From the NCBI GenBank assembly GCA_005888095.1, contig VBKF01000125.1, positions 1 through 64,000 of the forward strand: a stretch of DNA of 64,000 nucleotides, given 5' to 3'. Both the position numbers and the translations under genes were made by a program. The notes beneath the pieces are model-generated. The model ran no database searches. It was not told the origin of the DNA and saw only the letters and a list, made by a program, of their open reading frames with translations. Positions within the stretch are counted from its first letter, which is position 1; each line of letters begins with the position of its first letter. Shown here piece by piece: positions 1-64,000 of this stretch. The stretch comes from Deltaproteobacteria bacterium. GTDB lineage: Bacteria > Desulfobacterota > Binatia > DP-6.

Positions 1-328
1 GTGAGATCACATCGGCCCGACCTTCATCACCTCCACGTCGGTCCGGCATCCCGCGACGTACGCCCGTGCTCAGATAGTCGAGGCGACCCGCTCCGCCCCG
101 TGCAGCGATGAGGCGACAGAGCGCGATCGCCTCGTGCGTGCTGCCACGTTTGCATCGCAGGCCTCCGAAAGCGATAGATCGAACCTAGTCGAGGTGGCCA
201 TGTGCAAGACCCGATCGGCCCGCTCGAGGGTCAGCTGATGCGTCTGCGTATGCCGGGCGAACTTCGGTACCATGCATCGCCCTGTATCCCCGATAGGCGG
301 CCTCGCTCGGAGCCCGGAAGGTCCCGCA
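1..328. other. No intact gene; possible degenerate minus-strand frame
   Basis: No convincing intact gene. On the minus strand, two open frames seem to carry pieces of one protein. One frame (about 350 to 231) gives a stretch ending near GIQGDAWYRS. The next frame (about 290 to 70) continues as PKFARHTQTHQLTLERADRV. This would fit an old frameshift, but I do not recognise the family. It may be chance coding in GC-rich DNA. No RNA gene, hairpin with a T-run, or repeat was seen. Confidence 0.2.
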
Positions 329-2404
329 TCAAGCGGGCGTAGCGCTCTTGGAACGTCGATCGTCTCGCGTCCGAATGACAACGATCAGTGACTCTCGAGA
401 TCGCCGGATGAGAGGCTCGTGATGACGCCTCTCTGTCCATCGCAGGTAGCGGAGTGTGCAAGAGGGCGGGTCCGGAATTGGCGCGCACAAGATGGTCCTC
501 AGCAGCGCTACGCGTTCATCGTCACCGACGGGCAGGGCCACGATCTCGAACTTGAGCCGCTGCAGCCGCCTCTCGGCTTTCTGAAGGGCCCTCGTGCCGG
601 CGATCCGCCGAGCGCGAAGAAGCTGCCTCAGTGTTCGCCGGCTACGCTGCGTGAGCCGACGCAGTCTGAGGATGCGCCGCTTCAGTTGTGGGTGCGCACG
701 CTGGACGGATTGCAGCAGCCCGGGCAATTCGTCGAGCGCGGTCGCGGCGCCCGAGACGCGACAGACCTCGAAATCCACGGCTTGAGAGATCGAACATCCG
801 ACCGTTGTGCACGCCTCCGCCGAACACGCGTCCGTGTCGGCACACTCGAGGTCCGTGTTGCAGACCGGGACCAGCGTCACACCGCCCAGCGTCCCGGTCG
901 AGGTGTCAATCGTCGCGACGGTCCAGTCGACGCCGGTGCCATTATTCTTCGTCCGCCCCCACGCATAGACGTTCGGCGGGGTGCCAACGGCCACTCCGAC
1001 GGCGATGTCGCCCTCAACCACTCCCCCGAACGACCCATCGATCGTGTCATTCCAAAGAACCTGGCCAGTGGCGCCGTTGAGCTTCAGGACGGCAAAATCG
1101 ATGCCGGTTCCCGTGTCATCGACCTCACCGGCCGCGTATACGTCGCCGTTGCCGTCCGTGGCGACCGCGTGGGCGATATCTCCGCTGTTCGAGGCAGTCC
1201 CGCTGCCGCTGAAGATCCACTTGAGCTCACCGGTCATCGCGGCGAGCTTGGCGACGGTGAAGTCAAACGCGGTCGGAAACGCGGGGTTGTTCTGTGGGTT
1301 GACGATCGTTCCCGCTGCGACGACGTCACCGATGGGGTCGAGCGTCAGCGCCTCGGCCCTTCCACTCCCAACCGTGCTCGGGAGTTCCCGGGTCCACACC
1401 GGCTGCCCATCATTCGCGCCGAGCCGGGCGACAAAGAAATTAGTGCGCCGCTCGTTCGGTACCGGCTTCTCGCCGGCGACGAACACGTCTCCCGATGACC
1501 CCACCCGCACGGCGGCCACGCGATCGTTCGGCGGCGATCCCGCGGACGTAGCCCAAAGAACTAGGCCTGATCCGCCGGCGAGCCTGGCCGTTACCCCATC
1601 GAGGTCTCCCGCTCCATTCACGATGAATCCGCCGACAACAACATCGTCTTCCGGAGTCATCGCGACGTCGAGGCCATCGGCCTCGCCCGTCTCATGGGGC
1701 CCAACCTCAGTCCTCCAGAGCTCGTGTCCGTCCATGGCCGCGAGGCGGACGACAACGACCTGTTGGACTGAACCCAAACCATCAGAGCGGGGGTCAGTCA
1801 GATGTCCCACCGCCACGACGTCGCCGTCACCCGCGGCCACCAGCCGCCGCGCGGCGTTTGACACGTTGATCCCACTCGCCCCGCCGCGGATACCGGCGCG
1901 CCAGAGTTCGCGGCCATCGGCGGCGTCGAGACACACCACCGCGAAGGCATGATCGACCGTACCACCAACGGCCACCGTCGACCCCAGGCGTACCACTGAT
2001 GCCACAGCCTCGGCTGAGAATCCGAGCCACTTCCTCCACCGCGGCTGTCCCGACATCCGGTCAAAGGCGCGAACCGTGAGTTGCGTCGTGCCGAATGCGT
2101 CGTGCTCCCTCCCCGACACGACCACGGAGTCTTCAACCTCAACAAGGCTATACGCTTCGTCGAAGGAGCTGATGAGGGGTCCGCCTGTCACGGTGACCCA
2201 CGCCTCGACGCGAGCGCCGTAACCCAGAACGGCGCTTATACCGAGAAGCGCAACCGCTCGCCGGTTCGTCCGGCTTCGAGGCCAATGCGGTCGCTGGCGG
2301 GCGTGAGCCCGCCCCGCCGCATTGCCACTAGCAACCGGCCGCCACACGAACATCTGGATCAGGCGACCCATTCGTAACGTTGCGCGTATCACCGAACGCG
2401 GCAA
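329..2404 (-). CDS. Secreted PQQ-type beta-propeller protein with Cys-rich C-terminal segment
   Basis: About 691 residues. A basic N-terminus is followed by a hydrophobic stretch around residues 48-62 (ALLGISAVLGYG) that looks like a signal peptide, so the protein is probably exported. The body carries repeated blade-like units ending in DGRELWR, DGHELWR, GELKW and GQVLWND, typical of PQQ-like or BamB-like propellers, about one per 50-60 residues. Around residues 513-536 lies a cysteine cluster (CNTDLEC, DACSAEAC) resembling the C-x5-DC motifs of three other secreted proteins in this window. It is followed by an Arg/Leu-rich, probably helical tail. The start is uncertain: an ATG 11 codons in (MGRLIQ) is an alternative. 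Role unknown; binding or scaffolding at the cell surface is a guess. Confidence 0.75.
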   Translation of the reverse strand: MPRSVIRATLRMGRLIQMFVWRPVASGNAAGRAHARQRPHWPRSRTNRRAVALLGISAVLGYGARVEAWVTVTGGPLISSFDEAYSLVEVEDSVVVSGREHDAFGTTQLTVRAFDRMSGQPRWRKWLGFSAEAVASVVRLGSTVAVGGTVDHAFAVVCLDAADGRELWRAGIRGGASGINVSNAARRLVAAGDGDVVAVGHLTDPRSDGLGSVQQVVVVRLAAMDGHELWRTEVGPHETGEADGLDVAMTPEDDVVVGGFIVNGAGDLDGVTARLAGGSGLVLWATSAGSPPNDRVAAVRVGSSGDVFVAGEKPVPNERRTNFFVARLGANDGQPVWTRELPSTVGSGRAEALTLDPIGDVVAAGTIVNPQNNPAFPTAFDFTVAKLAAMTGELKWIFSGSGTASNSGDIAHAVATDGNGDVYAAGEVDDTGTGIDFAVLKLNGATGQVLWNDTIDGSFGGVVEGDIAVGVAVGTPPNVYAWGRTKNNGTGVDWTVATIDTSTGTLGGVTLVPVCNTDLECADTDACSAEACTTVGCSISQAVDFEVCRVSGAATALDELPGLLQSVQRAHPQLKRRILRLRRLTQRSRRTLRQLLRARRIAGTRALQKAERRLQRLKFEIVALPVGDDERVALLRTILCAPIPDPPSCTLRYLRWTERRHHEPLIRRSRESLIVVIRTRDDRRSKSATPA

Positions 2405-2441
2405 TCCATGGAGAGCCGGCTCCGGGCTTCGGGCGGGTCGA

Positions 2442-3443
2442 TCACCCCAGCGCAGGGACGACCTCCTGCCCGAGTTGCACCAGCGACGTCACCGCCACCT
2501 CGCGCGGCATGCCCGTGGAGCCCGGGATCACGTAGCAGAAGTCGAGGCCGAGCGCGGCGAGCCGCCGGAACCGCTCGCGCGCGACATCGACCGGGCCCGC
2601 GATCGCGAACCAGTCGACGAACTCGTCGCTGATGCCCGCCGTGTGCGGCACCCCGGTCCGGGTGTGCTGCCGCATGTCGTAGTGCTCGCGGAGCCAGCGG
2701 GCGGCCGCCGCGAGCGGCGCCGGCAGGCGCGTGAGATCGCTGCCGCGGAACGCCGAGAAGCGGGCGAAGCTCGCGGCCGAGCCGCGGACGGCGTCGCGCG
2801 CGACGGGCACGTCGTCGTGGATGACGGCGTTCACGAACGCCCCGCAGCGGAGCGTGCGGCCGGCGGCTCGCGCCGCGTCGCGAACGCGCTCCAGGACACT
2901 CGCGACGTACTGCGGATCCGCACCGACGGCGAGGCAGACGGCATCGGCACGGCGAGCGGCCACCTCGACGACGCGCCGGCCCGTGGCCGCGACCTCGACC
3001 GGCACCTTCGGGACGTCGGTGTGCTCGAGCCATTCGAGGCGGCTCGCGAAGCCGTCGCGGTCGACGGCCTCCCCGCGCAGGTAGGCCTGCACCGCCGTCA
3101 GGTAGCGCTCGAAGCTCGCGACGGGATCCTCGCGCTTGCCGATCCGCTGCACCGAGGAATCGCCGCGGCCGATGCCGAGGACCGCGCGGCCGCCGCTCTC
3201 CACCTGGAGGGCCAGCGCCGCGGAAGCGGTGACCGCGGGATCGCGCGTGATCGAGTTGGTGACGCCGGGGCCGAGACGGATCCGCGTCGTGGCCTTCGCC
3301 GCAAGCATGAGCTGGCCCCACACCTCGGGCGCGAGGTTCTGGCTGTCGGGGAAGAGCACGGTGTGGAGGCCGAGCGCCTCGAGCCGTCGTGCGGTGTCGG
3401 CGGACCGGCCGGGCCCGGCGACGGCGAGAACGCCGATGTCCAT
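2442..3443 (-). CDS. LLM-class F420-dependent oxidoreductase
   Basis: 333 residues. It is a luciferase-like monooxygenase-fold protein of the type that uses F420 or FMN. The N-terminus MDIGVLAVAG, the strand with VLFPDSQN, the segment RIRLGPGVTNSITRDP and the motif GRAVLGIGRGDSS are characteristic of this family. It is the last gene of a minus-strand run: its ATG lies 2 bases beyond the stop of the amidohydrolase upstream, so the two are almost certainly co-transcribed. Substrate unknown. The context of two amidohydrolases suggests oxidation of an amide- or ring-containing compound. Whether the cofactor is F420 rather than FMN cannot be decided here. Confidence 0.88.
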   Translation of the reverse strand: MDIGVLAVAGPGRSADTARRLEALGLHTVLFPDSQNLAPEVWGQLMLAAKATTRIRLGPGVTNSITRDPAVTASAALALQVESGGRAVLGIGRGDSSVQRIGKREDPVASFERYLTAVQAYLRGEAVDRDGFASRLEWLEHTDVPKVPVEVAATGRRVVEVAARRADAVCLAVGADPQYVASVLERVRDAARAAGRTLRCGAFVNAVIHDDVPVARDAVRGSAASFARFSAFRGSDLTRLPAPLAAAARWLREHYDMRQHTRTGVPHTAGISDEFVDWFAIAGPVDVARERFRRLAALGLDFCYVIPGSTGMPREVAVTSLVQLGQEVVPALG

Positions 3444-3445
3444 CT

Positions 3446-4555
3446 CTAACCGAGCGCCGCCAGATCGATCCGATAGAGCTCGGCGACGTTCTCGCACAGG
3501 ATCGCGCGCCGCTGCGCCTCGGTGAGCTCGCCGGTGTGCTCGGCCAGCATCTGCTGCGACCACGGCCACGTGGAGTCGCTGTGCGGGAAGTCGTTCGCCC
3601 ACATGAGCCGCCGCCAGTTCATCATGCCGACGCTCTTGAAGGCGACCCAGTCGTCCTGGAACGTCGTGTAGATGCTCTCGGCGAAGTACTCGGACGGCAG
3701 CTTCGAGAGCGCCTGGCCGGGCGGCAGCCAGTTGCGATGGCGCTTGAAGGCGTGGTCCATGCGGTACATGTAGTGCGGCACCCAGCCGGCGTCGGCCTCG
3801 ACGCAGACGACGCGCAGCCTCGGGTGGCGCTCGAAGACGCCGCCCAGGACGAGCGTTCCCATGATGTCCTGGCAGCCGCGGATGACGGACAGGAAGGCGT
3901 TCATCCGGGGACCCCGCGTCGGCGTCGTCTCCCGGGTGGTCAGGATGTGGAACGAGAGCGGCAGCCCGAGGTCGATCGCCGCCTCCCAGAACTCGTCGTA
4001 CGCGGGCGAGTCGTAGTCCTCGACGCCGGGGTGCCCGGGCATCATCACGCCGCGGAGACCCATCGCCTGGATCGCCCGGATGTCCTCGATGCCCTCGGCC
4101 GGTGTGCGCATCGCCGTCTGGCCGACGCCGAGGAGCCGGTCGGAGTGCGGCGCGCAGTACGCGGCCAGCCAGCGGTTGTACGCGTCGCAGCACGCCTTCT
4201 TGTAGTCGAGGTCGCGATGGTTGCAGATCGCCATGCCGACCGTGGGGTAGACGACCTCGGCCGCGACGCCGTCGCGCGCCTGATCGGCCATGCGCGCCTC
4301 GGGGTCCCAGCCGCCCCGGTGGAGGTCCTCGAAGCGCGTGCCCATCAGGCGGATCTCCTCCGCCGGCTTGCCGGCGGCCGCCACGATGCCGAGCGGGATC
4401 GGCGTCTTCATCCCCTCGATGACGAAGATGTCGCCCATCCCTTCGATGTGCTGGAGGTGCGGCGCGCGGTCGCGGAACTTCGGGTCGATGTTGTCGAGGT
4501 AGGCGTTCGGGGGCTCGGTCACGTGGGAGTCGGCCGAGATGATCGGGTAGGTCAT
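3446..4555 (-). CDS. Amidohydrolase_2 family metal-dependent hydrolase or decarboxylase
   Basis: 369 residues. TIM-barrel metal hydrolase of the aminocarboxymuconate-semialdehyde-decarboxylase/amidohydrolase_2 group. The metal-site motifs are visible: ADSHVTEP at the N-terminus (DxH), SFHILTT in the middle, EADAGWVPHYMYRMDH, and the C-terminal Asp in WANDFPHSDSTWP. The ATG overlaps the TGA of the upstream D-aminoacylase-like gene by 4 bases (ATGA), implying translational coupling. This subfamily often sits beside LLM oxidoreductases, as here. Reaction not assignable; hydrolysis or non-oxidative decarboxylation of a carboxylated substrate is likely. Cytosolic: no signal peptide. Confidence 0.88.
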   Translation of the reverse strand: MTYPIISADSHVTEPPNAYLDNIDPKFRDRAPHLQHIEGMGDIFVIEGMKTPIPLGIVAAAGKPAEEIRLMGTRFEDLHRGGWDPEARMADQARDGVAAEVVYPTVGMAICNHRDLDYKKACCDAYNRWLAAYCAPHSDRLLGVGQTAMRTPAEGIEDIRAIQAMGLRGVMMPGHPGVEDYDSPAYDEFWEAAIDLGLPLSFHILTTRETTPTRGPRMNAFLSVIRGCQDIMGTLVLGGVFERHPRLRVVCVEADAGWVPHYMYRMDHAFKRHRNWLPPGQALSKLPSEYFAESIYTTFQDDWVAFKSVGMMNWRRLMWANDFPHSDSTWPWSQQMLAEHTGELTEAQRRAILCENVAELYRIDLAALG

Positions 4556-6234
4556 TCGGCGTGGCCTCCTCTGAGCACGCGGCCCGGCAAGGGGCCCTCG
4601 GGGTCGACGGCATCGCGGCCGTCCTCGCGAATGACCACGCCGTTCACGACGACGGCGCGGACGCCGACCGCGTCCGAGACGAGACGATCCGCGCCGGCGG
4701 GGAAGTCGTACACGCGCCGGAGCGGCCGGCAGCCCACCGTGGCGGGATCGAAGACGGTGACGTCCGCGGCGAGGCCGGGAGCGAGGCGGCCGCGGTCGGT
4801 GATGCCGAAGACCTCTGCCGGCTCGGCCGTCAGCCTGCGCACCGCCTCCTCGAGCGAGAGGACGCTCCTTTCCCTGACCCACGTGCCGAGCAGCTCGGTC
4901 GGTGCGCAGGCGTCGCAGAGCTGGCTCGCGTGCGCGCCGGCGTCCGAGAGCCCCAGCATGCTCGCCGGGTGGCGGAGCAGCTCGGCGACGACCGCCTCGT
5001 CGGTATTGAGCACCGCCAGACGGAAGCGTGTCTCGAGCCCCGAGGCGAGCGAGAGGTCGAGCGCCAGGTCGACGGGATGGACGCCGCGCTCCGCCGCGAC
5101 CTCGGCGAGCCGGCGCTCGGCGAGCGAGGGGTCGGCAGGGTGCTCGGTGATCTGCATGCTCCGGAACGCCTCGGCGAGCCGCCCGCCATCGATCTTCTCC
5201 CGAAGTGACCGCCGGAACTCGGCGTCGGCGTAGATCGCGCGCTTGCCGGCGGCATCCGCCCGGGACACCGGCCTCATGACCGACATGGGCTCGAGCGGGA
5301 AGGGGGCCTGCAGGTTGAACTCCACCATCAGCGGCCGGCAGGACACCTGCGGGATCACCCGGATGCCGCGCGCCTGCATGGCGGCCGACTGCTCGAGGAC
5401 GGCGCGGTGGCCGTCGGGCCCGAGCATGCCGCCGAGCAGCGCCGTCCAGCTGACCGGCCTGCCGGTGCGCTGCTGGATGGCCGCGAACTCGTCGAGGAAG
5501 AGGCCCGGCCCGAGGGTCGCCTGCATCACGTTGCCGCCCTCGGCGAGGCAGCCGGCCAGCGCCTCGATCTCCTCCCACGCGGCGACGCGGCTCGGCACCG
5601 GGCGGCCCTCCCAGCCGACGTGCGTCGGCGACTTGGAGGTCGCGAAGCCGACGGCACCGGCGCGCAGCGCCTCGGCGACGAGCCGGCGCATGGCCGCGAT
5701 CTCCTCCGCCGTCGCCTCGCGCTCCGTCGCTTCCTCGCCCATCACGTAGAGGCGCACGGGGGTATGCCCGACGAGCGCGCCGACGTTGATTGCGGTGCCC
5801 CGTTGCTCGATGGCGGCGAGGAACTCCGCGAAGGTCTCGAAGGGCCACTCGGCGCCGATCCCCGCGCGCAGGGCGTCGAGCGACATGCCCTCCACCTTCT
5901 CGAGGGTGCGCAGCACGAGATCGCGATGCGCGGGCCGCGTCGGCGCGACGCCGAAGCCGCAGTTCCCCATCACCACCGAGGTGACGCCGTGCCACGGCGA
6001 GATCGTGAGCATGCGATCCCAGAAGACCTGGGCGTCGTAGTGCGTGTGGATGTCGACGAAACCCGGCGCGACGACGGCGCCCTCGGCGTCGAGCACGCGG
6101 CGGGCCGCCCCGGGCACGGCGCCGAGCGCGGCGATGCGGCCGTCGCGGATCGCGACGTCGCCCGGACGCGCCGGTGCGCCCGTCCCGTCGACGAGCGTCC
6201 CGCCGCGGATCAGCAGGTCGAAGTGCTCGGCCAT
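4552..6234 (-). CDS. N-acyl-D-amino-acid deacylase-type amidohydrolase
   Basis: 560 residues, first gene of a three-gene minus-strand operon. Amidohydrolase family 3: N-terminal beta-sandwich (DLLIRGGTLVDGTG), metal motif GFVDIHTHYDAQ, then GNCGFG, QVSCRP and DAGAHASQLCD near the end, as in D-aminoacylase and dihydroorotase relatives. The start MAEHFDLLIRGG is chosen because the barrel begins there; the 29 extra upstream in-frame codons do not look like part of the family. The gene ends in an ATGA overlap with the next. Acts on N-acylated amino acids or a related cyclic amide; the exact substrate is unknown. Confidence 0.88.
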   Translation of the reverse strand: MAEHFDLLIRGGTLVDGTGAPARPGDVAIRDGRIAALGAVPGAARRVLDAEGAVVAPGFVDIHTHYDAQVFWDRMLTISPWHGVTSVVMGNCGFGVAPTRPAHRDLVLRTLEKVEGMSLDALRAGIGAEWPFETFAEFLAAIEQRGTAINVGALVGHTPVRLYVMGEEATEREATAEEIAAMRRLVAEALRAGAVGFATSKSPTHVGWEGRPVPSRVAAWEEIEALAGCLAEGGNVMQATLGPGLFLDEFAAIQQRTGRPVSWTALLGGMLGPDGHRAVLEQSAAMQARGIRVIPQVSCRPLMVEFNLQAPFPLEPMSVMRPVSRADAAGKRAIYADAEFRRSLREKIDGGRLAEAFRSMQITEHPADPSLAERRLAEVAAERGVHPVDLALDLSLASGLETRFRLAVLNTDEAVVAELLRHPASMLGLSDAGAHASQLCDACAPTELLGTWVRERSVLSLEEAVRRLTAEPAEVFGITDRGRLAPGLAADVTVFDPATVGCRPLRRVYDFPAGADRLVSDAVGVRAVVVNGVVIREDGRDAVDPEGPLPGRVLRGGHAE

Positions 6235-6306
6235 CGTCGGAGCCCCCGCGCCGGACCTTAGCGCGAAGCGCGCCGCCTCGGCTACCCAGGCGGGGCGACG
6301 ACAGGC

Positions 6307-6312
6307 TATAAG
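6307..6312 (+). promoter_or_regulatory. Candidate -10 box, probably leaderless start
   Basis: TATAAG sits 7 bases before the ATG at 6320. The usual start point would fall almost on the start codon, and no ribosome binding site fits in between. No convincing -35 box was seen. See the similar boxes at 10566 and 62092. Confidence 0.4.
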
Positions 6313-6319
6313 CGCGCCC

Positions 6320-6838
6320 ATGCCGCCCGCGGTGCGCCGCTACCTCCTGCTCGAGCAGGGCGTGGGCGCGGCGGTCTTCAACTTCGTCCTGAACGCGGCG
6401 ATCGCCGGGGCGATGTTCCGCAGCGTGGACGTCGTGCCGCTCTGGGGGCAGCAGAGCATCATGGGCGACACGATCGGTACGTGCTTCCTCCTGCCTCTCC
6501 TCACCTGCCTCATCGCGACGCGTCTTGTGCGCGGCCACCTGCGCGCGGGCAAGGTGGCGTCGCTCGGCTGGACGCGTGCCTCTCACCCGGTGCTCGGCTG
6601 GCTGCCGCGGACCACGGCCCGCCGCGGCGTCGCGCTCGGCGTCGCATGCATCGCGCTGCTCGCGCCGCTCGCCTTCGTCGCCCTCGGTTTGCTGGGCGTC
6701 GCCGGCCTGCCCTTCTGGCGGTTCGTCCTCTTCAAGGCCGCCTTCGCGGCGCTGGCGGCGGCGCTGGTGACGCCGCTCGTCGCGCTGTGGGCGATCGCGG
6801 AGGCGCCGGTGCCCCGCGAGTCCGCCACGCCGACGTGA
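6320..6838 (+). CDS. Small integral membrane protein of unknown function
   Basis: 172 residues with about four hydrophobic segments: around 13-32 ([17 protein letters not shown]), 50-66, 102-125 and 132-160. I do not recognise the family. It starts 85 bases from the divergently transcribed D-aminoacylase-like gene. A TATAAG box ends 7 bases before the ATG and there is no ribosome binding site, so the mRNA may be leaderless. The TGA overlaps the GTG of the adenylate cyclase gene (GTGA). The two are therefore very likely co-translated, and this protein may be a membrane partner of the cyclase. Confidence 0.75.
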
Positions 6839-8139
6839 ACCCTCGCTCCGCCGTCGCCATCTCCGGCACGGACCCGCCGCTGACCGACCCGGGCGCCGAG
6901 GCCTCCCGCCGCGCGCTCGCCGCCGAGCGCCTGCGGAGCACGCGCTGGCTCGGCGTGTTCCGCTTCGTCGGCATCTCCATCGCCTTCGCCTTGAACCTCC
7001 TCGTCCCCGAGGTCATCCCGGGGGCGCGCGCCTTCCAGTCCGACGTGCGTCTGTTCGCCTGCTACTGGACGGCGGCCGCGGCGGTCTTCTGGGCCACCCG
7101 CCGCTCGGAGCGCACCGCGCGCCTGGTCGGCCTGGACATCGTCCTGATCGACATGCCGTCCACCTTCCTGCTCGCGTGGGACGTCGTGGAGAAGAACCCG
7201 GGCGCGGCCCCGCTCGCCACCAGCAGCGGGGCCTTCTACATGCTCCTCGTCATGGCGGCGGCCTTCTCGCTCCGCGTCTCACGCATCATCCTCGCCTTCG
7301 CGGTCGGTGCCGCGCTCGAGGTGCTGCTGCTGGTGCTCGCCGGGGTCGGGACGCAGTTCACGATCTGGGGGGTCGGAGTCATGGCCGGGGTGGCCGCCGG
7401 CTGCGTGTACAACACGCGGCGCACCATCAACCTCGTCCACAGCGTCGCCGACGAGCACCGCCGGCGCGAGCGCCTCGGCCGCTACTTCTCCCCGCAGGTC
7501 GCCGCGCACGTCGAGCGGCTGGCCGACGGCGCCGCCGCCGGCGAGAGCCGCGAGGTGACGATCCTCTTCAGCGACATCCGCGAGTTCACCGCGCTCAGCG
7601 AACGGCTCTCGAGCGCGCAGGTGGTCGAGATGCTGAACGCGTACCACGAGCGGATGGTCGAGACGATCTTCGCGCACGGCGGCACGCTCGACAAGTACAT
7701 CGGCGACGGGATCATGGCGTACTTCGGCGCGCCCGTGCCGCAGCCCGACCACGCCGAGCGCGCCGTGCGCTGCGCGCTCGCCATGCAGGACGCCCTCGCG
7801 GAGCTGAACGCCGACCGGCGGAGCCGCAGCGAGCCGCCGCTCCGCATGGGCATCGGCATCCACAGCGGCACGGTCGTGGTGGGCGACGTCGGCGCCGCTC
7901 GACGACGGGAGTACACCGCGATCGGCGACGCCGTGAACGTGGCGGCGCGCATCGAGCAGCACACGAAGCTCCAGGGCGCCGCCATCCTCGTGTCGGAGGA
8001 GACGCGCCGGCAGGTGCGTGAGGCGGTCCCCTTCGTCCCCGCCGGCTTGCTGCACCTGCCGGGCAAGTCGGAGCCGGTGCCGTGCTACGCGCCCGTCTTC
8101 GCGGAAGTGCGCGCGAGCCGACCGGCGACCGGGAGCTAA
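6835..8139 (+). CDS. Membrane-anchored class III adenylate cyclase
   Basis: 434 residues. GTG start overlapping the previous stop by 4 bases. The N-terminal half has five or six membrane spans (about residues 40-200). A short linker ([18 protein letters not shown]) then leads into a class III cyclase domain from about residue 235. Catalytic features are present: metal-binding Asp residues in FSDIREFT and [10 protein letters not shown], adenine-specifying Lys in LDKYIGDG, and the Asn/Arg pair in [11 protein letters not shown]. It makes cAMP from ATP at the inner membrane. The sensing part is the membrane domain itself; no CHASE or HAMP domain was seen. The gene ends in a 4-base convergent overlap with the phosphorylase gene. 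Confidence 0.92.
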
Positions 8140-9725
8140 TCCCCCGCGTAGAGGCGCGCGAAGTAGTCGCGCACCATCCGGTCCGACGTGAACCCCGCCT
8201 CCGCCGTCGCGATGCTCGCCCGCATCATGTCCGCCCATCGCCCGGGGTCGGCGTAGGCCGGGAGGACCTCGTTCTCGAGCGTCGCGTAGAGCGCCGCGCG
8301 GTCGCGCTCGTCCTGGTCGGGGGCGCCGGAGCTCCCGTCGCCGATCGCCCAGCCGTTGATCCCGTGCCGGCAACCCTCGGGCCACCAGCCGTCGAGCACG
8401 GAGAGGTTGAGCCCGCCGTTCAGCGCCGCCTTCATGCCCGAGGTGCCGCACGCCTCGAGTGGCCGGATGGGGTTGTTCAGCCACACGTCGGCGCCGCGCG
8501 TGAGCAGGCGCGCGACCCCCATGTCGTAGTCCGGCACGAAGACCACGCTCGCGGGGTACCGCCGGGTCATCGCGACGAGGTTGGCGACGATCCGCCGGCC
8601 CTCTGCGTCATCGGGGTGAGCCTTGCCGGCGAACACGAGCTGCACCCGGCGCCCGGCGAGCAGCGGTTCGATGCGCGACGGGTCGCCGAAGACGAGGTCG
8701 CTCCGCTTGTAGCCGGCGGCGCGCCGCGCGAAGCCGATGGTCAGGACGTCGGGATCGAGCCGCGCGCCGGTTCGCTCCGCCACCGCCGCGAGCATCTCGC
8801 GCTTGAGCGTCTGGTGCGTCGCCCGGAGCCCCATCGCCGAGCCGAGGGCCTCGCGGATGCGCGGGTCCTGCCAGGTGGGGAGGTGCACGCCGTTCGTGAT
8901 CGGGATGATCGGACAGGCGCCGGCGACGTCGCGCCACATCGCGCGCGACACCTCGGCGTGGAGGGCGGAGACGGCGTTGGCGCGGCGCGCGAGCCTGAGG
9001 CCCGCCACCGTCATGTTGAACGGGTCGCCGCCGATCGCCCGGAGCTCGGACTCGACGAGGTCGCACGAGGCGCCGAGCCGGAGGAGGTCGGCGAGCGGGT
9101 GCGCCTCGTTGCCGGCGGCGACCGGGGTGTGGGTGGTGAACACGATCCGCTCCCGCACCTCGGCCCAGGCGCGCGGGAACTCGGCGCCGGCGGCCATGCG
9201 CTCGGCGATCATCTCGAGCCCGGCGAAGACGGCGTGACCTTCGTTGAAGTGGTAGATGTCGACGTCGACCCCGAGCTTGCGGAGCGCACGGATGCCGCCG
9301 ACGCCGAGCAGGATCTCCTGCGCCACGCGGCAGTCGAGCGTCGGCTCGTAGAGGCGCCGGGTGATCCAGGCGTCCTCGCCGGCGATGGGCTCGAGCAGGA
9401 AGAGGGGCGCGTTGGCCCAGCGCTCCGTCCGCCAGACGCGCGCCTCGACCTCGCGCGCCGCGACGCGCACCCGCACGCGTACCCCCGTGTCCTCGAGGAA
9501 GTCGGCGCGATAGGTGGGGAAGTCGTCGACCGGCTGCCCGTCGGGCAGGATGCGCTGGCGCGAGTAGCCGTGCCGCCAGCGCAGGCCGACGCCGACCACG
9601 GGAAGCCCGAGGTCGCGTGCCGACTTGACGAAGTCGCCGGCCAGGATGCCGAGGCCGCCGGCGTAGATCGGGAACTCCTCGTGGAGCCCGAATTCCATGC
9701 AGAAGTAGGCGACGGTCGGCGGCAT
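8136..9725 (-). CDS. glgP: Short alpha-glucan phosphorylase (GT35)
   Basis: 529 residues. It releases glucose-1-phosphate from alpha-1,4-glucans. The protein starts directly at the [10 protein letters not shown] segment and [13 protein letters not shown]. Later come [45 protein letters not shown] and the PLP-lysine motif [11 protein letters not shown]. The usual bacterial short-form phosphorylase carries roughly 100 more N-terminal residues (DUF3417-type) before CMEFG. Here these are absent, and the in-frame upstream sequence belongs to another gene. It lies 20 bases downstream of the enoyl-CoA hydratase gene on the same strand, so the two are probably co-transcribed, although no shared pathway is obvious. 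Confidence 0.9.
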
Positions 9726-9745
9726 CTCGGGGACGGGGCGGCGGG

Positions 9746-10525
9746 TCAGCGGCGGGGCGGATAGACGGCCGGGCGCTTCTCGAGGAAGGCGCGCATCATC
9801 TCGCGGCCGTCCTCGGTGAGGGCGCTCGTCGCCATCACCTCGCACGCGCGCGCGTACGCCGCCTCGACGTCGAGCGCCACCGTCTCGTAGAAGGCCCGCT
9901 TGCCGAGCGCCTTCGACGCGCTGCTGCCGCGGCTCGCGGCACGCGCGAGCGCGCGCGTCTCCTCCTCCAGCCGCTCCCGCGGCACGACGCGGTTGACCAG
10001 GCCCCACCCGAGCGCCGTCGGTGCGTCGATCGCGTCGCCCGTGAGCAGCATCTCGAGCGCGCGCTTGCGGCCGACGGCGCGGGCGACGGCGACCATCGGC
10101 GTGGTGCAGAACCAGCCGCCCTTGCCGCCCGGCGTGGCGAAGGTCGCCTCCTCGGCGGCGACCGCGAGGTCGCACGAGGCGACGAGCTGGCATCCCGCGG
10201 CCGTCGCCACCCCCTGCACCTGGGCGACGACGGGCTGCGGCGCGCGCTGGATGGTCAGCATGAGCTCGGTACAGGTGGCGAGCAGCCGCCGCATGCCGTC
10301 GAGGTCGCGCTCGACCATGTCGGCGAAGTCGTGCCCCGAGGAGAAGACGGGTCCGGCGGCGGCGAGCACGATGGCGCGCGCCTCGCCCGCCTCGCCGAGC
10401 GTGCGGAAGGCCCGGGTCAGCTCGGTCATGTGCGCCTCGGAGAGCGCGTTCCGCCGCTCGGGGCGGTTCATGGTGACGATGGCGAGGCCGGCGTCCTCGC
10501 CCACGAGAATGTGCTCGTAGCGCAT
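9746..10525 (-). CDS. Enoyl-CoA hydratase/isomerase (ECHDC3-like)
   Basis: 259 residues, crotonase fold. Visible motifs: MNRPERRNALS, FSSGHDF in the CoA/oxyanion region, VQGVATAAGCQL, FATPGGKGGWFC and a C-terminal FLEKRPAVYPPR. The wording of these motifs is closest to the ECHDC3-type branch. It acts on a short- or medium-chain enoyl-CoA, or is a related isomerase or hydrolase. The gene starts 52 bases from the divergent dCTP deaminase gene. A TGG-TATAGA box (10542-10547, read on the minus strand) lies 16 bases upstream of its ATG. Confidence 0.88.
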   Translation of the reverse strand: MRYEHILVGEDAGLAIVTMNRPERRNALSEAHMTELTRAFRTLGEAGEARAIVLAAAGPVFSSGHDFADMVERDLDGMRRLLATCTELMLTIQRAPQPVVAQVQGVATAAGCQLVASCDLAVAAEEATFATPGGKGGWFCTTPMVAVARAVGRKRALEMLLTGDAIDAPTALGWGLVNRVVPRERLEEETRALARAASRGSSASKALGKRAFYETVALDVEAAYARACEVMATSALTEDGREMMRAFLEKRPAVYPPRR

Positions 10526-10541
10526 GGCGACCCTCGCTTCC

Positions 10542-10571
10542 TCTATACCACTCGGCCGCTTCTGCTACACT
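10542..10571. promoter_or_regulatory. Divergent pair of extended -10 boxes between ECH and dcd
   Basis: In only 52 bases between two divergent start codons there is TGC-TACACT on the plus strand (-10 at 10566-10571, 6 bases before the dcd ATG) and TGG-TATAGA on the minus strand (-10 at 10542-10547, 16 bases before the hydratase ATG). Both carry the TGn extension of extended -10 promoters, which need no good -35 box. Confidence 0.5.
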
Positions 10572-10577
10572 CGCTTG

Positions 10578-11087
10578 ATGATCCTCACGCGGGACGTGAT
10601 CCTCCGCGAGATCGCCGCTGGCCGGCTCGCGATCGAGCCCCTCGAGCCCGATCAGATCGGACCGGCGTCGATCGACCTCCATCTGGGCGACGACATCCGT
10701 GTCATGGAAGGCGGGCCGGCCGTCATCGACCTGACCGAGGACGCCGACTACCGCACGGTGACCCGCCTGCAGCGGATCGACGGCTCCTACGTCCTCAAGC
10801 CCGGCGAGACCATCCACGGCCTCACCCGCGAGCGGCTGCGCCTGCCGCCCGACATCGCCGGCTGGCTCGAGGGTCGGAGCCGCTTCGCGCGGCTCGGGCT
10901 CATGATCCACGTGACCTCGGCCTTCGTCGCGCCGGGCGTCACGAGCCGCCAGGTGCTCGAGATGTCGAACGTGGCGGGCCGGCCGCTCGCCATCCACGCC
11001 GGCGTCCGCGTGTGCCAGATCGTCCTCCAGCGCTGCGAGGGGAGCGCGGTCTACACCGGCCGGTTCGCACGTCAGGAAGCGCTGTGA
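10578..11087 (+). CDS. dcd: dCTP deaminase
   Basis: 169 residues, usual length for bacterial dCTP deaminase, which converts dCTP to dUTP for dTTP synthesis. Characteristic: GPASIDLHLGDD near residue 30, EGRSRFARLGLMIHVT (active-site Arg and Ser region), and TSRQVLEMSN with the catalytic Glu. The start ATG lies 6 bases after a TACACT box and without a ribosome binding site, so it is probably translated from a leaderless mRNA. The end overlaps the next gene as GTGA. Confidence 0.93.
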   Translation: MILTRDVILREIAAGRLAIEPLEPDQIGPASIDLHLGDDIRVMEGGPAVIDLTEDADYRTVTRLQRIDGSYVLKPGETIHGLTRERLRLPPDIAGWLEGRSRFARLGLMIHVTSAFVAPGVTSRQVLEMSNVAGRPLAIHAGVRVCQIVLQRCEGSAVYTGRFARQEAL

Positions 11088-11812
11088 GCGCGAGGGCGGC
11101 TGCCTGCATCGGCCTCGCGCTGGCGCTCGCCGGCGGCTGCGCGCCCAGGCCGCCGCTCGTCCGCGCGATCCACGCCCGCGGCGGCCCGCTGCGGGCGGTC
11201 GTCCGGGAGGTCGAGGCGGAGGTCTTCGTGGGCGCTCCCGGCAGGTGGAGCTGGCGCACCACCTTCCTCTATCCCGACCGATACGCCTGGACGATCTTCA
11301 CGGCGGCGGGCGCGGATCACTACCTGTTCGACGGAGCGATGACCCGCGCCTTCGTCGACAACAATCCGGTGAGCGTCGACGCCGCGCCCGACGCGCCGCT
11401 GCGCTCGCACGCGCGCTTCACGGCCGTCGCGAACCTCGACGCCCTCCTCCTGCCCGGCGTCCAGGTGACGCCGCTTCCGGCGCCCGAGCTGCCCGAGGGC
11501 GCGGCCTGGGGCCTGGGCGCCGTCTTCGCCGGCGACGGCGCACGCTACCGGCTCGGCTTCGACGCCCGCGACCTGCTGGTTCACGTCGACGGGCCGCTCA
11601 GGCTGCCCCCGCTCGGCGCCGGCACGGTGAGCGCTCGCTTTGCGGACTTCCACCGCACGAACGGCCTCTTCCTGCCCTACCGGACGGTGTACGCCTTCGG
11701 CGCCGCGCCACTGGCCGACGAGCGCGCCATCGCCGTCTGTCCGAACGTCCGGCTCGCGCCCGAGGCGTTCCGCATGCCGGCCGCGCTCCCGAGCTGTGGG
11801 ATGCGGCGCTGA
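11084..11812 (+). CDS. Putative lipoprotein of unknown function
   Basis: 242 residues. GTG start overlapping dcd by 4 bases. The N-terminus is a signal peptide with a lipobox-like end (ALAGGC, Cys near residue 20), so it is probably lipid-anchored. The rest looks like a beta-rich LolA/LppX-type fold: phrases such as PGRWSWRTTFLYPDRYAWTI and DFHRTNGLFLPYR recall outer-membrane lipoprotein carriers that measure lipid or sorting signals. I cannot assign a firm family. Downstream come a BY-kinase and MlaA, also envelope proteins. Confidence 0.75.
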   Translation: MSARAAACIGLALALAGGCAPRPPLVRAIHARGGPLRAVVREVEAEVFVGAPGRWSWRTTFLYPDRYAWTIFTAAGADHYLFDGAMTRAFVDNNPVSVDAAPDAPLRSHARFTAVANLDALLLPGVQVTPLPAPELPEGAAWGLGAVFAGDGARYRLGFDARDLLVHVDGPLRLPPLGAGTVSARFADFHRTNGLFLPYRTVYAFGAAPLADERAIAVCPNVRLAPEAFRMPAALPSCGMRR

Positions 11813-11829
11813 TCCGAGCGCCAAAAAGT

Positions 11830-11858
11830 TTGACACTCCGGCGCGGCTTCCATAGAAG
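11830..11858 (+). promoter_or_regulatory. Candidate sigma70-type promoter for the BY-kinase/MlaA operon
   Basis: A perfect TTGACA (11830-11835), 17 bases, then TAGAAG (11853-11858, 4 of 6 matches to TATAAT). The start point would be near 11865, which argues against the in-frame GTG at 11858 as start codon and favours the ATG at 11879. Confidence 0.5.
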
Positions 11859-11878
11859 TGGCTCTTTTCGGGGGAGGA

Positions 11879-13975
11879 ATGGAGAGACGGGCTCGACGCG
11901 ACGTGGAGCTGCCGGCGGTCGTCGTCAGCACCGCCGCGACGGTCCGGCCCGCGGCCCTGCCCGGCTACCGCCAGGTCCTCCGTCACCACCGCTGGGGAGC
12001 GGGTCTGGTGTTCGTCATCCTGTTCGCCGCCACGCTCGTGGCGACGCTCGTCCCGATCCCCGTCTACCGGGCGACCGCCCTGGTCGACGGCAACGGCGGG
12101 ACGGTCCTGCCGCTGACTCGCACGCTCGCCGAGCGCGCCCTCGCCCGTCTCGAGCCCGGGGAGGATCCGCTGCCGGCGCCGCCGCTCGTCGTTGCGCGCC
12201 TGCTGGCGCGGGCCACGGCCCGCGTGCGCCGGCAGCTCGGCCTCCCGGTGCTGGAGGACCCGGGCGCTTCCGTCGCCCGTGCCGAGGCGGTGATCGATGG
12301 TGTGGTGGCCGGGACGGAGCTCGTTCCGCGGGCCAATTCGTCGCTCGTCGAGGTGAGCTTCACGAGCCCGAGCCCGCGGGTGGCCGCCGACGTGGCCAGT
12401 GCGCTCGCCGAGGAGTACGTCGCGCAGGCGGTCGCGGGCGCGGGCGAGTCCGGCGATCGATGGCGGTCCGTGCTCGAGCGCGAGCTCCAGGTGACGCACG
12501 ACGCCCTGACGCGGGCGGAGGAGGCGCTCCAGGCGTTCACGCGCGCCAATCCCGCGCTGTCGGGCGATCCGCGGGAGAGCCTCGAGTACCGCAAGCTCGC
12601 CGACCTGAACGACACGCTCACCAAGGCCCAGAGCCGGCGCATGGAGAAGGAGGCGCTGTACAAGCAGGTGACGAGCGCGAGCCCCGGGTTGCTGTCGCAG
12701 GTCGTGAGCAATCAGGTCGTCGCCGGCCTCGCCATGGAGGTCGCGAAGCTCGAGGCCGAGCGGGCCCGCCTCGGCGACGGCTCCCCCGGGGCGCGCCTGC
12801 AGGGGCAGATCGATGCCCTCCGGCGCGAGCTGCGTACGGCGCAGGAGGCGCTCGCCGATACCGTGCGCGCCGACTTCGAAGCCGCGAAGAAGCAGGAGGC
12901 GCTGCTCGCGCAGGCGGTCCGGACCCAGCGAGCCGTGGTCGGCGACGTCGGCCAGCGCGCCGTCGAAGCCGAGCTCTTGAAGGGGCAGGTGGACGCCACC
13001 CGCGATCGCTACGAGCGCCTCCTCGCACGGGCCAAGGACGCCCCGGGCGGCGCCGACGCCCGGCTGATCGACCGGGCCGCGGTACCGCCCTGGCCGTCCC
13101 ACCCCCGTCCGTTGCTCGACCTGGCGCTCGGCGTCGGCCTCGGGCTCGTCGGAAGCCTCGCCTTCGCCGCCGTCCAACGGCGGCGCGACCGGCCGCTCCG
13201 GACGGTGGAAGACATCGAGCGCTCCGTCGGGTTCGAGGTGCTCGCGGTGCTGCCGCTCTTCCGCGAGCGGCGGACGAACGGCAGGAGGATGCGGGTGGCG
13301 CCGGAGCTGGTCGCGGCCGAGGCCCCGGGATCGCCCGGCGCCGACGCCGTGGCGAGGCTCCGGGCCGCGCTCTTCCAGGGGAGCGCGGCCGGGCCCCCGC
13401 AGCGCCTGCTCGTCACCAGCGCGCGGCTGCGGGAGGGGAAGACGTGCGTCGCGTCGAACCTGGCGCTCGCGCTCGCCGGCGCGGGACGGCGGGTCGTCCT
13501 GGTCGATTGCGACTTCCGCCGCCCGCGGCTGCACCGCGTGTTCCGGCAGGAGGGCACGCACGGCGCCACCAGCTTCCTCACCGGCGCCGCGGACCTGCCG
13601 TCGCTCCTCCGCGAGACCGACCATGGGATCGACGTCCTGCCCGCGGGCCCGGTTCCCGACGAGCCCGCCGCGCTGATCGACTCGACCGCGATGGCGAGCC
13701 TGCTCGACGAGCTCTCTCGGCGCTACGACTACGTGGTGATCGACGCGCCGCCCGTGCTCGGCCAGGCCGACGCGGCGTTGCTCGCCCGCCTGGCCGGGGG
13801 CGTCGTGCTCGTCGTCCGCGCCGGGGAGACGAACGGCGCGGCGGTGGCCGCTGCCTTCGGCCGCCTGCGGACCTTGCGGGCCCGTGTCCTCGGGGTCGTG
13901 CTGAATGCCGTCCGCGGCGCCGCGCTCGGCTCGAGCCCGCGCGTCCCCCTGCCGATGATCCACGACGCGCGATGA
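11879..13975 (+). CDS. Wzc/CapB-like chain-length determinant fused to a BY-kinase domain
   Basis: 698 residues. N-terminal Wzz part: membrane span at about residues 40-60 (GLVFVILFAATLVATLV), periplasmic coiled-coil region (about 190-400), second span near 425. C-terminal BY-kinase domain: Walker A in LREGKT, Walker A' in VLVDCDFRRPR, Walker B in YVVIDAPP. Such proteins regulate export of exopolysaccharide. The usual tyrosine cluster at the C-terminus is missing: the last 40 residues contain no Tyr, so autophosphorylation may differ or be lost. GGAGG lies only 1 base before the ATG; an in-frame GTG at 11858 is the alternative start. The end overlaps mlaA as ATGA. Confidence 0.88.
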   Translation: MERRARRDVELPAVVVSTAATVRPAALPGYRQVLRHHRWGAGLVFVILFAATLVATLVPIPVYRATALVDGNGGTVLPLTRTLAERALARLEPGEDPLPAPPLVVARLLARATARVRRQLGLPVLEDPGASVARAEAVIDGVVAGTELVPRANSSLVEVSFTSPSPRVAADVASALAEEYVAQAVAGAGESGDRWRSVLERELQVTHDALTRAEEALQAFTRANPALSGDPRESLEYRKLADLNDTLTKAQSRRMEKEALYKQVTSASPGLLSQVVSNQVVAGLAMEVAKLEAERARLGDGSPGARLQGQIDALRRELRTAQEALADTVRADFEAAKKQEALLAQAVRTQRAVVGDVGQRAVEAELLKGQVDATRDRYERLLARAKDAPGGADARLIDRAAVPPWPSHPRPLLDLALGVGLGLVGSLAFAAVQRRRDRPLRTVEDIERSVGFEVLAVLPLFRERRTNGRRMRVAPELVAAEAPGSPGADAVARLRAALFQGSAAGPPQRLLVTSARLREGKTCVASNLALALAGAGRRVVLVDCDFRRPRLHRVFRQEGTHGATSFLTGAADLPSLLRETDHGIDVLPAGPVPDEPAALIDSTAMASLLDELSRRYDYVVIDAPPVLGQADAALLARLAGGVVLVVRAGETNGAAVAAAFGRLRTLRARVLGVVLNAVRGAALGSSPRVPLPMIHDAR

Positions 13976-14661
13976 GGGGTACCACGTGGCTCGCCTCGGG
14001 GATCCTCAGCCTGGCCATCGCCTCGCCCGCGGCGGCGGAGCCCGAACGCTTCAACCGGTTCAACCTGCGCTTCAATCGCTGGTTCCTGGAGCACGTGCTC
14101 GAGCCCACGGCGCGCGCCTACAACTTCGTCATGCCGAAGTGGGGACAGCGTCGCGTCGTCGCCTTCATGGGCAACCTCGAGGGGCCGCGTGACATCCTGA
14201 ACAGCCTCGCGCAGGCGAAGCTTCGCCGCGCGGGCGTCCACTCCGGTCGGCTGGTCGTCAACACCATCGCCGGCGTGGTCGGGCTCTTCGACGTCGCCGG
14301 TGACTGGCTCCACTGGACCGCCAGCCCCGAGACCTTCGACGAGACGCTCGGCGTCTGGCGCCTGCCGCCCGGGACCTACCTCATCCTGCCGGTGCTCGGC
14401 GACTTCTGCACGCGCAGCCTCGTCGGCTGGACGGTGGACGGCGTGCTGAATCCGCTCAGCTGGGTTCCCGGCCCCCCGGTCGCGGCCACGGCGGGCGCGT
14501 ACCTCTGGGGCTCGGAGAACCTGATCGCCACCGGCATGCCCTCGCCGCGTGCACCCGAGGGGGAGTGGGAGGCGTACCGCCAGTCGCGCTTCACCTTCGA
14601 GCCCTACGAGACCGGCCGCGAGCTCTTCTTCAAGGACGAGGCCGAGCGCGTCGCGGAGTAG
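13972..14661 (+). CDS. mlaA: MlaA/VacJ family protein
   Basis: 229 residues. Outer-membrane component of the Mla system, which removes misplaced phospholipids from the outer leaflet. Family features: RFNRFNLRFNRWFLEHVLEP, PRDILNSLAQ, VNTIAGVVGLFDVA, ETLGVWRLPPGTYLILPVLG and RDLVG-like CTRSLVGWTVDG. The signal peptide ends in SPAAAEPE. There is no lipobox Cys, so unlike E. coli MlaA it would not be lipidated. The ATG overlaps the BY-kinase stop by 4 bases. No other mla gene is in the window. Confidence 0.9.
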   Translation: MRGTTWLASGILSLAIASPAAAEPERFNRFNLRFNRWFLEHVLEPTARAYNFVMPKWGQRRVVAFMGNLEGPRDILNSLAQAKLRRAGVHSGRLVVNTIAGVVGLFDVAGDWLHWTASPETFDETLGVWRLPPGTYLILPVLGDFCTRSLVGWTVDGVLNPLSWVPGPPVAATAGAYLWGSENLIATGMPSPRAPEGEWEAYRQSRFTFEPYETGRELFFKDEAERVAE

Positions 14662-14672
14662 CCGCGGGCGAG

Positions 14673-15428
14673 CTAGAATCCTTTCACACGCGGGGTGTTC
14701 TGGTAGAGCAGGTACACGGCGCCCCAGCCGACCACGATCATGACGAAGAGGTAGATCGGGCTCGACGCGAAGGGGACCGTCGTGTGAGAGTTGATCATCA
14801 TCCACACCAGCGGCACCGAGAGGTACGTGTTGTGGCGTGAGCGGGCCGCGGCGAGCGGCCCCCAGGCGGGATCGGGTGGGGTGCCGTCGCGCACGGCGGT
14901 GATGATCTTCTTCTGCAGCGGCCAGATGCGCATCCAGACGTTGGCGGCCATGATGGTGCCGAACATGGCGCCGGTGTGGATGACGTAGGCGCGATAGCCG
15001 AAGCCGGCCCAGGCGATGTAGCCTCCGGACACGATCACGATCACGAGTCCGAGGCCGATGGCGCCGCCTACCCGGAGGTCCTTGGCGAATTCCATGCTGA
15101 AGAGCGCGTCGTAGAGCGCGAAGGCGAGGAACGTCACCAGGATCATCACGATGCTCGGGCCGGTGTAGAACGCCGGGTCGGACCACCAGAAGACGAGGAA
15201 CAGGAGCAGGACGCCGGTGACCCACGTCCAGGCCGCTCCCCAGCGAAACCAATAGAGGGCGCGCGGCACGAGCTGCGGCACGACCTTCCGCCGCGTGTCG
15301 GCCTCGAGCGTGGCCGCGAACGGCCCATTCACGAAGTTAAAAAAATAGAGGTGGCCGATCCACATGATCCCGGCGACGACGTGCACCCAGCGGAAGATCG
15401 CTTCGTGAGCGAATCGCCAATCCATCAT
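14673..15428 (-). CDS. Urate oxidase N-terminal-type (PuuD-like) membrane protein
   Basis: 251 residues with about eight membrane spans. The start MMDWRFAHEAIFRWVHVVAGIMWIGH, with WVHVVAG and GHLYFFNFVNG, is typical of the membrane domain of PuuD-type urate hydroxylases (Urate_ox_N). The cytochrome c domain found at the C-terminus of classical PuuD is missing, so a separate electron acceptor would be needed, or the function is different. A second ATG directly follows the first. It ends 11 bases from mlaA, convergently. No other purine-degradation gene is nearby. Confidence 0.82.
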   Translation of the reverse strand: MMDWRFAHEAIFRWVHVVAGIMWIGHLYFFNFVNGPFAATLEADTRRKVVPQLVPRALYWFRWGAAWTWVTGVLLLFLVFWWSDPAFYTGPSIVMILVTFLAFALYDALFSMEFAKDLRVGGAIGLGLVIVIVSGGYIAWAGFGYRAYVIHTGAMFGTIMAANVWMRIWPLQKKIITAVRDGTPPDPAWGPLAAARSRHNTYLSVPLVWMMINSHTTVPFASSPIYLFVMIVVGWGAVYLLYQNTPRVKGF

Positions 15429-15524
15429 GGACTCCTTTGCTTGCGGGGACGCGCCGCACCTATCAAGCGAGCGTCCCGCTCGTCAATTCCCAGCCGCCGC
15501 GGGCCGCACCACGGGTGCCGGTGA

Positions 15525-15558
15525 CGGGCGGCGAGGGCGGTCCGGCCCTCGCCGCCCG
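15525..15558. repeat. Perfect 14-bp inverted repeat
   Basis: CGGGCGGCGAGGGC (15525-15538) is repeated inverted as GCCCTCGCCGCCCG (15545-15558), with a 6-base loop. No T-run follows on either strand. It lies between divergent genes, where neither transcript ends, so a standard terminator is unlikely. Confidence 0.85.
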
Positions 15559-15659
15559 CCTCGGGCGCCAGGGCCGCCGTGAGAAGAGCGACCGGAAAGA
15601 CGGGTCTCGAGGCGACCGCCGGACGATAAGAAAAGCTCCGTATGTCGTCAATTTAACTT

Positions 15660-15679
15660 GCGGGGAGAGCGGTCCCCGC
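15660..15679. repeat. 7-bp inverted repeat GCGGGGA/TCCCCGC
   Basis: GCGGGGA (15660-15666) and TCCCCGC (15673-15679) with a 6-base loop, ending 7 bases before the -35 box of the rightward gene. It could be an operator or a 5' structure. Confidence 0.5.
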
Positions 15680-15686
15680 TACGGCC

Positions 15687-15715
15687 TTGCCCGCGCCGGG
15701 TCCGACCGCTATATG
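15687..15715 (+). promoter_or_regulatory. Candidate promoter TTGCCC-17-TATATG
   Basis: TTGCCC (15687-15692), 17 bases, TATATG (15710-15715). The expected start point near 15722 leaves a leader of about 23 bases before the ATG at 15745. Confidence 0.5.
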
Positions 15716-15744
15716 GCGCGCACACCTTGCGCGTCGGGGGATGG

Positions 15745-16590
15745 ATGCCTGAGCTGACAGTCGGCTCCGAAGAGCACAAGACGCTCTTCTGCCGGCAGTT
15801 CATCGAGACGCATCATCTCTACGAGGTGCGCGACATCCGCTGGCCCGAGCTCGACGAGACGGACGTCCAGCGTCTGCGCGCCATGCCGTTCTGGGACGAG
15901 GCCGTGCAGAGCGAGGCGACCGCCGCCGCCCGTGTGCGCGCGATGGCCGACGTCGAGCCCGATGCGCTCCTGCGTGAGGCGATCGCCATGCAGGCGTACG
16001 AGGAGGAGCGCCACGCGGCGCTGCTCGAGAGCCTCACGCAGCGCTACGGCATCGCCGTCGGCGAAGGGCGGCCCCCGGCGCCGCGCGACGCGGAGTGGGC
16101 GTTCCTCCGCATGGGCTACGGCGAGTGCTTCGACTCGTTCTTCGCTTTCGGGCTGTTCCGTCTCTCGGCCGACACCGGGCTCTTTCCGGAGCCGCTGGTC
16201 CGGCTCTTCGACGGCGTCATGGACGAGGAGGCGCGGCACATCCTCTTCTTCACGAACTGGGTTGCGTACCGGCGGCTCGGCCTGCCGCTCGAGCGGCGCG
16301 CCTGGTTCCTCGTGCGACGCGGGCTCGGCCTCTCGCTCCAGGCCTTCGGCCGGGTGCGCACCGCGCTGCACCTCCGCTCGGCGGATGCCGGCGACGACTT
16401 CACGATGCAGGTGCCGGAAGCGGTGGGCGACGTGACGCTCAGGACGCTCGCCGACACGTGCCTCGAAGAGAACGAGCGCCGGCTGGCGGGCTACGACCCG
16501 CGCTTGCTGCGACCCACCCTCGTCCCGCACCTCGTGCGCCTCGCGCTTCGCGTCCTGCCCGCGGGCGGGAACGGCCGTCCCACGGCCTGA
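15745..16590 (+). CDS. Ferritin-like diiron protein
   Basis: 281 residues, all-helical. Two EExxH-type motifs typical of carboxylate-bridged diiron enzymes: YEEERHAALLE (near residue 93) and DEEARHILFF (near residue 168), plus further helix acids such as ECFDSFFAF and LEENERRL. It probably activates O2 for an oxidation; substrate unknown. Start MPELTVGSEE is chosen over an ATG 4 bases earlier, which is out of frame. GTCGGGGG precedes it. The SDR gene follows after 4 bases, so the two form an operon, perhaps oxygenating then oxidising or reducing the same compound. Confidence 0.78.
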   Translation: MPELTVGSEEHKTLFCRQFIETHHLYEVRDIRWPELDETDVQRLRAMPFWDEAVQSEATAAARVRAMADVEPDALLREAIAMQAYEEERHAALLESLTQRYGIAVGEGRPPAPRDAEWAFLRMGYGECFDSFFAFGLFRLSADTGLFPEPLVRLFDGVMDEEARHILFFTNWVAYRRLGLPLERRAWFLVRRGLGLSLQAFGRVRTALHLRSADAGDDFTMQVPEAVGDVTLRTLADTCLEENERRLAGYDPRLLRPTLVPHLVRLALRVLPAGGNGRPTA

Positions 16591-16594
16591 CGCC

Positions 16595-17404
16595 GTGGCG
16601 GGGCTCGCCGACTTCCGCGAGACGGTCGGCATCGTGACCGGCGCCTCGAGCGGCATCGGGGCCCAGCTCGCCCGCGACCTCGCAGCCCGCGGCATGCGCG
16701 TCGCCCTCCTCGCCCGGCGCACGGAACGGCTCGACGCGGTGGCGACGCAGATCCGCAGCGCCGGCGGCGAGGCGGCGGTCGAGGAGTGCGACGTGGCGGA
16801 ACGGGCGAGCGTGGAGCGAGCCGTCGGGACCGTCTTCGGCCGCTGGGGCCGGGTGGACCTGCTCGTCAACAACGCGGGCTACGGCCGTCACGTCCTGTTC
16901 AAGGACCACGACGTGGCGGACATCGAGCGGATGATGCGCACCAACTACCTGGGCACCGTCTACGCCACCAAGGCCGTGCTGCCCGAGATGCGCGGCCGGG
17001 GGCGGGGCTGGATCGTCAACGTCTCGTCGGTCGCCGGCAAGCTCGGCCAGCCCGACGAGGCGGCCTACTCGGCGAGCAAGTTCGCCGTCGCCGGGCTGTC
17101 CGAGGCGCTGTCCTACGAGCTGGCGCCGCTCGGCATCCACGTGATGACGGTCTACCCGGCGCTCGTCCGCACCGAGATGTTCACGCCCGCGGTGCTGGCC
17201 CGCATGCCGGAGCGGTCGATTTCCTTCCTCGAGCCGGCCGTCCTGTCGCGCGCGGTCCTGCGCGCCCTGGCCCGCGGCCGCCACGAGGTCACGGTGCCGC
17301 GCTGGGTGGCCGTAGCCTACGTCCTGCGGGTGCTGTTGCCCCGCCTCCATCGTCGCATGACGGCCCGCATCCGCCTCTCCGTGCTGCGAGACCTGACCGC
17401 GTGA
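16595..17404 (+). CDS. Short-chain dehydrogenase/reductase
   Basis: 269 residues, GTG start 4 bases after the diiron gene. Classical SDR: cofactor motif TGASSGIG, NNAGYG, catalytic Ser in NVSSVAG and YSASKFA (Tyr and Lys). LARRTERLDAV suggests preference for NADP(H) (Arg after strand 2). The C-terminus has a hydrophobic, basic tail (VAVAYVLRVLLPRLHRR) that may tether it to the membrane, as in DltE-like SDRs. Substrate unknown. Confidence 0.9.
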   Translation: MAGLADFRETVGIVTGASSGIGAQLARDLAARGMRVALLARRTERLDAVATQIRSAGGEAAVEECDVAERASVERAVGTVFGRWGRVDLLVNNAGYGRHVLFKDHDVADIERMMRTNYLGTVYATKAVLPEMRGRGRGWIVNVSSVAGKLGQPDEAAYSASKFAVAGLSEALSYELAPLGIHVMTVYPALVRTEMFTPAVLARMPERSISFLEPAVLSRAVLRALARGRHEVTVPRWVAVAYVLRVLLPRLHRRMTARIRLSVLRDLTA

Positions 17405-17448
17405 AGGCGCCCGGCGCGCTCGGGCACGCGGACCGGCGATCGGCTAGG

Positions 17449-17790
17449 CTACGGGGCCGGCTGTCTCGCGCTCTCGCGGATGACGGGAGGCCAGGTGAAC
17501 TCCTCGTCCGGCGGCTTCACGCCGACCTTGCCGCTCACCTCGAGACGCTCGCCCGCCGCCGGCGGCGTACGGCCGCTCACCACGGTGATCCGGCGATCGT
17601 CGGCCGCGATCGTGTACATGCTCTCGCCCAGGTACCCGAGCGGCTGCTGGATCACGGTTCCGACCACGGTGACCTGCGTGTTCGCGTAGGCATCGGGGTG
17701 GTCGACGACGTCGGCGATCGACGTCGCGCCGGCCGCCGCGGGAAGGGCGGCGACGAGCACGGCGGCGAGCAGCGAAGCTTTGCGCGGCAT
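17449..17790 (-). CDS. Small exported OB-fold-like protein
   Basis: 113 residues. Start MPRKASLLAAVLVAALPAAAGA is chosen because GAGGTGA lies 5 bases upstream and it gives a clear signal peptide. The mature part has short beta segments (DVVDHPDAYANTQVTVVGTV, RITVVSG, ERLEVSGKVGVK) resembling the periplasmic OB-fold (tOB/YgiW-like) pattern, in which nucleotide- or metal-type ligands are bound. Function unknown. Confidence 0.7.
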   Translation of the reverse strand: MPRKASLLAAVLVAALPAAAGATSIADVVDHPDAYANTQVTVVGTVIQQPLGYLGESMYTIAADDRRITVVSGRTPPAAGERLEVSGKVGVKPPDEEFTWPPVIRESARQPAP

Positions 17791-17933
17791 GGGCGTCACC
17801 TCGTCGCGGACCATACCGCCGCGCGGGCGGGCCGTGCAAGGAGAAAAGCGGCGCCCGGTCACGCGTACGTTTTTTTGGTTGACGGTCGCGCTTCCGAGCT
17901 GTTAGGCAAGTGCTCTTGCCGGAAGGAGCGCCG

Positions 17934-19667
17934 ATGGCCAGGAAGATGCCGAAGATCGCCGAGATGGCATTCGCGGTCGCCGTGCTCGCGGCGTTCCCCG
18001 CGTTCGGGGCGCCGGTGAACAGCGACCTCGCGGCCGCCCCGCTCGGCGGCGGCTGCTATCCGACGGGCATCCACCCCGCGGTTCTCGACATGCTCGTCCT
18101 CATCAACCCGGAGTGGGCCCCGATCGTGAGCGGCCAGACGGTCGACTCCACCCCTGTGCTGGTGCACGGCGTCGTCCAGGGGATGCACGGCGACACGAGC
18201 GGCGACTTCCCGTCGACTCACCTGCGTGCCGACGTGAACCACTTCGTGCTCCTCGATCCGGAGGACTCCGACCGGCTCGCGACCGGGAACGACGACGGGC
18301 TCATCCACTTCGAGTGGGAGGCGGGCGTGTATCCGGCCTGGGCGTGGGCGGGCAGCGGGGATCGCGTCGTCGGACTCGGGCGCTGGATCTTCGACTGCGG
18401 CCACCCCGGCGCGGTGCCCGGGAACTGCTCGGCGACCATGTCGCAGCAGTGCGTCATCGACAGCGACTGCCCCAGCGGGGAAACCTGCGTCGGCGCCCAC
18501 TTCAACTACAGCGCGGAGATGCACCCCCCGCAGGCGACCGCCGCCATCCGTCTCGGCCGGGGCGCTGTCCTGTTGACGCGTGCGGGGGCGCCGGCGGTGC
18601 CCGCCACCCGCGCCGACATCTACGTGAGTCCCGACGCGGGCGGCGCCGGCGACCGATGCATCGTCACGCACCGGGCGAACGCTGCGGATCTCCTCAGCGT
18701 GGAGTGCTTCCCGCTCGCGCAGCCGGTGGCGGCGCAGGGACCCGTCGTGCCGCTCAACGCACAGGACTTCCACTTCGACGTCCCGCTCCCGCCTCGCCCG
18801 AGTGGCGGCGTCCCGAAAGCCCGCCTGGTCACCTACCCCGCGCCGGGCGGTGTGGGGGCGCGCATCAAGGCGCGAGCTCGCGTCAGCGATCCGGCGCCTC
18901 ACATGGAGGTGACGGTCCGCATGAGGCGGCGGGTGAGGGGCCAGCTCCCGACGGGATTCGCGGGCACGCTCTTCGCCGGCTGGTTGAGGGACAAGAGCCC
19001 CCTCACGCACGTCCGCGTGACCATCGACACGCTCGAGGTCAACAACGCCCTCCAGCTGGTGACGCCCGTCGCGCCGAAGACGTGCGCACCCGAACACGAT
19101 CCGCCGCTGCCGTGCGACACCACCGCGGACTGTCGCCCGCCGGCATGCCCGAGCTGCGCGAACAACGAGAACTGCCTCGGCGTGGGTCCCGTGAAGGCGT
19201 GGCAGATGCAGGCGGCCGTCAACGGCGAATGGCAGGAGTTCACCGGGCTCGCCACCGTGGACACCGGCAACATGATCCCGCAGGCGCTCGTCTACGACCA
19301 GTACCTGCCGCCGACCGGGGCCGTGCACCTCGAGGTGACCGGCGTCGCGCGGGAGTGCGTCGACACGCTGTACGCGAAGTCGCTCGCGACCAACCTGGCG
19401 CAGGTCGGTTTCGTCAAGGGGCTCGCCTGCCTCGCCTCGAACGCGCACTCGGCCGGCACGATCGATCTCACCTACGGGGGACCCGATTTCGGGGGCGGAA
19501 GCGGCTCGATGGGCTATGCGACCACCAGCACGGGCGGTGAGGGTGGCCATTGCTCCATGAACACGGGGATGCTCTGCGTGATCGACGACGACTGCCCGTC
19601 GGGAGAGACGTGCGTGACGACGGGCGGTGCCATCACCCTGCATTACACGATCGAGCGCCTGCCCTAG
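17934..19667 (+). CDS. Large secreted protein with C-x5-DC-x4-C motifs
   Basis: 577 residues. GGAAGGAGC lies 6 bases before the ATG. Signal peptide about residues 1-26 (AFAVAVLAAFPAFGA). The mature protein is beta-rich, and two short cysteine units stand out: CVIDSDCPSGETC (about residue 170) and CVIDDDCPSGETC (about 550), plus CDTTADCRPPAC. The same kind of unit occurs in the proteins at 329, 27392 and 41721. These look like extracellular disulfide-bonded or calcium-binding inserts. No enzyme motif was recognised. Confidence 0.75.
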   Translation: MARKMPKIAEMAFAVAVLAAFPAFGAPVNSDLAAAPLGGGCYPTGIHPAVLDMLVLINPEWAPIVSGQTVDSTPVLVHGVVQGMHGDTSGDFPSTHLRADVNHFVLLDPEDSDRLATGNDDGLIHFEWEAGVYPAWAWAGSGDRVVGLGRWIFDCGHPGAVPGNCSATMSQQCVIDSDCPSGETCVGAHFNYSAEMHPPQATAAIRLGRGAVLLTRAGAPAVPATRADIYVSPDAGGAGDRCIVTHRANAADLLSVECFPLAQPVAAQGPVVPLNAQDFHFDVPLPPRPSGGVPKARLVTYPAPGGVGARIKARARVSDPAPHMEVTVRMRRRVRGQLPTGFAGTLFAGWLRDKSPLTHVRVTIDTLEVNNALQLVTPVAPKTCAPEHDPPLPCDTTADCRPPACPSCANNENCLGVGPVKAWQMQAAVNGEWQEFTGLATVDTGNMIPQALVYDQYLPPTGAVHLEVTGVARECVDTLYAKSLATNLAQVGFVKGLACLASNAHSAGTIDLTYGGPDFGGGSGSMGYATTSTGGEGGHCSMNTGMLCVIDDDCPSGETCVTTGGAITLHYTIERLP

Positions 19668-19674
19668 CCGCGCC

Positions 19675-20754
19675 GTGCCCGCGTCGCCGACGCCGCCCGC
19701 CGCCGACGTCATGCCGTTTCGCGCGGGCGAAGAGCTCGAGGCGGGGACGCTCGGTCCCTACCTGGCCGGGAAGCTCCCGGACGCCGAGGGACTGCCCGAG
19801 ATCTGGCAGTTCGGCGGCGGGAACGCCAACCTGACCTACCTGCTCCGCTACGCCTCGGGCGTCGAGTACGTGCTCCGTCGCCCGCCGCACGGGCCGGTCG
19901 CGCCGACGTCGCACGACATGGCGCGCGAGCACCGGGTCCTCTCCGTCCTCTACCGGGTGTTCCCGCCCGCACCGCGCGCCTATCTCTACTGCGACGACCC
20001 CTCGGTCATCGGCGCGCCCTTCTTCGTCATGGAGCGGCGCCGGGGCGTCGTCGTGCGCGGCGTCGTCCCGCCCGAGTTCGGCGGCGGCCGCGACCCGGCC
20101 GCCAACCGCAAGCTCTCCGAGGTGCTGATCGACACGCTCGTCGACTTCCACGCCGTCGACCCCGGGTGGGTGGGGCTCGAGAGCCTCGGCAAGCCCGAGG
20201 GTTTCCTCGCGCGCCAGGTGCGGGGCTGGACCGAGCGCTGGGAGCGGGCGCGGACGCATGACGTCCCGGCAGCGACGGAGCTCGCCCGCTGGCTCGCCGA
20301 CCGCCTCCCGCCCTCCCCGCCGCCCACGCTCCTCCACAACGACTGGCGGCTCGACAACATGGCCGTCGCCTTCGACGACCCCGGCCGCTGCGTCGCGGTC
20401 TACGACTGGGATATGTGCACGCGTGGCGACCCGCTCGCCGACCTCGGCACGCTGCTCTCGCAGTGGATCGAGGCGGGCGAGGACCAGCCGCCCGTCTCGC
20501 CCATGCCGTCGCGCGAGCCGGGGTTCATGACGCGCGCCGAGGCCGCTCGCCGCTACGCCGAGCGCAGCGGGCGCGACGTCAGCCGGCTCCCCTGGTACTA
20601 CGTCTTCGGGATGTTCAAGATCGCGGTCATCGTGCAGCAGATCTACGTCCGCTACCACCGCGGCCAGACGCAGGACGCGCGCTTCGCGCCGATGGGCGAG
20701 ATCGCCGAGCGGTTGATCGTCCTCGCCAGCCGGCACGCGGCGGCACTCGGCTGA
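19675..20754 (+). CDS. Aminoglycoside-phosphotransferase-fold kinase (acyl-CoA dehydrogenase partner)
   Basis: 359 residues from the GTG (an ATG at 19711, MPFRAGEE, is the alternative). Kinase-like APH fold: GGNANLTYLLR in the N-lobe, VLRRPP, catalytic loop LLHNDWRLDNMAV (HxDxxxxN) and metal loop VYDWDMCTRGDP. In many bacteria this subfamily sits directly beside an acyl-CoA dehydrogenase, as here, and resembles the kinase half of ACAD10/ACAD11. Those proteins phosphorylate 4-hydroxyacyl-CoAs so that the dehydrogenase half can finish removing the hydroxyl. That activity is plausible here. Confidence 0.85.
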   Translation: MPASPTPPAADVMPFRAGEELEAGTLGPYLAGKLPDAEGLPEIWQFGGGNANLTYLLRYASGVEYVLRRPPHGPVAPTSHDMAREHRVLSVLYRVFPPAPRAYLYCDDPSVIGAPFFVMERRRGVVVRGVVPPEFGGGRDPAANRKLSEVLIDTLVDFHAVDPGWVGLESLGKPEGFLARQVRGWTERWERARTHDVPAATELARWLADRLPPSPPPTLLHNDWRLDNMAVAFDDPGRCVAVYDWDMCTRGDPLADLGTLLSQWIEAGEDQPPVSPMPSREPGFMTRAEAARRYAERSGRDVSRLPWYYVFGMFKIAVIVQQIYVRYHRGQTQDARFAPMGEIAERLIVLASRHAAALG

Positions 20755-20774
20755 ATCCGGGGAGGAGGCACCCG

Positions 20775-21989
20775 ATGGCGATCGACTTCACGCTCCCGCC
20801 CGACGTCGTGCGGGTGCGCGAGCGAGTGCGGGACTTCATGCGGAACGAGGTCGCGCCGGCCGAGGCACGCTTCGCGAGCGAGGGCGGCTGGCGGAAGGGG
20901 CTCGCCACGCTCCGCGAGCAGGCGCGGGCCGCAGGGCTCTGGGCGCCGCACATGCCGCCCGACTACGGCGGCATGGGGCTCGGCCCGCTCGCCATGGCGT
21001 TCGTCTCCGCCGAGTGCGGGCGGACGACGATGGGGGCGTACGTCCTCAACTGCCACGCGCCCGACGAGGGCAACATGCACACGCTCCTCCACCACGGCAC
21101 CGAGGAGCAGAAGGCCCGCTACCTCCGCCCGCTCGTCGACGGCCGGGTGCGCTCCTGCTTCGCGATGACCGAGCCCGAGGTCGCGGGCTCCGACCCGACC
21201 GGCATCCGCACGCGTGCCGTCCAGGACGGCGGCCACTGGGTCCTCGACGGCCACAAGTGGTTCATCTCGGGGGCGCGCGGCGCCGCCTTCGCGATCGTCA
21301 TCGCCAAGACGGACCCCGAGGCCCAGCCGCCGCAGGCGCGGAACACGGCGTTCCTGGTCGACACCGAGGCGCCCGGCTTCACGATCGTGCGCGATGTCGA
21401 GACCATGGCGGGGCACGGCAACCACTGCGAGATCCGGCTCGAGGGCGTGCGTGTGCCCGACACGGCCATCCTCGGCGGCCGGGGCCAGGGGCACCGGCTC
21501 GGGCAGGCGCGCCTTGGCCCCGCGCGCCTCGCACACTGCATGCGCTGGATCGGCAGCGCGGAGACGGCGCTCGAGCTGCTCGTCGGCCGCGCCGTCACGC
21601 GCCAGCTGCACGGCGGCGTCCTCGCCGACAAGCAGCTCATCCAGGCGATGATGGCGGAGTCGGCGATGGAGCTCTATGCCGCCAAGCTCATGGTGCTCCA
21701 CGCCGCGTACCTGATCGAGAAGGGGCTGCCCTTCCGCCAGGAGGTGTCGATCGCGAAGCACCACGTGGCGAACATACTCTGGCGCATCACCGACCGCGCC
21801 GTGCAGGTGCACGGTGCCCTCGGCTACTCCACCGACGCGCCGCTCGAGCGCATGCTGCGCCACGCGCGCTCGGCGCGCCTCGTCGACGGCGCCGACGAGG
21901 TGCACCTCTCGCAGATCGCGGCACTCGTCATCGAGGCATTCCGCGCGGACGGGAGCACGCGGCGCGCGACGGGCTTCGACCTGCTGTAG
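20775..21989 (+). CDS. Acyl-CoA dehydrogenase (ACAD10/11-like)
   Basis: 404 residues, start ATG preceded by GGAGGAGG. Flavin-dependent dehydrogenase: MPPDYGGMGLGP, AMTEPEVAGSDPTGI (FAD/substrate loop), GHKWFISGARGA, RWIGSAETALELL, VQVHGALGYSTDAPLERMLRHAR. It lies 20 bases after the APH-fold kinase gene. The pair resembles the two halves of mitochondrial ACAD11, suggesting breakdown of hydroxylated fatty acids (known for ACAD11, inferred here). Confidence 0.9.
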   Translation: MAIDFTLPPDVVRVRERVRDFMRNEVAPAEARFASEGGWRKGLATLREQARAAGLWAPHMPPDYGGMGLGPLAMAFVSAECGRTTMGAYVLNCHAPDEGNMHTLLHHGTEEQKARYLRPLVDGRVRSCFAMTEPEVAGSDPTGIRTRAVQDGGHWVLDGHKWFISGARGAAFAIVIAKTDPEAQPPQARNTAFLVDTEAPGFTIVRDVETMAGHGNHCEIRLEGVRVPDTAILGGRGQGHRLGQARLGPARLAHCMRWIGSAETALELLVGRAVTRQLHGGVLADKQLIQAMMAESAMELYAAKLMVLHAAYLIEKGLPFRQEVSIAKHHVANILWRITDRAVQVHGALGYSTDAPLERMLRHARSARLVDGADEVHLSQIAALVIEAFRADGSTRRATGFDLL

Positions 21990-22044
21990 CGGCCGGCACG
22001 AGGGGCCGCTCCCCGTGCCGGCCGCGACCCCGCCCGGGAGCGTC

Positions 22045-22323
22045 TCAGCCGCGCGCCGCGAGCTGCCGGAGCGCGATCAGCACGGCGGCCTCGCGCGTCA
22101 TCTCCTGCGCGCGGCCGTCCCCGTTCACCACGCGCACGCGCAGCCCGGGCACGTCCTCGACGCGGCTGCCCGTGTGCTCGAGGAACTCGCGGGCGAGCCG
22201 GACGTCGCACGCCGACACACGGACCCGGCCGGCCTCGAGCCACCGCTCCACCATGCGCCACGCGGCCAGCTCGAAGCGCGTCTCCACCGGACGTGCACGC
22301 TCATCCAGGACGTTCTGTTCCAA
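22045..22323 (-). CDS. Small hypothetical protein with TTG start
   Basis: 92 residues. AGAGGAGG lies 8 bases upstream of a TTG codon at 22323, which is the only well-placed start, so the protein begins LEQNVLDERARPVETRFELA. Helical, charged, ends in VLIALRQLAARG. Unknown family. Its upstream region (22434-22493) holds three palindromic repeats. Confidence 0.55.
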   Translation of the reverse strand: MEQNVLDERARPVETRFELAAWRMVERWLEAGRVRVSACDVRLAREFLEHTGSRVEDVPGLRVRVVNGDGRAQEMTREAAVLIALRQLAARG

Positions 22324-22433
22324 AGCTCTCGCCTCCTCTGCAGGCGGCAGGGTCCGCCCGCTCCAATCTGCGCGACGGCGAGAGTAGCAAGGATGCTGCC
22401 GTCGGTTGGCCCCGGCAATTCGCGGGTCCGCGC

Positions 22434-22493
22434 GGCACGGCTGTGTCATCCGTGGCACGGTTGTGCCACGGCGTGCGCGGCACGGCTGTGCCA
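22434..22493. repeat. Three palindromic repeats GGCACGGYTGTGYCA
   Basis: Copies at 22434-22448, 22454-22468 and 22479-22493, differing in 2 bases at most. The middle one extends to a perfect 8-bp palindrome (CGTGGCAC/GTGCCACG, loop GGTT, 22451-22470). Start-to-start distances are 20 and 25 bases. They lie between the stop of the diiron gene and the start of the small gene at 22323, both leftward, so operator sites or a structured 3' end are possible. Confidence 0.8.
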
Positions 22494-22504
22494 GGCTGGC
22501 GGCG

Positions 22505-23554
22505 TCAGGAGGACGCGCGCCGGGCGTCGAACTCCTGGGCCACGCGCTCGTCCTGCCGGCTCAGCTCCTCGCTGTCGACCTCGGCATAGCCGATGATACC
22601 CATGTTGGCGTACGCGCGCCGGATCTTCGGGCCCCAGAGGCCGATGTCCTTGATCGTCGGCACGATGCGGCTGAAGAGCGTCGAGCGGAACTGGCGCATC
22701 ATCTCCGATCGCTCGACGTAGGCGACGCACTCCTCGACCGGGAGGCCGAGGGTCTCCCAGACCTCCTCGGAGAGGAAGCGGTCCCGCATGAGATAGCAGG
22801 CCTCCACCGCGAACTCTTCGCGCTCGTCGCGCTCGGCCTGCGTGAGCTGCGGGTAGTAGTCGCGGAGCGCCAGCCGTCCGAAGGCGACGTGGCGCGCCTC
22901 GTCCTGCATGACGTAGGCGTTCACCGCGGCCGCGAGCCGGTTCTTCGCCTGGTCGCGGATGGTGGCGAACGCGGCCAGCGCCAGCCCCTCGATCAGCACC
23001 TGCATGCCGAGGTAGGTCATGTCCCAGCGCGCGTCCGAGAGCACGTCGTGCAGCAACCGCTGCAGCGTCGGCGTGATCGGGTAGGCGAGCTCGAACTTCT
23101 CGTGCAGCAGCCGCGAGTAGGTCTCGACGTGGCGCGCCTCGTCCATCACCTGCGTCGCCGCGTAGAACTTGGCGTCGACGCTCGGCACCTGCTGGACGAT
23201 CTTCGCCGTGCAGATGAGCGCACCCTGCTCGCCGTGCAGGAACTGCGAGAGCTGCCAGGCCTGCGCGTGACGGCGGACGTTGGCCTTCTCCCTCGAGGTC
23301 AGCCGGTTCCAGATCTCCGAGCCGAAGATGGAGACCGACTCGTCGGGCAACTCCTGCGGGTTCTCGGGGTCGAGGTCCTGCGACCAGTCGATGCGCGTGT
23401 TCGTGTTCCACTGGAGGTTCTTCGCCTTCTCGTAGAGCCGCACGAGTGCGTCGCGGGCGTCCTCGTACTCCCAGCGGAAGACGGTGTCGAACTGGCCGGG
23501 AATCGGCCATTCGAGCTGCTCGACGGCGATGGCGTAGCGGCCTTCCGTGCTCAT
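22505..23554 (-). CDS. Ferritin-like/R2-like diiron oxygenase
   Basis: 349 residues. Two DEARH motifs: VMDEARHVETY (near residue 142) and MQDEARHVAFG (near 220), plus the Glu in FLHGEQGA (about 108) that would complete the iron-binding acids. It resembles R2-type ribonucleotide reductase relatives and AurF-like N-oxygenases, which use O2 to oxidise small molecules or fatty acids. Unlike the diiron protein at 15745, this one has the longer R2-like layout. It lies alone, 53 bases from the lipase-maturation-factor gene. Function unknown. Confidence 0.8.
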   Translation of the reverse strand: MSTEGRYAIAVEQLEWPIPGQFDTVFRWEYEDARDALVRLYEKAKNLQWNTNTRIDWSQDLDPENPQELPDESVSIFGSEIWNRLTSREKANVRRHAQAWQLSQFLHGEQGALICTAKIVQQVPSVDAKFYAATQVMDEARHVETYSRLLHEKFELAYPITPTLQRLLHDVLSDARWDMTYLGMQVLIEGLALAAFATIRDQAKNRLAAAVNAYVMQDEARHVAFGRLALRDYYPQLTQAERDEREEFAVEACYLMRDRFLSEEVWETLGLPVEECVAYVERSEMMRQFRSTLFSRIVPTIKDIGLWGPKIRRAYANMGIIGYAEVDSEELSRQDERVAQEFDARRASS

Positions 23555-23607
23555 CGGGGCCTCCCTCTCGGCGACCGCATGCTAGTAGGCGCGTCCCATC
23601 GCCGGTG

Positions 23608-25053
23608 TCAACGGAGATCCGTGGCCCGGAGGGGCCGCGAGTAGCCGAGCAGCTCGCGGCTCCACCAGGCGCCGGTCGCGCGGCGCGTCGCGACGTCGGT
23701 GAAGCGGTAGCGGTAGAAGGCGACGCGCAGGAGCCCGGGCGGCGTCTCCGGGAAGGGGTCGCGTACGAAGAGCGGCGCGACCACCGCGGGCGCGGTCAGC
23801 AGCCGCTCGAGGAGGCGGTGGAAGTAGAGGGCGCGCGGCGGCCCGCCGAGGAGCAGGAACCACAGCTGGAAGTCGACGCGCGGCTGGTGCGGCGCCGCGA
23901 ACGGCGGCGGCCGCATGGGGTCGCCCGGCTTGAAGCGGAACTCGTAGGGCTCCCAGGTCTCGCCGTCCGCGCTCCCCTCGATGACGACCTCCTTCCGGAC
24001 CAGCGTCATGTGCGCGAAGAGGTGGTACGCGTTGAGCGTCCGGACGGTGTCGATCGCGCGATGCGCCGGGCCGACCGCGCGCACCCCGAGGAAGGGCAGG
24101 AAGGGGATCACCGAGAGCGGCACGAGGATCGCGGCGACGGCGGCCAGGAGGACCGTCCGGACCCGGCTCGGGACGCGCGGCGGCGACGGCCGGAGCGGGC
24201 GGCCGAGGCGTGCGGCGAGACAGTCGAGGTCGCGGTCGTCGAGGATGAAGAGCGCCAGCGCCACGCTGAGGTAGTTGAAGAAGCCGTAGTTGGCGGTGAG
24301 CAGGATGGTCGCCTGCATCGCGGCCATGGCGACGAACACGACGCGGCGCACGCGGCGCGGACCCCAGACGAGCGGCGTGAGGACGAGCTCGACGAGCAGG
24401 GTGTAGGCGGCCGACAGGCGCTGCGCCCATGCCGGGAGCTGGTGGGCGTACCAGCCCACCCACGTCGGCAGCGGTGCCGTCTCGTAGTAGGTCTCCATCG
24501 CGCTCAGGTCGCGCCAGGTGGGATCGCCGGTCAGGAGCTTGGCGGCGCCCGACTCGAAGTTCATGCGGAAGACGAGCCAGAGCATGAGGAACACCCCGAT
24601 CGGGTGCGGCGGCGGCGCTCGCCTCGGTCTCAGCCCGCCCGGCGTGACGAAGAGCGTGAAGAAGGCGGCCTCGAGCAGCAGGTTGTCCCACTGGAAGGAG
24701 AGGAAGTCCTGGCCGACGCTCACGAACGAGAGATAGAGCGCCCACAGTGCCAGGAGGCACCAGCGCGGCGCGACGTTCAGGATGAGGCCGAAGCTCAGGA
24801 CCGCCCCGGCGATCCCGAGCCCGACGAGCGCGCGATCGCTCGCGTCGAGCCAGAAGAGCGTCGGGACGGCGAGGATCCCGTGGGCCCGGACGGCGTCGAG
24901 GTACGCGGCGGCCGGCAGCAGGCCGTCGCGCCCGAAGAGCAGTCGGACCTGGACGAGCAGCGAGAGGAAGGCGGCGAGGAAGATGACGCCGAGCAGGCGG
25001 AGGAAGACATCGCGCACGCGCCCGCGGCCGGGCGGCGGCTCGGGCGCCGCCAT
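23608..25053 (-). CDS. Lipase maturation factor (LMF1)-family membrane protein
   Basis: 481 residues, about eight membrane spans in the first 330 residues. The LMF1-type core is visible: FLSFQWDNLLLEAAFF, FRMNFESGAAKL, GDPTWRDLSAMETYYETAPLP and TANYGFFNYL. The C-terminal soluble part (WEPYEFRFKPGDP, PRVDFQLWF) matches the family's second half. In animals LMF1 helps lipases fold in the ER; bacterial roles are not established. The start codon lies 3 bases beyond the stop of the P-type ATPase gene, so the two are in one operon. Confidence 0.85.
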   Translation of the reverse strand: MAAPEPPPGRGRVRDVFLRLLGVIFLAAFLSLLVQVRLLFGRDGLLPAAAYLDAVRAHGILAVPTLFWLDASDRALVGLGIAGAVLSFGLILNVAPRWCLLALWALYLSFVSVGQDFLSFQWDNLLLEAAFFTLFVTPGGLRPRRAPPPHPIGVFLMLWLVFRMNFESGAAKLLTGDPTWRDLSAMETYYETAPLPTWVGWYAHQLPAWAQRLSAAYTLLVELVLTPLVWGPRRVRRVVFVAMAAMQATILLTANYGFFNYLSVALALFILDDRDLDCLAARLGRPLRPSPPRVPSRVRTVLLAAVAAILVPLSVIPFLPFLGVRAVGPAHRAIDTVRTLNAYHLFAHMTLVRKEVVIEGSADGETWEPYEFRFKPGDPMRPPPFAAPHQPRVDFQLWFLLLGGPPRALYFHRLLERLLTAPAVVAPLFVRDPFPETPPGLLRVAFYRYRFTDVATRRATGAWWSRELLGYSRPLRATDLR

Positions 25054-25056
25054 CGC

Positions 25057-27183
<2,127 letters not shown>

Positions 27184-27391
27184 GCCGCACGACGGCTCGC
27201 GCTCGTTTCCGGGCGCTGCTGCAAGGCGCACGGGGCGATTATGGGCGTACTCTTGGCCGAGTGCCATGCAGAGCTGCAAGCCGTCGCACGGCGGCGAGCC
27301 GATGCTGCCGCGGCCTGCGCCCTCCCCGTGGCATGGAGTCTGCTGGGGACGAGCGCACAGCGCGGCCGGGCGCCACATGGAGGGAAGAACG

Positions 27392-28126
27392 GTGAGGATG
27401 AGAAACCTATCGAGCCTGATTGCCTTCGTCGCGCTGCTCGCCGCGGGTCCTTTGCCCGCACGAGCGTGCACCACGGACGCCGAGTGCGACGACGGCAACG
27501 TCTGCGACGGCGCCGAGTACTGCCAGGCGGGCGTCTGCTACAGCCGCACGCCGCTGGTCTGCGACGACGGCGATCCGTGCACCGTCAACACGTGCGACCC
27601 GAACCTCGGCTGCCAGTTCCAGCCGTCGGCGGGGTGCATGATCGGCGGCCAGAAGTTCAAGCTCGGCAGCCACAGCGACCTGCGCGTGGTCCTGCAGACG
27701 GCCGGCGGGTACGGGGGCGGAGCTTTCCCGCCGGCGAATGGTCCCGACGACCCGGTGCTCCACGGGGCGAGCGTACGCATCTACACCACCAACGGCGACA
27801 TGTTCGACAACACGTACGGCTTGCCGAGCTCGAACTGGGCCTATGTCGGCGCGCTCGATGGCAACTACGGGTACGTCTACAAGGACCTCAACGGATTGCT
27901 CGGCCCGATCCGCCTCGCCGTCATTCGCAACGGCAAGCCGTCGAAGGTGCAGGGACTGGGGCCGGCGCTCAACTTCTCCCTCCGCGCGGATCCGCAACCG
28001 GTCCACGTCGTCCTGCGTTTCGGCACCCTCAACGACTGCCTGTCCTTCGGCGGTACCAAGTTCAAGTTCGTTCCCGACGCGGCCTTCCGCGCCCTGCACG
28101 CACCGCCCCCGGCGACCTGCCCCTGA
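27392..28126 (+). CDS. Secreted cysteine-motif protein
   Basis: 244 residues from GTG 27392 (GGAGGG is 7 bases upstream; ATG 27398 is the alternative). Signal peptide ends near PLPARAC. Next come two C-x-D-x-C type units ([31 protein letters not shown]), as in the EGF-like or MYXO-type inserts of other secreted proteins here. The rest ([38 protein letters not shown]) is beta-rich and unrecognised. Confidence 0.7.
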
Positions 28127-28196
28127 CGGGGCCCGGGCGCCCGTTCCTTGACCGCCGCGCGAAAGCTAGCTACGGCGGTCTCGCGGAGGACGCCCC

Positions 28197-28583
28197 ATGG
28201 CACGATCCCTCACCAGCGCCGCTCTCCTGCTCCTGCTGCTCGTCGCCCCGCCCGCCGACGCGCAGACCGCCGGGCGAAAGTTCCTGCGCGGTCTCGCCGG
28301 CATGACCACGGCCTTCCTCGAGGTGCCGGGCAACATGGTCGCCGAGACGCGGACGCGCGGTGCGGGGGTGGGCATCCCGTTCGGCTTCGCCAAGGGCCTC
28401 GGGATGATCATCCCGCGGGTGTTCGTCGGGGTCTGGGACTTCTTGAGCGCTCCATTTCCTGCGCCCGCCGGCTTCAAGCCCATTCTCGAGCCCGAGTTCC
28501 CCTGGGGGTACTTCGAGGGCGAGGCGTCGAGCCCACCGCCACCGCCGCCACCTCCGCCGCGGAAGCGCACCCGGACTCATTGA
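28197..28583 (+). CDS. Exosortase-system-associated protein, TIGR04073 type
   Basis: 128 residues, GGAGG 6 bases upstream of the ATG. Signal peptide LLLLLLVAPPADAQ. The mature part matches the TIGR04073 pattern: RKFLRGLAGMTTAFLEVPGN, repeated glycines (GAGVGIPFGFAKGLGMIIPR), then FPAPAGFKPILEPEFPWGYF. It ends in a polyproline run and a basic tail. The family is known from genomes with an exosortase sorting system. No exosortase or PEP-CTERM protein is in the window. The stop is 2 bases before the GTG of the cyclase-family gene. Confidence 0.78.
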   Translation: MARSLTSAALLLLLLVAPPADAQTAGRKFLRGLAGMTTAFLEVPGNMVAETRTRGAGVGIPFGFAKGLGMIIPRVFVGVWDFLSAPFPAPAGFKPILEPEFPWGYFEGEASSPPPPPPPPPRKRTRTH

Positions 28584-28585
28584 CC

Positions 28586-29503
28586 GTGGACGTCCTCCGG
28601 ACGCTCGCCCCCAAGGTTTCCAACTGGGGGCGATGGGGGCCGGACGATGAGGTTGGTACGGTCAACTTCATCACGCCCGAGGCCGTGCGCCGGGGCGCGG
28701 CGTGCGTGAAGCGCGGCGACGTCTTCAGCCTCGGCCTCCCGCTCGGCGCCGACGGACCGCAGCTCGGCACGCACGGCCGCATGAACCCGATCCACCTGAT
28801 GAGCGCCCTCGAGGGCCGCGTGAGCGCCGAGGGGGACTTCCGCTACAGCGACGACATCGTCGTCATGCCGCTCCAGTGTGCGACGCAGTGGGACAGCCTC
28901 GCGCACGTCTACTACGACGGCCAGCTCTACAACGGGTTTCCGGCGACGGCGATCACCGCCGCCGGCGCGGCGCGCAACGCCATCGACCGCGTCGGTGCGG
29001 GCATCGTCTCGCGCGGCGTGCTGCTCGACGTCGCGCGCCTGTGGGGCGTGGACCGGGTGGCGCCCGGCGTGGCGATCAAGCCGACCGACCTCGACACCGC
29101 CGAACGCGCGGCCGGGGTGCGCGTCGGGACGGGCGACGTGCTCCTCGTGCGCACCGGGCACCTCGCGGTCTTCAAGGTCGACCGCGACCGCGAAGGCTAT
29201 CTCCGCCGGACGCCCGGGCTCGGCGTCGCCTGCGTCGAGTGGTTGCACGCACGGCAGGTGGCCGCGGTGGCGACCGACACGGTCGCGGTCGAGGTGATCC
29301 CGTGGGAGGACCCGGCCGTACCGCTTCCTCTCCACCTCCTCTGCATCCGCGACATGGGCCTCACGCTCGGCGAGATGTTCGACCTCGACGCGCTCGCCGC
29401 CGACTGCGCGCGCGACGGCGTCTGGGAGTTCCTGTTCAGCGCTCCGCCGCTGAAGGTGTCGGGCGGCGTCGGGTCGCCGCTCAACCCGCTCGCCGTGAAG
29501 TAG
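28586..29503 (+). CDS. Cyclase-family (kynurenine formamidase-like) hydrolase
   Basis: 305 residues, GTG start 2 bases after the previous stop. Cyclase family (PF04199): WGPDDEVGTVNFITPEAV, then the metal-type motif QCATQWDSLAHVYYDG (usually HxGTHxDxxxH), and PLPLHLLCIRDMGLTLGEMFDLDALA near the end. Members hydrolyse amides such as N-formylkynurenine or act on similar cyclic compounds. The first metal His is replaced by CATQWD, which is normal for one large branch. Substrate unknown. Confidence 0.87.
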   Translation: MDVLRTLAPKVSNWGRWGPDDEVGTVNFITPEAVRRGAACVKRGDVFSLGLPLGADGPQLGTHGRMNPIHLMSALEGRVSAEGDFRYSDDIVVMPLQCATQWDSLAHVYYDGQLYNGFPATAITAAGAARNAIDRVGAGIVSRGVLLDVARLWGVDRVAPGVAIKPTDLDTAERAAGVRVGTGDVLLVRTGHLAVFKVDRDREGYLRRTPGLGVACVEWLHARQVAAVATDTVAVEVIPWEDPAVPLPLHLLCIRDMGLTLGEMFDLDALAADCARDGVWEFLFSAPPLKVSGGVGSPLNPLAVK

Positions 29504-29560
29504 CCGGGCCGGTTGCGTCGACGCGCAGGCTCGGCGCCTTGCGACTTGCAGGTGAAGGCC

Positions 29561-29574
29561 TCATACTGGTCATA
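29561..29574 (+). promoter_or_regulatory. Direct repeats TCATA at the antitoxin start
   Basis: TCATAC at 29561 and TCATAT at 29570, 9 bases apart. The second copy runs into the ATG at 29574. This matches the pattern of the other antitoxin operators here (31505, 37151, 48882). Confidence 0.4.
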
Positions 29575-30011
29575 TGAAAGCCACGGCCGCGCGAGCCAGG
29601 ACCCTGGTCACGGCGCACGCAAAAGGCCGGCCGCTGCGCGCGCGGGAGGTGACGGCCCGGGTCAGAGCTGGTCTGCCAATAGCCGAGTTCGATGCGCTCC
29701 GTGAGCTGTTGGGCCTCACCGTGGAGAGCCTGGCGAGCAGAGTCGGCACGTCGATCGCGACGCTCTCGCGCCGGCGGCAGAGCGGCCAGCCCCTCGATGC
29801 CGGCCACAGTGACCGGCTCCTGCGTCTCGCGCGGTTGTTTCGCCTGGCGACCGAGCTGCACGACGGCGACGAAGAGGCAGCACGAGACTGGCTGAGCAAG
29901 CCCGCCCGCGCCCTCGACGGCGAGACGCCGCTGGATCGCGCCGACACGGAGGCCGGGGCGCGCGAGGTCGAGAACCTCATCGGTCGGTTGGAGCACGGCG
30001 TCTACACCTGA
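29574..30011 (+). CDS. Xre/ParS-type antitoxin (DUF2384)
   Basis: 145 residues. N-terminal helix-turn-helix-like part (LTVESLASRVGTSIATLSRR), then the DUF2384 domain (PLDAGHSDRLLRLARLFRLA, ARALDGETPLD). These antitoxins neutralise RES-type NAD-degrading toxins and repress their own operon. The TGA and the toxin ATG overlap (TGATG), so translation is coupled. Confidence 0.88.
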   Translation: MKATAARARTLVTAHAKGRPLRAREVTARVRAGLPIAEFDALRELLGLTVESLASRVGTSIATLSRRRQSGQPLDAGHSDRLLRLARLFRLATELHDGDEEAARDWLSKPARALDGETPLDRADTEAGAREVENLIGRLEHGVYT

Positions 30012-30466
30012 TGCCGGAGCTCTGGCGCGTGGTGAAGCGCAAGCACGCGTCCACGGCGTTCGACGGCAAGGCTGCGCAGCGCTTCGGGGGGCGTTGGAAT
30101 TCACCTGGTCGGAGAGCCGTCTATGCCAGCGCGACCAAGTCACTCGCGGTTCTGGAGGTGCTCGTGCACATCGATGTCGGGGGGCGACTGCCTCGCTTGG
30201 TGGCCTTCACGTTCGTCGTCGACGACGAGCTCGTCGATCGCCTGCCTGCCGCCCGGCTGCCTCGACACTGGCGCACGTCGCGAGGGCTGGAGGTGACGCA
30301 GCGGATCGGCGACGAGTGGCTCGCGTCCGGCCGGGCTCTGGCCCTGGCCGTGCCGAGTGGCATCGTACCGGAAGAATCGAACTATCTGCTCAATCCGGCT
30401 CACCCGCGCTTTGGCCGCCTGAAATTCGGACGGCCCATGCCGTTCCTCCTGGACCCGCGCCTGTAA
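30011..30466 (+). CDS. RES-domain toxin (NAD+ phosphorylase type)
   Basis: 151 residues. RES family named for Arg-Glu-Ser: Arg in GGRWNSPGRRAVYAS, Glu in SLAVLEVLVH, and Ser/Asn in ESNYLLNPAHPRF. Members such as MbcT and ParT consume or modify NAD+, causing growth arrest. It forms a TA pair with the preceding gene. Its 3' end overlaps convergently with the orphan antitoxin gene at 30400. Confidence 0.88.
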   Translation: MPELWRVVKRKHASTAFDGKAAQRFGGRWNSPGRRAVYASATKSLAVLEVLVHIDVGGRLPRLVAFTFVVDDELVDRLPAARLPRHWRTSRGLEVTQRIGDEWLASGRALALAVPSGIVPEESNYLLNPAHPRFGRLKFGRPMPFLLDPRL

Positions 30467-30744
30467 CGTGACCGGGGAGGCAGAAGCTCGCGGCCGAGAG
30501 CCCGCCGAGCCAGTTGCTTGCGCACGCGCGTGTTGATCGCGGGGCGGCCACAGAGCCGGAAGGACCCGGCGAGGTCTTCCGAGGCGAAGCGCCTTCTCGA
30601 CTCCTCTTCCCCGGCTGCCTCTTCGATGTCTTTCTCGATGAGCTGGCGTACGTACTTCGCGCGATCGAGCCCGAGCCGATGGGCACGCGCTTCCGCGCGA
30701 CCGAGCAGGTCGACGGGGATGCGCACGGTGAGGACCTTTGTCAT
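30400..30744 (-). CDS. Orphan ribbon-helix-helix (VapB/CopG-type) antitoxin
   Basis: 114 residues. MTKVLTVRIPVDLLGRAEAR and LGLDRAKYVRQLIEKDI match the RHH antitoxin N-terminus (beta strand, then two helices). RFASEDLAG is also typical. The last 40 residues (after about 75) are Arg-rich and unlike the family, so the stop may be later than in the ancestor. It overlaps the RES gene by 67 bases. No toxin follows it; it stands 21 bases downstream of an unrelated VapC. Confidence 0.6.
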   Translation of the reverse strand: MTKVLTVRIPVDLLGRAEARAHRLGLDRAKYVRQLIEKDIEEAAGEEESRRRFASEDLAGSFRLCGRPAINTRVRKQLARRALGRELLPPRSRYRRGSRRNGMGRPNFRRPKRG

Positions 30745-30765
30745 ACGAGAGCTGCGGACGGGTCT

Positions 30766-31200
30766 CTACTCGGGCGTCTCGTGCTCGGATAGATGACGGA
30801 GCCACGGGGTCTTCTTGCGGACGGCGTTGTAGAGGCGACGATCGGCCGTCCAGCAGTCGATGCCGAGCAGCTCGGCCACGCCGAGGTAGAAGCAATCGTA
30901 CGCGGTTGGGCGACCGAGGTCTCGGGCGAGATTCCACGCGCGTTCCACGAGCCCCGTGGGTGCTCGAAGCGACACCGGCATGGTGAGGAGGAGTCCCAGG
31001 GCCTGACGCGCCGCCTCCTCCTCGAGGTCATGCCGGACGACCATTCGACGGAGGACGGACGTGCACTCGAAGACGAACAAGCCCGGCGCTACCACCTCGA
31101 CGCCTCGGGCGATCCACGAACGCCAGAGCGACCTGGCCTGCGCGCTATCGTCCTCGACGACGAGCAGCTTGAGTGCGAGGCTTGCGTCGAGGCAAACCAT
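30766..31200 (-). CDS. vapC: VapC-like PIN-domain toxin
   Basis: 144 residues. PIN fold: first Asp in VCLDASLALKLL, then Glu in FVFECTSVLRR, Asp in TAYDCFYLGVAE and Asp in CWTADRRLYN. Such toxins cut tRNA or rRNA. It overlaps the Phd-like antitoxin gene by about 56 bases if the start is the ATG at 31200. An ATG 11 codons upstream is possible but would be unlike the family. Confidence 0.85.
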   Translation of the reverse strand: MVCLDASLALKLLVVEDDSAQARSLWRSWIARGVEVVAPGLFVFECTSVLRRMVVRHDLEEEAARQALGLLLTMPVSLRAPTGLVERAWNLARDLGRPTAYDCFYLGVAELLGIDCWTADRRLYNAVRKKTPWLRHLSEHETPE

Positions 31201-31495
31201 TCCCTCCGGCACGTTCCTCCTCCCGTACCTCACGCAGTGCCTCGGTCGAGGATCTCCTCACGCGTGGCCGACCGCGCAACGTGTCCTCTACCCGTTCGAT
31301 CCAGCGCAGCATCTCCCGCGCGATCGTCCTTGGTTCGGCTTCCGCCCGCTCGAGCCGTTCGAGGTCTTCCATCCCGATCAAGGCTGCCTTGGGGCGACCC
31401 CGGGACGAAAGCACGATCCGCTGGCCACCATGGGCGGCGTCGTTCACGAGCGCGGACAGACGATCGCGGGCCTGACCCAGGCTGACATGCTTCAT
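31145..31495 (-). CDS. Phd/YefM-type antitoxin
   Basis: 116 residues. MKHVSLGQARDRLSALVND, GQRIVLSSRGRPKAALIGMEDLE matches the Phd fold, with a basic C-terminal extension. Partner of the downstream VapC. Immediately upstream (31505-31531) lie three 9-base repeats that look like its operator. Confidence 0.85.
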   Translation of the reverse strand: MKHVSLGQARDRLSALVNDAAHGGQRIVLSSRGRPKAALIGMEDLERLERAEAEPRTIAREMLRWIERVEDTLRGRPRVRRSSTEALREVREEERAGGNGLPRRKPRTQAARRRGR

Positions 31496-31504
31496 GGTGC
31501 TTCA

Positions 31505-31531
31505 ATTACGCCACAAACGCCAAATACGCCA
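31505..31531. repeat. Three tandem 9-bp repeats before the Phd antitoxin
   Basis: ACGCCA at 31508, 31517 and 31526 in exact 9-base steps (TGGCGT read toward the antitoxin). They end 10 bases from the antitoxin start codon, the expected place for autoregulation. Confidence 0.65.
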
Positions 31532-31606
31532 GAACCGGCGACCGGCGAGCTGAACGCACATGGGGCTCCGGAGCGACACGCTCGGCGCCGTCCGGCTCAT
31601 GGCGCC

Positions 31607-32758
31607 TCAGCGCGGGAGCCCGAGTATCCGCGTGGCGATCACGTTCCGCTGGATCTCGGATGTGCCGCCCATGATCGTCTCGGAGCGCGAGTAGAGCCAG
31701 GCATGCCCGAACTCGCCAGGCAGGAGCCCGTACGGGCCGAGCATCTCCATCGCGAGCTCCTGCAGGCGCTGGTCGGTCTCGCTGCCGAGCACCTTCTCGA
31801 TCGAGCTCTCGGCGCCGGGCTCGGCGGTGCGGAGGAGCCGCGTGAGGCTCCGGTAGCCGACGAGCCGCAGCATCTCGACCTCGATGTGCGCCTGCGCGAG
31901 GCGCTGGCGGACGAGCGGGTTGCGAACCGCGCCGCGATCGTGGGCCGCCCGAATCAGCCGCTCGAGGCTTCGCCGGATCCGGCGCTGGAAGGTGAAGGTC
32001 CAGACCGGCCCGCGCTCGTGCGCCAGGATGCCCATCGCGATCTGCCAGCCGGCGCCGGCCTCGCCGACCAGCCGATCGGCGGGCACCTCGACGCCGTCGA
32101 AGAACACCTCGGAGAACTCGGCCTCGCCGGTCATCTGCCGCAGCGGCCGGACGGTGATGCCGGCGCTGCGCATGTCGACCAGGAGCAGCGAGAGCCCCTT
32201 GTGCTTCGGCGCCTCCGGCTCGGTCCGGCAGAGGAGGAAGCACCAGTCGGCGATGTCCGCGTGGCTCGTCCAGACCTTCTGCCCGCTCACCACGAATCCG
32301 CCGCCGTGCCGCTCGCCGCGCGTGCGCAGCGCGGCCAGGTCCGAGCCGGCGCCGGGCTCGGAGAAGCCCTGGCACCAGAGCTCGCGCCCCGAGAGGAGCG
32401 GGCGAAGGAAACGATCGCGCTGCTCGGTGCTGCCGTGCTGCAGGATCGCGGGGCCGATCAGATCGACGGTGGACGCTGCCGCGGGACGCGGCGCGCCCGC
32501 GTGGTCCAGCTCCTGGTCGAAGAGCCAGCGCTCGATCACCGTCGCGCCCCGTCCCCCGTGGGCGCGCGGCCAGGCGATCGCCGCCCAGCCGCCCTCGAAG
32601 AGCATGCGCTGCCAGTCGCGCGCGATCTCGAGCCAGGCGGGGTCGTCGGCCCGCGTCCAGCAGTGATCGCGTCGCCAGGCGGGCGGAAGGTGCGCGTCGA
32701 GCCAGGTGCGCGCCTCGGCGGCGAAGGCGAGCTCGGCGTCGGTGAAGGCGAAGTCCAT
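31607..32758 (-). CDS. Acyl-CoA dehydrogenase (FadE-like)
   Basis: 383 residues, start MDFAFTDAELAF; the 15 upstream in-frame codons are not family-like. Motifs: GFSEPGAGSDLAAL, VSGQKVWTSHADIADWCFL, YSRSETIMGGTSEIQRN, ending in RILGLPR. The Glu of the classical Y-E-G-T motif is Gly (MGGT), so the catalytic base may lie elsewhere, as in other FadE-like branches. Divergent from a second acyl-CoA dehydrogenase, 89 bases away. Confidence 0.92.
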   Translation of the reverse strand: MDFAFTDAELAFAAEARTWLDAHLPPAWRRDHCWTRADDPAWLEIARDWQRMLFEGGWAAIAWPRAHGGRGATVIERWLFDQELDHAGAPRPAAASTVDLIGPAILQHGSTEQRDRFLRPLLSGRELWCQGFSEPGAGSDLAALRTRGERHGGGFVVSGQKVWTSHADIADWCFLLCRTEPEAPKHKGLSLLLVDMRSAGITVRPLRQMTGEAEFSEVFFDGVEVPADRLVGEAGAGWQIAMGILAHERGPVWTFTFQRRIRRSLERLIRAAHDRGAVRNPLVRQRLAQAHIEVEMLRLVGYRSLTRLLRTAEPGAESSIEKVLGSETDQRLQELAMEMLGPYGLLPGEFGHAWLYSRSETIMGGTSEIQRNVIATRILGLPR

Positions 32759-32847
32759 GTCCCGGCCGTCGCGTCGTAGCACGCGGGACGCGGCCGCTGC
32801 CACCGGTTTGCCGCGTCGCCGGCGTTTGGAGTAAGCCTCCCGTCATC

Positions 32848-33975
32848 GTGGGCGAGGCGGAGGCATTTCGCACCGAGCTGCGCGCCTGGCTCGCCGCGCA
32901 TCTGCCGTCGGAGCCGGTGCCCGCCGCCGACGAGGAGCGCCATCGGTTCCTGCGCGCGTGGCAGCGCTCGCTCGCGGCCGGCCGCTGGGTTGGCATCCAC
33001 TGGCCGCGCGAGTACGGCGGTCGCGCCGCCACCCTGAAGGAGCAGGTCATCTACACCGAGGAGATGGCGCGTGTGCGGGCGCCGGCGATCCTCGACCCGA
33101 TCGCCGTGAACATCGTCGGCCCGTTGCTCATCCACTACGGCAGCGCGGCGCAGCGCGAACGGTTCCTCCCACCCATCCTGCCGGCGGAGGAGGTGTGGTG
33201 TCTCGGCTTCTCGGAACCGGGTGCGGGCTCGGACCTCGCGGCGCTCCGCTGCCGGGCGGAGCGGGACGGCGAGGAGTGGGTGGTGAGCGGGCAGAAGGTC
33301 TGGTCGAGCAAGGCGCACGTCGCGGACTGGTGCCTGCTGCTCGTGCGCACCGACGGCGGCGCCGCCAAGCACAAGGGCATCAGCTGCCTCGCGGTCGACA
33401 TGCGGAGCCCCGGCATCACGTGGCGGCCGCTCGTCCAGCTGAGCGGCCGTTCGGAGTTCAACGAGCTGTTCCTCGACCAGGTGCGGGTGCCGGTGGAGAA
33501 CACGATCGGGCCGATCAACGGGGGCTGGCCGCTCGTCCGCGCCGCGCTGGCCCACGAGCGCGGTACGCTGTGGGCCTTCGAGTTCAAGATCCGGCTGCAG
33601 AACGCGGCGCTCGCGCTGGTCGACCTCTACCGAGGGTCGGCCGCCCGTCGCGACCTCGCGGCCCTCCGCCAGGACGTCGCCCAGGCCTACATCGAGGCCG
33701 AGGTGTTCGCCGCGCACACGCTTCGCATCCTGCCCCGCCTGCACGACGCCGCCGACGCGCCCCCCGAGGCGGCGCTGCAGAAGCTCTTCGGCAGCGAGAT
33801 CCAGCAGCGTACGTGTGAGCTCGCGATGGCGCTCCTCGGCGCTCACGGCGCGCTCGACGGTGGTACATGGCAGGAGGCGTACCTCTACTCGCGTTCCGTC
33901 ACCATCTCGTCGGGGACGTCGGAGATCCTGCGCACGCTGCTCGCCGAGCGCGCGCTCGGGCTGCCCCGCGGGTGA
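32848..33975 (+). CDS. Acyl-CoA dehydrogenase (FadE-like), second subunit type
   Basis: 375 residues, GTG start. Same family: GIHWPREYGGRAATL, GFSEPGAGSDLAAL, VSGQKVWSSKAHVADWCL, YSRSVTISSGTSEILRT. Here too the Y-E-G-T Glu is replaced (SSGT). The two divergent dehydrogenases may form a heteromer, as known for steroid FadE pairs; that is inference. The end overlaps a half-size PaaK gene as GTGA. Confidence 0.92.
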   Translation: MGEAEAFRTELRAWLAAHLPSEPVPAADEERHRFLRAWQRSLAAGRWVGIHWPREYGGRAATLKEQVIYTEEMARVRAPAILDPIAVNIVGPLLIHYGSAAQRERFLPPILPAEEVWCLGFSEPGAGSDLAALRCRAERDGEEWVVSGQKVWSSKAHVADWCLLLVRTDGGAAKHKGISCLAVDMRSPGITWRPLVQLSGRSEFNELFLDQVRVPVENTIGPINGGWPLVRAALAHERGTLWAFEFKIRLQNAALALVDLYRGSAARRDLAALRQDVAQAYIEAEVFAAHTLRILPRLHDAADAPPEAALQKLFGSEIQQRTCELAMALLGAHGALDGGTWQEAYLYSRSVTISSGTSEILRTLLAERALGLPRG

Positions 33976-34862
33976 CCGCCGTGCGTCACGCAACGCTCCT
34001 CAGCCGCGTCGCCGCGACTCCCTTCTACCGGGGGCGCGTTGCGGAAGGGAATCTGGCCACTTGGGACCGCCTGCCGCTCACGCGCCGTGAAGAGCTGCTG
34101 CGCGATCAGCTCGACCACCTGCCGTGGGGTACTCGCCGGTTCGCGGACGCCGCTGCGCCCGTACGCGTCGGCGTCACGGGAAGCGGCGACGGGCTCCTCG
34201 TGCTCGCCTGGTCACCCGCGGCGCTGGCGCGCGAGCGGGCGGCGGGCGTGCGGCTCCTCCGCCGCCTCGGCGTCGGGCCGGGCACGCGCGTGGCGAACAG
34301 CCTCCCCGGCGCACTGGCGACGCCCGGCGCGCTCCTCCTCGGCGACGTCGTCGAGGAGATCGGCGCCCTCGACGTGCCGCTCGGCTCGCCCGACACGGAG
34401 CCGGCCGCGCGCCAGGCGTGGGAGCTCGTCGACCGCGTCGAGCCTGCCGTCATGGTGCTCGACGCGGGCTCGGCCGTCGCGCTCTTCGCCGCCGTCCCGC
34501 GGTCGACTCGTGAGTGGTGGCGCGGCCTCGTCTGGCTGGACGCCGGAGCCGTGCCTCCCCGTGCGCCCGCGGCGGCGGGCTTCTCGGGCTGGCAGCGCCA
34601 CTGGCTCGCGGTCCCCGAGGCGGCGAGCTTCGTCGCGCACTCCTGCGCGGCATCGCGCTATCACGTCGACGAGGGCGTCGAGGCCGAGGTGGTGGACGTC
34701 GAGAGCGGAGCCCCGTTGCCCGCCGGCCGCGAAGGCCTGCTCGCGCTCACGCCGCTCGACGGCGACACGGCGCTCCTGCGCTACGCGAGCGGCCTCGGGG
34801 CACGTATGCTCCCAGCCCCCTGCGGCTGCGGCGAGGCCGGTACGGTGATGGAGATCGCATGA
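33972..34862 (+). CDS. Short PaaK/adenylation-like protein
   Basis: 296 residues, GTG start in GTGA overlap with the dehydrogenase. HATLLSRVAATPFYRGR is the PaaK N-terminal signature and APCGCGEAG the Cys motif near the end of the large domain. Phenylacetate-CoA ligases have about 430 residues. This protein lacks the C-terminal lid domain and has no clear TSGTTG loop (VGVTGSGDGL instead). It may bind acyl-CoA or acyl-AMP without full ligase activity. Confidence 0.65.
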   Translation: MTAVRHATLLSRVAATPFYRGRVAEGNLATWDRLPLTRREELLRDQLDHLPWGTRRFADAAAPVRVGVTGSGDGLLVLAWSPAALARERAAGVRLLRRLGVGPGTRVANSLPGALATPGALLLGDVVEEIGALDVPLGSPDTEPAARQAWELVDRVEPAVMVLDAGSAVALFAAVPRSTREWWRGLVWLDAGAVPPRAPAAAGFSGWQRHWLAVPEAASFVAHSCAASRYHVDEGVEAEVVDVESGAPLPAGREGLLALTPLDGDTALLRYASGLGARMLPAPCGCGEAGTVMEIA

Positions 34863-36040
34863 CGTCTCTCGACGACCGCAAGGAGCGCGTCCGCCGTGCC
34901 TACGAAGGGCTCGCGCGGGGCGACGGGCAGGGCCTCCTCGACCTCTTCGCTCCCGACGTCGTCTACACGGTGATCGGGACGTCGGCCTACTCCGGTGTCT
35001 TCCGCGGCCGCAACGCGGTGCGCGAGCGCCTCTTCCGGCCGCTCGTCGCCGCCCTCGCGACGCCGCTCGCCATCGAGGTGCAGAGCCTCACCGCCGAGGA
35101 CGACCGCGTCGTCGCCCAGCTGAAGGGTCATGCGACGCTCCGCTCGGGCGTGCCGTACGACAACACCTACTGCTTCGTCTTCCGGTTCGCCGGAGACCAG
35201 GTCGCGGAGGTGACCGAGTACCTCGACACGGCGCTCGTGGCGCGCGCCTTCACCGTGCCCGCCGAGCGCGAGGCGCTCCTCCGGCTGATGGACCTCAACA
35301 TGTGCGAGATGTTCCGCGAGATCGTGCGGCTCGGACGCGGCGGCGAACTTCTCGAGACGCCGGCCTTGACGCTCTGCGCGAGCCCGCACGGCACGCCCTT
35401 CCACAACATGACGATCGTGCGCGACGCCGTCGACGCGGACACCGTCGTCGCGATGGTGCGCGACTTCTACGCCCGCCGCGGTCTCGCCTTCTCCATCGGC
35501 ACCCGCGACCACGCCGACGCGGCGCTCGAAGCCGCGCTGCGCGAGCGCGGCTTCATGGAGCTGGTCGAGGTACCAGGCATGGCGCTCCTCGCCGACCCGG
35601 GGACGCGGAGCGAGCCGCCCGGCCTGGAGATCCGCCGCGTCAGGGACGACCAGGGACGGCGCGACTACCTGGAGGTGACCGCCGAAGCGTACGCGACCTT
35701 CCAGCAGCCCCGGGAGATGACCGAGGACACGTTCGCATCGCTCGAGAGCCTGCACGCGCCGCACATCCAGGGCTTCGTCGGCTACCTCGACGGCGCACCG
35801 GTGGCCGCCGCCGCGCTCTATCTGACGCACGGGGTGGCGGGCATCGGCTGGGTCGGCACGCTGTCGGCACACCGCGGCCACCGCTACGCCGAGGCGGTCA
35901 CCTGGGCCGCCGTGCGGGAAGGCTTCCGGCGGGGAGCGATCTTCGCCAACCTCCAGGCGTCGCCCCTCGGCCGCCCGGTCTACGAGCGGATGGGGTTCAT
36001 CACACCCACCCGCTACCACGTCCTCGTTGGCACCGTCTGA
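34859..36040 (+). CDS. Fusion of NTF2/SnoaL-like domain and GNAT acetyltransferase
   Basis: 393 residues, ATG overlapping the previous stop as ATGA. N-terminal SnoaL-like domain (residues 1-125: DLFAPDVVYTVIGTSAYSG, DNTYCFVFRFAGDQVAEVTE). C-terminal GNAT domain from about 240 (acetyl-CoA motif V/A region: GWVGTLSAHRGHRYAEAVTW, SPLGRPVYERMGF). Such fusions are not a common textbook arrangement. Function unknown; last gene of the dehydrogenase operon. Confidence 0.78.
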   Translation: MTSLDDRKERVRRAYEGLARGDGQGLLDLFAPDVVYTVIGTSAYSGVFRGRNAVRERLFRPLVAALATPLAIEVQSLTAEDDRVVAQLKGHATLRSGVPYDNTYCFVFRFAGDQVAEVTEYLDTALVARAFTVPAEREALLRLMDLNMCEMFREIVRLGRGGELLETPALTLCASPHGTPFHNMTIVRDAVDADTVVAMVRDFYARRGLAFSIGTRDHADAALEAALRERGFMELVEVPGMALLADPGTRSEPPGLEIRRVRDDQGRRDYLEVTAEAYATFQQPREMTEDTFASLESLHAPHIQGFVGYLDGAPVAAAALYLTHGVAGIGWVGTLSAHRGHRYAEAVTWAAVREGFRRGAIFANLQASPLGRPVYERMGFITPTRYHVLVGTV

Positions 36041-36225
36041 GAGGCCGCACTCTCCGCGGCACGTGATTCGTGCGGCTCGCCGCACTGCGCGATCCGGCAT
36101 CGGCGCGTCCACCGCGACTCACGATTTCGAGCATCGGCCGGGCATGACCGTTGCTGATCGGAGGCCCCGCCAGGGGTTCGGCCGCGCCGTGCAGGCGGGT
36201 CGCGCCCGCATGAAGGGGGGCTCCG

Positions 36226-36540
36226 GTGCGACGCTCCAGAGAGCGCGTCATTCTCGCGCTCCTGCTCATCAACGTCATCCTCCAGATCGTGGACGGGGTC
36301 ATGACCTTCGCCTTCCTTCGGCCCGGCGTGGCCGAGGAGCTCAACCCGCTGATGCGCGCGGTGATCGAGCACTATGGCGTCGGGCCGACGGTGTGCCTCG
36401 TGAAGGTCTTCGCGATCGCGCTGCTCAGCCTCGTCTGGCCGCTCCGCAGGAACTCGCTCGCTGCTCCGGGTCTCCTGTTCCTCGGCGCGTTCTACGTGGT
36501 CATCGTGCTCCTGCCGTGGGCGACCGCCCTGGCGGGTTGA
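36226..36540 (+). CDS. Small three-span membrane protein (DUF5658-like)
   Basis: 104 residues, GTG start after AAGGGGGG. Hydrophobic segments at about 8-30, 50-70 and 80-100. LELINPLM-type motif VAEELNPLMRAVIEHYG is typical of DUF5658. Function unknown. The 3' end meets a PIN pseudogene convergently. Confidence 0.65.
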   Translation: MRRSRERVILALLLINVILQIVDGVMTFAFLRPGVAEELNPLMRAVIEHYGVGPTVCLVKVFAIALLSLVWPLRRNSLAAPGLLFLGAFYVVIVLLPWATALAG

Positions 36541-36877
36541 GCGCTCTCTTTCGTGTTCGCCGTGAGAAGCGGCAGCCGAACTGCGAGGCATATCGCGGCG
36601 ATCATCGTGTCGCGCTCGCCGATTCCCTCGCCCTTGGCGTCGAGTTCCCGGGCGAGATCTCCGGCTCGACGCGCCGCTGGCTCGTTGAACGGGTACACGC
36701 GGAGGCCGCGCAGTACTCGCCTCGTCTGGTCCCGCTGCGTCTCGGTCGCGCATCCGCGCCACACTTCGAAGGCGGACACTGCCGTGGTCCCGAGGCGACC
36801 TTGCCGCAGGAGCCGCGCCATCTGCTCGTGGCTTCGCGCTCGAGGAGATCGATCAGGGCATCCGTGTCCGCGATCAC
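36492..36877 (-). pseudogene. Frameshifted VapC-like PIN toxin
   Basis: GTG 36877 is in a GTGA overlap with the antitoxin stop, as for an intact VapBC pair. The frame begins VIADTDALIDLLE, with the first PIN Asp. Near 36838-36846 the reading frame must shift by one base to continue as RSHEQMARLLRQG, SAFEVWRG, GERDTMIAAICLAVRLPLLTAN. After the shift all other PIN features are present. An indel in the Glu-Arg codons is the likely cause. Either a genuine pseudogene or a sequencing error. Confidence 0.8.
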
Positions 36878-37152
36878 CGGCGGACGGTCCAAGGCGTCGC
36901 CCTCGCTCGCTTGACCCGCTCCCGCAGGCCACTCCCGCGGAGCGCGCCGTAGGCCTTCAACGCCTCGGCAATGTCCTCTTGAGAAGGCGGCATCGGCTCC
37001 TCGATCCCCAGGTCGGCCTCGGCAGCTTCCGCAAGGCGACGGCGCACCCAATCGGAGAGGGAGATGCCTCGTCGTTCCGCGGCACGCGTGAAACGCGCCT
37101 TCTCGGCGGCGGTGGCCTTCACCTCGATCCGCTCCTCAGCCCTTGCTGACAT
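36874..37152 (-). CDS. RHH-type antitoxin of the broken PIN toxin
   Basis: 92 residues. ERIEVKATAAEKARFTRAAERR and ISLSDWVRRRLAEAA match RHH-type antitoxins of the CopG/plasmid-mobilisation kind. The TGA overlaps the toxin GTG. The start codon lies on the first copy of a 9-base direct repeat (37151-37169). The antitoxin looks intact while the toxin is frameshifted. Confidence 0.8.
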   Translation of the reverse strand: MSARAEERIEVKATAAEKARFTRAAERRGISLSDWVRRRLAEAAEADLGIEEPMPPSQEDIAEALKAYGALRGSGLRERVKRARATPWTVRR

Positions 37153-37169
37153 GTACGGATATGTACGGA
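37151..37169. repeat. Direct repeat ATGTACGGA x2 at antitoxin start
   Basis: ATGTACGGA at 37151-37159 and 37161-37169, period 10. Located right at the antitoxin start; candidate autoregulatory operator. Confidence 0.65.
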
Positions 37170-37361
37170 CGCCAGCTCACGGGCGCAAGTCGCTGGGCGG
37201 GGCTGCATGACGCGGAGTGCGAGGCCCGGCATCTTCCAGCCGCCCCCGCTCTGGTGGTACGAGCTGGCGGACGCTCCGGTCGGTCAACGCGATCTTCATG
37301 CGGCTCCCTACTTTGCGCTGTCATGCGAGGTCATTCGGGCAATGACGCTCGGTGACCTCTG

Positions 37362-38477
37362 ATGCCCGCCCCGACATCAAATAGAAAGTCCTTGCCCCAC
37401 GGCCTCCCCTTCGCGCCCACGAAGGTCGGCGTGCTCATCGACATCGACATGGGCACCAAGGAGGACTTCCTGGCCACGCTGCGCTTCGGGTTCGACGAGG
37501 CCCACGCCGAGGGCGTGATCACCCGCCCGGTCGAGCTCGTCGTGAAGGAGGCGATCGGGCTCCCGCGCCTCGAGGCGAAGAACACGATCGACGGCTATCT
37601 CGCCCTTGCCGCCGAGGGCGTGCTCTGCGTCATCGGCCCGCTCATCACCGACAACTCGATCGCGCTCGCGCCGGTGATCGACCGCACCGGCGTGCCGGCC
37701 GTCACCTGGACGGGCACCGACCGCTACCATGGACAATACTGCTTCAACCTCGGCAACGGCGGCCTCGCCGAGGAGGCGGCGATGATGGCGGCGTGGATCC
37801 GCCGGCGCGGCTACACGACGGTCGGCATGATCCACGAGATCAGCCCGGGCGGCGTCGAGTACGCGTCGAACTTCCGCTACTACGCGGCCCGCGCCCGGCT
37901 CGACGTCCTGATCGAGGCCTACACGACGCAGGTTCCCGACGACCTCGAGGGCATCCTCCGGAAAATCCGCGACCAGCGGCCCGATTGCCTCGCCTATCTC
38001 GGCTACGGGTACCCGACGATCCTGATGGCCCCGATGTTCCGGAACCTCGGCTGGGACCCGCCCCGGATCATGACCAGCGCCTTCCAGTTCTGCTACGCCA
38101 AGCCCGAGTGGATGGCGGCGCTCGAGGGCTGGTACGGCATCGACCAGATGTGCGAGGAGAACCCGCGGCTCGGGCCCATGCTCGACCGCTTCGCGGACCA
38201 TCTCGGCAAGCGGCGCGACCACACCGTGACGGCGCTCAGCTACGACACGACGCGTTTGATCGCCGAAGGGCTAGCGCGCGCGCCGCTGCTGACCCCCGCC
38301 GGCGTGAAGGACGGCCTCGAGCGGGTGCGCATGCTGCCCGCCGTCAACGGGGGCCCGCGCACGCACATGAGCCTCGGGCCCTACGATCACAAGGCGTACA
38401 AGGGCGACTGGCTCGTGATCCGCCGCATCGAGGGCGGGAGGACGGTGTTCGTCGGGCTCCACGAGCCGGCGATCTGA
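37362..38477 (+). CDS. Leu/Ile/Val-type substrate-binding protein without signal peptide
   Basis: 371 residues. Type 1 periplasmic-binding fold: TKVGVLIDIDMGTKEDFLA, FDEAHAEGVI, GPLITDNSIALAPVIDR, VPAVTWTGTD, and QVPDDLEGILRKIRDQRPDCL. No signal peptide: the N-terminus MPAPTSNRKSLPHGL is polar. It would stay in the cytosol unless exported unusually. The stop and the ATG of the first ligase overlap by one base (TGATG). No permease or ATPase is nearby. It may be a ligand sensor for the ligases. Confidence 0.82.
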   Translation: MPAPTSNRKSLPHGLPFAPTKVGVLIDIDMGTKEDFLATLRFGFDEAHAEGVITRPVELVVKEAIGLPRLEAKNTIDGYLALAAEGVLCVIGPLITDNSIALAPVIDRTGVPAVTWTGTDRYHGQYCFNLGNGGLAEEAAMMAAWIRRRGYTTVGMIHEISPGGVEYASNFRYYAARARLDVLIEAYTTQVPDDLEGILRKIRDQRPDCLAYLGYGYPTILMAPMFRNLGWDPPRIMTSAFQFCYAKPEWMAALEGWYGIDQMCEENPRLGPMLDRFADHLGKRRDHTVTALSYDTTRLIAEGLARAPLLTPAGVKDGLERVRMLPAVNGGPRTHMSLGPYDHKAYKGDWLVIRRIEGGRTVFVGLHEPAI

Positions 38478-39994
38478 TGCTCCTGCCGACGTCTCCGGCG
38501 TTCCTCGCGCTGCAAGCCTCCCGTCGCGGCCGGGCGGGTGGCCTCTGCTTCGCCGGCCGGCGCATCGCCTACGGGGAGCTCTCCGCCGCCGTCGACGAGC
38601 TGGCGGCGTGGCTCGTGCGGCGGGGGCTCGGGACGGGACAGCCGATCGGCGTGCAGGCGGCGAACGAGCCCGCGGTGGTGGCGATGCTCTTCGCCGTCTG
38701 GGGGATCGGGGCCGTCGCCGTGCCGATCGCCGTCCGCTCGACGGCCGAGGAGACGGCACACCTGCTCGAGCATGCGCGGGCCCGGGCGCTCCTCTGCGAT
38801 CGTGGACGGGAGGCCGTCGCCCGCGACGCGGCCGCGGCGGCCGGCGTGCCGGCCTTCGTGACGGCGCCCGACCTGCCGCTCGCGCCGCGGCTCCTCCGTC
38901 GCGGCCGGCGGCCCGCGCCCCGCGCGCCCCGCCCGCCGGCGGCCGACGGGCTCGCGGTGATCGCCTACACCTCGGGGACGACGGGGGCCCCGAAGGGCGT
39001 CATGCTGACGCACGCGAACCTCCTCTGGGCGATGCTTGCCTGCGCCCAGGCGCGTGGCGACCGGGCCGAGACCGTCGGCGCCTGTCTGAGCCCGCTCAGC
39101 CACGTGCCGGTGCTGGTCTCGCACCTCCTCTGCCGCCTGCTCGCCGGGGCCACCGCCGTGCTGGTCGAGAAGTTCGACGTCGGCGCGACGCTCGATGCCG
39201 TCGAGCGCTTCGGGGTGACCGACCTCACGCTGATCGGCGGCATGGTCTTCGACATGCTCGCGCTCGGCCAGATTCCGGCGGCCGTGCGCCGGACGGTCGA
39301 GAAGGTGTCGGTGGGGGGTGCACCGACGCCGATGGAGGCGAAGCGCGCGCTCGCCCGGCTCTTCGAGGGCGCGGAGCTGATCGAGGCATACGGCCAGACC
39401 GAGTCGACCGACGGCGTCACGATGGCGCGCGGCACGAGCGTGTTCGACCGCGAGGGCACCGTCGGGCGGGTGAACCCGCACGTTGTCGTCGCGGTGCGTC
39501 GCCCCGACGGGGCGCTGGCGGCGCCGGGGGAGGAAGGGGAGATCGTGGTCGGCGGGCCGACCGTCATGGCCGGCTACCACCGCGACCGCGCCGCCACCGG
39601 CGACGCCGTCCGCGACGGCTGGCTGCACACCGGGGACCTCGGGCGGCAGGACGCGGACGGCTACCTCTTCCTCACCGGGCGCGTGAAGGACATCATCATC
39701 ACCGGCGGCGAGAACGTGTCGCCCGCCGAGGTGGAGGCCGTGCTGCGCGCCCATCCGGGCGTCGCCGACGTCGCCGTCATCGGCACGCCGCACCCCAAGT
39801 GGGGCGAGCAGGTGACGGCCGTGGTGGTCAGGCAGCCGGGCGCCCGGGTGGACGGCGCCGCGCTCGGCGCCTTCGCGGGGGCCCGGCTCGCCGGCTTCAA
39901 GCGGCCGCGACGGGTGGAGTTCGTCGACGCCCTGCCGCGCAACGCCGCCAACAAGGTGCAGGCGCATCTCCTGCGGGAGCGCTTCGGCGGCTGA
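38477..39994 (+). CDS. AMP-dependent acyl-CoA synthetase/ligase
   Basis: 505 residues. Adenylating enzyme: YTSGTTGAPKGVMLTH (P-loop A3), VSVGGAPTP, EAYGQTES (A5), WLHTGDLGRQD (A7), GRVKDIIITGGENVSPAEVE (A8) and the catalytic Lys in RNAANKVQ (A10). Activates a carboxylic acid to its CoA thioester. Tightly coupled on both sides (TGATG). Confidence 0.9.
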   Translation: MLLPTSPAFLALQASRRGRAGGLCFAGRRIAYGELSAAVDELAAWLVRRGLGTGQPIGVQAANEPAVVAMLFAVWGIGAVAVPIAVRSTAEETAHLLEHARARALLCDRGREAVARDAAAAAGVPAFVTAPDLPLAPRLLRRGRRPAPRAPRPPAADGLAVIAYTSGTTGAPKGVMLTHANLLWAMLACAQARGDRAETVGACLSPLSHVPVLVSHLLCRLLAGATAVLVEKFDVGATLDAVERFGVTDLTLIGGMVFDMLALGQIPAAVRRTVEKVSVGGAPTPMEAKRALARLFEGAELIEAYGQTESTDGVTMARGTSVFDREGTVGRVNPHVVVAVRRPDGALAAPGEEGEIVVGGPTVMAGYHRDRAATGDAVRDGWLHTGDLGRQDADGYLFLTGRVKDIIITGGENVSPAEVEAVLRAHPGVADVAVIGTPHPKWGEQVTAVVVRQPGARVDGAALGAFAGARLAGFKRPRRVEFVDALPRNAANKVQAHLLRERFGG

Positions 39995-41580
39995 TGGAGA
40001 CGCTCGGCGCCTTCCTCGACGCCGCCGTCGCGCGCGCGCCCGCGCGCGAGGCGCTGGCCGCCGCGCCGCGGGCGGAGGTGACGGCGCGGCTCGGCTGGGC
40101 CGAGCTGCGAGCGGCCAGCCGCGAGGCGGCGAAGAAGCTGCTGGCCGCCGGCGCCGGCAAGGGGAGCCGCGTCGGTCTCCTCTGCACCAACCGCCTCGAA
40201 TGGCTGCCGATCGCCTTCGGCGCCCTCCGGCTGGGGGCCGTCCTGGTCCCGCTCTCCACGCTCTGGAAGCGAGACGAGCTGGCCCACGCGCTCGGGCACG
40301 CCGACGTGCAGCTCCTCGTCATGCTCGACCGGTTCCTGCGCCACGACTACCTCGCGACGCTCCGCGACATCGTCCCGGAGCTGGCCGGGGCGGCGCCCGG
40401 CGCGCTGCGCTCGCCACGCCTGCCCGCGCTCCGCCGCGTGGTGCTGCTCGACGGGGAGGCCCCGGGATGCGCGCGCTGGGGCGAGCTGCCCGCGGCGATC
40501 GACGACCCGTTCCTCGACGCCGTCGAGCGCGCCGTGTCACCCGTCGACTGGGCGACCGTCTTCTTCACGTCGGGCACGACGGCCGAGCCGAAGGCCGTGG
40601 TGCACTCTCACGGCGCGCTCGCGACCGCGGCGCGGGGCATCGCCGAGCGGCTCGGCATCGGGCCCGACGACGCCTGGTGGGGTCATCTCCCCCTCTTCTG
40701 GAGCGGGGGCTTCGTGCTCGGCGCGCTGGCGACCATCGCGGGCGGCGGGCGCGTCGTCCTCCAGGAGGTCGTCGATGCCGCGAGCGCGCTCGAGCTGCTC
40801 GAGCGGGAAGCGTGCACCATCATGGCCGGCTGGCATCAGGCCGCACCCCTGCTCGAGCATCCGGAGTTCGCGGGGCGCCGGCTCCGGCTCCGCAAGGGAA
40901 CGCGCGCGGACCCCGAGCTGACGGCCCGGTTGCTCGGGTCGGACCACCACGCCGTCGGATGCTATGGCATGAGCGAGACTGCCACCTTCGTCAGCGCCGC
41001 GCGCTGGGACGACCCCGAGCCGATCCGCCTCGGCACCTTCGGCCGGCCGCTCGAGGGCATGGAGATCCGCATCGAGCCCGTCGCGGCGGGCGAGGCGGGC
41101 GAGATCCTGGTGCGCGGCCCCACCCTCATGGAGGGCTACTACGGCGTTCCGCGCGCGACGACGTTCGACGCCGAAGGCTTCTTCCGGACGGGCGACCTGG
41201 GCTTCGTCGACCCGGCGGGGTTCCTGCACTTCACGGGGCGATTGAAGGACGTCATCAAGACCGCGGGGGTCAACGTGGCGGCGAGCGAGGTCGAGGCCGT
41301 GCTGCGGCGCCATCCGGCCGTGCAGGCCGCGCACGTCGTCGGGGTGCGGCATCCGACGCGGGGCGAGAACGTCGCGGCATTCGTGGTCTTCAAGGCTCGA
41401 GGCGGGGCGACGCCCGAGGAGCTCCAGGGTTTCTGCGGGGAATCCCTGGCCAGCTACAAGGTTCCCCGGCACGTCTTCGTGGTCGCGGAGGGCGACCTGC
41501 CGCGCACGGCGAGCGGCAAGGTGGAGAAGGCGGCGCTGCGCCGGCTGGCGGAGACCCGTGCGGCCGGAACCCCATTTTAA
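39994..41580 (+). CDS. Second AMP-dependent acyl-CoA synthetase/ligase
   Basis: 528 residues. FFTSGTTAEPKAVVHSH, VGCYGMSETATF, FFRTGDLGFVD, GRLKDVIKTAGVNVAASEVE and RTASGKVEKAAL mark an intact ligase. It shares the operon and the one-base overlap with the first, but the two are not close copies. Ends at a TAA in an AT-rich patch (CCATTTTAAGTCC). Confidence 0.9.
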   Translation: METLGAFLDAAVARAPAREALAAAPRAEVTARLGWAELRAASREAAKKLLAAGAGKGSRVGLLCTNRLEWLPIAFGALRLGAVLVPLSTLWKRDELAHALGHADVQLLVMLDRFLRHDYLATLRDIVPELAGAAPGALRSPRLPALRRVVLLDGEAPGCARWGELPAAIDDPFLDAVERAVSPVDWATVFFTSGTTAEPKAVVHSHGALATAARGIAERLGIGPDDAWWGHLPLFWSGGFVLGALATIAGGGRVVLQEVVDAASALELLEREACTIMAGWHQAAPLLEHPEFAGRRLRLRKGTRADPELTARLLGSDHHAVGCYGMSETATFVSAARWDDPEPIRLGTFGRPLEGMEIRIEPVAAGEAGEILVRGPTLMEGYYGVPRATTFDAEGFFRTGDLGFVDPAGFLHFTGRLKDVIKTAGVNVAASEVEAVLRRHPAVQAAHVVGVRHPTRGENVAAFVVFKARGGATPEELQGFCGESLASYKVPRHVFVVAEGDLPRTASGKVEKAALRRLAETRAAGTPF

Positions 41581-41720
41581 GTCCGATTTTTCCTGTCTTC
41601 TTTGGGCGTTTATCACCTCTTCGCATGGTGACTCCGCTTGCCGGGCGGGGCTGGGGCGTGCGACATCGAGCCCCGCGAGGACCCCGCGAAGAGCCTCGCA
41701 TCACGGAAGGGAGACACCAG

Positions 41721-44045
41721 ATGAAGCGCTTGCTCGCGATCGCGCTCGGGGCCGTGTGTCTGATCGCCGTCGTCGCCCGCACGCAAACCCCCGGGCCGGG
41801 GCAGCCGTTCGGCGGCGACGACCCGGGATGCGTTCCCGACAACGCCGCCCATCTCCGCTGCGCCAACACCATCGCGCGCGCCTTCGGCAGCCTCGTCTCC
41901 GCCGTCATCCGCTGCCACCGCATGCAGGCGAACGCCCGGCTGAATCACCGGGCCTTCGACGAGGAGTCGTGCGAGCAGGCGACGCCTTCGTCGGGCGGCC
42001 GTTCGGCCGGGGAGCGGTTCAACGCAAAGCTGAGCCGTATCGCTCCGGTGTGCACCCCGACGCAGCTCGCGGCCGCGGCCTCGCTGCGCGACACGCTGCT
42101 CGCGTCCAGCACCAATCCCGACTCGCTCGACCACCTCGACGGCGACGTCTACTGCGACTCCACCTCCGGGGCGGTGATCGACGACTCGACCGGCGGTGCG
42201 ATGGTGGACGACGCCGGCTTCGTGCCCCTCAATGCGGACATGGCGCGGTGCGAGAACACGGTGGGCACGAACCTCGCCAGGCTGGTCCTGCGGGTGATCC
42301 GCTGTCACATGACGCTCGCACGGAACAACTTCAACGGCCGGCTGGTCGACGACGAAAGCTGTGAGACGACGGCAGTGGGCAGCTACAACAGCTCCGCCGA
42401 CCGGCTGAGCGCCCGAGGCATCTGCCCGCCGTGCCAGAGCAACGCGAACCAGAAGGCCCTCGGCACCGCCACCGTGGCCCGTTTCGAGACCGCGAACGGG
42501 TCCATGTATCCGTGCGGCGCCGGGACAACGACCACGACCACCGTCGCGACCACGACCACCACGGTGGCGACGACCACCACGACGGTGGTCACGACGACGA
42601 CCTCCACCACCACCACGATCCCGGTGCCGACCACGACGACCACCACAACGACCACGACGACGCTCGCCCCGTGCACCGGTCCGTGCACCTGCACGGGCGG
42701 CACTCCCACCAAGATGTCCTCCACCACCGGGGTCGGCTCGGGCAGCTGCGGGCACCTCGCCTCGGACACGAACCCGAACTTCTTCTCCCTCGCGTGCGGC
42801 GGGCTCTACGTCGGCGGCGCCGGCGTCGGCGTCCCGCTGCCGTTCACGGTCCCCGACAATGGCACCTCGACCTCCCACGTCTCCTCGTGCGCCGGCACCT
42901 GCCTCACGTTTACCGCTGCGGACGCGGCCGAGGCCGGCGGCAACCGCTGCGCGGGCGGCTCGAACCACAATGGCAGCTGCACGACGAACGCCGACTGCCC
43001 GGGCGGCAAGTGCAACTTCCTGAAGTGCACGAAGGCGGGCTGCCTCTTCGGTCCGCCGCTGCCGCTTCCGAACGGCTCGCACCTCTCGGCTGCGACCAGC
43101 ACCTGTGTCATCAACACCGTCTCCGCCGACGGCTCGGGGACCGGCGACTGCAGCACCGGGGTGATCACGAACTTCAACCTGCCGCTCAGCTCGAATATCT
43201 TCCTGGCGGGCGACCTCATGTCGATGCGGTGCTCGGGCGGGTCGACGCCGGGAGCCGGCTGTGCCGCCGGCGGCGGGTGCGGCACCGTCACGCCGGGCTC
43301 GTGCCCGGGTGGAACCTGCGTCAACGACACGGGGCGGTGCACGGACACCGGCGCGGCATGCTGCTCCGACGCCGACTGCAGCGTGTCGGCGACGTGCGAG
43401 ACCGGCGCCTGCTCGGGCGGGACCAATAACGGCAAGGGCTGCATCACCAGCGCCGACTGCCCGGGCGGCGGGAAGTGCAAGACCTTCATACAGCCCTGCC
43501 CGATCTGCGAGCCGACTACCAACAAGTGCAACGGTGGCCCGAACGACGGCCTCGCCTGTACGCCTGTTTCCAGCCCGAGCAACAACGACTTCCCGACCAG
43601 CCACGAGTGTCCGCCGAACACCTCGCTCAGCATCGGCTCCCTGCCGATCGCCTTCGTGCTCAACACCGGCACGGTGACGAAGACGGCAGTCAACCTGACG
43701 GATCAGGCGAACGTCTTCTGCGGCTTCTGCAAGAATAAGACGACGAATGCCTTCCGGAACCCGGCCGTGGCATGTAATACGAACGCGGACTGCACGGCGT
43801 TCACAGGCTTCACGAGCTGTGGCCAGCGGACATCGGGTGCCTTCACCGCGGACGATGTCGCCCGCACCATCGTCGCGACGGGCGTCGCGGTGGGGCCCAT
43901 CGTCACCGGCGGCCCGGCCCAGCCGCAGACCCTGGTCAGCATCTTCTGCATCCCGCCGACCTTCAGCGCGGCGGTCGACGCGGCGGCCGACCTGCCCGGT
44001 CCGGGCATGACAGCCCTCCAGGGCACCACGGTAATGAGTCCGTGA
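41721..44045 (+). CDS. Large secreted protein with duplicated Cys domain and Thr-rich linker
   Basis: 774 residues, GGAAGGGAG upstream of the ATG. Signal peptide about residues 1-21. Two similar helical units (about 47-85 and 176-215) share the pattern C-x-N-T ... VIRCH ... D-x-ESCE, an internal duplication. Residues about 268-316 are a run of Thr with few Val, Ser and Pro: a linker, coded by an ACG/ACC repeat. The C-terminal half has many C-x5-DC units (CTTNADCPGGKC, CITSADCPGGGKC, CNTNADC). Probably cell-surface or extracellular; no enzyme motif was seen. Confidence 0.78.
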   Translation: MKRLLAIALGAVCLIAVVARTQTPGPGQPFGGDDPGCVPDNAAHLRCANTIARAFGSLVSAVIRCHRMQANARLNHRAFDEESCEQATPSSGGRSAGERFNAKLSRIAPVCTPTQLAAAASLRDTLLASSTNPDSLDHLDGDVYCDSTSGAVIDDSTGGAMVDDAGFVPLNADMARCENTVGTNLARLVLRVIRCHMTLARNNFNGRLVDDESCETTAVGSYNSSADRLSARGICPPCQSNANQKALGTATVARFETANGSMYPCGAGTTTTTTVATTTTTVATTTTTVVTTTTSTTTTIPVPTTTTTTTTTTTLAPCTGPCTCTGGTPTKMSSTTGVGSGSCGHLASDTNPNFFSLACGGLYVGGAGVGVPLPFTVPDNGTSTSHVSSCAGTCLTFTAADAAEAGGNRCAGGSNHNGSCTTNADCPGGKCNFLKCTKAGCLFGPPLPLPNGSHLSAATSTCVINTVSADGSGTGDCSTGVITNFNLPLSSNIFLAGDLMSMRCSGGSTPGAGCAAGGGCGTVTPGSCPGGTCVNDTGRCTDTGAACCSDADCSVSATCETGACSGGTNNGKGCITSADCPGGGKCKTFIQPCPICEPTTNKCNGGPNDGLACTPVSSPSNNDFPTSHECPPNTSLSIGSLPIAFVLNTGTVTKTAVNLTDQANVFCGFCKNKTTNAFRNPAVACNTNADCTAFTGFTSCGQRTSGAFTADDVARTIVATGVAVGPIVTGGPAQPQTLVSIFCIPPTFSAAVDAAADLPGPGMTALQGTTVMSP

Positions 44046-44070
44046 GTCCGGCGCCGGCGCCCGCGCCCGT

Positions 44071-44703
44071 TCACCCGGGCGCGGGCGCCAGCGCGCGGAC
44101 GACCGCCTCGGCGGTCGTCACCGTGGCGAGCAGCGGCATGATGTTCTCGATCGAGAACCGGTGCCACTCGTCGGGGTAGCTCGCGCAGCAGTCCTCGATC
44201 ACGACCACGTCGAACCCCCGGTTGACCGAGGCGCGCACGATGCCCTCGACGGCGAGGTTGGTCGACACGCCGCTCATCAGCATCGTCGTCCGCCCGAGCA
44301 TGCGGAGCACGGGGTAGAGCTGCGTCCCGTACGAGCCGTCGACGCCGACGGTGCGCTCGAGGACGAAGTCCTCCGGCTGCGGTGCGAGCGCCGGGTGCGT
44401 CTCCACCCCCCAGGTGCCCTCGACGAGCATCGGCTGGCGCTGCGAGCGGCGGTGGATGAGCGTGTTGGGGCGCGGGAAGCCGGGCTTGCCGCAGAAGTTG
44501 ACGTAGAGGATCGGGACGCCACGTGCGCGCGCCGCGGCGATGACCGTCTGGAGCTTCGGGATGACGCCCCGCTTCTCGACCTGGGCCGCCAGCACGCCGC
44601 CGATGCCCCGCTTGCCGATGTTCGACTCGTGCACGATGTCGTTCTGCATCTCGACGATGCAGAGCGCCGCGCGGCCGGCGTCGAGGAGGAGGTCGGCCGT
44701 CAC
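44071..44703 (-). CDS. Isochorismatase-like hydrolase lacking the nucleophile Cys
   Basis: 210 residues, GTG start in GTGA overlap with the DUF35 gene. Isochorismatase fold: IVEMQNDIV with the catalytic Asp, SGVSTNLAVEG at the position where related cysteine hydrolases have Cys (T-N-x-C-V-E). Here that residue is Ala, and the Lys of the triad also seems to be Arg (LERTVGVDG). Ends with EDCCASYPDEWHRF. Last gene of a five-gene operon. Catalysis, if any, must differ from nicotinamidase-type hydrolysis. Confidence 0.8.
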   Translation of the reverse strand: MTADLLLDAGRAALCIVEMQNDIVHESNIGKRGIGGVLAAQVEKRGVIPKLQTVIAAARARGVPILYVNFCGKPGFPRPNTLIHRRSQRQPMLVEGTWGVETHPALAPQPEDFVLERTVGVDGSYGTQLYPVLRMLGRTTMLMSGVSTNLAVEGIVRASVNRGFDVVVIEDCCASYPDEWHRFSIENIMPLLATVTTAEAVVRALAPAPG

Positions 44704-45116
44704 CGGTCGGGCTCCCACACGGGCAGCGTCACGCGCTCCGTCAGCCGCTCGAAGACGGCGCGCACCCGCATGCCGAAGGCCATCTCCTCGGGACGGCAGT
44801 GGACCATGTAGCCGACGAGCCGCGGCCCCTCGTCGACCTCGACCAGCACCAGCACGAGCGGGAGGAGATGGCGGAAGGCGGGCAGGAAGGGCTCGTGGGC
44901 GACCACGTACGAGTAGACGCGGCCGCGACCGCTCGCGGCGAACCACTCGAGGCGCCCGCCCCCCTTCCAGTACATCGGCTTCGGCGGCCAGTGCGGGCGA
45001 CCCGTCGCGCGCTCGCGCTGGAGCATGAGCCGCCCTTCGCGCGCGCCCTCCCAGAAGGGACGCATGACCGGGTCGTCGACGTCGGGCAGCGGGTAGTCGG
45101 GATGGAGGTTCATCAT
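44700..45116 (-). CDS. DUF35 (ChsH2-type) OB-fold protein without zinc cysteines
   Basis: 138 residues. The layout is DUF35: N-terminal part LPDVDDPVMRPFWEGAREG, OB-fold GRVYSYVVAHEPFLPAF, RLVGYMVHCRPEEM, MRVRAVFERL. Usually the rubredoxin-like zinc ribbon reads CxxCG ... CPxCG. Here these are ERATGR and YWKGGG, so all four zinc ligands are lost. ATGA overlap with the thiolase gene. DUF35 proteins bind and stabilise Ltp2-type aldolases or thiolases. ATG codons 45116 and 45113 are both possible. Confidence 0.8.
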   Translation of the reverse strand: MMNLHPDYPLPDVDDPVMRPFWEGAREGRLMLQRERATGRPHWPPKPMYWKGGGRLEWFAASGRGRVYSYVVAHEPFLPAFRHLLPLVLVLVEVDEGPRLVGYMVHCRPEEMAFGMRVRAVFERLTERVTLPVWEPDR

Positions 45117-46297
45117 GCTGCGCGTAGTACCGCCGCGCTGGTAGCCACGCCGGACGCGCCGGTCACGAGCGTCGCCTTGCAGCCCGGGACCTGGTTGACC
45201 GACGTGCCGCGGATCTGCCGCACGCCCTCCAGGACGAGGTTGAAGCCGTGCACGTACGCCTCCGCGAGCCCGCCGCCCGAGGTGAGCACGGGCAGCTCGC
45301 CGCCGAGCTCGATACGGCCGCCCTCGGTGAACGGCCCGCCCTCGCCGCGCCGGCAGAAGCCGTAGTCCTCGAGTCCGGTGATCACGAGGGGCGTGAAGGC
45401 GTCGTAGATCTGCGCGCAGTCCATGTCCCGTGGCTGGAGCGCGGAGCGCTGCCAGAGGAGCTTCGCGCAGAAGACCGACGTCGTCTCCATGGTGGGCGTA
45501 TTGTTGTAGTTGGCGAGGTGCACCGGGTTCGGCCCCGAGGCCTGCGCGACCGAGTGGACGAGGACGGGCGGGTGGCGGAGGTCGCGCGCGCGCTCGACCG
45601 AGGTCACCACGCAGGCGAGCGCGCCGTCGGTCTCGAGGCAGCAGTCATGGAGCGTGAGCGGCCAGCCGATCGGGCGGCCGGCGAGGTAGGTCTCCATGTC
45701 GAGCGGCCGGTCGCGCATCATGGCGTAGGGGTTGCGTTGCGCGTGGCGGCGCGCCGCGATGGCGACGTTGCCGAAGTGCTCGCGCCGGGTGCCGAACTCG
45801 TGCATGTGGCGGTGCGCCCACATGCCGATGACGTCGACGGGGCGGACGAGGCCCCACGGGACGTGCAGCGCCTTGTCGTCGCGGACGAGCCCGCGCTCCT
45901 GCGCCCACGGGCGCGACGCCTTCGCGCCCCGGTTGCGCGCGCGGTGGCAGACGACGGTGGTCGCGAGCCCCGCGGCGATCGCGGCCGCCGCATGCATCAG
46001 CGTCGCGCACGACGCCCCGCCGCCGTAGGAGATCTTGTCCCACCAGCGCAGGTTCTCGACCCCGAGCCGCCGGGCGATCGAGACCTCGTGCGTCGACTCC
46101 ATCTCGAACATCGACATGCCGTCGACCTGCTCGGCCTCGAGGCCGGCGTCGTCAAGGGCGAGCTGGATCGCCTCGACGGCCGTGTCGGAGATCGGACGGC
46201 CGATGTCCCTGGCGAAGGGCAGGTGGCCGATGCCGACGATCGCGACCCGATCCTGGATGCGGCGGAAGAGGTCGTCGCCCGGGTCCTGCACCGTCAC
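45113..46297 (-). CDS. Thiolase-fold protein, Ltp2/SCP2-type (possible acyl-CoA aldolase)
   Basis: 394 residues from GTG 46297 (GTG 46291 also possible). RVAIVGIGHLPFAR, GGGASCATLMHAAAA, CAQIYDAFTPLVI, and SGGGLAEAYVHGFNLVLEGVRQIRG place it with Ltp-like thiolases that work with DUF35 partners. Tyr in YDAFT and in EAYVHG match the catalytic tyrosines of the steroid aldolase Ltp2. The true reaction could be retro-aldol cleavage of a 3-hydroxyacyl-CoA-like ester rather than thiolysis. Confidence 0.82.
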   Translation of the reverse strand: MTVQDPGDDLFRRIQDRVAIVGIGHLPFARDIGRPISDTAVEAIQLALDDAGLEAEQVDGMSMFEMESTHEVSIARRLGVENLRWWDKISYGGGASCATLMHAAAAIAAGLATTVVCHRARNRGAKASRPWAQERGLVRDDKALHVPWGLVRPVDVIGMWAHRHMHEFGTRREHFGNVAIAARRHAQRNPYAMMRDRPLDMETYLAGRPIGWPLTLHDCCLETDGALACVVTSVERARDLRHPPVLVHSVAQASGPNPVHLANYNNTPTMETTSVFCAKLLWQRSALQPRDMDCAQIYDAFTPLVITGLEDYGFCRRGEGGPFTEGGRIELGGELPVLTSGGGLAEAYVHGFNLVLEGVRQIRGTSVNQVPGCKATLVTGASGVATSAAVLRAA

Positions 46298-46301
46298 CCG
46301 G

Positions 46302-47090
46302 TTACCACGAGATTTCTCGACCGCACAAATGCGCCCTGACCTGGCCCGCGAACTCGGCGATGGCGTCGAGAAGCGGCGGGCTCGCGAGCACGTCGTTGTG
46401 GTGCGCGCCCTTGATGCGCAGGAAGCGCTTCGGCTCGCGTGCCGCAGCGAACAGGCGCTCGCCCAGGGCGAAGGGCACGACCTCGTCGCGATCGCCGTGC
46501 GCGACGAAGACCGGGACGGAGAGCGTCCCGATGCGCGCGAGCGAGTCGAAGCGATCGCCGACCAGGGCCGCCAGCGGTCCATAGTGGCTGCGGGCGACGT
46601 CCCGCAGCGTCGTCCACGTGGAGACGACGGCGACACCGGCGCAGGGGCGCACGCTCGCCAGGTGGATCGAGACGGCGCCGCCGAGCGATTCGCCGAAGCA
46701 GACGATCGGCAGCGCCCCGGCGCTGTCGTAGGCCGCCTCGGCATCGAGATAGACGCCGGCCTCGCTCGGGCGGCCCTCACTGCGCCCGTAGCCGCGGTAG
46801 TCGTAGGCCAGCACGTCGATGCCGCGTGCCGCGAGCGCGAGCGCGACGTCGACGCGTCCGGCGATGTTCCCGGCGTTGCCATGCGACCAGACGAGCGTGG
46901 CCCGCGCCTCGCGTGCTGGGACGTACCAAGCATGTATACGGACGTGGTCGCGGGTGGTGATCCAGCGCTCCTCGACGCCCGGAGGCGGGTGCGGAATGGT
47001 GGTGTCGGGGAGGAAGATGAGCCGATCGAGCCACACCGAAGCGCACCCGGCCGCTGCGACGTATCCCAGGATCACAATTCGGCGGCCCAT
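46302..47090 (-). CDS. Lipid-anchored alpha/beta hydrolase (BEM46-like)
   Basis: 262 residues. N-terminal lipobox-like signal (VAAAGC at residue 16). Alpha/beta hydrolase: oxyanion region WSHGNAGNIAG, nucleophile elbow GESLGG, Asp in AHGDRDEVV and His in GAHHNDV. Resembles BEM46/ABHD13-type enzymes. Probably an esterase or thioesterase at the outer face of a membrane. Co-transcribed between the LLM and thiolase-like genes. Confidence 0.85.
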   Translation of the reverse strand: MGRRIVILGYVAAAGCASVWLDRLIFLPDTTIPHPPPGVEERWITTRDHVRIHAWYVPAREARATLVWSHGNAGNIAGRVDVALALAARGIDVLAYDYRGYGRSEGRPSEAGVYLDAEAAYDSAGALPIVCFGESLGGAVSIHLASVRPCAGVAVVSTWTTLRDVARSHYGPLAALVGDRFDSLARIGTLSVPVFVAHGDRDEVVPFALGERLFAAAREPKRFLRIKGAHHNDVLASPPLLDAIAEFAGQVRAHLCGREISW

Positions 47091-47110
47091 CGCAACCGCC
47101 GTCGCAAGCG

Positions 47111-48025
47111 TCAGTGCCCGACCGCAGCGACGACGTCGGCCATCGCACGCGACAGCTCGTCCGGAGTCTTCGCGTGCCGGAGCCCGACGACGAGGTAGTC
47201 GAGCCCGGCGTCGCGGTATGCGTCGAGGTCGCGGCGCACCTTGTCCGCGTCGCCGTAGAGCGGGCGCGAGCCATCCGGGCCGACCAGCACGCCTTTACGA
47301 AGGCTCACCGTCACCGCCTCCGGCCCGCGCCCATGGGCGACCACGCGCTGCCGCAGCCGCGCGACGAGCGGTGCCAGCTCCGCCGGCGCGAGGTCGATCG
47401 CGTGCCAGCCGTCGCCGGCGCGCGCGGCGCGCTCGATCGCGGCCGCCGAGTCGCCCGCGATCCAGAGCGGAGGATGCGGCTGCTGGACCGGCGGCGGGCC
47501 CGTCCGCACCGGCGGGAGGCGATAGCACGAGCCCACGAACTCGGCGTCGCCCCCGCGCCAGAGCGCCCGGCAGACCGCGAGGTATTCCTCGGTCCGCCGG
47601 CCGCGGCCCGCGAAGGGCACGTCGAGCGCCTCGAACTCCTCGCGCAGCCAGCCCGTGCCGACGGCGAGGACGACGCGCCCGCCCGAGAGGACGTCGAGCG
47701 TGGCGATCTGCTTCGCCGTGACCACGGGGTTGCGGTAGGGGAGGACGTACGCGCTGACTCCGAGCCTCACGCGGCTCGTCTGTCCGGCCAGGTAGGCGAG
47801 GGTAACCGTCGGTTCGAAGAAGCGCTCGATGACGGCCATGTCGCCCGGGCGCGCGTCGGGGCGCCGGTCGTAGGGATAGACCGAGCGGACGGCGCGCGGC
47901 GCGACCAGGTGGTCGCTCACCCAGACGGAATCGACGCCGAGCGCCTCGGCCTCACGTGCGAGGCGCACCAACACGTCGGGCGCGGCGAGCGGGCCGTAGT
48001 TGGGGAGGGCGATGCCGAACCGCAC
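47111..48025 (-). CDS. LLM-class F420-dependent oxidoreductase
   Basis: 304 residues, GTG start. VRFGIALPNYG, VDSVWVSDHLVAPR, VRLGVSAYVLPYRNPVVTAKQIATLD and AVGTGWLREEFEALDV are classic for the LLM group that uses F420 (TIGR03619-type). First gene of the five-gene minus-strand operon ending at 44071. Substrate unknown; distinct from the LLM at 2442. Confidence 0.9.
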   Translation of the reverse strand: MRFGIALPNYGPLAAPDVLVRLAREAEALGVDSVWVSDHLVAPRAVRSVYPYDRRPDARPGDMAVIERFFEPTVTLAYLAGQTSRVRLGVSAYVLPYRNPVVTAKQIATLDVLSGGRVVLAVGTGWLREEFEALDVPFAGRGRRTEEYLAVCRALWRGGDAEFVGSCYRLPPVRTGPPPVQQPHPPLWIAGDSAAAIERAARAGDGWHAIDLAPAELAPLVARLRQRVVAHGRGPEAVTVSLRKGVLVGPDGSRPLYGDADKVRRDLDAYRDAGLDYLVVGLRHAKTPDELSRAMADVVAAVGH

Positions 48026-48197
48026 GCGCCCCAGAGCTAGCAGAGGGCGGACTGGCTGCGCCAGTCGGCGCTCAGCGCGTGCGGCGCAGAAGGCGGGCGG
48101 CCTCGACCTAGATGTACATGGGCCGATGGTGGCGACGTCGATCCTCGCAGGTGCCCGACGATCGATGATGCGAACGCGCCCGACGCGGACGTCGTCG

Positions 48198-48605
48198 TTA
48201 CCAGAGTACTCGCACCAGCCCCGAGTCGGAGATGTCGGCGTCACGCGTGATGAGCGGCAGGGACAGGCGTCGCGCCGCCGCGCACACGAGCGCATCGAAC
48301 GGGTCATCATTCGGGCGCGTGTCGTCCGCGAGGTAGACGTCCTCGGGGATGAGGTCGACTGCCTGATAGGCGGGGTTGCTGAAGAGATCGGCGAAGAACT
48401 CACGGAGGGATCGCCGGAGGTCGACGCGCCCCACGCGGGAAAGGAGGCTCGTCTCCCACATCACTGCCGTGGGGACGTAGATCAGGGCGGTGCGTGCCTC
48501 CGCGGCGGCGAACAGGCGAGCCGCGCGTCGGCCGAGCCGGCGGCCCCCTGCAGCGTGGAAGAGAAGGGGGTGCGTGTCGGTGACTGCCGCGCGGGCGTCA
48601 GCCAC
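48198..48605 (-). CDS. vapC: VapC-like PIN-domain toxin
   Basis: 135 residues from GTG 48605. AVTDTHPLLFHAAG carries the first PIN Asp; WETSLLSRVG, PFDALVCAAARRL and LITRDADISDSG carry the rest. The start overlaps the antitoxin end by 8 bases. Looks intact, unlike the copies at 36492 and 57662. Confidence 0.85.
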   Translation of the reverse strand: MADARAAVTDTHPLLFHAAGGRRLGRRAARLFAAAEARTALIYVPTAVMWETSLLSRVGRVDLRRSLREFFADLFSNPAYQAVDLIPEDVYLADDTRPNDDPFDALVCAAARRLSLPLITRDADISDSGLVRVLW

Positions 48606-48876
48606 GATGCCGCCCGGACTGCCGCACGCGCCGCCGTCGACCACTCGAAAACATCGTGCGGATTGTCCGGTCCGCACCAGCGAGGTCGGGGTCAGCCGTC
48701 GCGAGCGCGATGGTGCCCACCACCGAGCGGATCGAATCGGTATGAACGCGTCCGGCGGCGCGCGCGTCGGAGACCAGCCGATCGACGAGCTGACTCACGC
48801 TTCGACGTCCACCTGCCCGCGCTTGCCCCCGCAGCCAGAGAAGGTTTTCCTCCTCGAGCGTGATGGAGATAGCCAT
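48598..48876 (-). CDS. RHH-type antitoxin
   Basis: 92 residues from ATG 48876 (MAISITLEEENLLWLRGQAR). An ATG at 48885 is possible but lies within the operator-like repeats at 48882-48901, so I prefer the later start. SVSQLVDRLVSDARAAG matches the RHH fold. Partner of the VapC at 48198. Confidence 0.8.
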   Translation of the reverse strand: MAISITLEEENLLWLRGQARAGGRRSVSQLVDRLVSDARAAGRVHTDSIRSVVGTIALATADPDLAGADRTIRTMFSSGRRRRVRQSGRHRG

Positions 48877-48881
48877 CCTGC

Positions 48882-48901
48882 TCATACGATATTCATACGA
48901 T
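48882..48901. repeat. Direct repeat TCATACGAT x2 before the antitoxin
   Basis: Copies at 48882-48890 and 48893-48901, 11 bases apart, 5 bases upstream of the chosen start. The period is about one helix turn, as in RHH operators. Confidence 0.6.
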
Positions 48902-49026
48902 GGGGCAGCGGTTCGCGTCAAGCACGGCTCGTCGCGGCCAGACACCTGCGGCTTGCCCCCTGCGCGCCGAACTGGTTTGGCACAGCGCCGCCCGTTTTTT
49001 CCACGACCGGGGCCCGTTCCGTAAAC

Positions 49027-49100
49027 CGAGGCTTCGCCTCAGACCGGACGGTCGGTCGCTGGTTCCACTCTACGCCTCGTCGGTCTGAGGCGGAGCCTCG
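49027..49100. repeat. 20-bp near-perfect inverted repeat
   Basis: Arms 49027-49046 and 49081-49100 match in 19 of 20 positions; loop of 34 bases. The outer arm ends right at the lipase-like gene stop (49101). The sub-motif GAGGC-TTC-GCCTC inside the left arm is itself a small hairpin. No T-run follows, so this may be an RNA 3'-end structure, a REP-like element or the mark of an old insertion. Confidence 0.75.
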
Positions 49101-50465
49101 CTAAAAGGTTAGCCTCTCGAAGTCATTCCACTGAATGGTGACCCCGTCGGCCGTGGCTTCCCAGTTCGGGACGTTCAGTGTCCGCACGGGTCCGCCGCCC
49201 CGTGAGATCAGCTGGAACGAGACCGTGGCATTGGGCGGCGAGCTGGCGGGGATGAAGATATCCGCGCCCTGGATGAACGGCAGCTGGCTGAGGACCGGAT
49301 CCGGTTGGCTCAGGTCGGTCTGGCCGTCGCGGTTGCGGTCGAAGGCGAAGAACGCGTTGACCTGCTTGCTGATGGGACAGAGGACTTCGGTGCAGACGTT
49401 GAGGTCGTTGATCAGCAGCTGGTCGTTCTCGGCGCCCTGGTCGCCCCACAGCTCCTTGTACCTGATCATGACCGCCGACACGCTGCCCGGGCGATCGCCG
49501 GCGTATTCCTCGATCGAGGGCGAGGCGAGCAGGCGGACCGTGTAGTCGCTTCTGACGAACGGCTCGTAGTAGATGTGGAGCGTCGGCAGGCCCGTTTCGA
49601 CGAGCGCGAACTCGTAGCGCTGGCCCGCGTTGGCCGCCACCGGTCCCCACGCGCCCCCGCCGGTCGAGCCGTCGCTGATCGCGATCGACGCGAGCGGCGT
49701 CGTCGTTGCCCGTACCCCGTTGGCGGCGACCGGCCAGATTTGCACGCTCGCGCCGGCGAGCCCTGCGTTCTGCGGGAAGTTGAGCGCCTTGCCCGCGAGC
49801 AGGATGCGCTTCTGCGGGACGATGTCGTGTTGTGGTAGGCCGCCGCGCAAGAATTTGAAGTACTGGATGAACGACTCGGCCGAGGTGCACGTCTGCACGT
49901 GCGTCTGGTCCGGGATCGTGACGTTCTGCGCGCCGTCCATGTTCCGGCCCGGAGTCCCCCTGCCCGCCCAGACGGCGAGCGTGGGCACCCCGGGATTCTG
50001 GTTTTGGCCGTCGACGTTGATGTAGTGCGCCACGTTCGCCCTGCGCTGGGCGGCCATGTCTCCGTTGGTCAGGTAGTCGTACATCACCGAGGTGCCGAGC
50101 GAGTGCGCGACGACGTCGACCTGGGACTTTCCGGTCAGCTGCTCAAGGGCGGCGATCGCCTCGTCGATCTGCTGGTCGACTTCGCTCTTGTCTCCCACCG
50201 CTCGCGTCGAGTTGTAGTCGACCTCGTCGATCCAGCTGGCCGCGTAGCCGTTGCTCTCAAAGCGCATCGCCTGCGACTCGAATTGAGCGCCCGAGCCCTC
50301 GATGCCGTGGACAAAGAGGATCGGGTGCTTGGGCGTGAGCGCGTGGGCGGCCGGCGCAGCGGACAGCAACAACCCGCCCCCGGCCAGAGCGGCGAGAAGC
50401 ACGCGCGGGACCGTCCGGCCCAGGATTCTCGCTAGCCAGCACGTTGTCCGTATCCGGGTGCACAT
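49101..50465 (-). CDS. Secreted lipase-like alpha/beta hydrolase
   Basis: 454 residues from ATG 50465, AGGAGG 8 bases upstream. Signal peptide up to about SAAPAAHA. HPILFVHGIEGSG (oxyanion loop) and VVAHSLGTS (nucleophile Ser at about 123). A C-terminal beta region (FFAFDRNRDGQTDLS, with an EF-like DRNRDGQTD) is probably a binding or structural domain. It acts outside the cell on esters; substrate unknown. Different family branch from the lipase at 53286. Confidence 0.82.
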   Translation of the reverse strand: MCTRIRTTCWLARILGRTVPRVLLAALAGGGLLLSAAPAAHALTPKHPILFVHGIEGSGAQFESQAMRFESNGYAASWIDEVDYNSTRAVGDKSEVDQQIDEAIAALEQLTGKSQVDVVAHSLGTSVMYDYLTNGDMAAQRRANVAHYINVDGQNQNPGVPTLAVWAGRGTPGRNMDGAQNVTIPDQTHVQTCTSAESFIQYFKFLRGGLPQHDIVPQKRILLAGKALNFPQNAGLAGASVQIWPVAANGVRATTTPLASIAISDGSTGGGAWGPVAANAGQRYEFALVETGLPTLHIYYEPFVRSDYTVRLLASPSIEEYAGDRPGSVSAVMIRYKELWGDQGAENDQLLINDLNVCTEVLCPISKQVNAFFAFDRNRDGQTDLSQPDPVLSQLPFIQGADIFIPASSPPNATVSFQLISRGGGPVRTLNVPNWEATADGVTIQWNDFERLTF

Positions 50466-50648
50466 ATGTAGTCCCTCCTGGCTCAGCTTGTCAGGCGCGG
50501 GTAGCCGCGCTGCAAGCGGCACCGTCGCACAGACGATGGCAGGTCTGATGGGGCACCTACGACGTGCGGAAGGTGCCACTACGGGAGACGCCACGCCAAT
50601 CACCTGTGGAGGTGGACTCGGCCTTCCGATGGACGTGAGGCGTGAGGC

Positions 50649-51971
50649 ATGAGCACGCGGCGGGCCCGACTTGACCGCGCCGACGGGGCCTTGTTACGCC
50701 CCGGCAGCGACATGGCGTGGCCGCCGACCCCGGAAGAGTTCGGGCGCTTGCGCGAGACCCTCGCATGGGTCGCCGCGCGGTCGTCTTACTACCGCCGTGT
50801 CTTCGACGCCGCCGGGGTGCGGCCCGACACGCTCGCGAGCTACGACGAGTTCCGCCGCCGGGTCCCGCTGACCCTCAAGACCAACCTGGTCGAGAACCAG
50901 CGGGCGCACCCGCCGTTCGGCGAGTTTCTCGCCGCGCCGCGGGAGCAGTTCGCCTCGCTCCACACCTCGCCCGGGCCGATCTACATCCCGCGCCTCGCCG
51001 AGGAGCGCGGCGGGACGCCGGTGCTCGTCGAGGCGGTCGCCGCCATGGGTGTGCGCCCCGGCGAGGTGGTGCACGTGACCCTGTCCTACCACATCATGCC
51101 GGGCGGACTCCGGCTCCATCGCGCCTTCGAGGAGTACGGCTGCCTGGTCATCAACGGCGGCACCGGGGCGAGCCGCCTCCAGGTGGAGGTGGCGCGCGCC
51201 TGGGGCGCGACGGTGTACGCCGGCACGCCGAGCTTCCTCGCCAACCTCGGCGACACGGCGCGCGAGATGGGCCTCGACCCCCGCCGCGACCTCCACTACC
51301 GGGTCGGCTTCTCGACCGCCGAGGCGCTCACGCCGGCGCTGCGCCGCGAGCTCGAGGCCACCTTCGGCATCGAGCTCTACGACCACTGCGGGGAAGCGCA
51401 GATCGGACCGCTCGCCGGAGAATGTCGCCTGCACGACGGCATGCACCTCCACGCCCGCGACCTCTTCTGCGAGTTCCTCGACGTCGAGAGCGGTGAGCCG
51501 GTCGAGCCGGGTGGGACGGGCGAGCTCGTCGCCACACAGCTCGGGCCGCGCGCGCTGCCGCTCGTGCGCTACGCCCCGCGCGACGTCTTCCACCTCCTGC
51601 CCGGCGCGTGCGCCTGCGGCAACCCGGCGCTGCGCCTGCGCTTCGTCGGCCAGGCGGGCGCCATCCGGAAGATCAAGGGTGTGCTCGTCCACCCGGCCCA
51701 GGTACACGCGGTGACGAGCGACTTTCCCGAGCTCGGCCGCTTCCAGATCGTCGTCGAGCGAGGGGCCCGGTACGACCGCGCCCGCCTGCGGGCGGGGACC
51801 GTGCGCGCGCCTGCCGAGCCCGAGGCGCTCGCGCGCGCGCTGGCCGAGCGGCTGAAGTCGACGGTCTTGATCCAGATGGACGTCGAGCTGGTGCCCGAGG
51901 CGGACATCCCGGAGGCGGCCGCGCCGCCCCGGTTCAGCGAGGCGATCGTCGATCGCAGGACGAAGGCGTGA
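50649..51971 (+). CDS. PaaK-like ligase with degenerate P-loop
   Basis: 440 residues. Phenylacetate-CoA-ligase layout: N-terminal WVAARSSYYRRVFDAAGVRP, YDHCGEAQIGPLAGEC, PGACACGNPALRL, and a C-terminal domain (GAIRKIKGVLVHPAQVHAV). At the place of the phosphate-binding TSGTTG loop there is HTSPGPIYIPR, so ATP binding may be altered. Next gene in GTGA overlap. Substrate unknown. Confidence 0.75.
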   Translation: MSTRRARLDRADGALLRPGSDMAWPPTPEEFGRLRETLAWVAARSSYYRRVFDAAGVRPDTLASYDEFRRRVPLTLKTNLVENQRAHPPFGEFLAAPREQFASLHTSPGPIYIPRLAEERGGTPVLVEAVAAMGVRPGEVVHVTLSYHIMPGGLRLHRAFEEYGCLVINGGTGASRLQVEVARAWGATVYAGTPSFLANLGDTAREMGLDPRRDLHYRVGFSTAEALTPALRRELEATFGIELYDHCGEAQIGPLAGECRLHDGMHLHARDLFCEFLDVESGEPVEPGGTGELVATQLGPRALPLVRYAPRDVFHLLPGACACGNPALRLRFVGQAGAIRKIKGVLVHPAQVHAVTSDFPELGRFQIVVERGARYDRARLRAGTVRAPAEPEALARALAERLKSTVLIQMDVELVPEADIPEAAAPPRFSEAIVDRRTKA

Positions 51972-53230
51972 ACGCGGACCGTCGCTACTACGACCCGGAC
52001 GTCCAGACGATGCCGCTCGAGCGCCTGCGGCGGCTGCAGGCCGAGCGGCTCGCCCGCCAGCTCGACCGCGTATGGGCCGTCCCGGTACCGTTCTTCCGCC
52101 GCAAGCTCGAGGCCGCCGGTCTCCGGCGCGCCGACCTCCGGGGCCTGGACGACCTCCGGCTCATCCCGACGACGGTGAAGGACGAGCTCCGCCGGAGCGA
52201 GGAGGAGCACCCGCCGTTCGGCGACTACCGCGGCGCGCCCATCGAGGCCTGCGTCCGGCTCGGGGCCTCCACCGGCACGAGCGGCCGGCCGACGCTCATC
52301 CTCTGGACCCGCAAGGACCTCGCGGTCGACCATGCCGCCTCCGCGCGCGGGCGGTGGCGCTGGGGGCTCAGGCCCGGCATGAGCCTCGCCAACGCCCACC
52401 CCTTCGGGATGAACGCGGGCGGCTGGCACTTCAGCCACGGCGTCGAGATGCTCGGCGTGCTGAACGTCCCCTCCGGCCCACCGCTCGGCGAGGCGCACGT
52501 CCGGGACGTCGTCGAGGTGTGGCGCCGGATCCGTCCCGACATGTACCGGCTCTTCGGCAACGTGGGGCGCACCTATGCGGAAGCCGCGCGCGCGATGGGC
52601 CTGGATCCCGAGCGTGACCTGAACCTGCGCCTCGCGGGTGACCATCCGGCCGAGCAGTACCTGATGGTGAGCTCGGGCCTCGAGGCGCTGCCCCTGCTCG
52701 GCAGCGCCTGCGAGGAACGCGACGGCGCGCACCTGGCCGAGGACCTGGCCATTGTCGAGGTGATCGACCGGCGGACGGGACGCCCGTGCGGCGACGGCGA
52801 GCGCGGCAACCTCGTGGTCACCGTCCTCGAAAAGGACAACTTCCTCCTCCGCTACGACCTCGAGGACCTGGTCCGCTGGAACACGAAGCCGTGCCCGTGC
52901 GGCGAGACGCACCGGCGCCTGTTCTACGAAGGCCGCGTGCGGGACATCGTCCGGGTCGGCGACCGCGAGCTGCTGCCCATTGACGTGGCGTTCGTGCTCT
53001 ACGAGTTCCCCGAGGTGTCGCGCCCGTCGGCGGAGTATCAGATCGTGCGGCGAGCCGACGTCCTACGTGTCCGCGTCGAGTACGACCCCGCCGCGGACGC
53101 GGGCGGGCTCGCGCGGCGCCTCGGCGAGCGCTTCCAGGAGCGGCTCGGAGTGACGGCCGACGTCGAGCTCGTCCCGCGCGGCGCCGTGCCGCGCTTCGCC
53201 TACAAGGCCGCGCGCGTCGTCGACGCCTGA
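51968..53230 (+). CDS. PaaK-like ligase with intact P-loop
   Basis: 420 residues from GTG in GTGA overlap. PVPFFRRKLEAAGLRRADL, GASTGTSGRPTLILWTRKDL (intact phosphate loop), GDGERGNLVVTVLEKDN, KPCPCGETHRRLF and a C-terminal lid (VGDRELLPIDVAFVLYEFPE). It probably activates a carboxylic acid to its CoA ester. With the preceding gene it may form a heteromer of one active and one altered subunit. Confidence 0.8.
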   Translation: MNADRRYYDPDVQTMPLERLRRLQAERLARQLDRVWAVPVPFFRRKLEAAGLRRADLRGLDDLRLIPTTVKDELRRSEEEHPPFGDYRGAPIEACVRLGASTGTSGRPTLILWTRKDLAVDHAASARGRWRWGLRPGMSLANAHPFGMNAGGWHFSHGVEMLGVLNVPSGPPLGEAHVRDVVEVWRRIRPDMYRLFGNVGRTYAEAARAMGLDPERDLNLRLAGDHPAEQYLMVSSGLEALPLLGSACEERDGAHLAEDLAIVEVIDRRTGRPCGDGERGNLVVTVLEKDNFLLRYDLEDLVRWNTKPCPCGETHRRLFYEGRVRDIVRVGDRELLPIDVAFVLYEFPEVSRPSAEYQIVRRADVLRVRVEYDPAADAGGLARRLGERFQERLGVTADVELVPRGAVPRFAYKAARVVDA

Positions 53231-53285
53231 GAAGCGTTTTTTACTTGCATTCGGGTGTCCATCCTTGCTAAGCGCAGAGGCGTTC

Positions 53286-54221
53286 ATGCGCCGCGTCGCC
53301 CGCCCGCTCCTGACCGCGCTCGCCGTGAGCGGCCTGGTTGCTTTCACGTCCCCGAAGACCGGCTGCGGCACCTACACGAAGACCCAGTACCCGATCGTGC
53401 TGGCGCACGGCGCCGCGGGCTTCGACTCGTTGTTCGGGATCCTCGACTACTGGTTCGGAATCCCCGAGGACCTGGCCGCCGGCGGAGCCAAGGTCTTCGT
53501 CACCGAGGTGAGCCAGTTCAACACGCCCGAGGTGCGCGGCGAGCAGCTGATCGCGCAGCTCGAGCAGATCCGGGCGATCACGGGCAAGCCCAAGGTGAAC
53601 CTCATCGGCCACAGCCAGGGCGGCTTCGACGTCCGCTACGTGGCCGCCGTGCGGCCCGACCTGGTGGCGTCGGTTACGACCATCGGGACGCCGCACCGGG
53701 GCACCCAGATCGCCGACTACCTCGACGCGAACTTCCTGAACGGCGGGTTCACCCAGGACGTGATCGCGAACTTCGCGAACACGCTCGGGACGGTCATCGG
53801 CCTGCTCTCGGGCTCGTCGAACCCGCAGGACGCGATCGCGGGCATCCGCTCGCTCACGTCGGCGGGCGCCGCCGTCTTCAACGCGAGCTACCCGCAGGGG
53901 ATGCCGGCGACGCCCTGCGGTGTGGGCGCCGCGGTCGTGAACGGCATCCGCTATTACTCGTGGACCGGGACGGGCGTGCTCACCAACTCGGCCGACGTCT
54001 TCGACGACGCGCTCGGCGTGGCATCGCTCTTTACCAGCGAAGCGAACGACGGGCTCGTCGGACACTGCAGCGCCCACCTGGGCCAGGTGCTCCGCGACGA
54101 TTACTTCTACAACCACCTCGACGAGGTGAACCAGATCACCGCGCTCGTCTCGCCCTTCGAGGCCAATCCGCTGGTGGTCTTCCGGACGCACGCCAACCGG
54201 CTGAAGAACGCCGGCCTCTGA
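53286..54221 (+). CDS. Secreted family-I triacylglycerol lipase
   Basis: 311 residues. Signal peptide about residues 1-24. TQYPIVLAHGAAGF (oxyanion His-Gly), GHSQGGFDVRYVAA with nucleophile Ser near 110, Asp in SEANDGLVG and His in YNHLDEVN: the full triad of Pseudomonas/Burkholderia-type lipases. Such lipases need a membrane-anchored foldase for folding, which is encoded 5 bases downstream. Confidence 0.92.
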   Translation: MRRVARPLLTALAVSGLVAFTSPKTGCGTYTKTQYPIVLAHGAAGFDSLFGILDYWFGIPEDLAAGGAKVFVTEVSQFNTPEVRGEQLIAQLEQIRAITGKPKVNLIGHSQGGFDVRYVAAVRPDLVASVTTIGTPHRGTQIADYLDANFLNGGFTQDVIANFANTLGTVIGLLSGSSNPQDAIAGIRSLTSAGAAVFNASYPQGMPATPCGVGAAVVNGIRYYSWTGTGVLTNSADVFDDALGVASLFTSEANDGLVGHCSAHLGQVLRDDYFYNHLDEVNQITALVSPFEANPLVVFRTHANRLKNAGL

Positions 54222-54226
54222 CGCCC

Positions 54227-55234
54227 GTGCGGCGGGCGCTGCCCTACCTGCTGCTCGCCGCCGCGCTTGCCGGCGTGCTGGCGTCGCGCGGGCGTCGCGT
54301 GCCGAGGCGTTATTCGGTGGAGCACGAGGTGGCGCCGGTCGCCGCGCTGGCACCCCCGGGCCGGCCGGTCGAGGCGGAACGGAGCGACGCGCTCGGCCGG
54401 CAGGGCGGCGCAACGGCGCGGCGCAGCCTGCCGCCCTCGCTGGCCGGAACCGTAGCGGACGGCGAGCTCGCGGTCGACGAGAGCGGCCGGCTCGTCGTGA
54501 CGCGCGAGACGCGCCGCTTCTTCGACTATTTTCTCGCCGGCGGCGGTGAGGAAGGCGTCGGGCGGGCGAGAGCCCGCCTCGTCGCAGAGGTCCGGAAGAG
54601 GCTGCCGGTGAGTGCCGTCCCGGAGGCAATCGGCCTCCTCGACCGCTACCTGGCCTATCGCCGGCGCGCGCGGCTCGCCGAGCAGGCGCTGGACGTCGGC
54701 GCCCGAGTGAGCCTCCTGCACGCCCTGCGGGAGCAGACGCTCGGCGCCGAAGCGGCGCGTGTCTTCTTCGCCGACGAGGAAGCGGCGGACGAAGCGGCGA
54801 TCGAACGGGCGCGGATCTCCGCCGACCCGTCGCTCGACGCTGCCGAACGCGGGCGCCGCGCGGCTCGCCTGGAGGAGCGGCTGCCGGAGCCCGTGCGCGA
54901 GGCCCGCGCGCAGGCCCTGGCCCCCCTCCGCCTGATGCAGGACGAGGAGCGTTTGCGGGCGAGCGGCGCCTCGCCCGCCGAGATCCGGGCCTTGCGAGAG
55001 CGTTCCTTCGGCGCGGAAGCGGCCGACCGCCTCGAGGACCTCGACCGCCAGCGGGCCGCCTGGCAGCGGCGTCTCGACGATTACCGCGAGGCGCGTGACG
55101 CCATCGCGCGGAGCGATTCGCTCGATGCCGGCGCACGCGATCGGGCGATCGAGACGCTGCGCGCCGAACGCTTCACGCCCGAGGAGCGGCTCCGCGTCGT
55201 CGCGCTCGACCGCATCCGGGAGACCGAGCGCTAG
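54227..55234 (+). CDS. lifO: Lipase-specific foldase (LifO-type chaperone)
   Basis: 335 residues, GTG start 5 bases after the lipase. N-terminal membrane anchor (LPYLLLAAALAGVLAS), then a soluble region. TRRFFDYFLAGGGEE matches the conserved RxxFDYxLSAxGE motif of lipase foldases. The rest is Arg/Glu/Ala-rich helical, as in LifO. It folds the lipase at 53286 in the periplasm. Ends at a TAG overlapping the small minus-strand frame at 55231. Confidence 0.88.
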   Translation: MRRALPYLLLAAALAGVLASRGRRVPRRYSVEHEVAPVAALAPPGRPVEAERSDALGRQGGATARRSLPPSLAGTVADGELAVDESGRLVVTRETRRFFDYFLAGGGEEGVGRARARLVAEVRKRLPVSAVPEAIGLLDRYLAYRRRARLAEQALDVGARVSLLHALREQTLGAEAARVFFADEEAADEAAIERARISADPSLDAAERGRRAARLEERLPEPVREARAQALAPLRLMQDEERLRASGASPAEIRALRERSFGAEAADRLEDLDRQRAAWQRRLDDYREARDAIARSDSLDAGARDRAIETLRAERFTPEERLRVVALDRIRETER

Positions 55235-55380
55235 CGCGTCTCGTCCCGCGGGGCGCGTGCCCCGAGCGCCAGCAACGCCACGCCGGCGAGGGCCCCGGCG
55301 TACGGGATGCCGGCGAGGAGACCGACGAGCGCCACGACGGCGCCGTGGAACGTCAGCTGCCGGGCCGCCCGCGGCTGCAC
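55231..55380 (-). pseudogene. Remnant of a small membrane protein
   Basis: Minus-strand frame from GTG 55380 to TAG 55231, 49 codons, coding QLTFHGAVVALVGLLAGIP then GALAGVALLALGA. The R-Q-L-x-F-H-G start with two hydrophobic helices resembles the N-terminal part of hydroxylaminobenzene-mutase-like membrane proteins, of which the rest is missing. Either a truncated gene or a new microprotein. Confidence 0.35.
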
Positions 55381-55462
55381 GCGCGGGCGGCGTCAACGCG
55401 AGCCGCCGGGCTTGCCGCCGGCAGGCCCGCGGCAGTATGCGCTCTCGCGGGAGGGTCACGTC

Positions 55463-55906
55463 ATGCCGTCGCTCAGCATGAGCCGAACCGAGCGCGAGGC
55501 ATTCCTCGCCGGGACGCACGTTGCGGTCGTCAGCATCGCCGACGGCGGGCGCGGGCCGCTCACCGTGCCGGTCTGGTATCGGTACGAACCCGGCGGCGCG
55601 GTGTGCTTCGTCACGGCGCGCACGTCGCGGAAGCTCGCGCTGATCAAGAAGGCGGGACGGTTGAGCCTCTGCGTGCAGACCGAGACGGCGCCCTACGAGT
55701 ACGTCACCGTCGAGGGGCCGGCGACAATCGGAGAGCCCGACTACGAGCGTGACATTCGCGGCGTGGCCCTTCGCTACCTGGGCGAGCGCGTGGGCGAGAT
55801 GTATCTCGCCATGACCGCCGAGCAGCGCGCCGCCGAGGGCGAGGTGCTGGTCTCGGTCCGGCCCGAGCGCTGGCTGACCGCCGACTTCCACAAGATGACG
55901 AGGTAG
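55463..55906 (+). CDS. Pyridoxamine-5'-phosphate oxidase-fold FMN protein
   Basis: 147 residues, GGGAGGG upstream of the ATG. Split-barrel flavin fold: SRTEREAFLAGTHVAVVS, GPLTVPVWYRY, LSLCVQTETAPYEYVTVEGPATI. Members of this group bind FMN or F420. Two bases before the flavin reductase gene, so they are probably one operon. Confidence 0.82.
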   Translation: MPSLSMSRTEREAFLAGTHVAVVSIADGGRGPLTVPVWYRYEPGGAVCFVTARTSRKLALIKKAGRLSLCVQTETAPYEYVTVEGPATIGEPDYERDIRGVALRYLGERVGEMYLAMTAEQRAAEGEVLVSVRPERWLTADFHKMTR

Positions 55907-55908
55907 CC

Positions 55909-56397
55909 ATGCACGCCGATGTGGTGCGGGCGCTCGCCGCACTGACGACGGGTATCTACGTGCTCACCGTGCGCGACGGCGACCGCCGGCACGGCATGTC
56001 GTCGTCGTGGGTGACGCAGGTCTCGGGCGACCCGCCGCTCGTCGCGGCGGCGATCGATCGCCGGCATTTCAGCCACGACGTCGTGGAGCGGACCCGTCGT
56101 TTCGCACTGAACGTGATCGGCGCGCGTGCGAAGCACCTGGAGGACTACTTCTATTCGGCCGCGTCCCGGCGGCCCGACAACCTCGACACCGTCGCCCGGG
56201 AGGACTCGCCGGACGGGCCGCCCCTGCTCCGCGACGCGATGGCCACGCTCGAGTGCCGGGTCACGGCCGCGCACGCGGCGGGGGATCACACGCTCTTCGT
56301 CGCGTCGATCGAGCGGGTCACGTGGCGCGGCGACGACCGGCCGCTCACGTCGCAGGACCTGGACTACGTGTACGTGGGCGAGGTCGTGCGTCGCTGA
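55909..56397 (+). CDS. Flavin reductase-like domain protein
   Basis: 162 residues. RALAALTTGIYVLTVRDG, GMSSSWVTQVSGDPPLVAAAID, FALNVIGARAKHLEDYFY and LECRVTAAHAAGDHTLFVASI are the flavin-reductase (split barrel) signatures. Probably supplies reduced FMN, or is an FMN-dependent reductase itself, to oxygenases such as the LLM or diiron proteins; inference. Confidence 0.85.
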   Translation: MHADVVRALAALTTGIYVLTVRDGDRRHGMSSSWVTQVSGDPPLVAAAIDRRHFSHDVVERTRRFALNVIGARAKHLEDYFYSAASRRPDNLDTVAREDSPDGPPLLRDAMATLECRVTAAHAAGDHTLFVASIERVTWRGDDRPLTSQDLDYVYVGEVVRR

Positions 56398-56635
56398 GTG
56401 CCGGGACGCGCCGCCGATCGCGTGTCGTCGGCCGTGCGCTCGGGACTGAGACTTGCCGCCGCGAAGCGCCGAGCGAACGAGTGTGCGGCGCGAGCGGCGA
56501 AACGCCGCAGGAATGCCGCCCCGTCAGCTCCCGGTCAGGTCGGCGTCCGCCGGTCCGATCGTCCACGCAGCGACGGCCCTGGCACAGGGCTCGCACACCG
56601 GCCTCCACGGTAACGGCCCAACAAGGAGGTCGACA

Positions 56636-57655
56636 ATGCGCGGTCCGCAACGCTTGCTTGCTCTCTTTTCGCTCCTCGCGCTTCACACAGGCGTGTGGGC
56701 GACGGACGGCCGAAGACCCGACTCGCGCTCGTGCCCGGACGACCTGCAAGCAGCGGTCGCCGCGCACTGCCCGTGCGACGGCCAGGTGAACCACGGGCAG
56801 TACGTGAGCTGCGTCGTCCGCTACGGCATCGCGCTGCGGAAGGCCGGCTGCCGGGGAGGGACGACGGTGCGCATGATCCGCTGCGCCGCACTCTCGACCT
56901 GCGGGAGGCCGGGCGCCGTGGTCTGCTGCACGAGCAGCCCCGGCACCTGCGACGATCCGGCGCCCGGCGACGGGACCGCCCCGGGCGTCTGCCGGAAGAC
57001 CCGCATGCGGATCACGCGCGACGAGGCGACGTGCACGGCGGCCGGCGGCGTCTCCGGCGGCCGAGGCAGCATGTGCTGGGCCTGCGCCACGAGCTCGACG
57101 ACCACCACGAGCACCTCGACGTCGACGACGACCTCGAGCACCGTCGTCCGCGCTCCCGTCACCACCACCAGCACCACCACGACCACGAGCACCACGACGC
57201 TGCCGGCAGGTGTGACGTACGGCAACGCCGTCGAGTTCCCCGGAGCCAGCCAACACACGCCCGGCTACCTGCTCGGAGGCCCGATCAGCGTGCCGCAGGC
57301 GTCCACCCTCACTCACCTCGGCGTGATCGCCAAGAGCGGCGGTCCACACGTCATCCTGGCGCTCTACTCGGACACGGCCGGCGAGCCGGACCGGCTGGTG
57401 GCGTTCACCCCGGCCACCTCGATGACCGTCGGCGCGATGGAGATGCCCCTCACGTCGACGCCTCTCGCGCCCGGAGTCTACTGGATCATGGGCGTCTACG
57501 ACGCTGACGCCTCGATCGGCATCGACGAGAGCGATGCGGCCGCGCCCGTCCGCTATCTCTCCCAGTCCTTCTCCGACCCGCTGCCCGATCCGTTGCCGCC
57601 CGCGTTCTCGTACGCCGGGCAGACGTTCAACTACTACATCAGGGTGGCGGAGTAG
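56636..57655 (+). CDS. Secreted protein with Thr/Ser-rich linker
   Basis: 339 residues, AAGGAGG 6 bases before ATG. Signal peptide to about residue 25. N-terminal Cys domain (CPDDLQ, HCPCDGQVNHGQYVSC). Then a Ser/Thr-rich linker of about 40 residues (ATSSTTTTSTSTSTTTSSTV) and a beta-sandwich-like C-terminus (LTHLGVIAKSGGPHVILALYS) that resembles carbohydrate-binding or choice-of-anchor domains. The same architecture as the larger protein at 41721. Confidence 0.72.
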   Translation: MRGPQRLLALFSLLALHTGVWATDGRRPDSRSCPDDLQAAVAAHCPCDGQVNHGQYVSCVVRYGIALRKAGCRGGTTVRMIRCAALSTCGRPGAVVCCTSSPGTCDDPAPGDGTAPGVCRKTRMRITRDEATCTAAGGVSGGRGSMCWACATSSTTTTSTSTSTTTSSTVVRAPVTTTSTTTTTSTTTLPAGVTYGNAVEFPGASQHTPGYLLGGPISVPQASTLTHLGVIAKSGGPHVILALYSDTAGEPDRLVAFTPATSMTVGAMEMPLTSTPLAPGVYWIMGVYDADASIGIDESDAAAPVRYLSQSFSDPLPDPLPPAFSYAGQTFNYYIRVAE

Positions 57656-57661
57656 GCCGGG

Positions 57662-57808
57662 TCATCCGCCCGAAGGATCGAGGATCCGTCGGAGCCGCGC
57701 GTGCGCGCCGACGAGAAAATCGGCGACGACGCGTGCCCCGCGCGCCCGGCTCCGGGCACGGTAGTCGCGCCACAGACGGCCGGCGAGCGCGGAGGTCTCC
57801 GCCGACAT
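57662..57808 (-). pseudogene. Fragment of a PIN-domain toxin
   Basis: Open minus-strand frame, ATG 57808 to TGA 57662, 48 codons. ARSRARGARVVADFLVGAHA matches the C-terminal part of VapC toxins with its acidic residue (ADFLxGAHA). The following LLTRD segment is replaced by RRILDPSGG, and the N-terminal half with the first Asp is missing. A relic, not an active toxin. Confidence 0.55.
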
Positions 57809-57811
57809 GTC

Positions 57812-57832
57812 GCTTTACTTTTTCGGTAAAGC
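57812..57832. repeat. 7-bp inverted repeat GCTTTAC/GTAAAGC
   Basis: Arms 57812-57818 and 57826-57832, loop of 7 bases, just upstream of the PIN fragment. It may be the old operator of a lost antitoxin. Confidence 0.4.
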
Positions 57833-57895
57833 AAACCCGGCGTTGCGGCCGGAAGCGAGAGCATGGTACCGCGAGCCGCGACGGAGGGGTCTCGA

Positions 57896-58723
57896 ATGGC
57901 ATACGGCGAGTACCGCTGCCTGCGCGTGCGCCTCGATCGCGGCGTGGCGTTCGTCACCATCGACCATCCACCGATCAACCTCCTCGACGTCGCGCTCATG
58001 CGCGAGCTCGACGGGATCGGGAAGGAGCTCGAGGGCGACGACGCCGTGCGCGTGGTCGTCTTCGACAGCGCCGATCCCGACTTCTTCATCGCGCACGCCG
58101 ACGTCGCGCTGATCAGGCAGCTCCCGACGAGCGCGCCCCGGCCGACGACGCTCGGCTTCTTCCACGCCATGGTCGAGCGCTTCCGGACCATGCCGAAGGC
58201 GACGATCGGGAAGATCGAGGGGCGGGCGCGCGGCGGCGGCAGCGAGTTCCTCCTCTCGCTCGACCTCCGCTTCGGCGCCCTCGGCCGGGCCGTCCTCGCG
58301 CAGCCCGAGGTGGCGCTCGGCATCCTTCCCGGTGGTAGCGGCACGCAGCGCCTGCCGCGCCTCATCGGCCGGGCGCGAGCGCTCGAGGTGATCCTCGGCG
58401 GCGAGGATGTGCCCGCGGAGCTGGCCGAGCGCTGGGGCTACCTGAATCGCGCCTTGCCGCCCGCGGAGCTGGGACCGTTCGTCGAGCGCCTGGCGTTCCG
58501 GATCGCGTCCTTCCCGGCCGACGCGATCGCGCTCGCCAAGGCCGCCGTCAACGCCGCCGAGCTGCCGACGGAGCAAGGGCTCCTCGAGGAGGCCGCGTGC
58601 TTCAACGGCACGCTCGGCACCGCCGCGGCGCGCCAGCGGATGGCGCGCTTCCTGGAGCTCGGTGGTCAGACGCGGGCCGTCGAGCTGCACCTCGGCTCGC
58701 TCGTCGATCGGCTCGCGGAGTAG
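57896..58723 (+). CDS. Enoyl-CoA hydratase/isomerase family protein
   Basis: 275 residues from ATG 57896; GGAGGGG is 6 bases upstream. Crotonase fold: VAFVTIDHPPINLLD, GRARGGGSEFLLSLDLRFG, PEVALGILPGGSGTQRLPRLIG, LNRALPP. The first acid of the oxyanion region (usually near the AHADVAL helix) is not obvious, so hydratase activity is uncertain. The MBL-fold gene follows after 5 bases. Confidence 0.85.
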   Translation: MAYGEYRCLRVRLDRGVAFVTIDHPPINLLDVALMRELDGIGKELEGDDAVRVVVFDSADPDFFIAHADVALIRQLPTSAPRPTTLGFFHAMVERFRTMPKATIGKIEGRARGGGSEFLLSLDLRFGALGRAVLAQPEVALGILPGGSGTQRLPRLIGRARALEVILGGEDVPAELAERWGYLNRALPPAELGPFVERLAFRIASFPADAIALAKAAVNAAELPTEQGLLEEAACFNGTLGTAAARQRMARFLELGGQTRAVELHLGSLVDRLAE

Positions 58724-58728
58724 CGCGC

Positions 58729-59487
58729 GTGGCCGTCCGGCTCTTCGCGCTCACCTGTGGGTGGCTGACCGGCCCGGCGGGCGGGTTCCTCGCCGGCGCG
58801 ACGGGCCGTCTCCGCGTCCCCGTGCCGGCCTTCCTGATCGACCATCCCGGCGGCAAGGTGCTCTTCGACAGCGGCCTCCACCCCGATGCCGGGCGCGATC
58901 CTCAGACACGGCTCGGTCCCGCCGCGCACGTCTTCGAGGTGGAGCTCCGGGACGGAGAGGACGTCGCGGCGCGCCTCGCCGCGCTCGGCGTCCGTCCGGC
59001 AGAGATCCGGTACCTGATCACCTCCCACCTGCACTTCGACCACACGGGCGGCCACGCTTCGATCCCGAACGCGCGGGTCGTCGTGCAGCGCCGGGAATGG
59101 GACGCGGGCCACGACACCGACCTCATGGCACGCAACTTCTACGACGCGCGCAACTACGACACGGGGCACGAGGTGCTCGCGGTCGACGGCGAGCACGACC
59201 TCTTCGGCGACGGCCGCGTCGTCTGCCTGCCAACCTACGGCCACACCCCCGGCCACCAGTCGCTCCGCGTCCGGCTCGGCGGTGGCGACGTGGTGCTCAC
59301 CGCCGACGCCTGCTACCTCCGGCGCACGCTCGAGGAGCTGCACCTCCCCGCGATCGTCCACGACCCGCCGGCGATGCTCGCATCGCTGCATCGCCTGCGG
59401 GCGCTCCAGCAGGCCGGAGCCCGAATCTTCTACGGCCACGACCCCGAATTCTGGGCGACGGTGCCGCAGGCACCGGGCGAAGTTTGA
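58729..59487 (+). CDS. Metallo-beta-lactamase-fold lactonase-like hydrolase
   Basis: 252 residues from GTG. HxHxDH in TSHLHFDHTGGH, further ligands in YGHTPGH, ADACYL and YGHDPEFW. LRVPVPAFLIDHPGGKVLFDSG recalls AttM/AiiA-type N-acyl-homoserine lactonases, which open lactone rings. In a lipid-rich context it could act on other lactones. Confidence 0.85.
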   Translation: MAVRLFALTCGWLTGPAGGFLAGATGRLRVPVPAFLIDHPGGKVLFDSGLHPDAGRDPQTRLGPAAHVFEVELRDGEDVAARLAALGVRPAEIRYLITSHLHFDHTGGHASIPNARVVVQRREWDAGHDTDLMARNFYDARNYDTGHEVLAVDGEHDLFGDGRVVCLPTYGHTPGHQSLRVRLGGGDVVLTADACYLRRTLEELHLPAIVHDPPAMLASLHRLRALQQAGARIFYGHDPEFWATVPQAPGEV

Positions 59488-59495
59488 TACGCCGG

Positions 59496-59512
59496 CCGCG
59501 GCTTGGCCGCGG
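59496..59512. terminator. Hairpin between convergent genes
   Basis: CCGCGGC-TTG-GCCGCGG, 7-bp perfect arms, between the MBL-fold and methyltransferase genes. No T-run follows, so intrinsic termination is not proven. The rest of this gap is GC-rich with further short repeats and the only TTAATTAA found in the region. Confidence 0.35.
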
Positions 59513-59591
59513 GCGGCGCGGGGTCCGGGGGCATCGGAGCAGCGCAGCGCGCGGAGCGCGCGAGCAGCGCACGGGCCCCCGGGGGCGTTAA

Positions 59592-60590
59592 TTAAGCCGG
59601 CGCTCCCTCGACGATCGAGAGCGGCGTGGGGGTCGGCACCACGCGCGTGAGCCGCAGGCCCGCGGCGGCGTAGACCGCGGCGAACTCCCCCTCGGTCCGC
59701 TCGCGGCCCGGACAGAGGATCATCATGAGCAGGTCGGAGACCTTGCTCGGGTCCGGCTCGTTCCCGGGTCGCACCACGGCGTCGATCGCCAGCACCCGTC
59801 CCGCCGCCGGCAGGCCTTCCCGGCAGCGCCGGAGGATGGCGACGCACGTGTCGTCGTCCCAGTCGTGCAGGACGCGCTTCAGGACGTAGGCGTCGAACAG
59901 CGCCGGCACCGACTGGAGGAAATCGCCCCCGAGACGGCTGGTACGCCCGCGGAGGTCCGGGGCGTCGAGGACCGTCGCCTCCTTCACGACGTGCGGCAGG
60001 TCGTAGAGGGCGCCGCGTACGTCGGGATGCGCCCGCAGGATCGCGGCGAGGAAGCCGCCACGCCCGCCGCCGACGTCGATCACGCGGGCGAAGGCGGAGA
60101 AGTCGTAGGCCGCGGCGATCGGGGTGTTCTCCATCTCCGAGAACATCGCCATGCCGGTGTCGAAGACGGCGGCCGCCTCCGGGTGGCGCGCGAGGTAGTC
60201 GAAGAAGCGCGCGCCGAAGACGCGCTCGAAGGCGGGCTCGCCGGTGACGACGCTCTGGGTCATCTCGCCGCACGGCCGGTTGAAGAGCGCGTCGCCGGCC
60301 ATGAGGACGGCGTCGCGCACGGAGCCGGGCCTCGCCGAGAGGAGCGTGGCGCCGAGGGGGTTGAGCGCGTAGCGGCCCGTGGTCTCCTCCGCGACGAACA
60401 CGTCGAAGCTCGCGAGCGCGCGCAGCAGGCGACCGAGGGAGGGGGCATGGGCCCCGCTGGCGCGGGCGAGCTCGTCGACGCTCTTCGGGCCCGCCTCGAG
60501 CAGGTCGGCGATCCCGAGTCGGGCGGCGACGTACACCGCCTGCGCGATGACGTTGCCGAAGGCCATCGCCGTCATGCGGAACGCTTCCAT
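59592..60590 (-). CDS. O-methyltransferase (class I, family 2)
   Basis: 332 residues. N-terminal dimerisation helices (AVYVAARLGIADLLEAGPKSVDELARA), SAM motif VIDVGGGRGGFLA, LYDLPHVVKE, and a catalytic His/Asp region in YVLKRVLHDWDDDTCVAILRR. Transfers methyl groups to hydroxyls of small molecules. Upstream partner on the same strand is the amidase gene, 12 bases away. Substrate unknown. Confidence 0.88.
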   Translation of the reverse strand: MEAFRMTAMAFGNVIAQAVYVAARLGIADLLEAGPKSVDELARASGAHAPSLGRLLRALASFDVFVAEETTGRYALNPLGATLLSARPGSVRDAVLMAGDALFNRPCGEMTQSVVTGEPAFERVFGARFFDYLARHPEAAAVFDTGMAMFSEMENTPIAAAYDFSAFARVIDVGGGRGGFLAAILRAHPDVRGALYDLPHVVKEATVLDAPDLRGRTSRLGGDFLQSVPALFDAYVLKRVLHDWDDDTCVAILRRCREGLPAAGRVLAIDAVVRPGNEPDPSKVSDLLMMILCPGRERTEGEFAAVYAAAGLRLTRVVPTPTPLSIVEGAPA

Positions 60591-60602
60591 CGGCCGCTCC
60601 GC

Positions 60603-62048
60603 TCAGGCGTGAATCGGCGGCCGGCGCTCGGCCCATGGCCGCGCCTGCTCGAGCTGCGCGGCGACGCGGATCAGCAGATCCTCGCGCCCGTACGCGGCTG
60701 CCAGCTGGATGCCGATCGGCAACCCCTCGTCGTTCCACTCGAGAGGCAACGAGATGGCGGGCTGGCCCGTCATGTTGAACGGCGAGGTGAAGCCGGCGAA
60801 CTGCGCCGCCCGCATGCCGGCCGCGACCGGATCCTCGCGCGAGGGCGTGAAGGTGCCGAGCGGCGGCGGTGGCTGGGGGAGCGTGGGTGTGAGCAGGAGG
60901 TCGAAGCCCGACGCCCACCAGCCGGCCATGCGGCGGGTGTAGCCGTGCAGCCAGTCGACCGTGGCGAGGTACTGCTGTGCGGTGCAGGCGCGGCCCAGCT
61001 CGGTGAGGGCCCAGTTGAGCGGATCGAGGTCATCGGGTCCGAACGACGCGCCGGTGAGCTCGCCGAGGACGTCCACCATGCGCGCGACGTGCGTTGCGTA
61101 CATCATCGAGAAGTGCCGGCCCACCTCGACCTCGTCGAGCGCACCGGGATGCGACGGCTCGACGGCGTGTCCGAGGGACTCGAGGAGGCGCGCCGCGCTC
61201 TCGGCCGCGGCGCGGCAATCGGGATGCGTCGGGGCGATCTCGCCGGGGAGCCTCACGAGGATGCCGATGCGCAGCCGTCCCGGATCGGCGCCCACCTCCT
61301 CGGCGAACGGCCGGCGCGGCGGCGGAGCCGTGTGGGGGTCGCCGGGCTCGTAGCCGGCAAGCACGTCGAGCAAGGCGGCCGTGTCGCGCACCGACCGCGT
61401 CACCACGCCCTCGTGAGCGAGGCCGGCGAGGGGCTCGCCGAGGTCGGGGCCGAAGGAGATGCGGGCGCGCGACGGCTTCAGGCCGACGACGCCGCACTCG
61501 CTCGCCGGGATGCGGATCGACCCGCCGCCGTCGTTCGCATGCGCGGCCGGCACCAGGCCGGCAGCGACCGCCGCCGCCGAGCCGCCGCTCGAGCCACCCG
61601 TCGAGCGGCTCGGGTCCCAGGGGTTGCGCGTCGGGCCGTAGGCGTCGGGCTCGGTCGTCGGCAGCGTGCCGAGCTCGGGCGTGTTCGTCTTGCCGAGGAA
61701 GACGAAGCCCGCGGCGCGGAGCCTCGCGGCCGTGTTGGAGTCGTGCGGCGCCACGAAGCCGAGGCGCTTGAGCAGGCGGGTGCCCATGTGGTGGGGGTCG
61801 TCGGCCGAGTAGGCGAGCAGGTCCTTCAAGAGGAACGGCACGCCGCGAAAGGGCCCGCGTGGCAGGTTCGGCGACGCCGCCTGGGCGCGCGCCTTCTCGA
61901 AGAGCGGGATGATGACCGCGTTCAGCTTCGGGTTGACCGCCTCGACGCGGGCAATGGCCGCGTCGACGAGCGCCGAGGGGCTGAGTTTGCCGCGCCGCAC
62001 CAGCTCGGCCTGGGCGGTGGCGTCGAGGGTGGCGAGTTCGTCCGACAT
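60603..62048 (-). CDS. Amidase (amidase signature family)
   Basis: 481 residues, start [16 protein letters not shown]; the divergent gene starts 55 bases away. Ser-cisSer-Lys triad is visible: [12 protein letters not shown] (Lys) and [16 protein letters not shown] (both Ser). GAIT-like [17 protein letters not shown] follows. Hydrolyses amides to acids. A second copy of the C-terminus lies at 63897. Confidence 0.92.
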
Positions 62049-62088
62049 GCCGGCACCGTACGACAGCCCGGCGCCCGGGCACAAGAAG

Positions 62089-62097
62089 TGGTATAGC
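62089..62097 (+). promoter_or_regulatory. Extended -10 box, probably leaderless start
   Basis: TG-G-TATAGC, with the -10 box at 62092-62097 and the ATG at 62104, 6 bases apart. No ribosome binding site. Same layout as the dcd start. Confidence 0.45.
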
Positions 62098-62103
62098 GGC
62101 GCC

Positions 62104-63087
62104 ATGCCGATCCTCGGTGCCCGCCACGACTTCGCGCACCCGGTCGAGGCCGACACCGCCTGGAGCGAGTCGTACTACTTCAACGCCTACGATCCCGTGA
62201 CCGACACGGGCTTCTTCACGCGCATCGGCATCCGGCCGAACGAGGGGACCATGGACGTGGGCCTCTCGGTCTGGCTCCCCGGCACGGAGCTGGCGGTCGT
62301 GCGCGGCGTCCGCCCGCAGCGCGAGATGACCGACAGCGATCTTGCGGTCGCGGGGATGCGCTACGAGCGCCTCGCGCCCATGGAGCGCTGGTGGCTCGGG
62401 TGCGAGGCGGAGGCGATCGTCCTCGACCTCCGGGCCGCGCGCGCGCCGCGGCCGGCACGGGTCGTCATGGACGCGACCTTCCGGGCGCTCACCCCCGCGA
62501 TCGGCAGCGACGGGCAGGGACGATCCGGGACGGGTGCGAGCGCCGAGACGCGGCAGCACGTCGGCAAGGGTCACCTCGAGCAGGCGGGGCGCTGGAGCGG
62601 GTGGATCGAGGCCGGCGGCGTGCGCTACGAGCTCGCCCGGGCGCGCGGCAACCGCGACAAGTCGTGGGGACCGCGCCGCTGGGGTGGACCGCGCATGTGG
62701 CGCTGGTTCTCGATCAACGTCGGCGACGACGTGCACCTGGGCGGCATCCGCATCGCCACCGACGCCGGCGATCTCCACCGCGGCTGGATCTGGCGCGACG
62801 GCGCGGTCGCGAGCATCCGGTCGTGGGACGTGCGGACGGAGCTCGAGCCCGACGGCCTCACGCACCGGGTGACCCACGTGCGCGCGACGGACTCGAACGG
62901 CCGCGTGCACGCGCTCCGGGGCGACGTCCTGCGCGTCGCCGGCGTGCCGCACGAAGCCGGCGGCCGGCGGACGATCCTGAACGAGGGGTTGACGCGCTGG
63001 ACCTACGAGGGCCGCGAGGGATTCGGCATCGCGGAGTACCTCCACCAGCTCGACGCGCAGGGCCGTCCGGTCGTGCCGATCGAGTGA
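62104..63087 (+). CDS. CrtC/AttH-like lipocalin-type protein of unknown function
   Basis: 327 residues. Beta-rich protein with WSESYYFNAYDP near the start, WGPRRWGGPRMWRWFSINVGDD (a W-rich hallmark) and GGIRIATDAGDLHRGWIWRDG. This layout recalls hydroxyneurosporene-dehydrogenase-like (CrtC/AttH, DUF7065-type) two-lobe lipocalins that bind lipids or terpenoids. I cannot assign a reaction. Stop overlaps the next gene as GTGA. Confidence 0.6.
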   Translation: MPILGARHDFAHPVEADTAWSESYYFNAYDPVTDTGFFTRIGIRPNEGTMDVGLSVWLPGTELAVVRGVRPQREMTDSDLAVAGMRYERLAPMERWWLGCEAEAIVLDLRAARAPRPARVVMDATFRALTPAIGSDGQGRSGTGASAETRQHVGKGHLEQAGRWSGWIEAGGVRYELARARGNRDKSWGPRRWGGPRMWRWFSINVGDDVHLGGIRIATDAGDLHRGWIWRDGAVASIRSWDVRTELEPDGLTHRVTHVRATDSNGRVHALRGDVLRVAGVPHEAGGRRTILNEGLTRWTYEGREGFGIAEYLHQLDAQGRPVVPIE

Positions 63088-63335
63088 GGGCTCCTCGCCT
63101 CGCTATCCTACGCGAGGTCAACGAGGCCGGGCGCACGATCACCATCACACAGAACGGCGAGGCAAAAGTCGTCGTGATGGACGTCAACACGTACGACCGT
63201 TGGCGTTCCGCGACGGCCTTGCTCAAGCTGCTCGCGAACGGCGAGGCCGAGGTGCAGGCCGCCCGAGTCGTCTCGCAGACCGAAGCGTTCCGACGGGCGC
63301 GAGAAGCTATCCGGCGGACCAGGCAGGATGCCTGA
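63084..63335 (+). CDS. Phd/YefM-type antitoxin, N-terminally shortened
   Basis: 83 residues from GTG 63084. The core REVNEAGRTITITQNGEAKV and VVMDVNTYDRWRSATALLKL is a clear Phd-type antitoxin. Typical members have about 15 more residues before AILREVNE, so the DNA-binding N-terminus is shortened by the preceding gene or a deletion. A broken toxin follows in a CTGA overlap. Confidence 0.7.
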   Translation: MRAPRLAILREVNEAGRTITITQNGEAKVVVMDVNTYDRWRSATALLKLLANGEAEVQAARVVSQTEAFRRAREAIRRTRQDA

Positions 63336-63418
63336 AGCGCGTCCGGGTCGTCTGGTCGGAAGCGGCGATCGATGATCTCGAGGATCGTGCTCTAGGCAGC
63401 GGGCCCCGCAGACGCTAA
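63332..63418 (+). pseudogene. ParE/RelE-type toxin fragment
   Basis: The frame starts at a CTG (63332) in a CTGA overlap with the antitoxin stop, where other pairs in this window have ATGA or GTGA. LKRVRVVWSEAAIDDLEDRA matches the first 20 residues of ParE-type toxins. After that the sequence runs into GSGPRRR and a stop. The remaining 70 or so residues are missing. Confidence 0.65.
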
Positions 63419-63436
63419 GTTTTCATCTTGACTGAT

Positions 63437-63474
63437 CCCGGCCCGACCAGTAGGGCACCGAACGCCGGGCCGGG
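63437..63474. repeat. Perfect 9-bp inverted repeat CCCGGCCCG/CGGGCCGGG
   Basis: Arms 63437-63445 and 63466-63474, loop of 20 bases, between the toxin relic and the DUF2283 gene. Candidate operator or 3'-end hairpin; no T-run. Confidence 0.5.
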
Positions 63475-63527
63475 GCCCTTTGCGACAGGAGCTTCGAGCC
63501 TCCTGGCGACGGGCCGCAGGAGACTTG

Positions 63528-63743
63528 ATGAAGCTGCATTACTACGCGGAGACCGACTCGCTATACATCGAACTCAACGCGAGACCGAGCGCGGAGTCCC
63601 GGGAGATCGCGGACGGGCTCGTGGTGGACTTCGACGCGCAGGGGAACGTGGTCGGCATCGACGTCGATCAGGCCTCCAAGAAGCTCGACCTCGCGAGCCT
63701 GGAAGCGGAGTCGCTACCGGCGACGCGCGTGAGGATCGGCTAA
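63528..63743 (+). CDS. DUF2283 small protein
   Basis: 71 residues, GGAG upstream of ATG. MKLHYYAETDSLYIELNARPSAESREI and DGLVVDFDAQGNVVGIDV are hallmarks of DUF2283, which often occurs in toxin-antitoxin neighbourhoods. No partner toxin follows. Function unknown. Confidence 0.8.
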   Translation: MKLHYYAETDSLYIELNARPSAESREIADGLVVDFDAQGNVVGIDVDQASKKLDLASLEAESLPATRVRIG

Positions 63744-63896
63744 GCGGCGGGCGGCGCCAAGACGCCGCGCTGAGCCCCATCGTGGCGGGCTCGTGGTCGA
63801 GGGATCGATGCGTCGCGAGGAAGGCCTGTTCGCCCGCGTCATCCTGGTGAGCTCGATTCGTGGCGCCTGACGGCAGAGTCCCGATCGAGTGACGCT

Positions 63897-64000
63897 TCAG
63901 GCGTGCACCGCAGGCCGGCGGCCCGCCCACGGCCGCGCCTCCTCGAGCTGGGTAGCGACGCGGATCAGCAGGTCCTCGCGCCCGTACGCGGCCGCGAGCT
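63897..64000 (-). CDS. Amidase, C-terminus only (cut by the window edge)
   Basis: The last 34 codons of a second amidase: [20 protein letters not shown], then [13 protein letters not shown] and TGA. The end of the amidase at 60603 is nearly the same ([20 protein letters not shown]). A paralogue begins beyond the right edge. Confidence 0.85.

Follow-up and report, generated by a model that had tools for sequence, protein, structure and literature searches.

A conserved gene pair of Binatia encodes an Ltp2-like thiolase-fold protein and a zinc-free DUF35 protein, a probable acyl-CoA carbon-carbon lyase

Background

In the genome of a member of the Binatia, an Ltp2-like thiolase-fold protein is encoded directly beside a stand-alone DUF35 protein that has no zinc cysteines, and the two are probably a two-protein acyl-CoA carbon-carbon lyase, or retro-aldolase, with a zinc-free scaffold. 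Because the same zinc loss occurs in typical steroid-degrading clusters, the Binatota pair represents a known enzyme in a conserved variant form and not a new kind of machine. A sequence-only reading of this DNA had proposed a new acyl-CoA cleavage module; a conserved acyl-CoA cleavage pair does seem likely, but the argument for novelty from the loss of zinc does not hold, since igr-type ChsH2-Ltp2 operons of Actinomycetota are also zinc-free and zinc loss is thus a marker of neither a new module nor new chemistry.

Every structurally characterised DUF35 protein so far binds zinc (PMC6996347), and the zinc finger contributes to the shape of the substrate pocket (PMC12329534). Against that literature, at least two separate, conserved losses of zinc beside Ltp2-type enzymes would establish the ribbon, and not the metal, as the working part, and would allow the role of zinc to be tested directly. 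In the aldolase TcLtp2, Tyr294 (in the motif YDHF) is the catalytic base, Tyr344 is the acid and His296 lies in the oxyanion hole, where its replacement lowers efficiency 14-fold (PMC12329534).

Results

Layout of the operon

The window is the whole stretch of DNA that was analysed, 64,000 nucleotides of contig VBKF01000125.1; the genome assembly to which it belongs comprises 5.46 Mb in 271 contigs. Five minus-strand genes occupy 48025-44071, with spacings along the run of 20, 4, -4 and -4 bases, the last three genes being joined by 4-base overlaps. Both this gene content and the overlaps had been read from the sequence at the outset and are borne out by profile matches and coordinates. The genes are, in order of transcription:

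47111 to 48025, minus strand: LLM oxidoreductase of F420 type (GTG start; TIGR03619 at 249.5 bits, above cutoff); local neighbour
46302 to 47090, minus strand: alpha/beta hydrolase of Hydrolase_4 type (PF12146), possible lipoprotein; local neighbour
45113 to 46297, minus strand: Ltp2-like thiolase-fold protein, 394 aa, GTG start, assigned by sequence to the YDAF subfamily (NF005892/PRK07855)
44700 to 45116, minus strand: stand-alone zinc-free DUF35 protein (PF01796 at 70 bits, PF12172 at 27.5 bits)
44071 to 44703, minus strand: isochorismatase-like protein (PF00857); local neighbour

An alternative start of the DUF35 gene is possible at 45113. The hydrolase has an N-terminal lipobox-like AAGC motif, recognised by eye only, and the isochorismatase-like protein carries Ala at the position of the Cys nucleophile (STNLAVEG, in alignment to 3kl2). 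Two ligases and two acyl-CoA dehydrogenases are encoded near the pair; the operon itself holds neither a hydratase gene nor a ChsH1/ChsH2-MaoC gene.

Conservation of the pair and its neighbours

The Ltp2-DUF35 pair is present in 20 of 148 Binatia genomes, each with a single copy of the DUF35 orthologue. All 20 have both genes on the same strand; the distance between them is at most 171 bp in 15 genomes and never more than about 2 kb. Other neighbours vary by family, and no conserved third subunit gene was found beside the pair. In one genome (G013) Ltp2 and DUF35 come last in a row of genes on one strand, behind ligase, ligase, CoA-transferase, crotonase and ligase; a crotonase gene lies directly upstream of the pair in two genomes of family f15, and several relatives found on plasmids are in operons with ligase, crotonase, acyl-CoA dehydrogenase and short-chain dehydrogenase genes. 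Such surroundings at several loci back an acyl-CoA role for the pair in a supportive, not a statistical, sense.

The conserved unit is the Ltp2-DUF35 pair alone; the remaining three genes were added locally. The five-gene operon first read from the sequence did not hold up as a conserved unit in the synteny comparison across the 20 genomes, and that reading was given up. That all five genes nevertheless serve one pathway, with the LLM, hydrolase and isochorismatase-like proteins sharing the substrate of the pair, is suggested by their tight spacing in the window, by isochorismatase-like orthologues in G096 (78% identity, some 3 kb from the pair) and in G002 (at a contig edge), and by an LLM orthologue about 8 kb from the pair in a same-family genome (G005). 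We consider it unlikely: the LLM gene adjoins the pair in the same genus only, the hydrolase is likewise confined to that genus (near the pair in its own genome and G002 only), and in most of the other genomes all three genes are away from the pair.

A DUF35 protein without zinc ligands

The former zinc ribbon was located by orthologue alignment and by comparison with zinc-bearing paralogues:

44964 to 45020, minus strand: former zinc ribbon of the DUF35 protein, QRERATGRPHWPPKPMYWK

This stretch has no Cys, and neither does its counterpart in any of the 20 orthologues (64-90% identity), where a common QRxxxxGxxHWPPKPxYWK-like sequence replaces the four Cys; seven of its residues, Q32, R33, W42, P43, K45, P46 and W49, are invariant. 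Among 17 DUF35 domains inspected in the same genome, 14 have C-x2-C...C-x2-C, two have a cut or atypical ribbon, and the one in the window has no four-ligand zinc ribbon. The orthologues score at least 184 bits and the next DUF35 proteins at most 107, and dN/dS of the Ltp2-like and DUF35 genes is 0.08-0.26. With Cys absent from all 20 orthologues, this sharp gap and these ratios indicate that the loss of zinc in the Binatia DUF35 happened long ago, is fixed and has been kept under constraint; the gap and the ratios also make the zinc-free pattern more than a matter of chance.

In this protein PF01796 (OB_ChsH2_C) scores above its cutoff, zf-ChsH2 is degenerate, the two-domain fold is predicted, and the closest solved relative by sequence is chain B of 6ok1. 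An AF2 model of the single chain (pLDDT 92.3) has 9myr_B and 6ok1_B/D as top PDB matches (TM 0.81-0.87); the alignment behind it included zinc-bearing relatives, from which the modelled ribbon may have taken part of its shape. The initial observation that all four zinc Cys are gone while the OB-fold is kept is in this way upheld by QRERATGRPHWPPKPMYWK, by PF01796 and by the predicted fold.

Active site of the Ltp2-like protein

Against the curated NCBIfam model NF005892/PRK07855 (cutoff 469) the Ltp2-like protein reaches 461.8 bits. It has a Thiolase_C_1 domain and a thiolase fold; its closest solved relative by sequence is 6ok1_A (306 bits), and its AF2 model, also of a separate chain, has a pLDDT of 86.8 and 6ok1_C as top PDB match (TM 0.87/0.90), with 6ok1_A matching as well. 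Alignment to 6ok1_A placed the active-site codons as follows:

45404 to 45406, minus strand: codon of Tyr298, in YDAF, equivalent to TcLtp2 Tyr294 (catalytic base)
45398 to 45400, minus strand: codon of Ala300, at the position of the TcLtp2 oxyanion-hole His296
45254 to 45256, minus strand: codon of Tyr348, in EAYVHG, equivalent to TcLtp2 Tyr344 (catalytic acid)

The alignment confirms the earlier remark that both Ltp2 tyrosines are retained, and they are present in every clade member aligned across those sites. All clade members and the sister genes have YDAF, not the YDHF that contains the oxyanion-hole His. At the Cys positions typical of SCP2 thiolases the window protein has other residues: glycine aligns with the active Cys of SCP2 paralogues (NYCATG), and YDAF with HDCF. 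All orthologues whose alignment covers the active-site positions match the window protein there. Nor is there a match to the Sal type, which has YDCY with a catalytic Cys and a Gln at the Tyr344 site; the window protein has YDAF and Tyr348. The general likeness of the pair to the DUF35-Ltp2 aldolases, which had been the starting point, rests on homology in sequence and in predicted fold, with the pair conserved in 20 genomes.

The YDAF subfamily and a possible link to estrogen degradation

In the Ltp2 tree the true Ltp2 proteins (TcLtp2, Nocardia, Vibrio, Sphingopyxis and R. rhodochrous) form a clade with 100/100 support, and the window protein falls outside it, in a sister clade (99/94) that also contains a "lipid-transfer protein" of Novosphingobium sp. 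ES2-1 and two zinc-bearing genes from Binatia. Judged from sequence, the steroid C3 side-chain aldolases are thus the sister group of the YDAF subfamily to which the window protein belongs, and do not include it. Pattern comparison identified a loop specific to this subfamily:

45902 to 45943, minus strand: subfamily-specific loop RARNRGAKASRPWA (RxRxR..RxWA)

Of the 15 clade members aligned, 12 have the exact pattern and the other three the near variants RPWS/APWT instead of RPWA. The pattern recurs in the two zinc-bearing sister genes and in the ES2-1 protein, which have YDAF and EAYxHG in common with the window protein as well, and was not found in six other Ltp2-type plasmid proteins that were read, true Ltp2s included.

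The ES2-1 lipid-transfer gene has as neighbours the TetR gene IM701_20395, a P450 gene and a DUF35 gene, and IM701_20395 has been named as the EdcR homologue of an estrogen cluster (PMC8700777). A matching operon of N. tardaugens comprises genes for a P450, a chsH2-like protein, a lipid-transfer protein and an enoyl-CoA hydratase, and an aldolase has been proposed among the pathway enzymes (PMC7793797). The YDAF placement supplies a candidate for this proposed aldolase step of bacterial estrogen degradation. Since a long branch leads to the ES2-1 protein in the tree, the link of the window protein to the estrogen cluster is a lead with good, not final, support from sequence. Neither this link nor the change of His296 to Ala had been part of the sequence-only reading.

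Zinc loss outside the Binatia

Zinc-free DUF35 proteins were sought more widely by a plasmid search and a survey of 396 actinomycetotal genomes; both gave further cases, and the view that such proteins are confined to Binatia was dropped. In Nocardia farcinica the gene order is acyl-CoA dehydrogenase, ChsH2 (MaoC plus DUF35, QRLPDGTLRHPPIPAVWKDK), ChsH1 and an Ltp2 with YDHF, and the locus is an igr-type steroid operon with a zinc-free ChsH2. Thirteen of the 30 actinomycetotal loci that were read are zinc-free and the other 17 have four Cys, so that the four-ligand ribbon is not universal in the DUF35/ChsH2 family. YDHF and GEAYIHG are present in all nine of the 13 zinc-free loci that were examined for them. 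The plasmid search added zinc-free DUF35 proteins from Tsukamurella, where the protein is again an igr-type ChsH2, and from Novosphingobium EMRT-2. ChsH2 of M. tuberculosis may also be zinc-free.

Zinc-free DUF35 genes adjoining true Ltp2 genes speak against a need for zinc. In the Ltp2 tree two zinc-free groups, one actinomycetotal (100/99) and one of Binatia (100/100), stand apart, each amid zinc-bearing relatives, and the losses in the two lineages therefore look like separate events.

Discussion

Proposed function and alternatives

The Ltp2-like subunit would most likely catalyse retro-aldol cleavage of a beta-hydroxyacyl-CoA, with Tyr298 as the base that removes the beta-hydroxyl proton and Tyr348 as the acid that protonates the enolate, yielding a short acyl-CoA together with a ketone or aldehyde. 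The DUF35 protein would most likely bind alongside it, as ChsH2(DUF35) does in 6ok1, and line the pocket as a structural wall; its ribbon would be kept in shape by conserved Trp, Pro and Arg side chains and not by zinc. The substrate would carry a bulky or ring-bearing beta-hydroxyacyl group. More tentatively, the YDAF subfamily as a whole could be a separate class of acyl-CoA retro-aldolases that use the tyrosine pair without the oxyanion His; this class would include the proposed aldolase of aerobic estrogen degradation, and its Binatota members, with their zinc-free scaffold, would act perhaps on a cyclic or terpenoid tertiary beta-hydroxyacyl-CoA. Counting against a retro-aldolase are the Ala in place of His296, the lack of a hydratase in the window operon and the long branch of the ES2-1 protein.

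Three other functions can be weighed against this one. The protein might be an orthologue of igr-operon Ltp2 and a true steroid C3 side-chain aldolase, its host degrading sterols; its NF005892 score is only slightly below the curated cutoff, it is 44% identical to Ltp2 of a Nocardia igr-type operon, and the ligases at 38477-41580, which resemble many ligase families, weakly resemble steroid-24-oyl-CoA synthetase as one of them. Its position outside the 100/100 clade of TcLtp2, Nocardia and Vibrio, the Ala at His296, the distinct RxRxR loop and an operon without ChsH1/ChsH2-MaoC make this improbable; that no protein of its own genome scores above the TIGR03213 extradiol dioxygenase cutoff is weak evidence in the same direction, the model being a BphC/HsaC-type marker of uncertain sensitivity for HsaC. 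A forward-direction enzyme or acyl transferase like PhlABC, MucABC or the archaeal thiolase/HMG-CoA synthase complex, which are DUF35-thiolase complexes of the same fold, is a little harder still to accept, as those complexes rely on a Cys nucleophile that the window protein lacks, and the pair has no conserved third-subunit gene next to it. Least probable by some way is an ordinary SCP2-type thiolase cleaving 3-ketoacyl-CoA with CoA: the thiolase fold and Thiolase_C_1 domain would fit, but both catalytic Cys positions are gone and the nearest solved relative is an aldolase.

Comparison with known systems

The retro-aldolase proposed here for the Binatia pair has counterparts in several characterised or proposed systems. 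With the Ltp2-ChsH2(DUF35) steroid aldolase of Thermomonospora curvata (6ok1) it has in common the two folds, as predicted, and both catalytic tyrosines, but it differs in its stand-alone zinc-free DUF35, in Ala for His296, in its beta4-alpha4 loop and in its subfamily in the tree. The ChsH2-ChsH1-Ltp2 system of the Nocardia farcinica type resembles it in a DUF35 without zinc cysteines and a similar PPxPxxW ribbon motif, whereas there the DUF35 is fused to MaoC, the partner is a YDHF Ltp2 and the loss is separate in the tree. The Novosphingobium sp. ES2-1 pair (IM701_RS20380/20385) is alike in YDAF, EAYxHG and the loop, at 40% identity and with an adjacent DUF35; that DUF35, however, retains cysteines (C-x2-C and C-x-C), the branch is long and the function is a proposed one.

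The Sal-Shy(DUF35) bile-acid aldolase of Comamonas testosteroni (9myr) gives the top PDB fold match for the DUF35 protein and has a variant ribbon in Shy (Cys3His), but Sal differs from the window protein in having a catalytic Tyr and Cys (YDCY) and a Gln replacing the second Tyr. By description, Atf1-ChsH4 of Mycolicibacterium neoaurum is also similar, a stand-alone DUF35 (138 aa) and an aldolase being encoded in one operon, although that enzyme works at the C22 side-chain step (PMC10398937).

Genes surrounding the Ltp2-like/DUF35 pair

The isochorismatase-like protein encoded at 44071-44703 (minus strand) is probably not a cysteine hydrolase, because the catalytic Cys of its RutB-type relatives is replaced by Ala (STNLAVEG), the usual first Asp is replaced by Glu, and the orthologue in another Binatia genome (G096) has the identical residues at both positions. 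Other genes around the pair are as follows.

Features near the pair (positions in the window, or in contig VBKF01000125.1 where stated)
37392-38477, gene encoding a Peripla_BP_6 domain; an acyl-CoA ligase gene overlaps it
41721-44045, Cys-rich, secreted-looking protein
48198-48945, small overlapping genes, PIN-domain toxin-like and antitoxin-like (putative toxin-antitoxin)
50712-53230, CapK/phenylacetate-CoA-ligase-like genes in tandem with a 4-base overlap
Contig 69872-71388, further thiolase-fold/DUF35 pair, shortly past the window end

The tandem ligase-like genes also adjoin the pair, conserved and on the opposite strand, in the Binatia genomes G002 and G004, and G004 repeats the trio of Peripla_BP_6 domain gene and two ligases. 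In G002 the PIN-domain toxin-like gene likewise adjoins the LLM oxidoreductase gene. The Cys-rich protein contains a long Thr-rich stretch (TTTTTVATTTTT) and repeated Gly/Cys-rich motifs.

DUF35 proteins elsewhere

Thiolase-fold/DUF35 pairs are greatly expanded in the bacterium's own genome, which has 19 DUF35 and 18 thiolase-like matches. The estrogen-cluster DUF35 of Novosphingobium sp. ES2-1 plasmid p3 (IM701_RS20385) has an atypical ribbon, with C-x2-C and C-x-C, whereas the usual DUF35 ribbon has two C-x2-C motifs.
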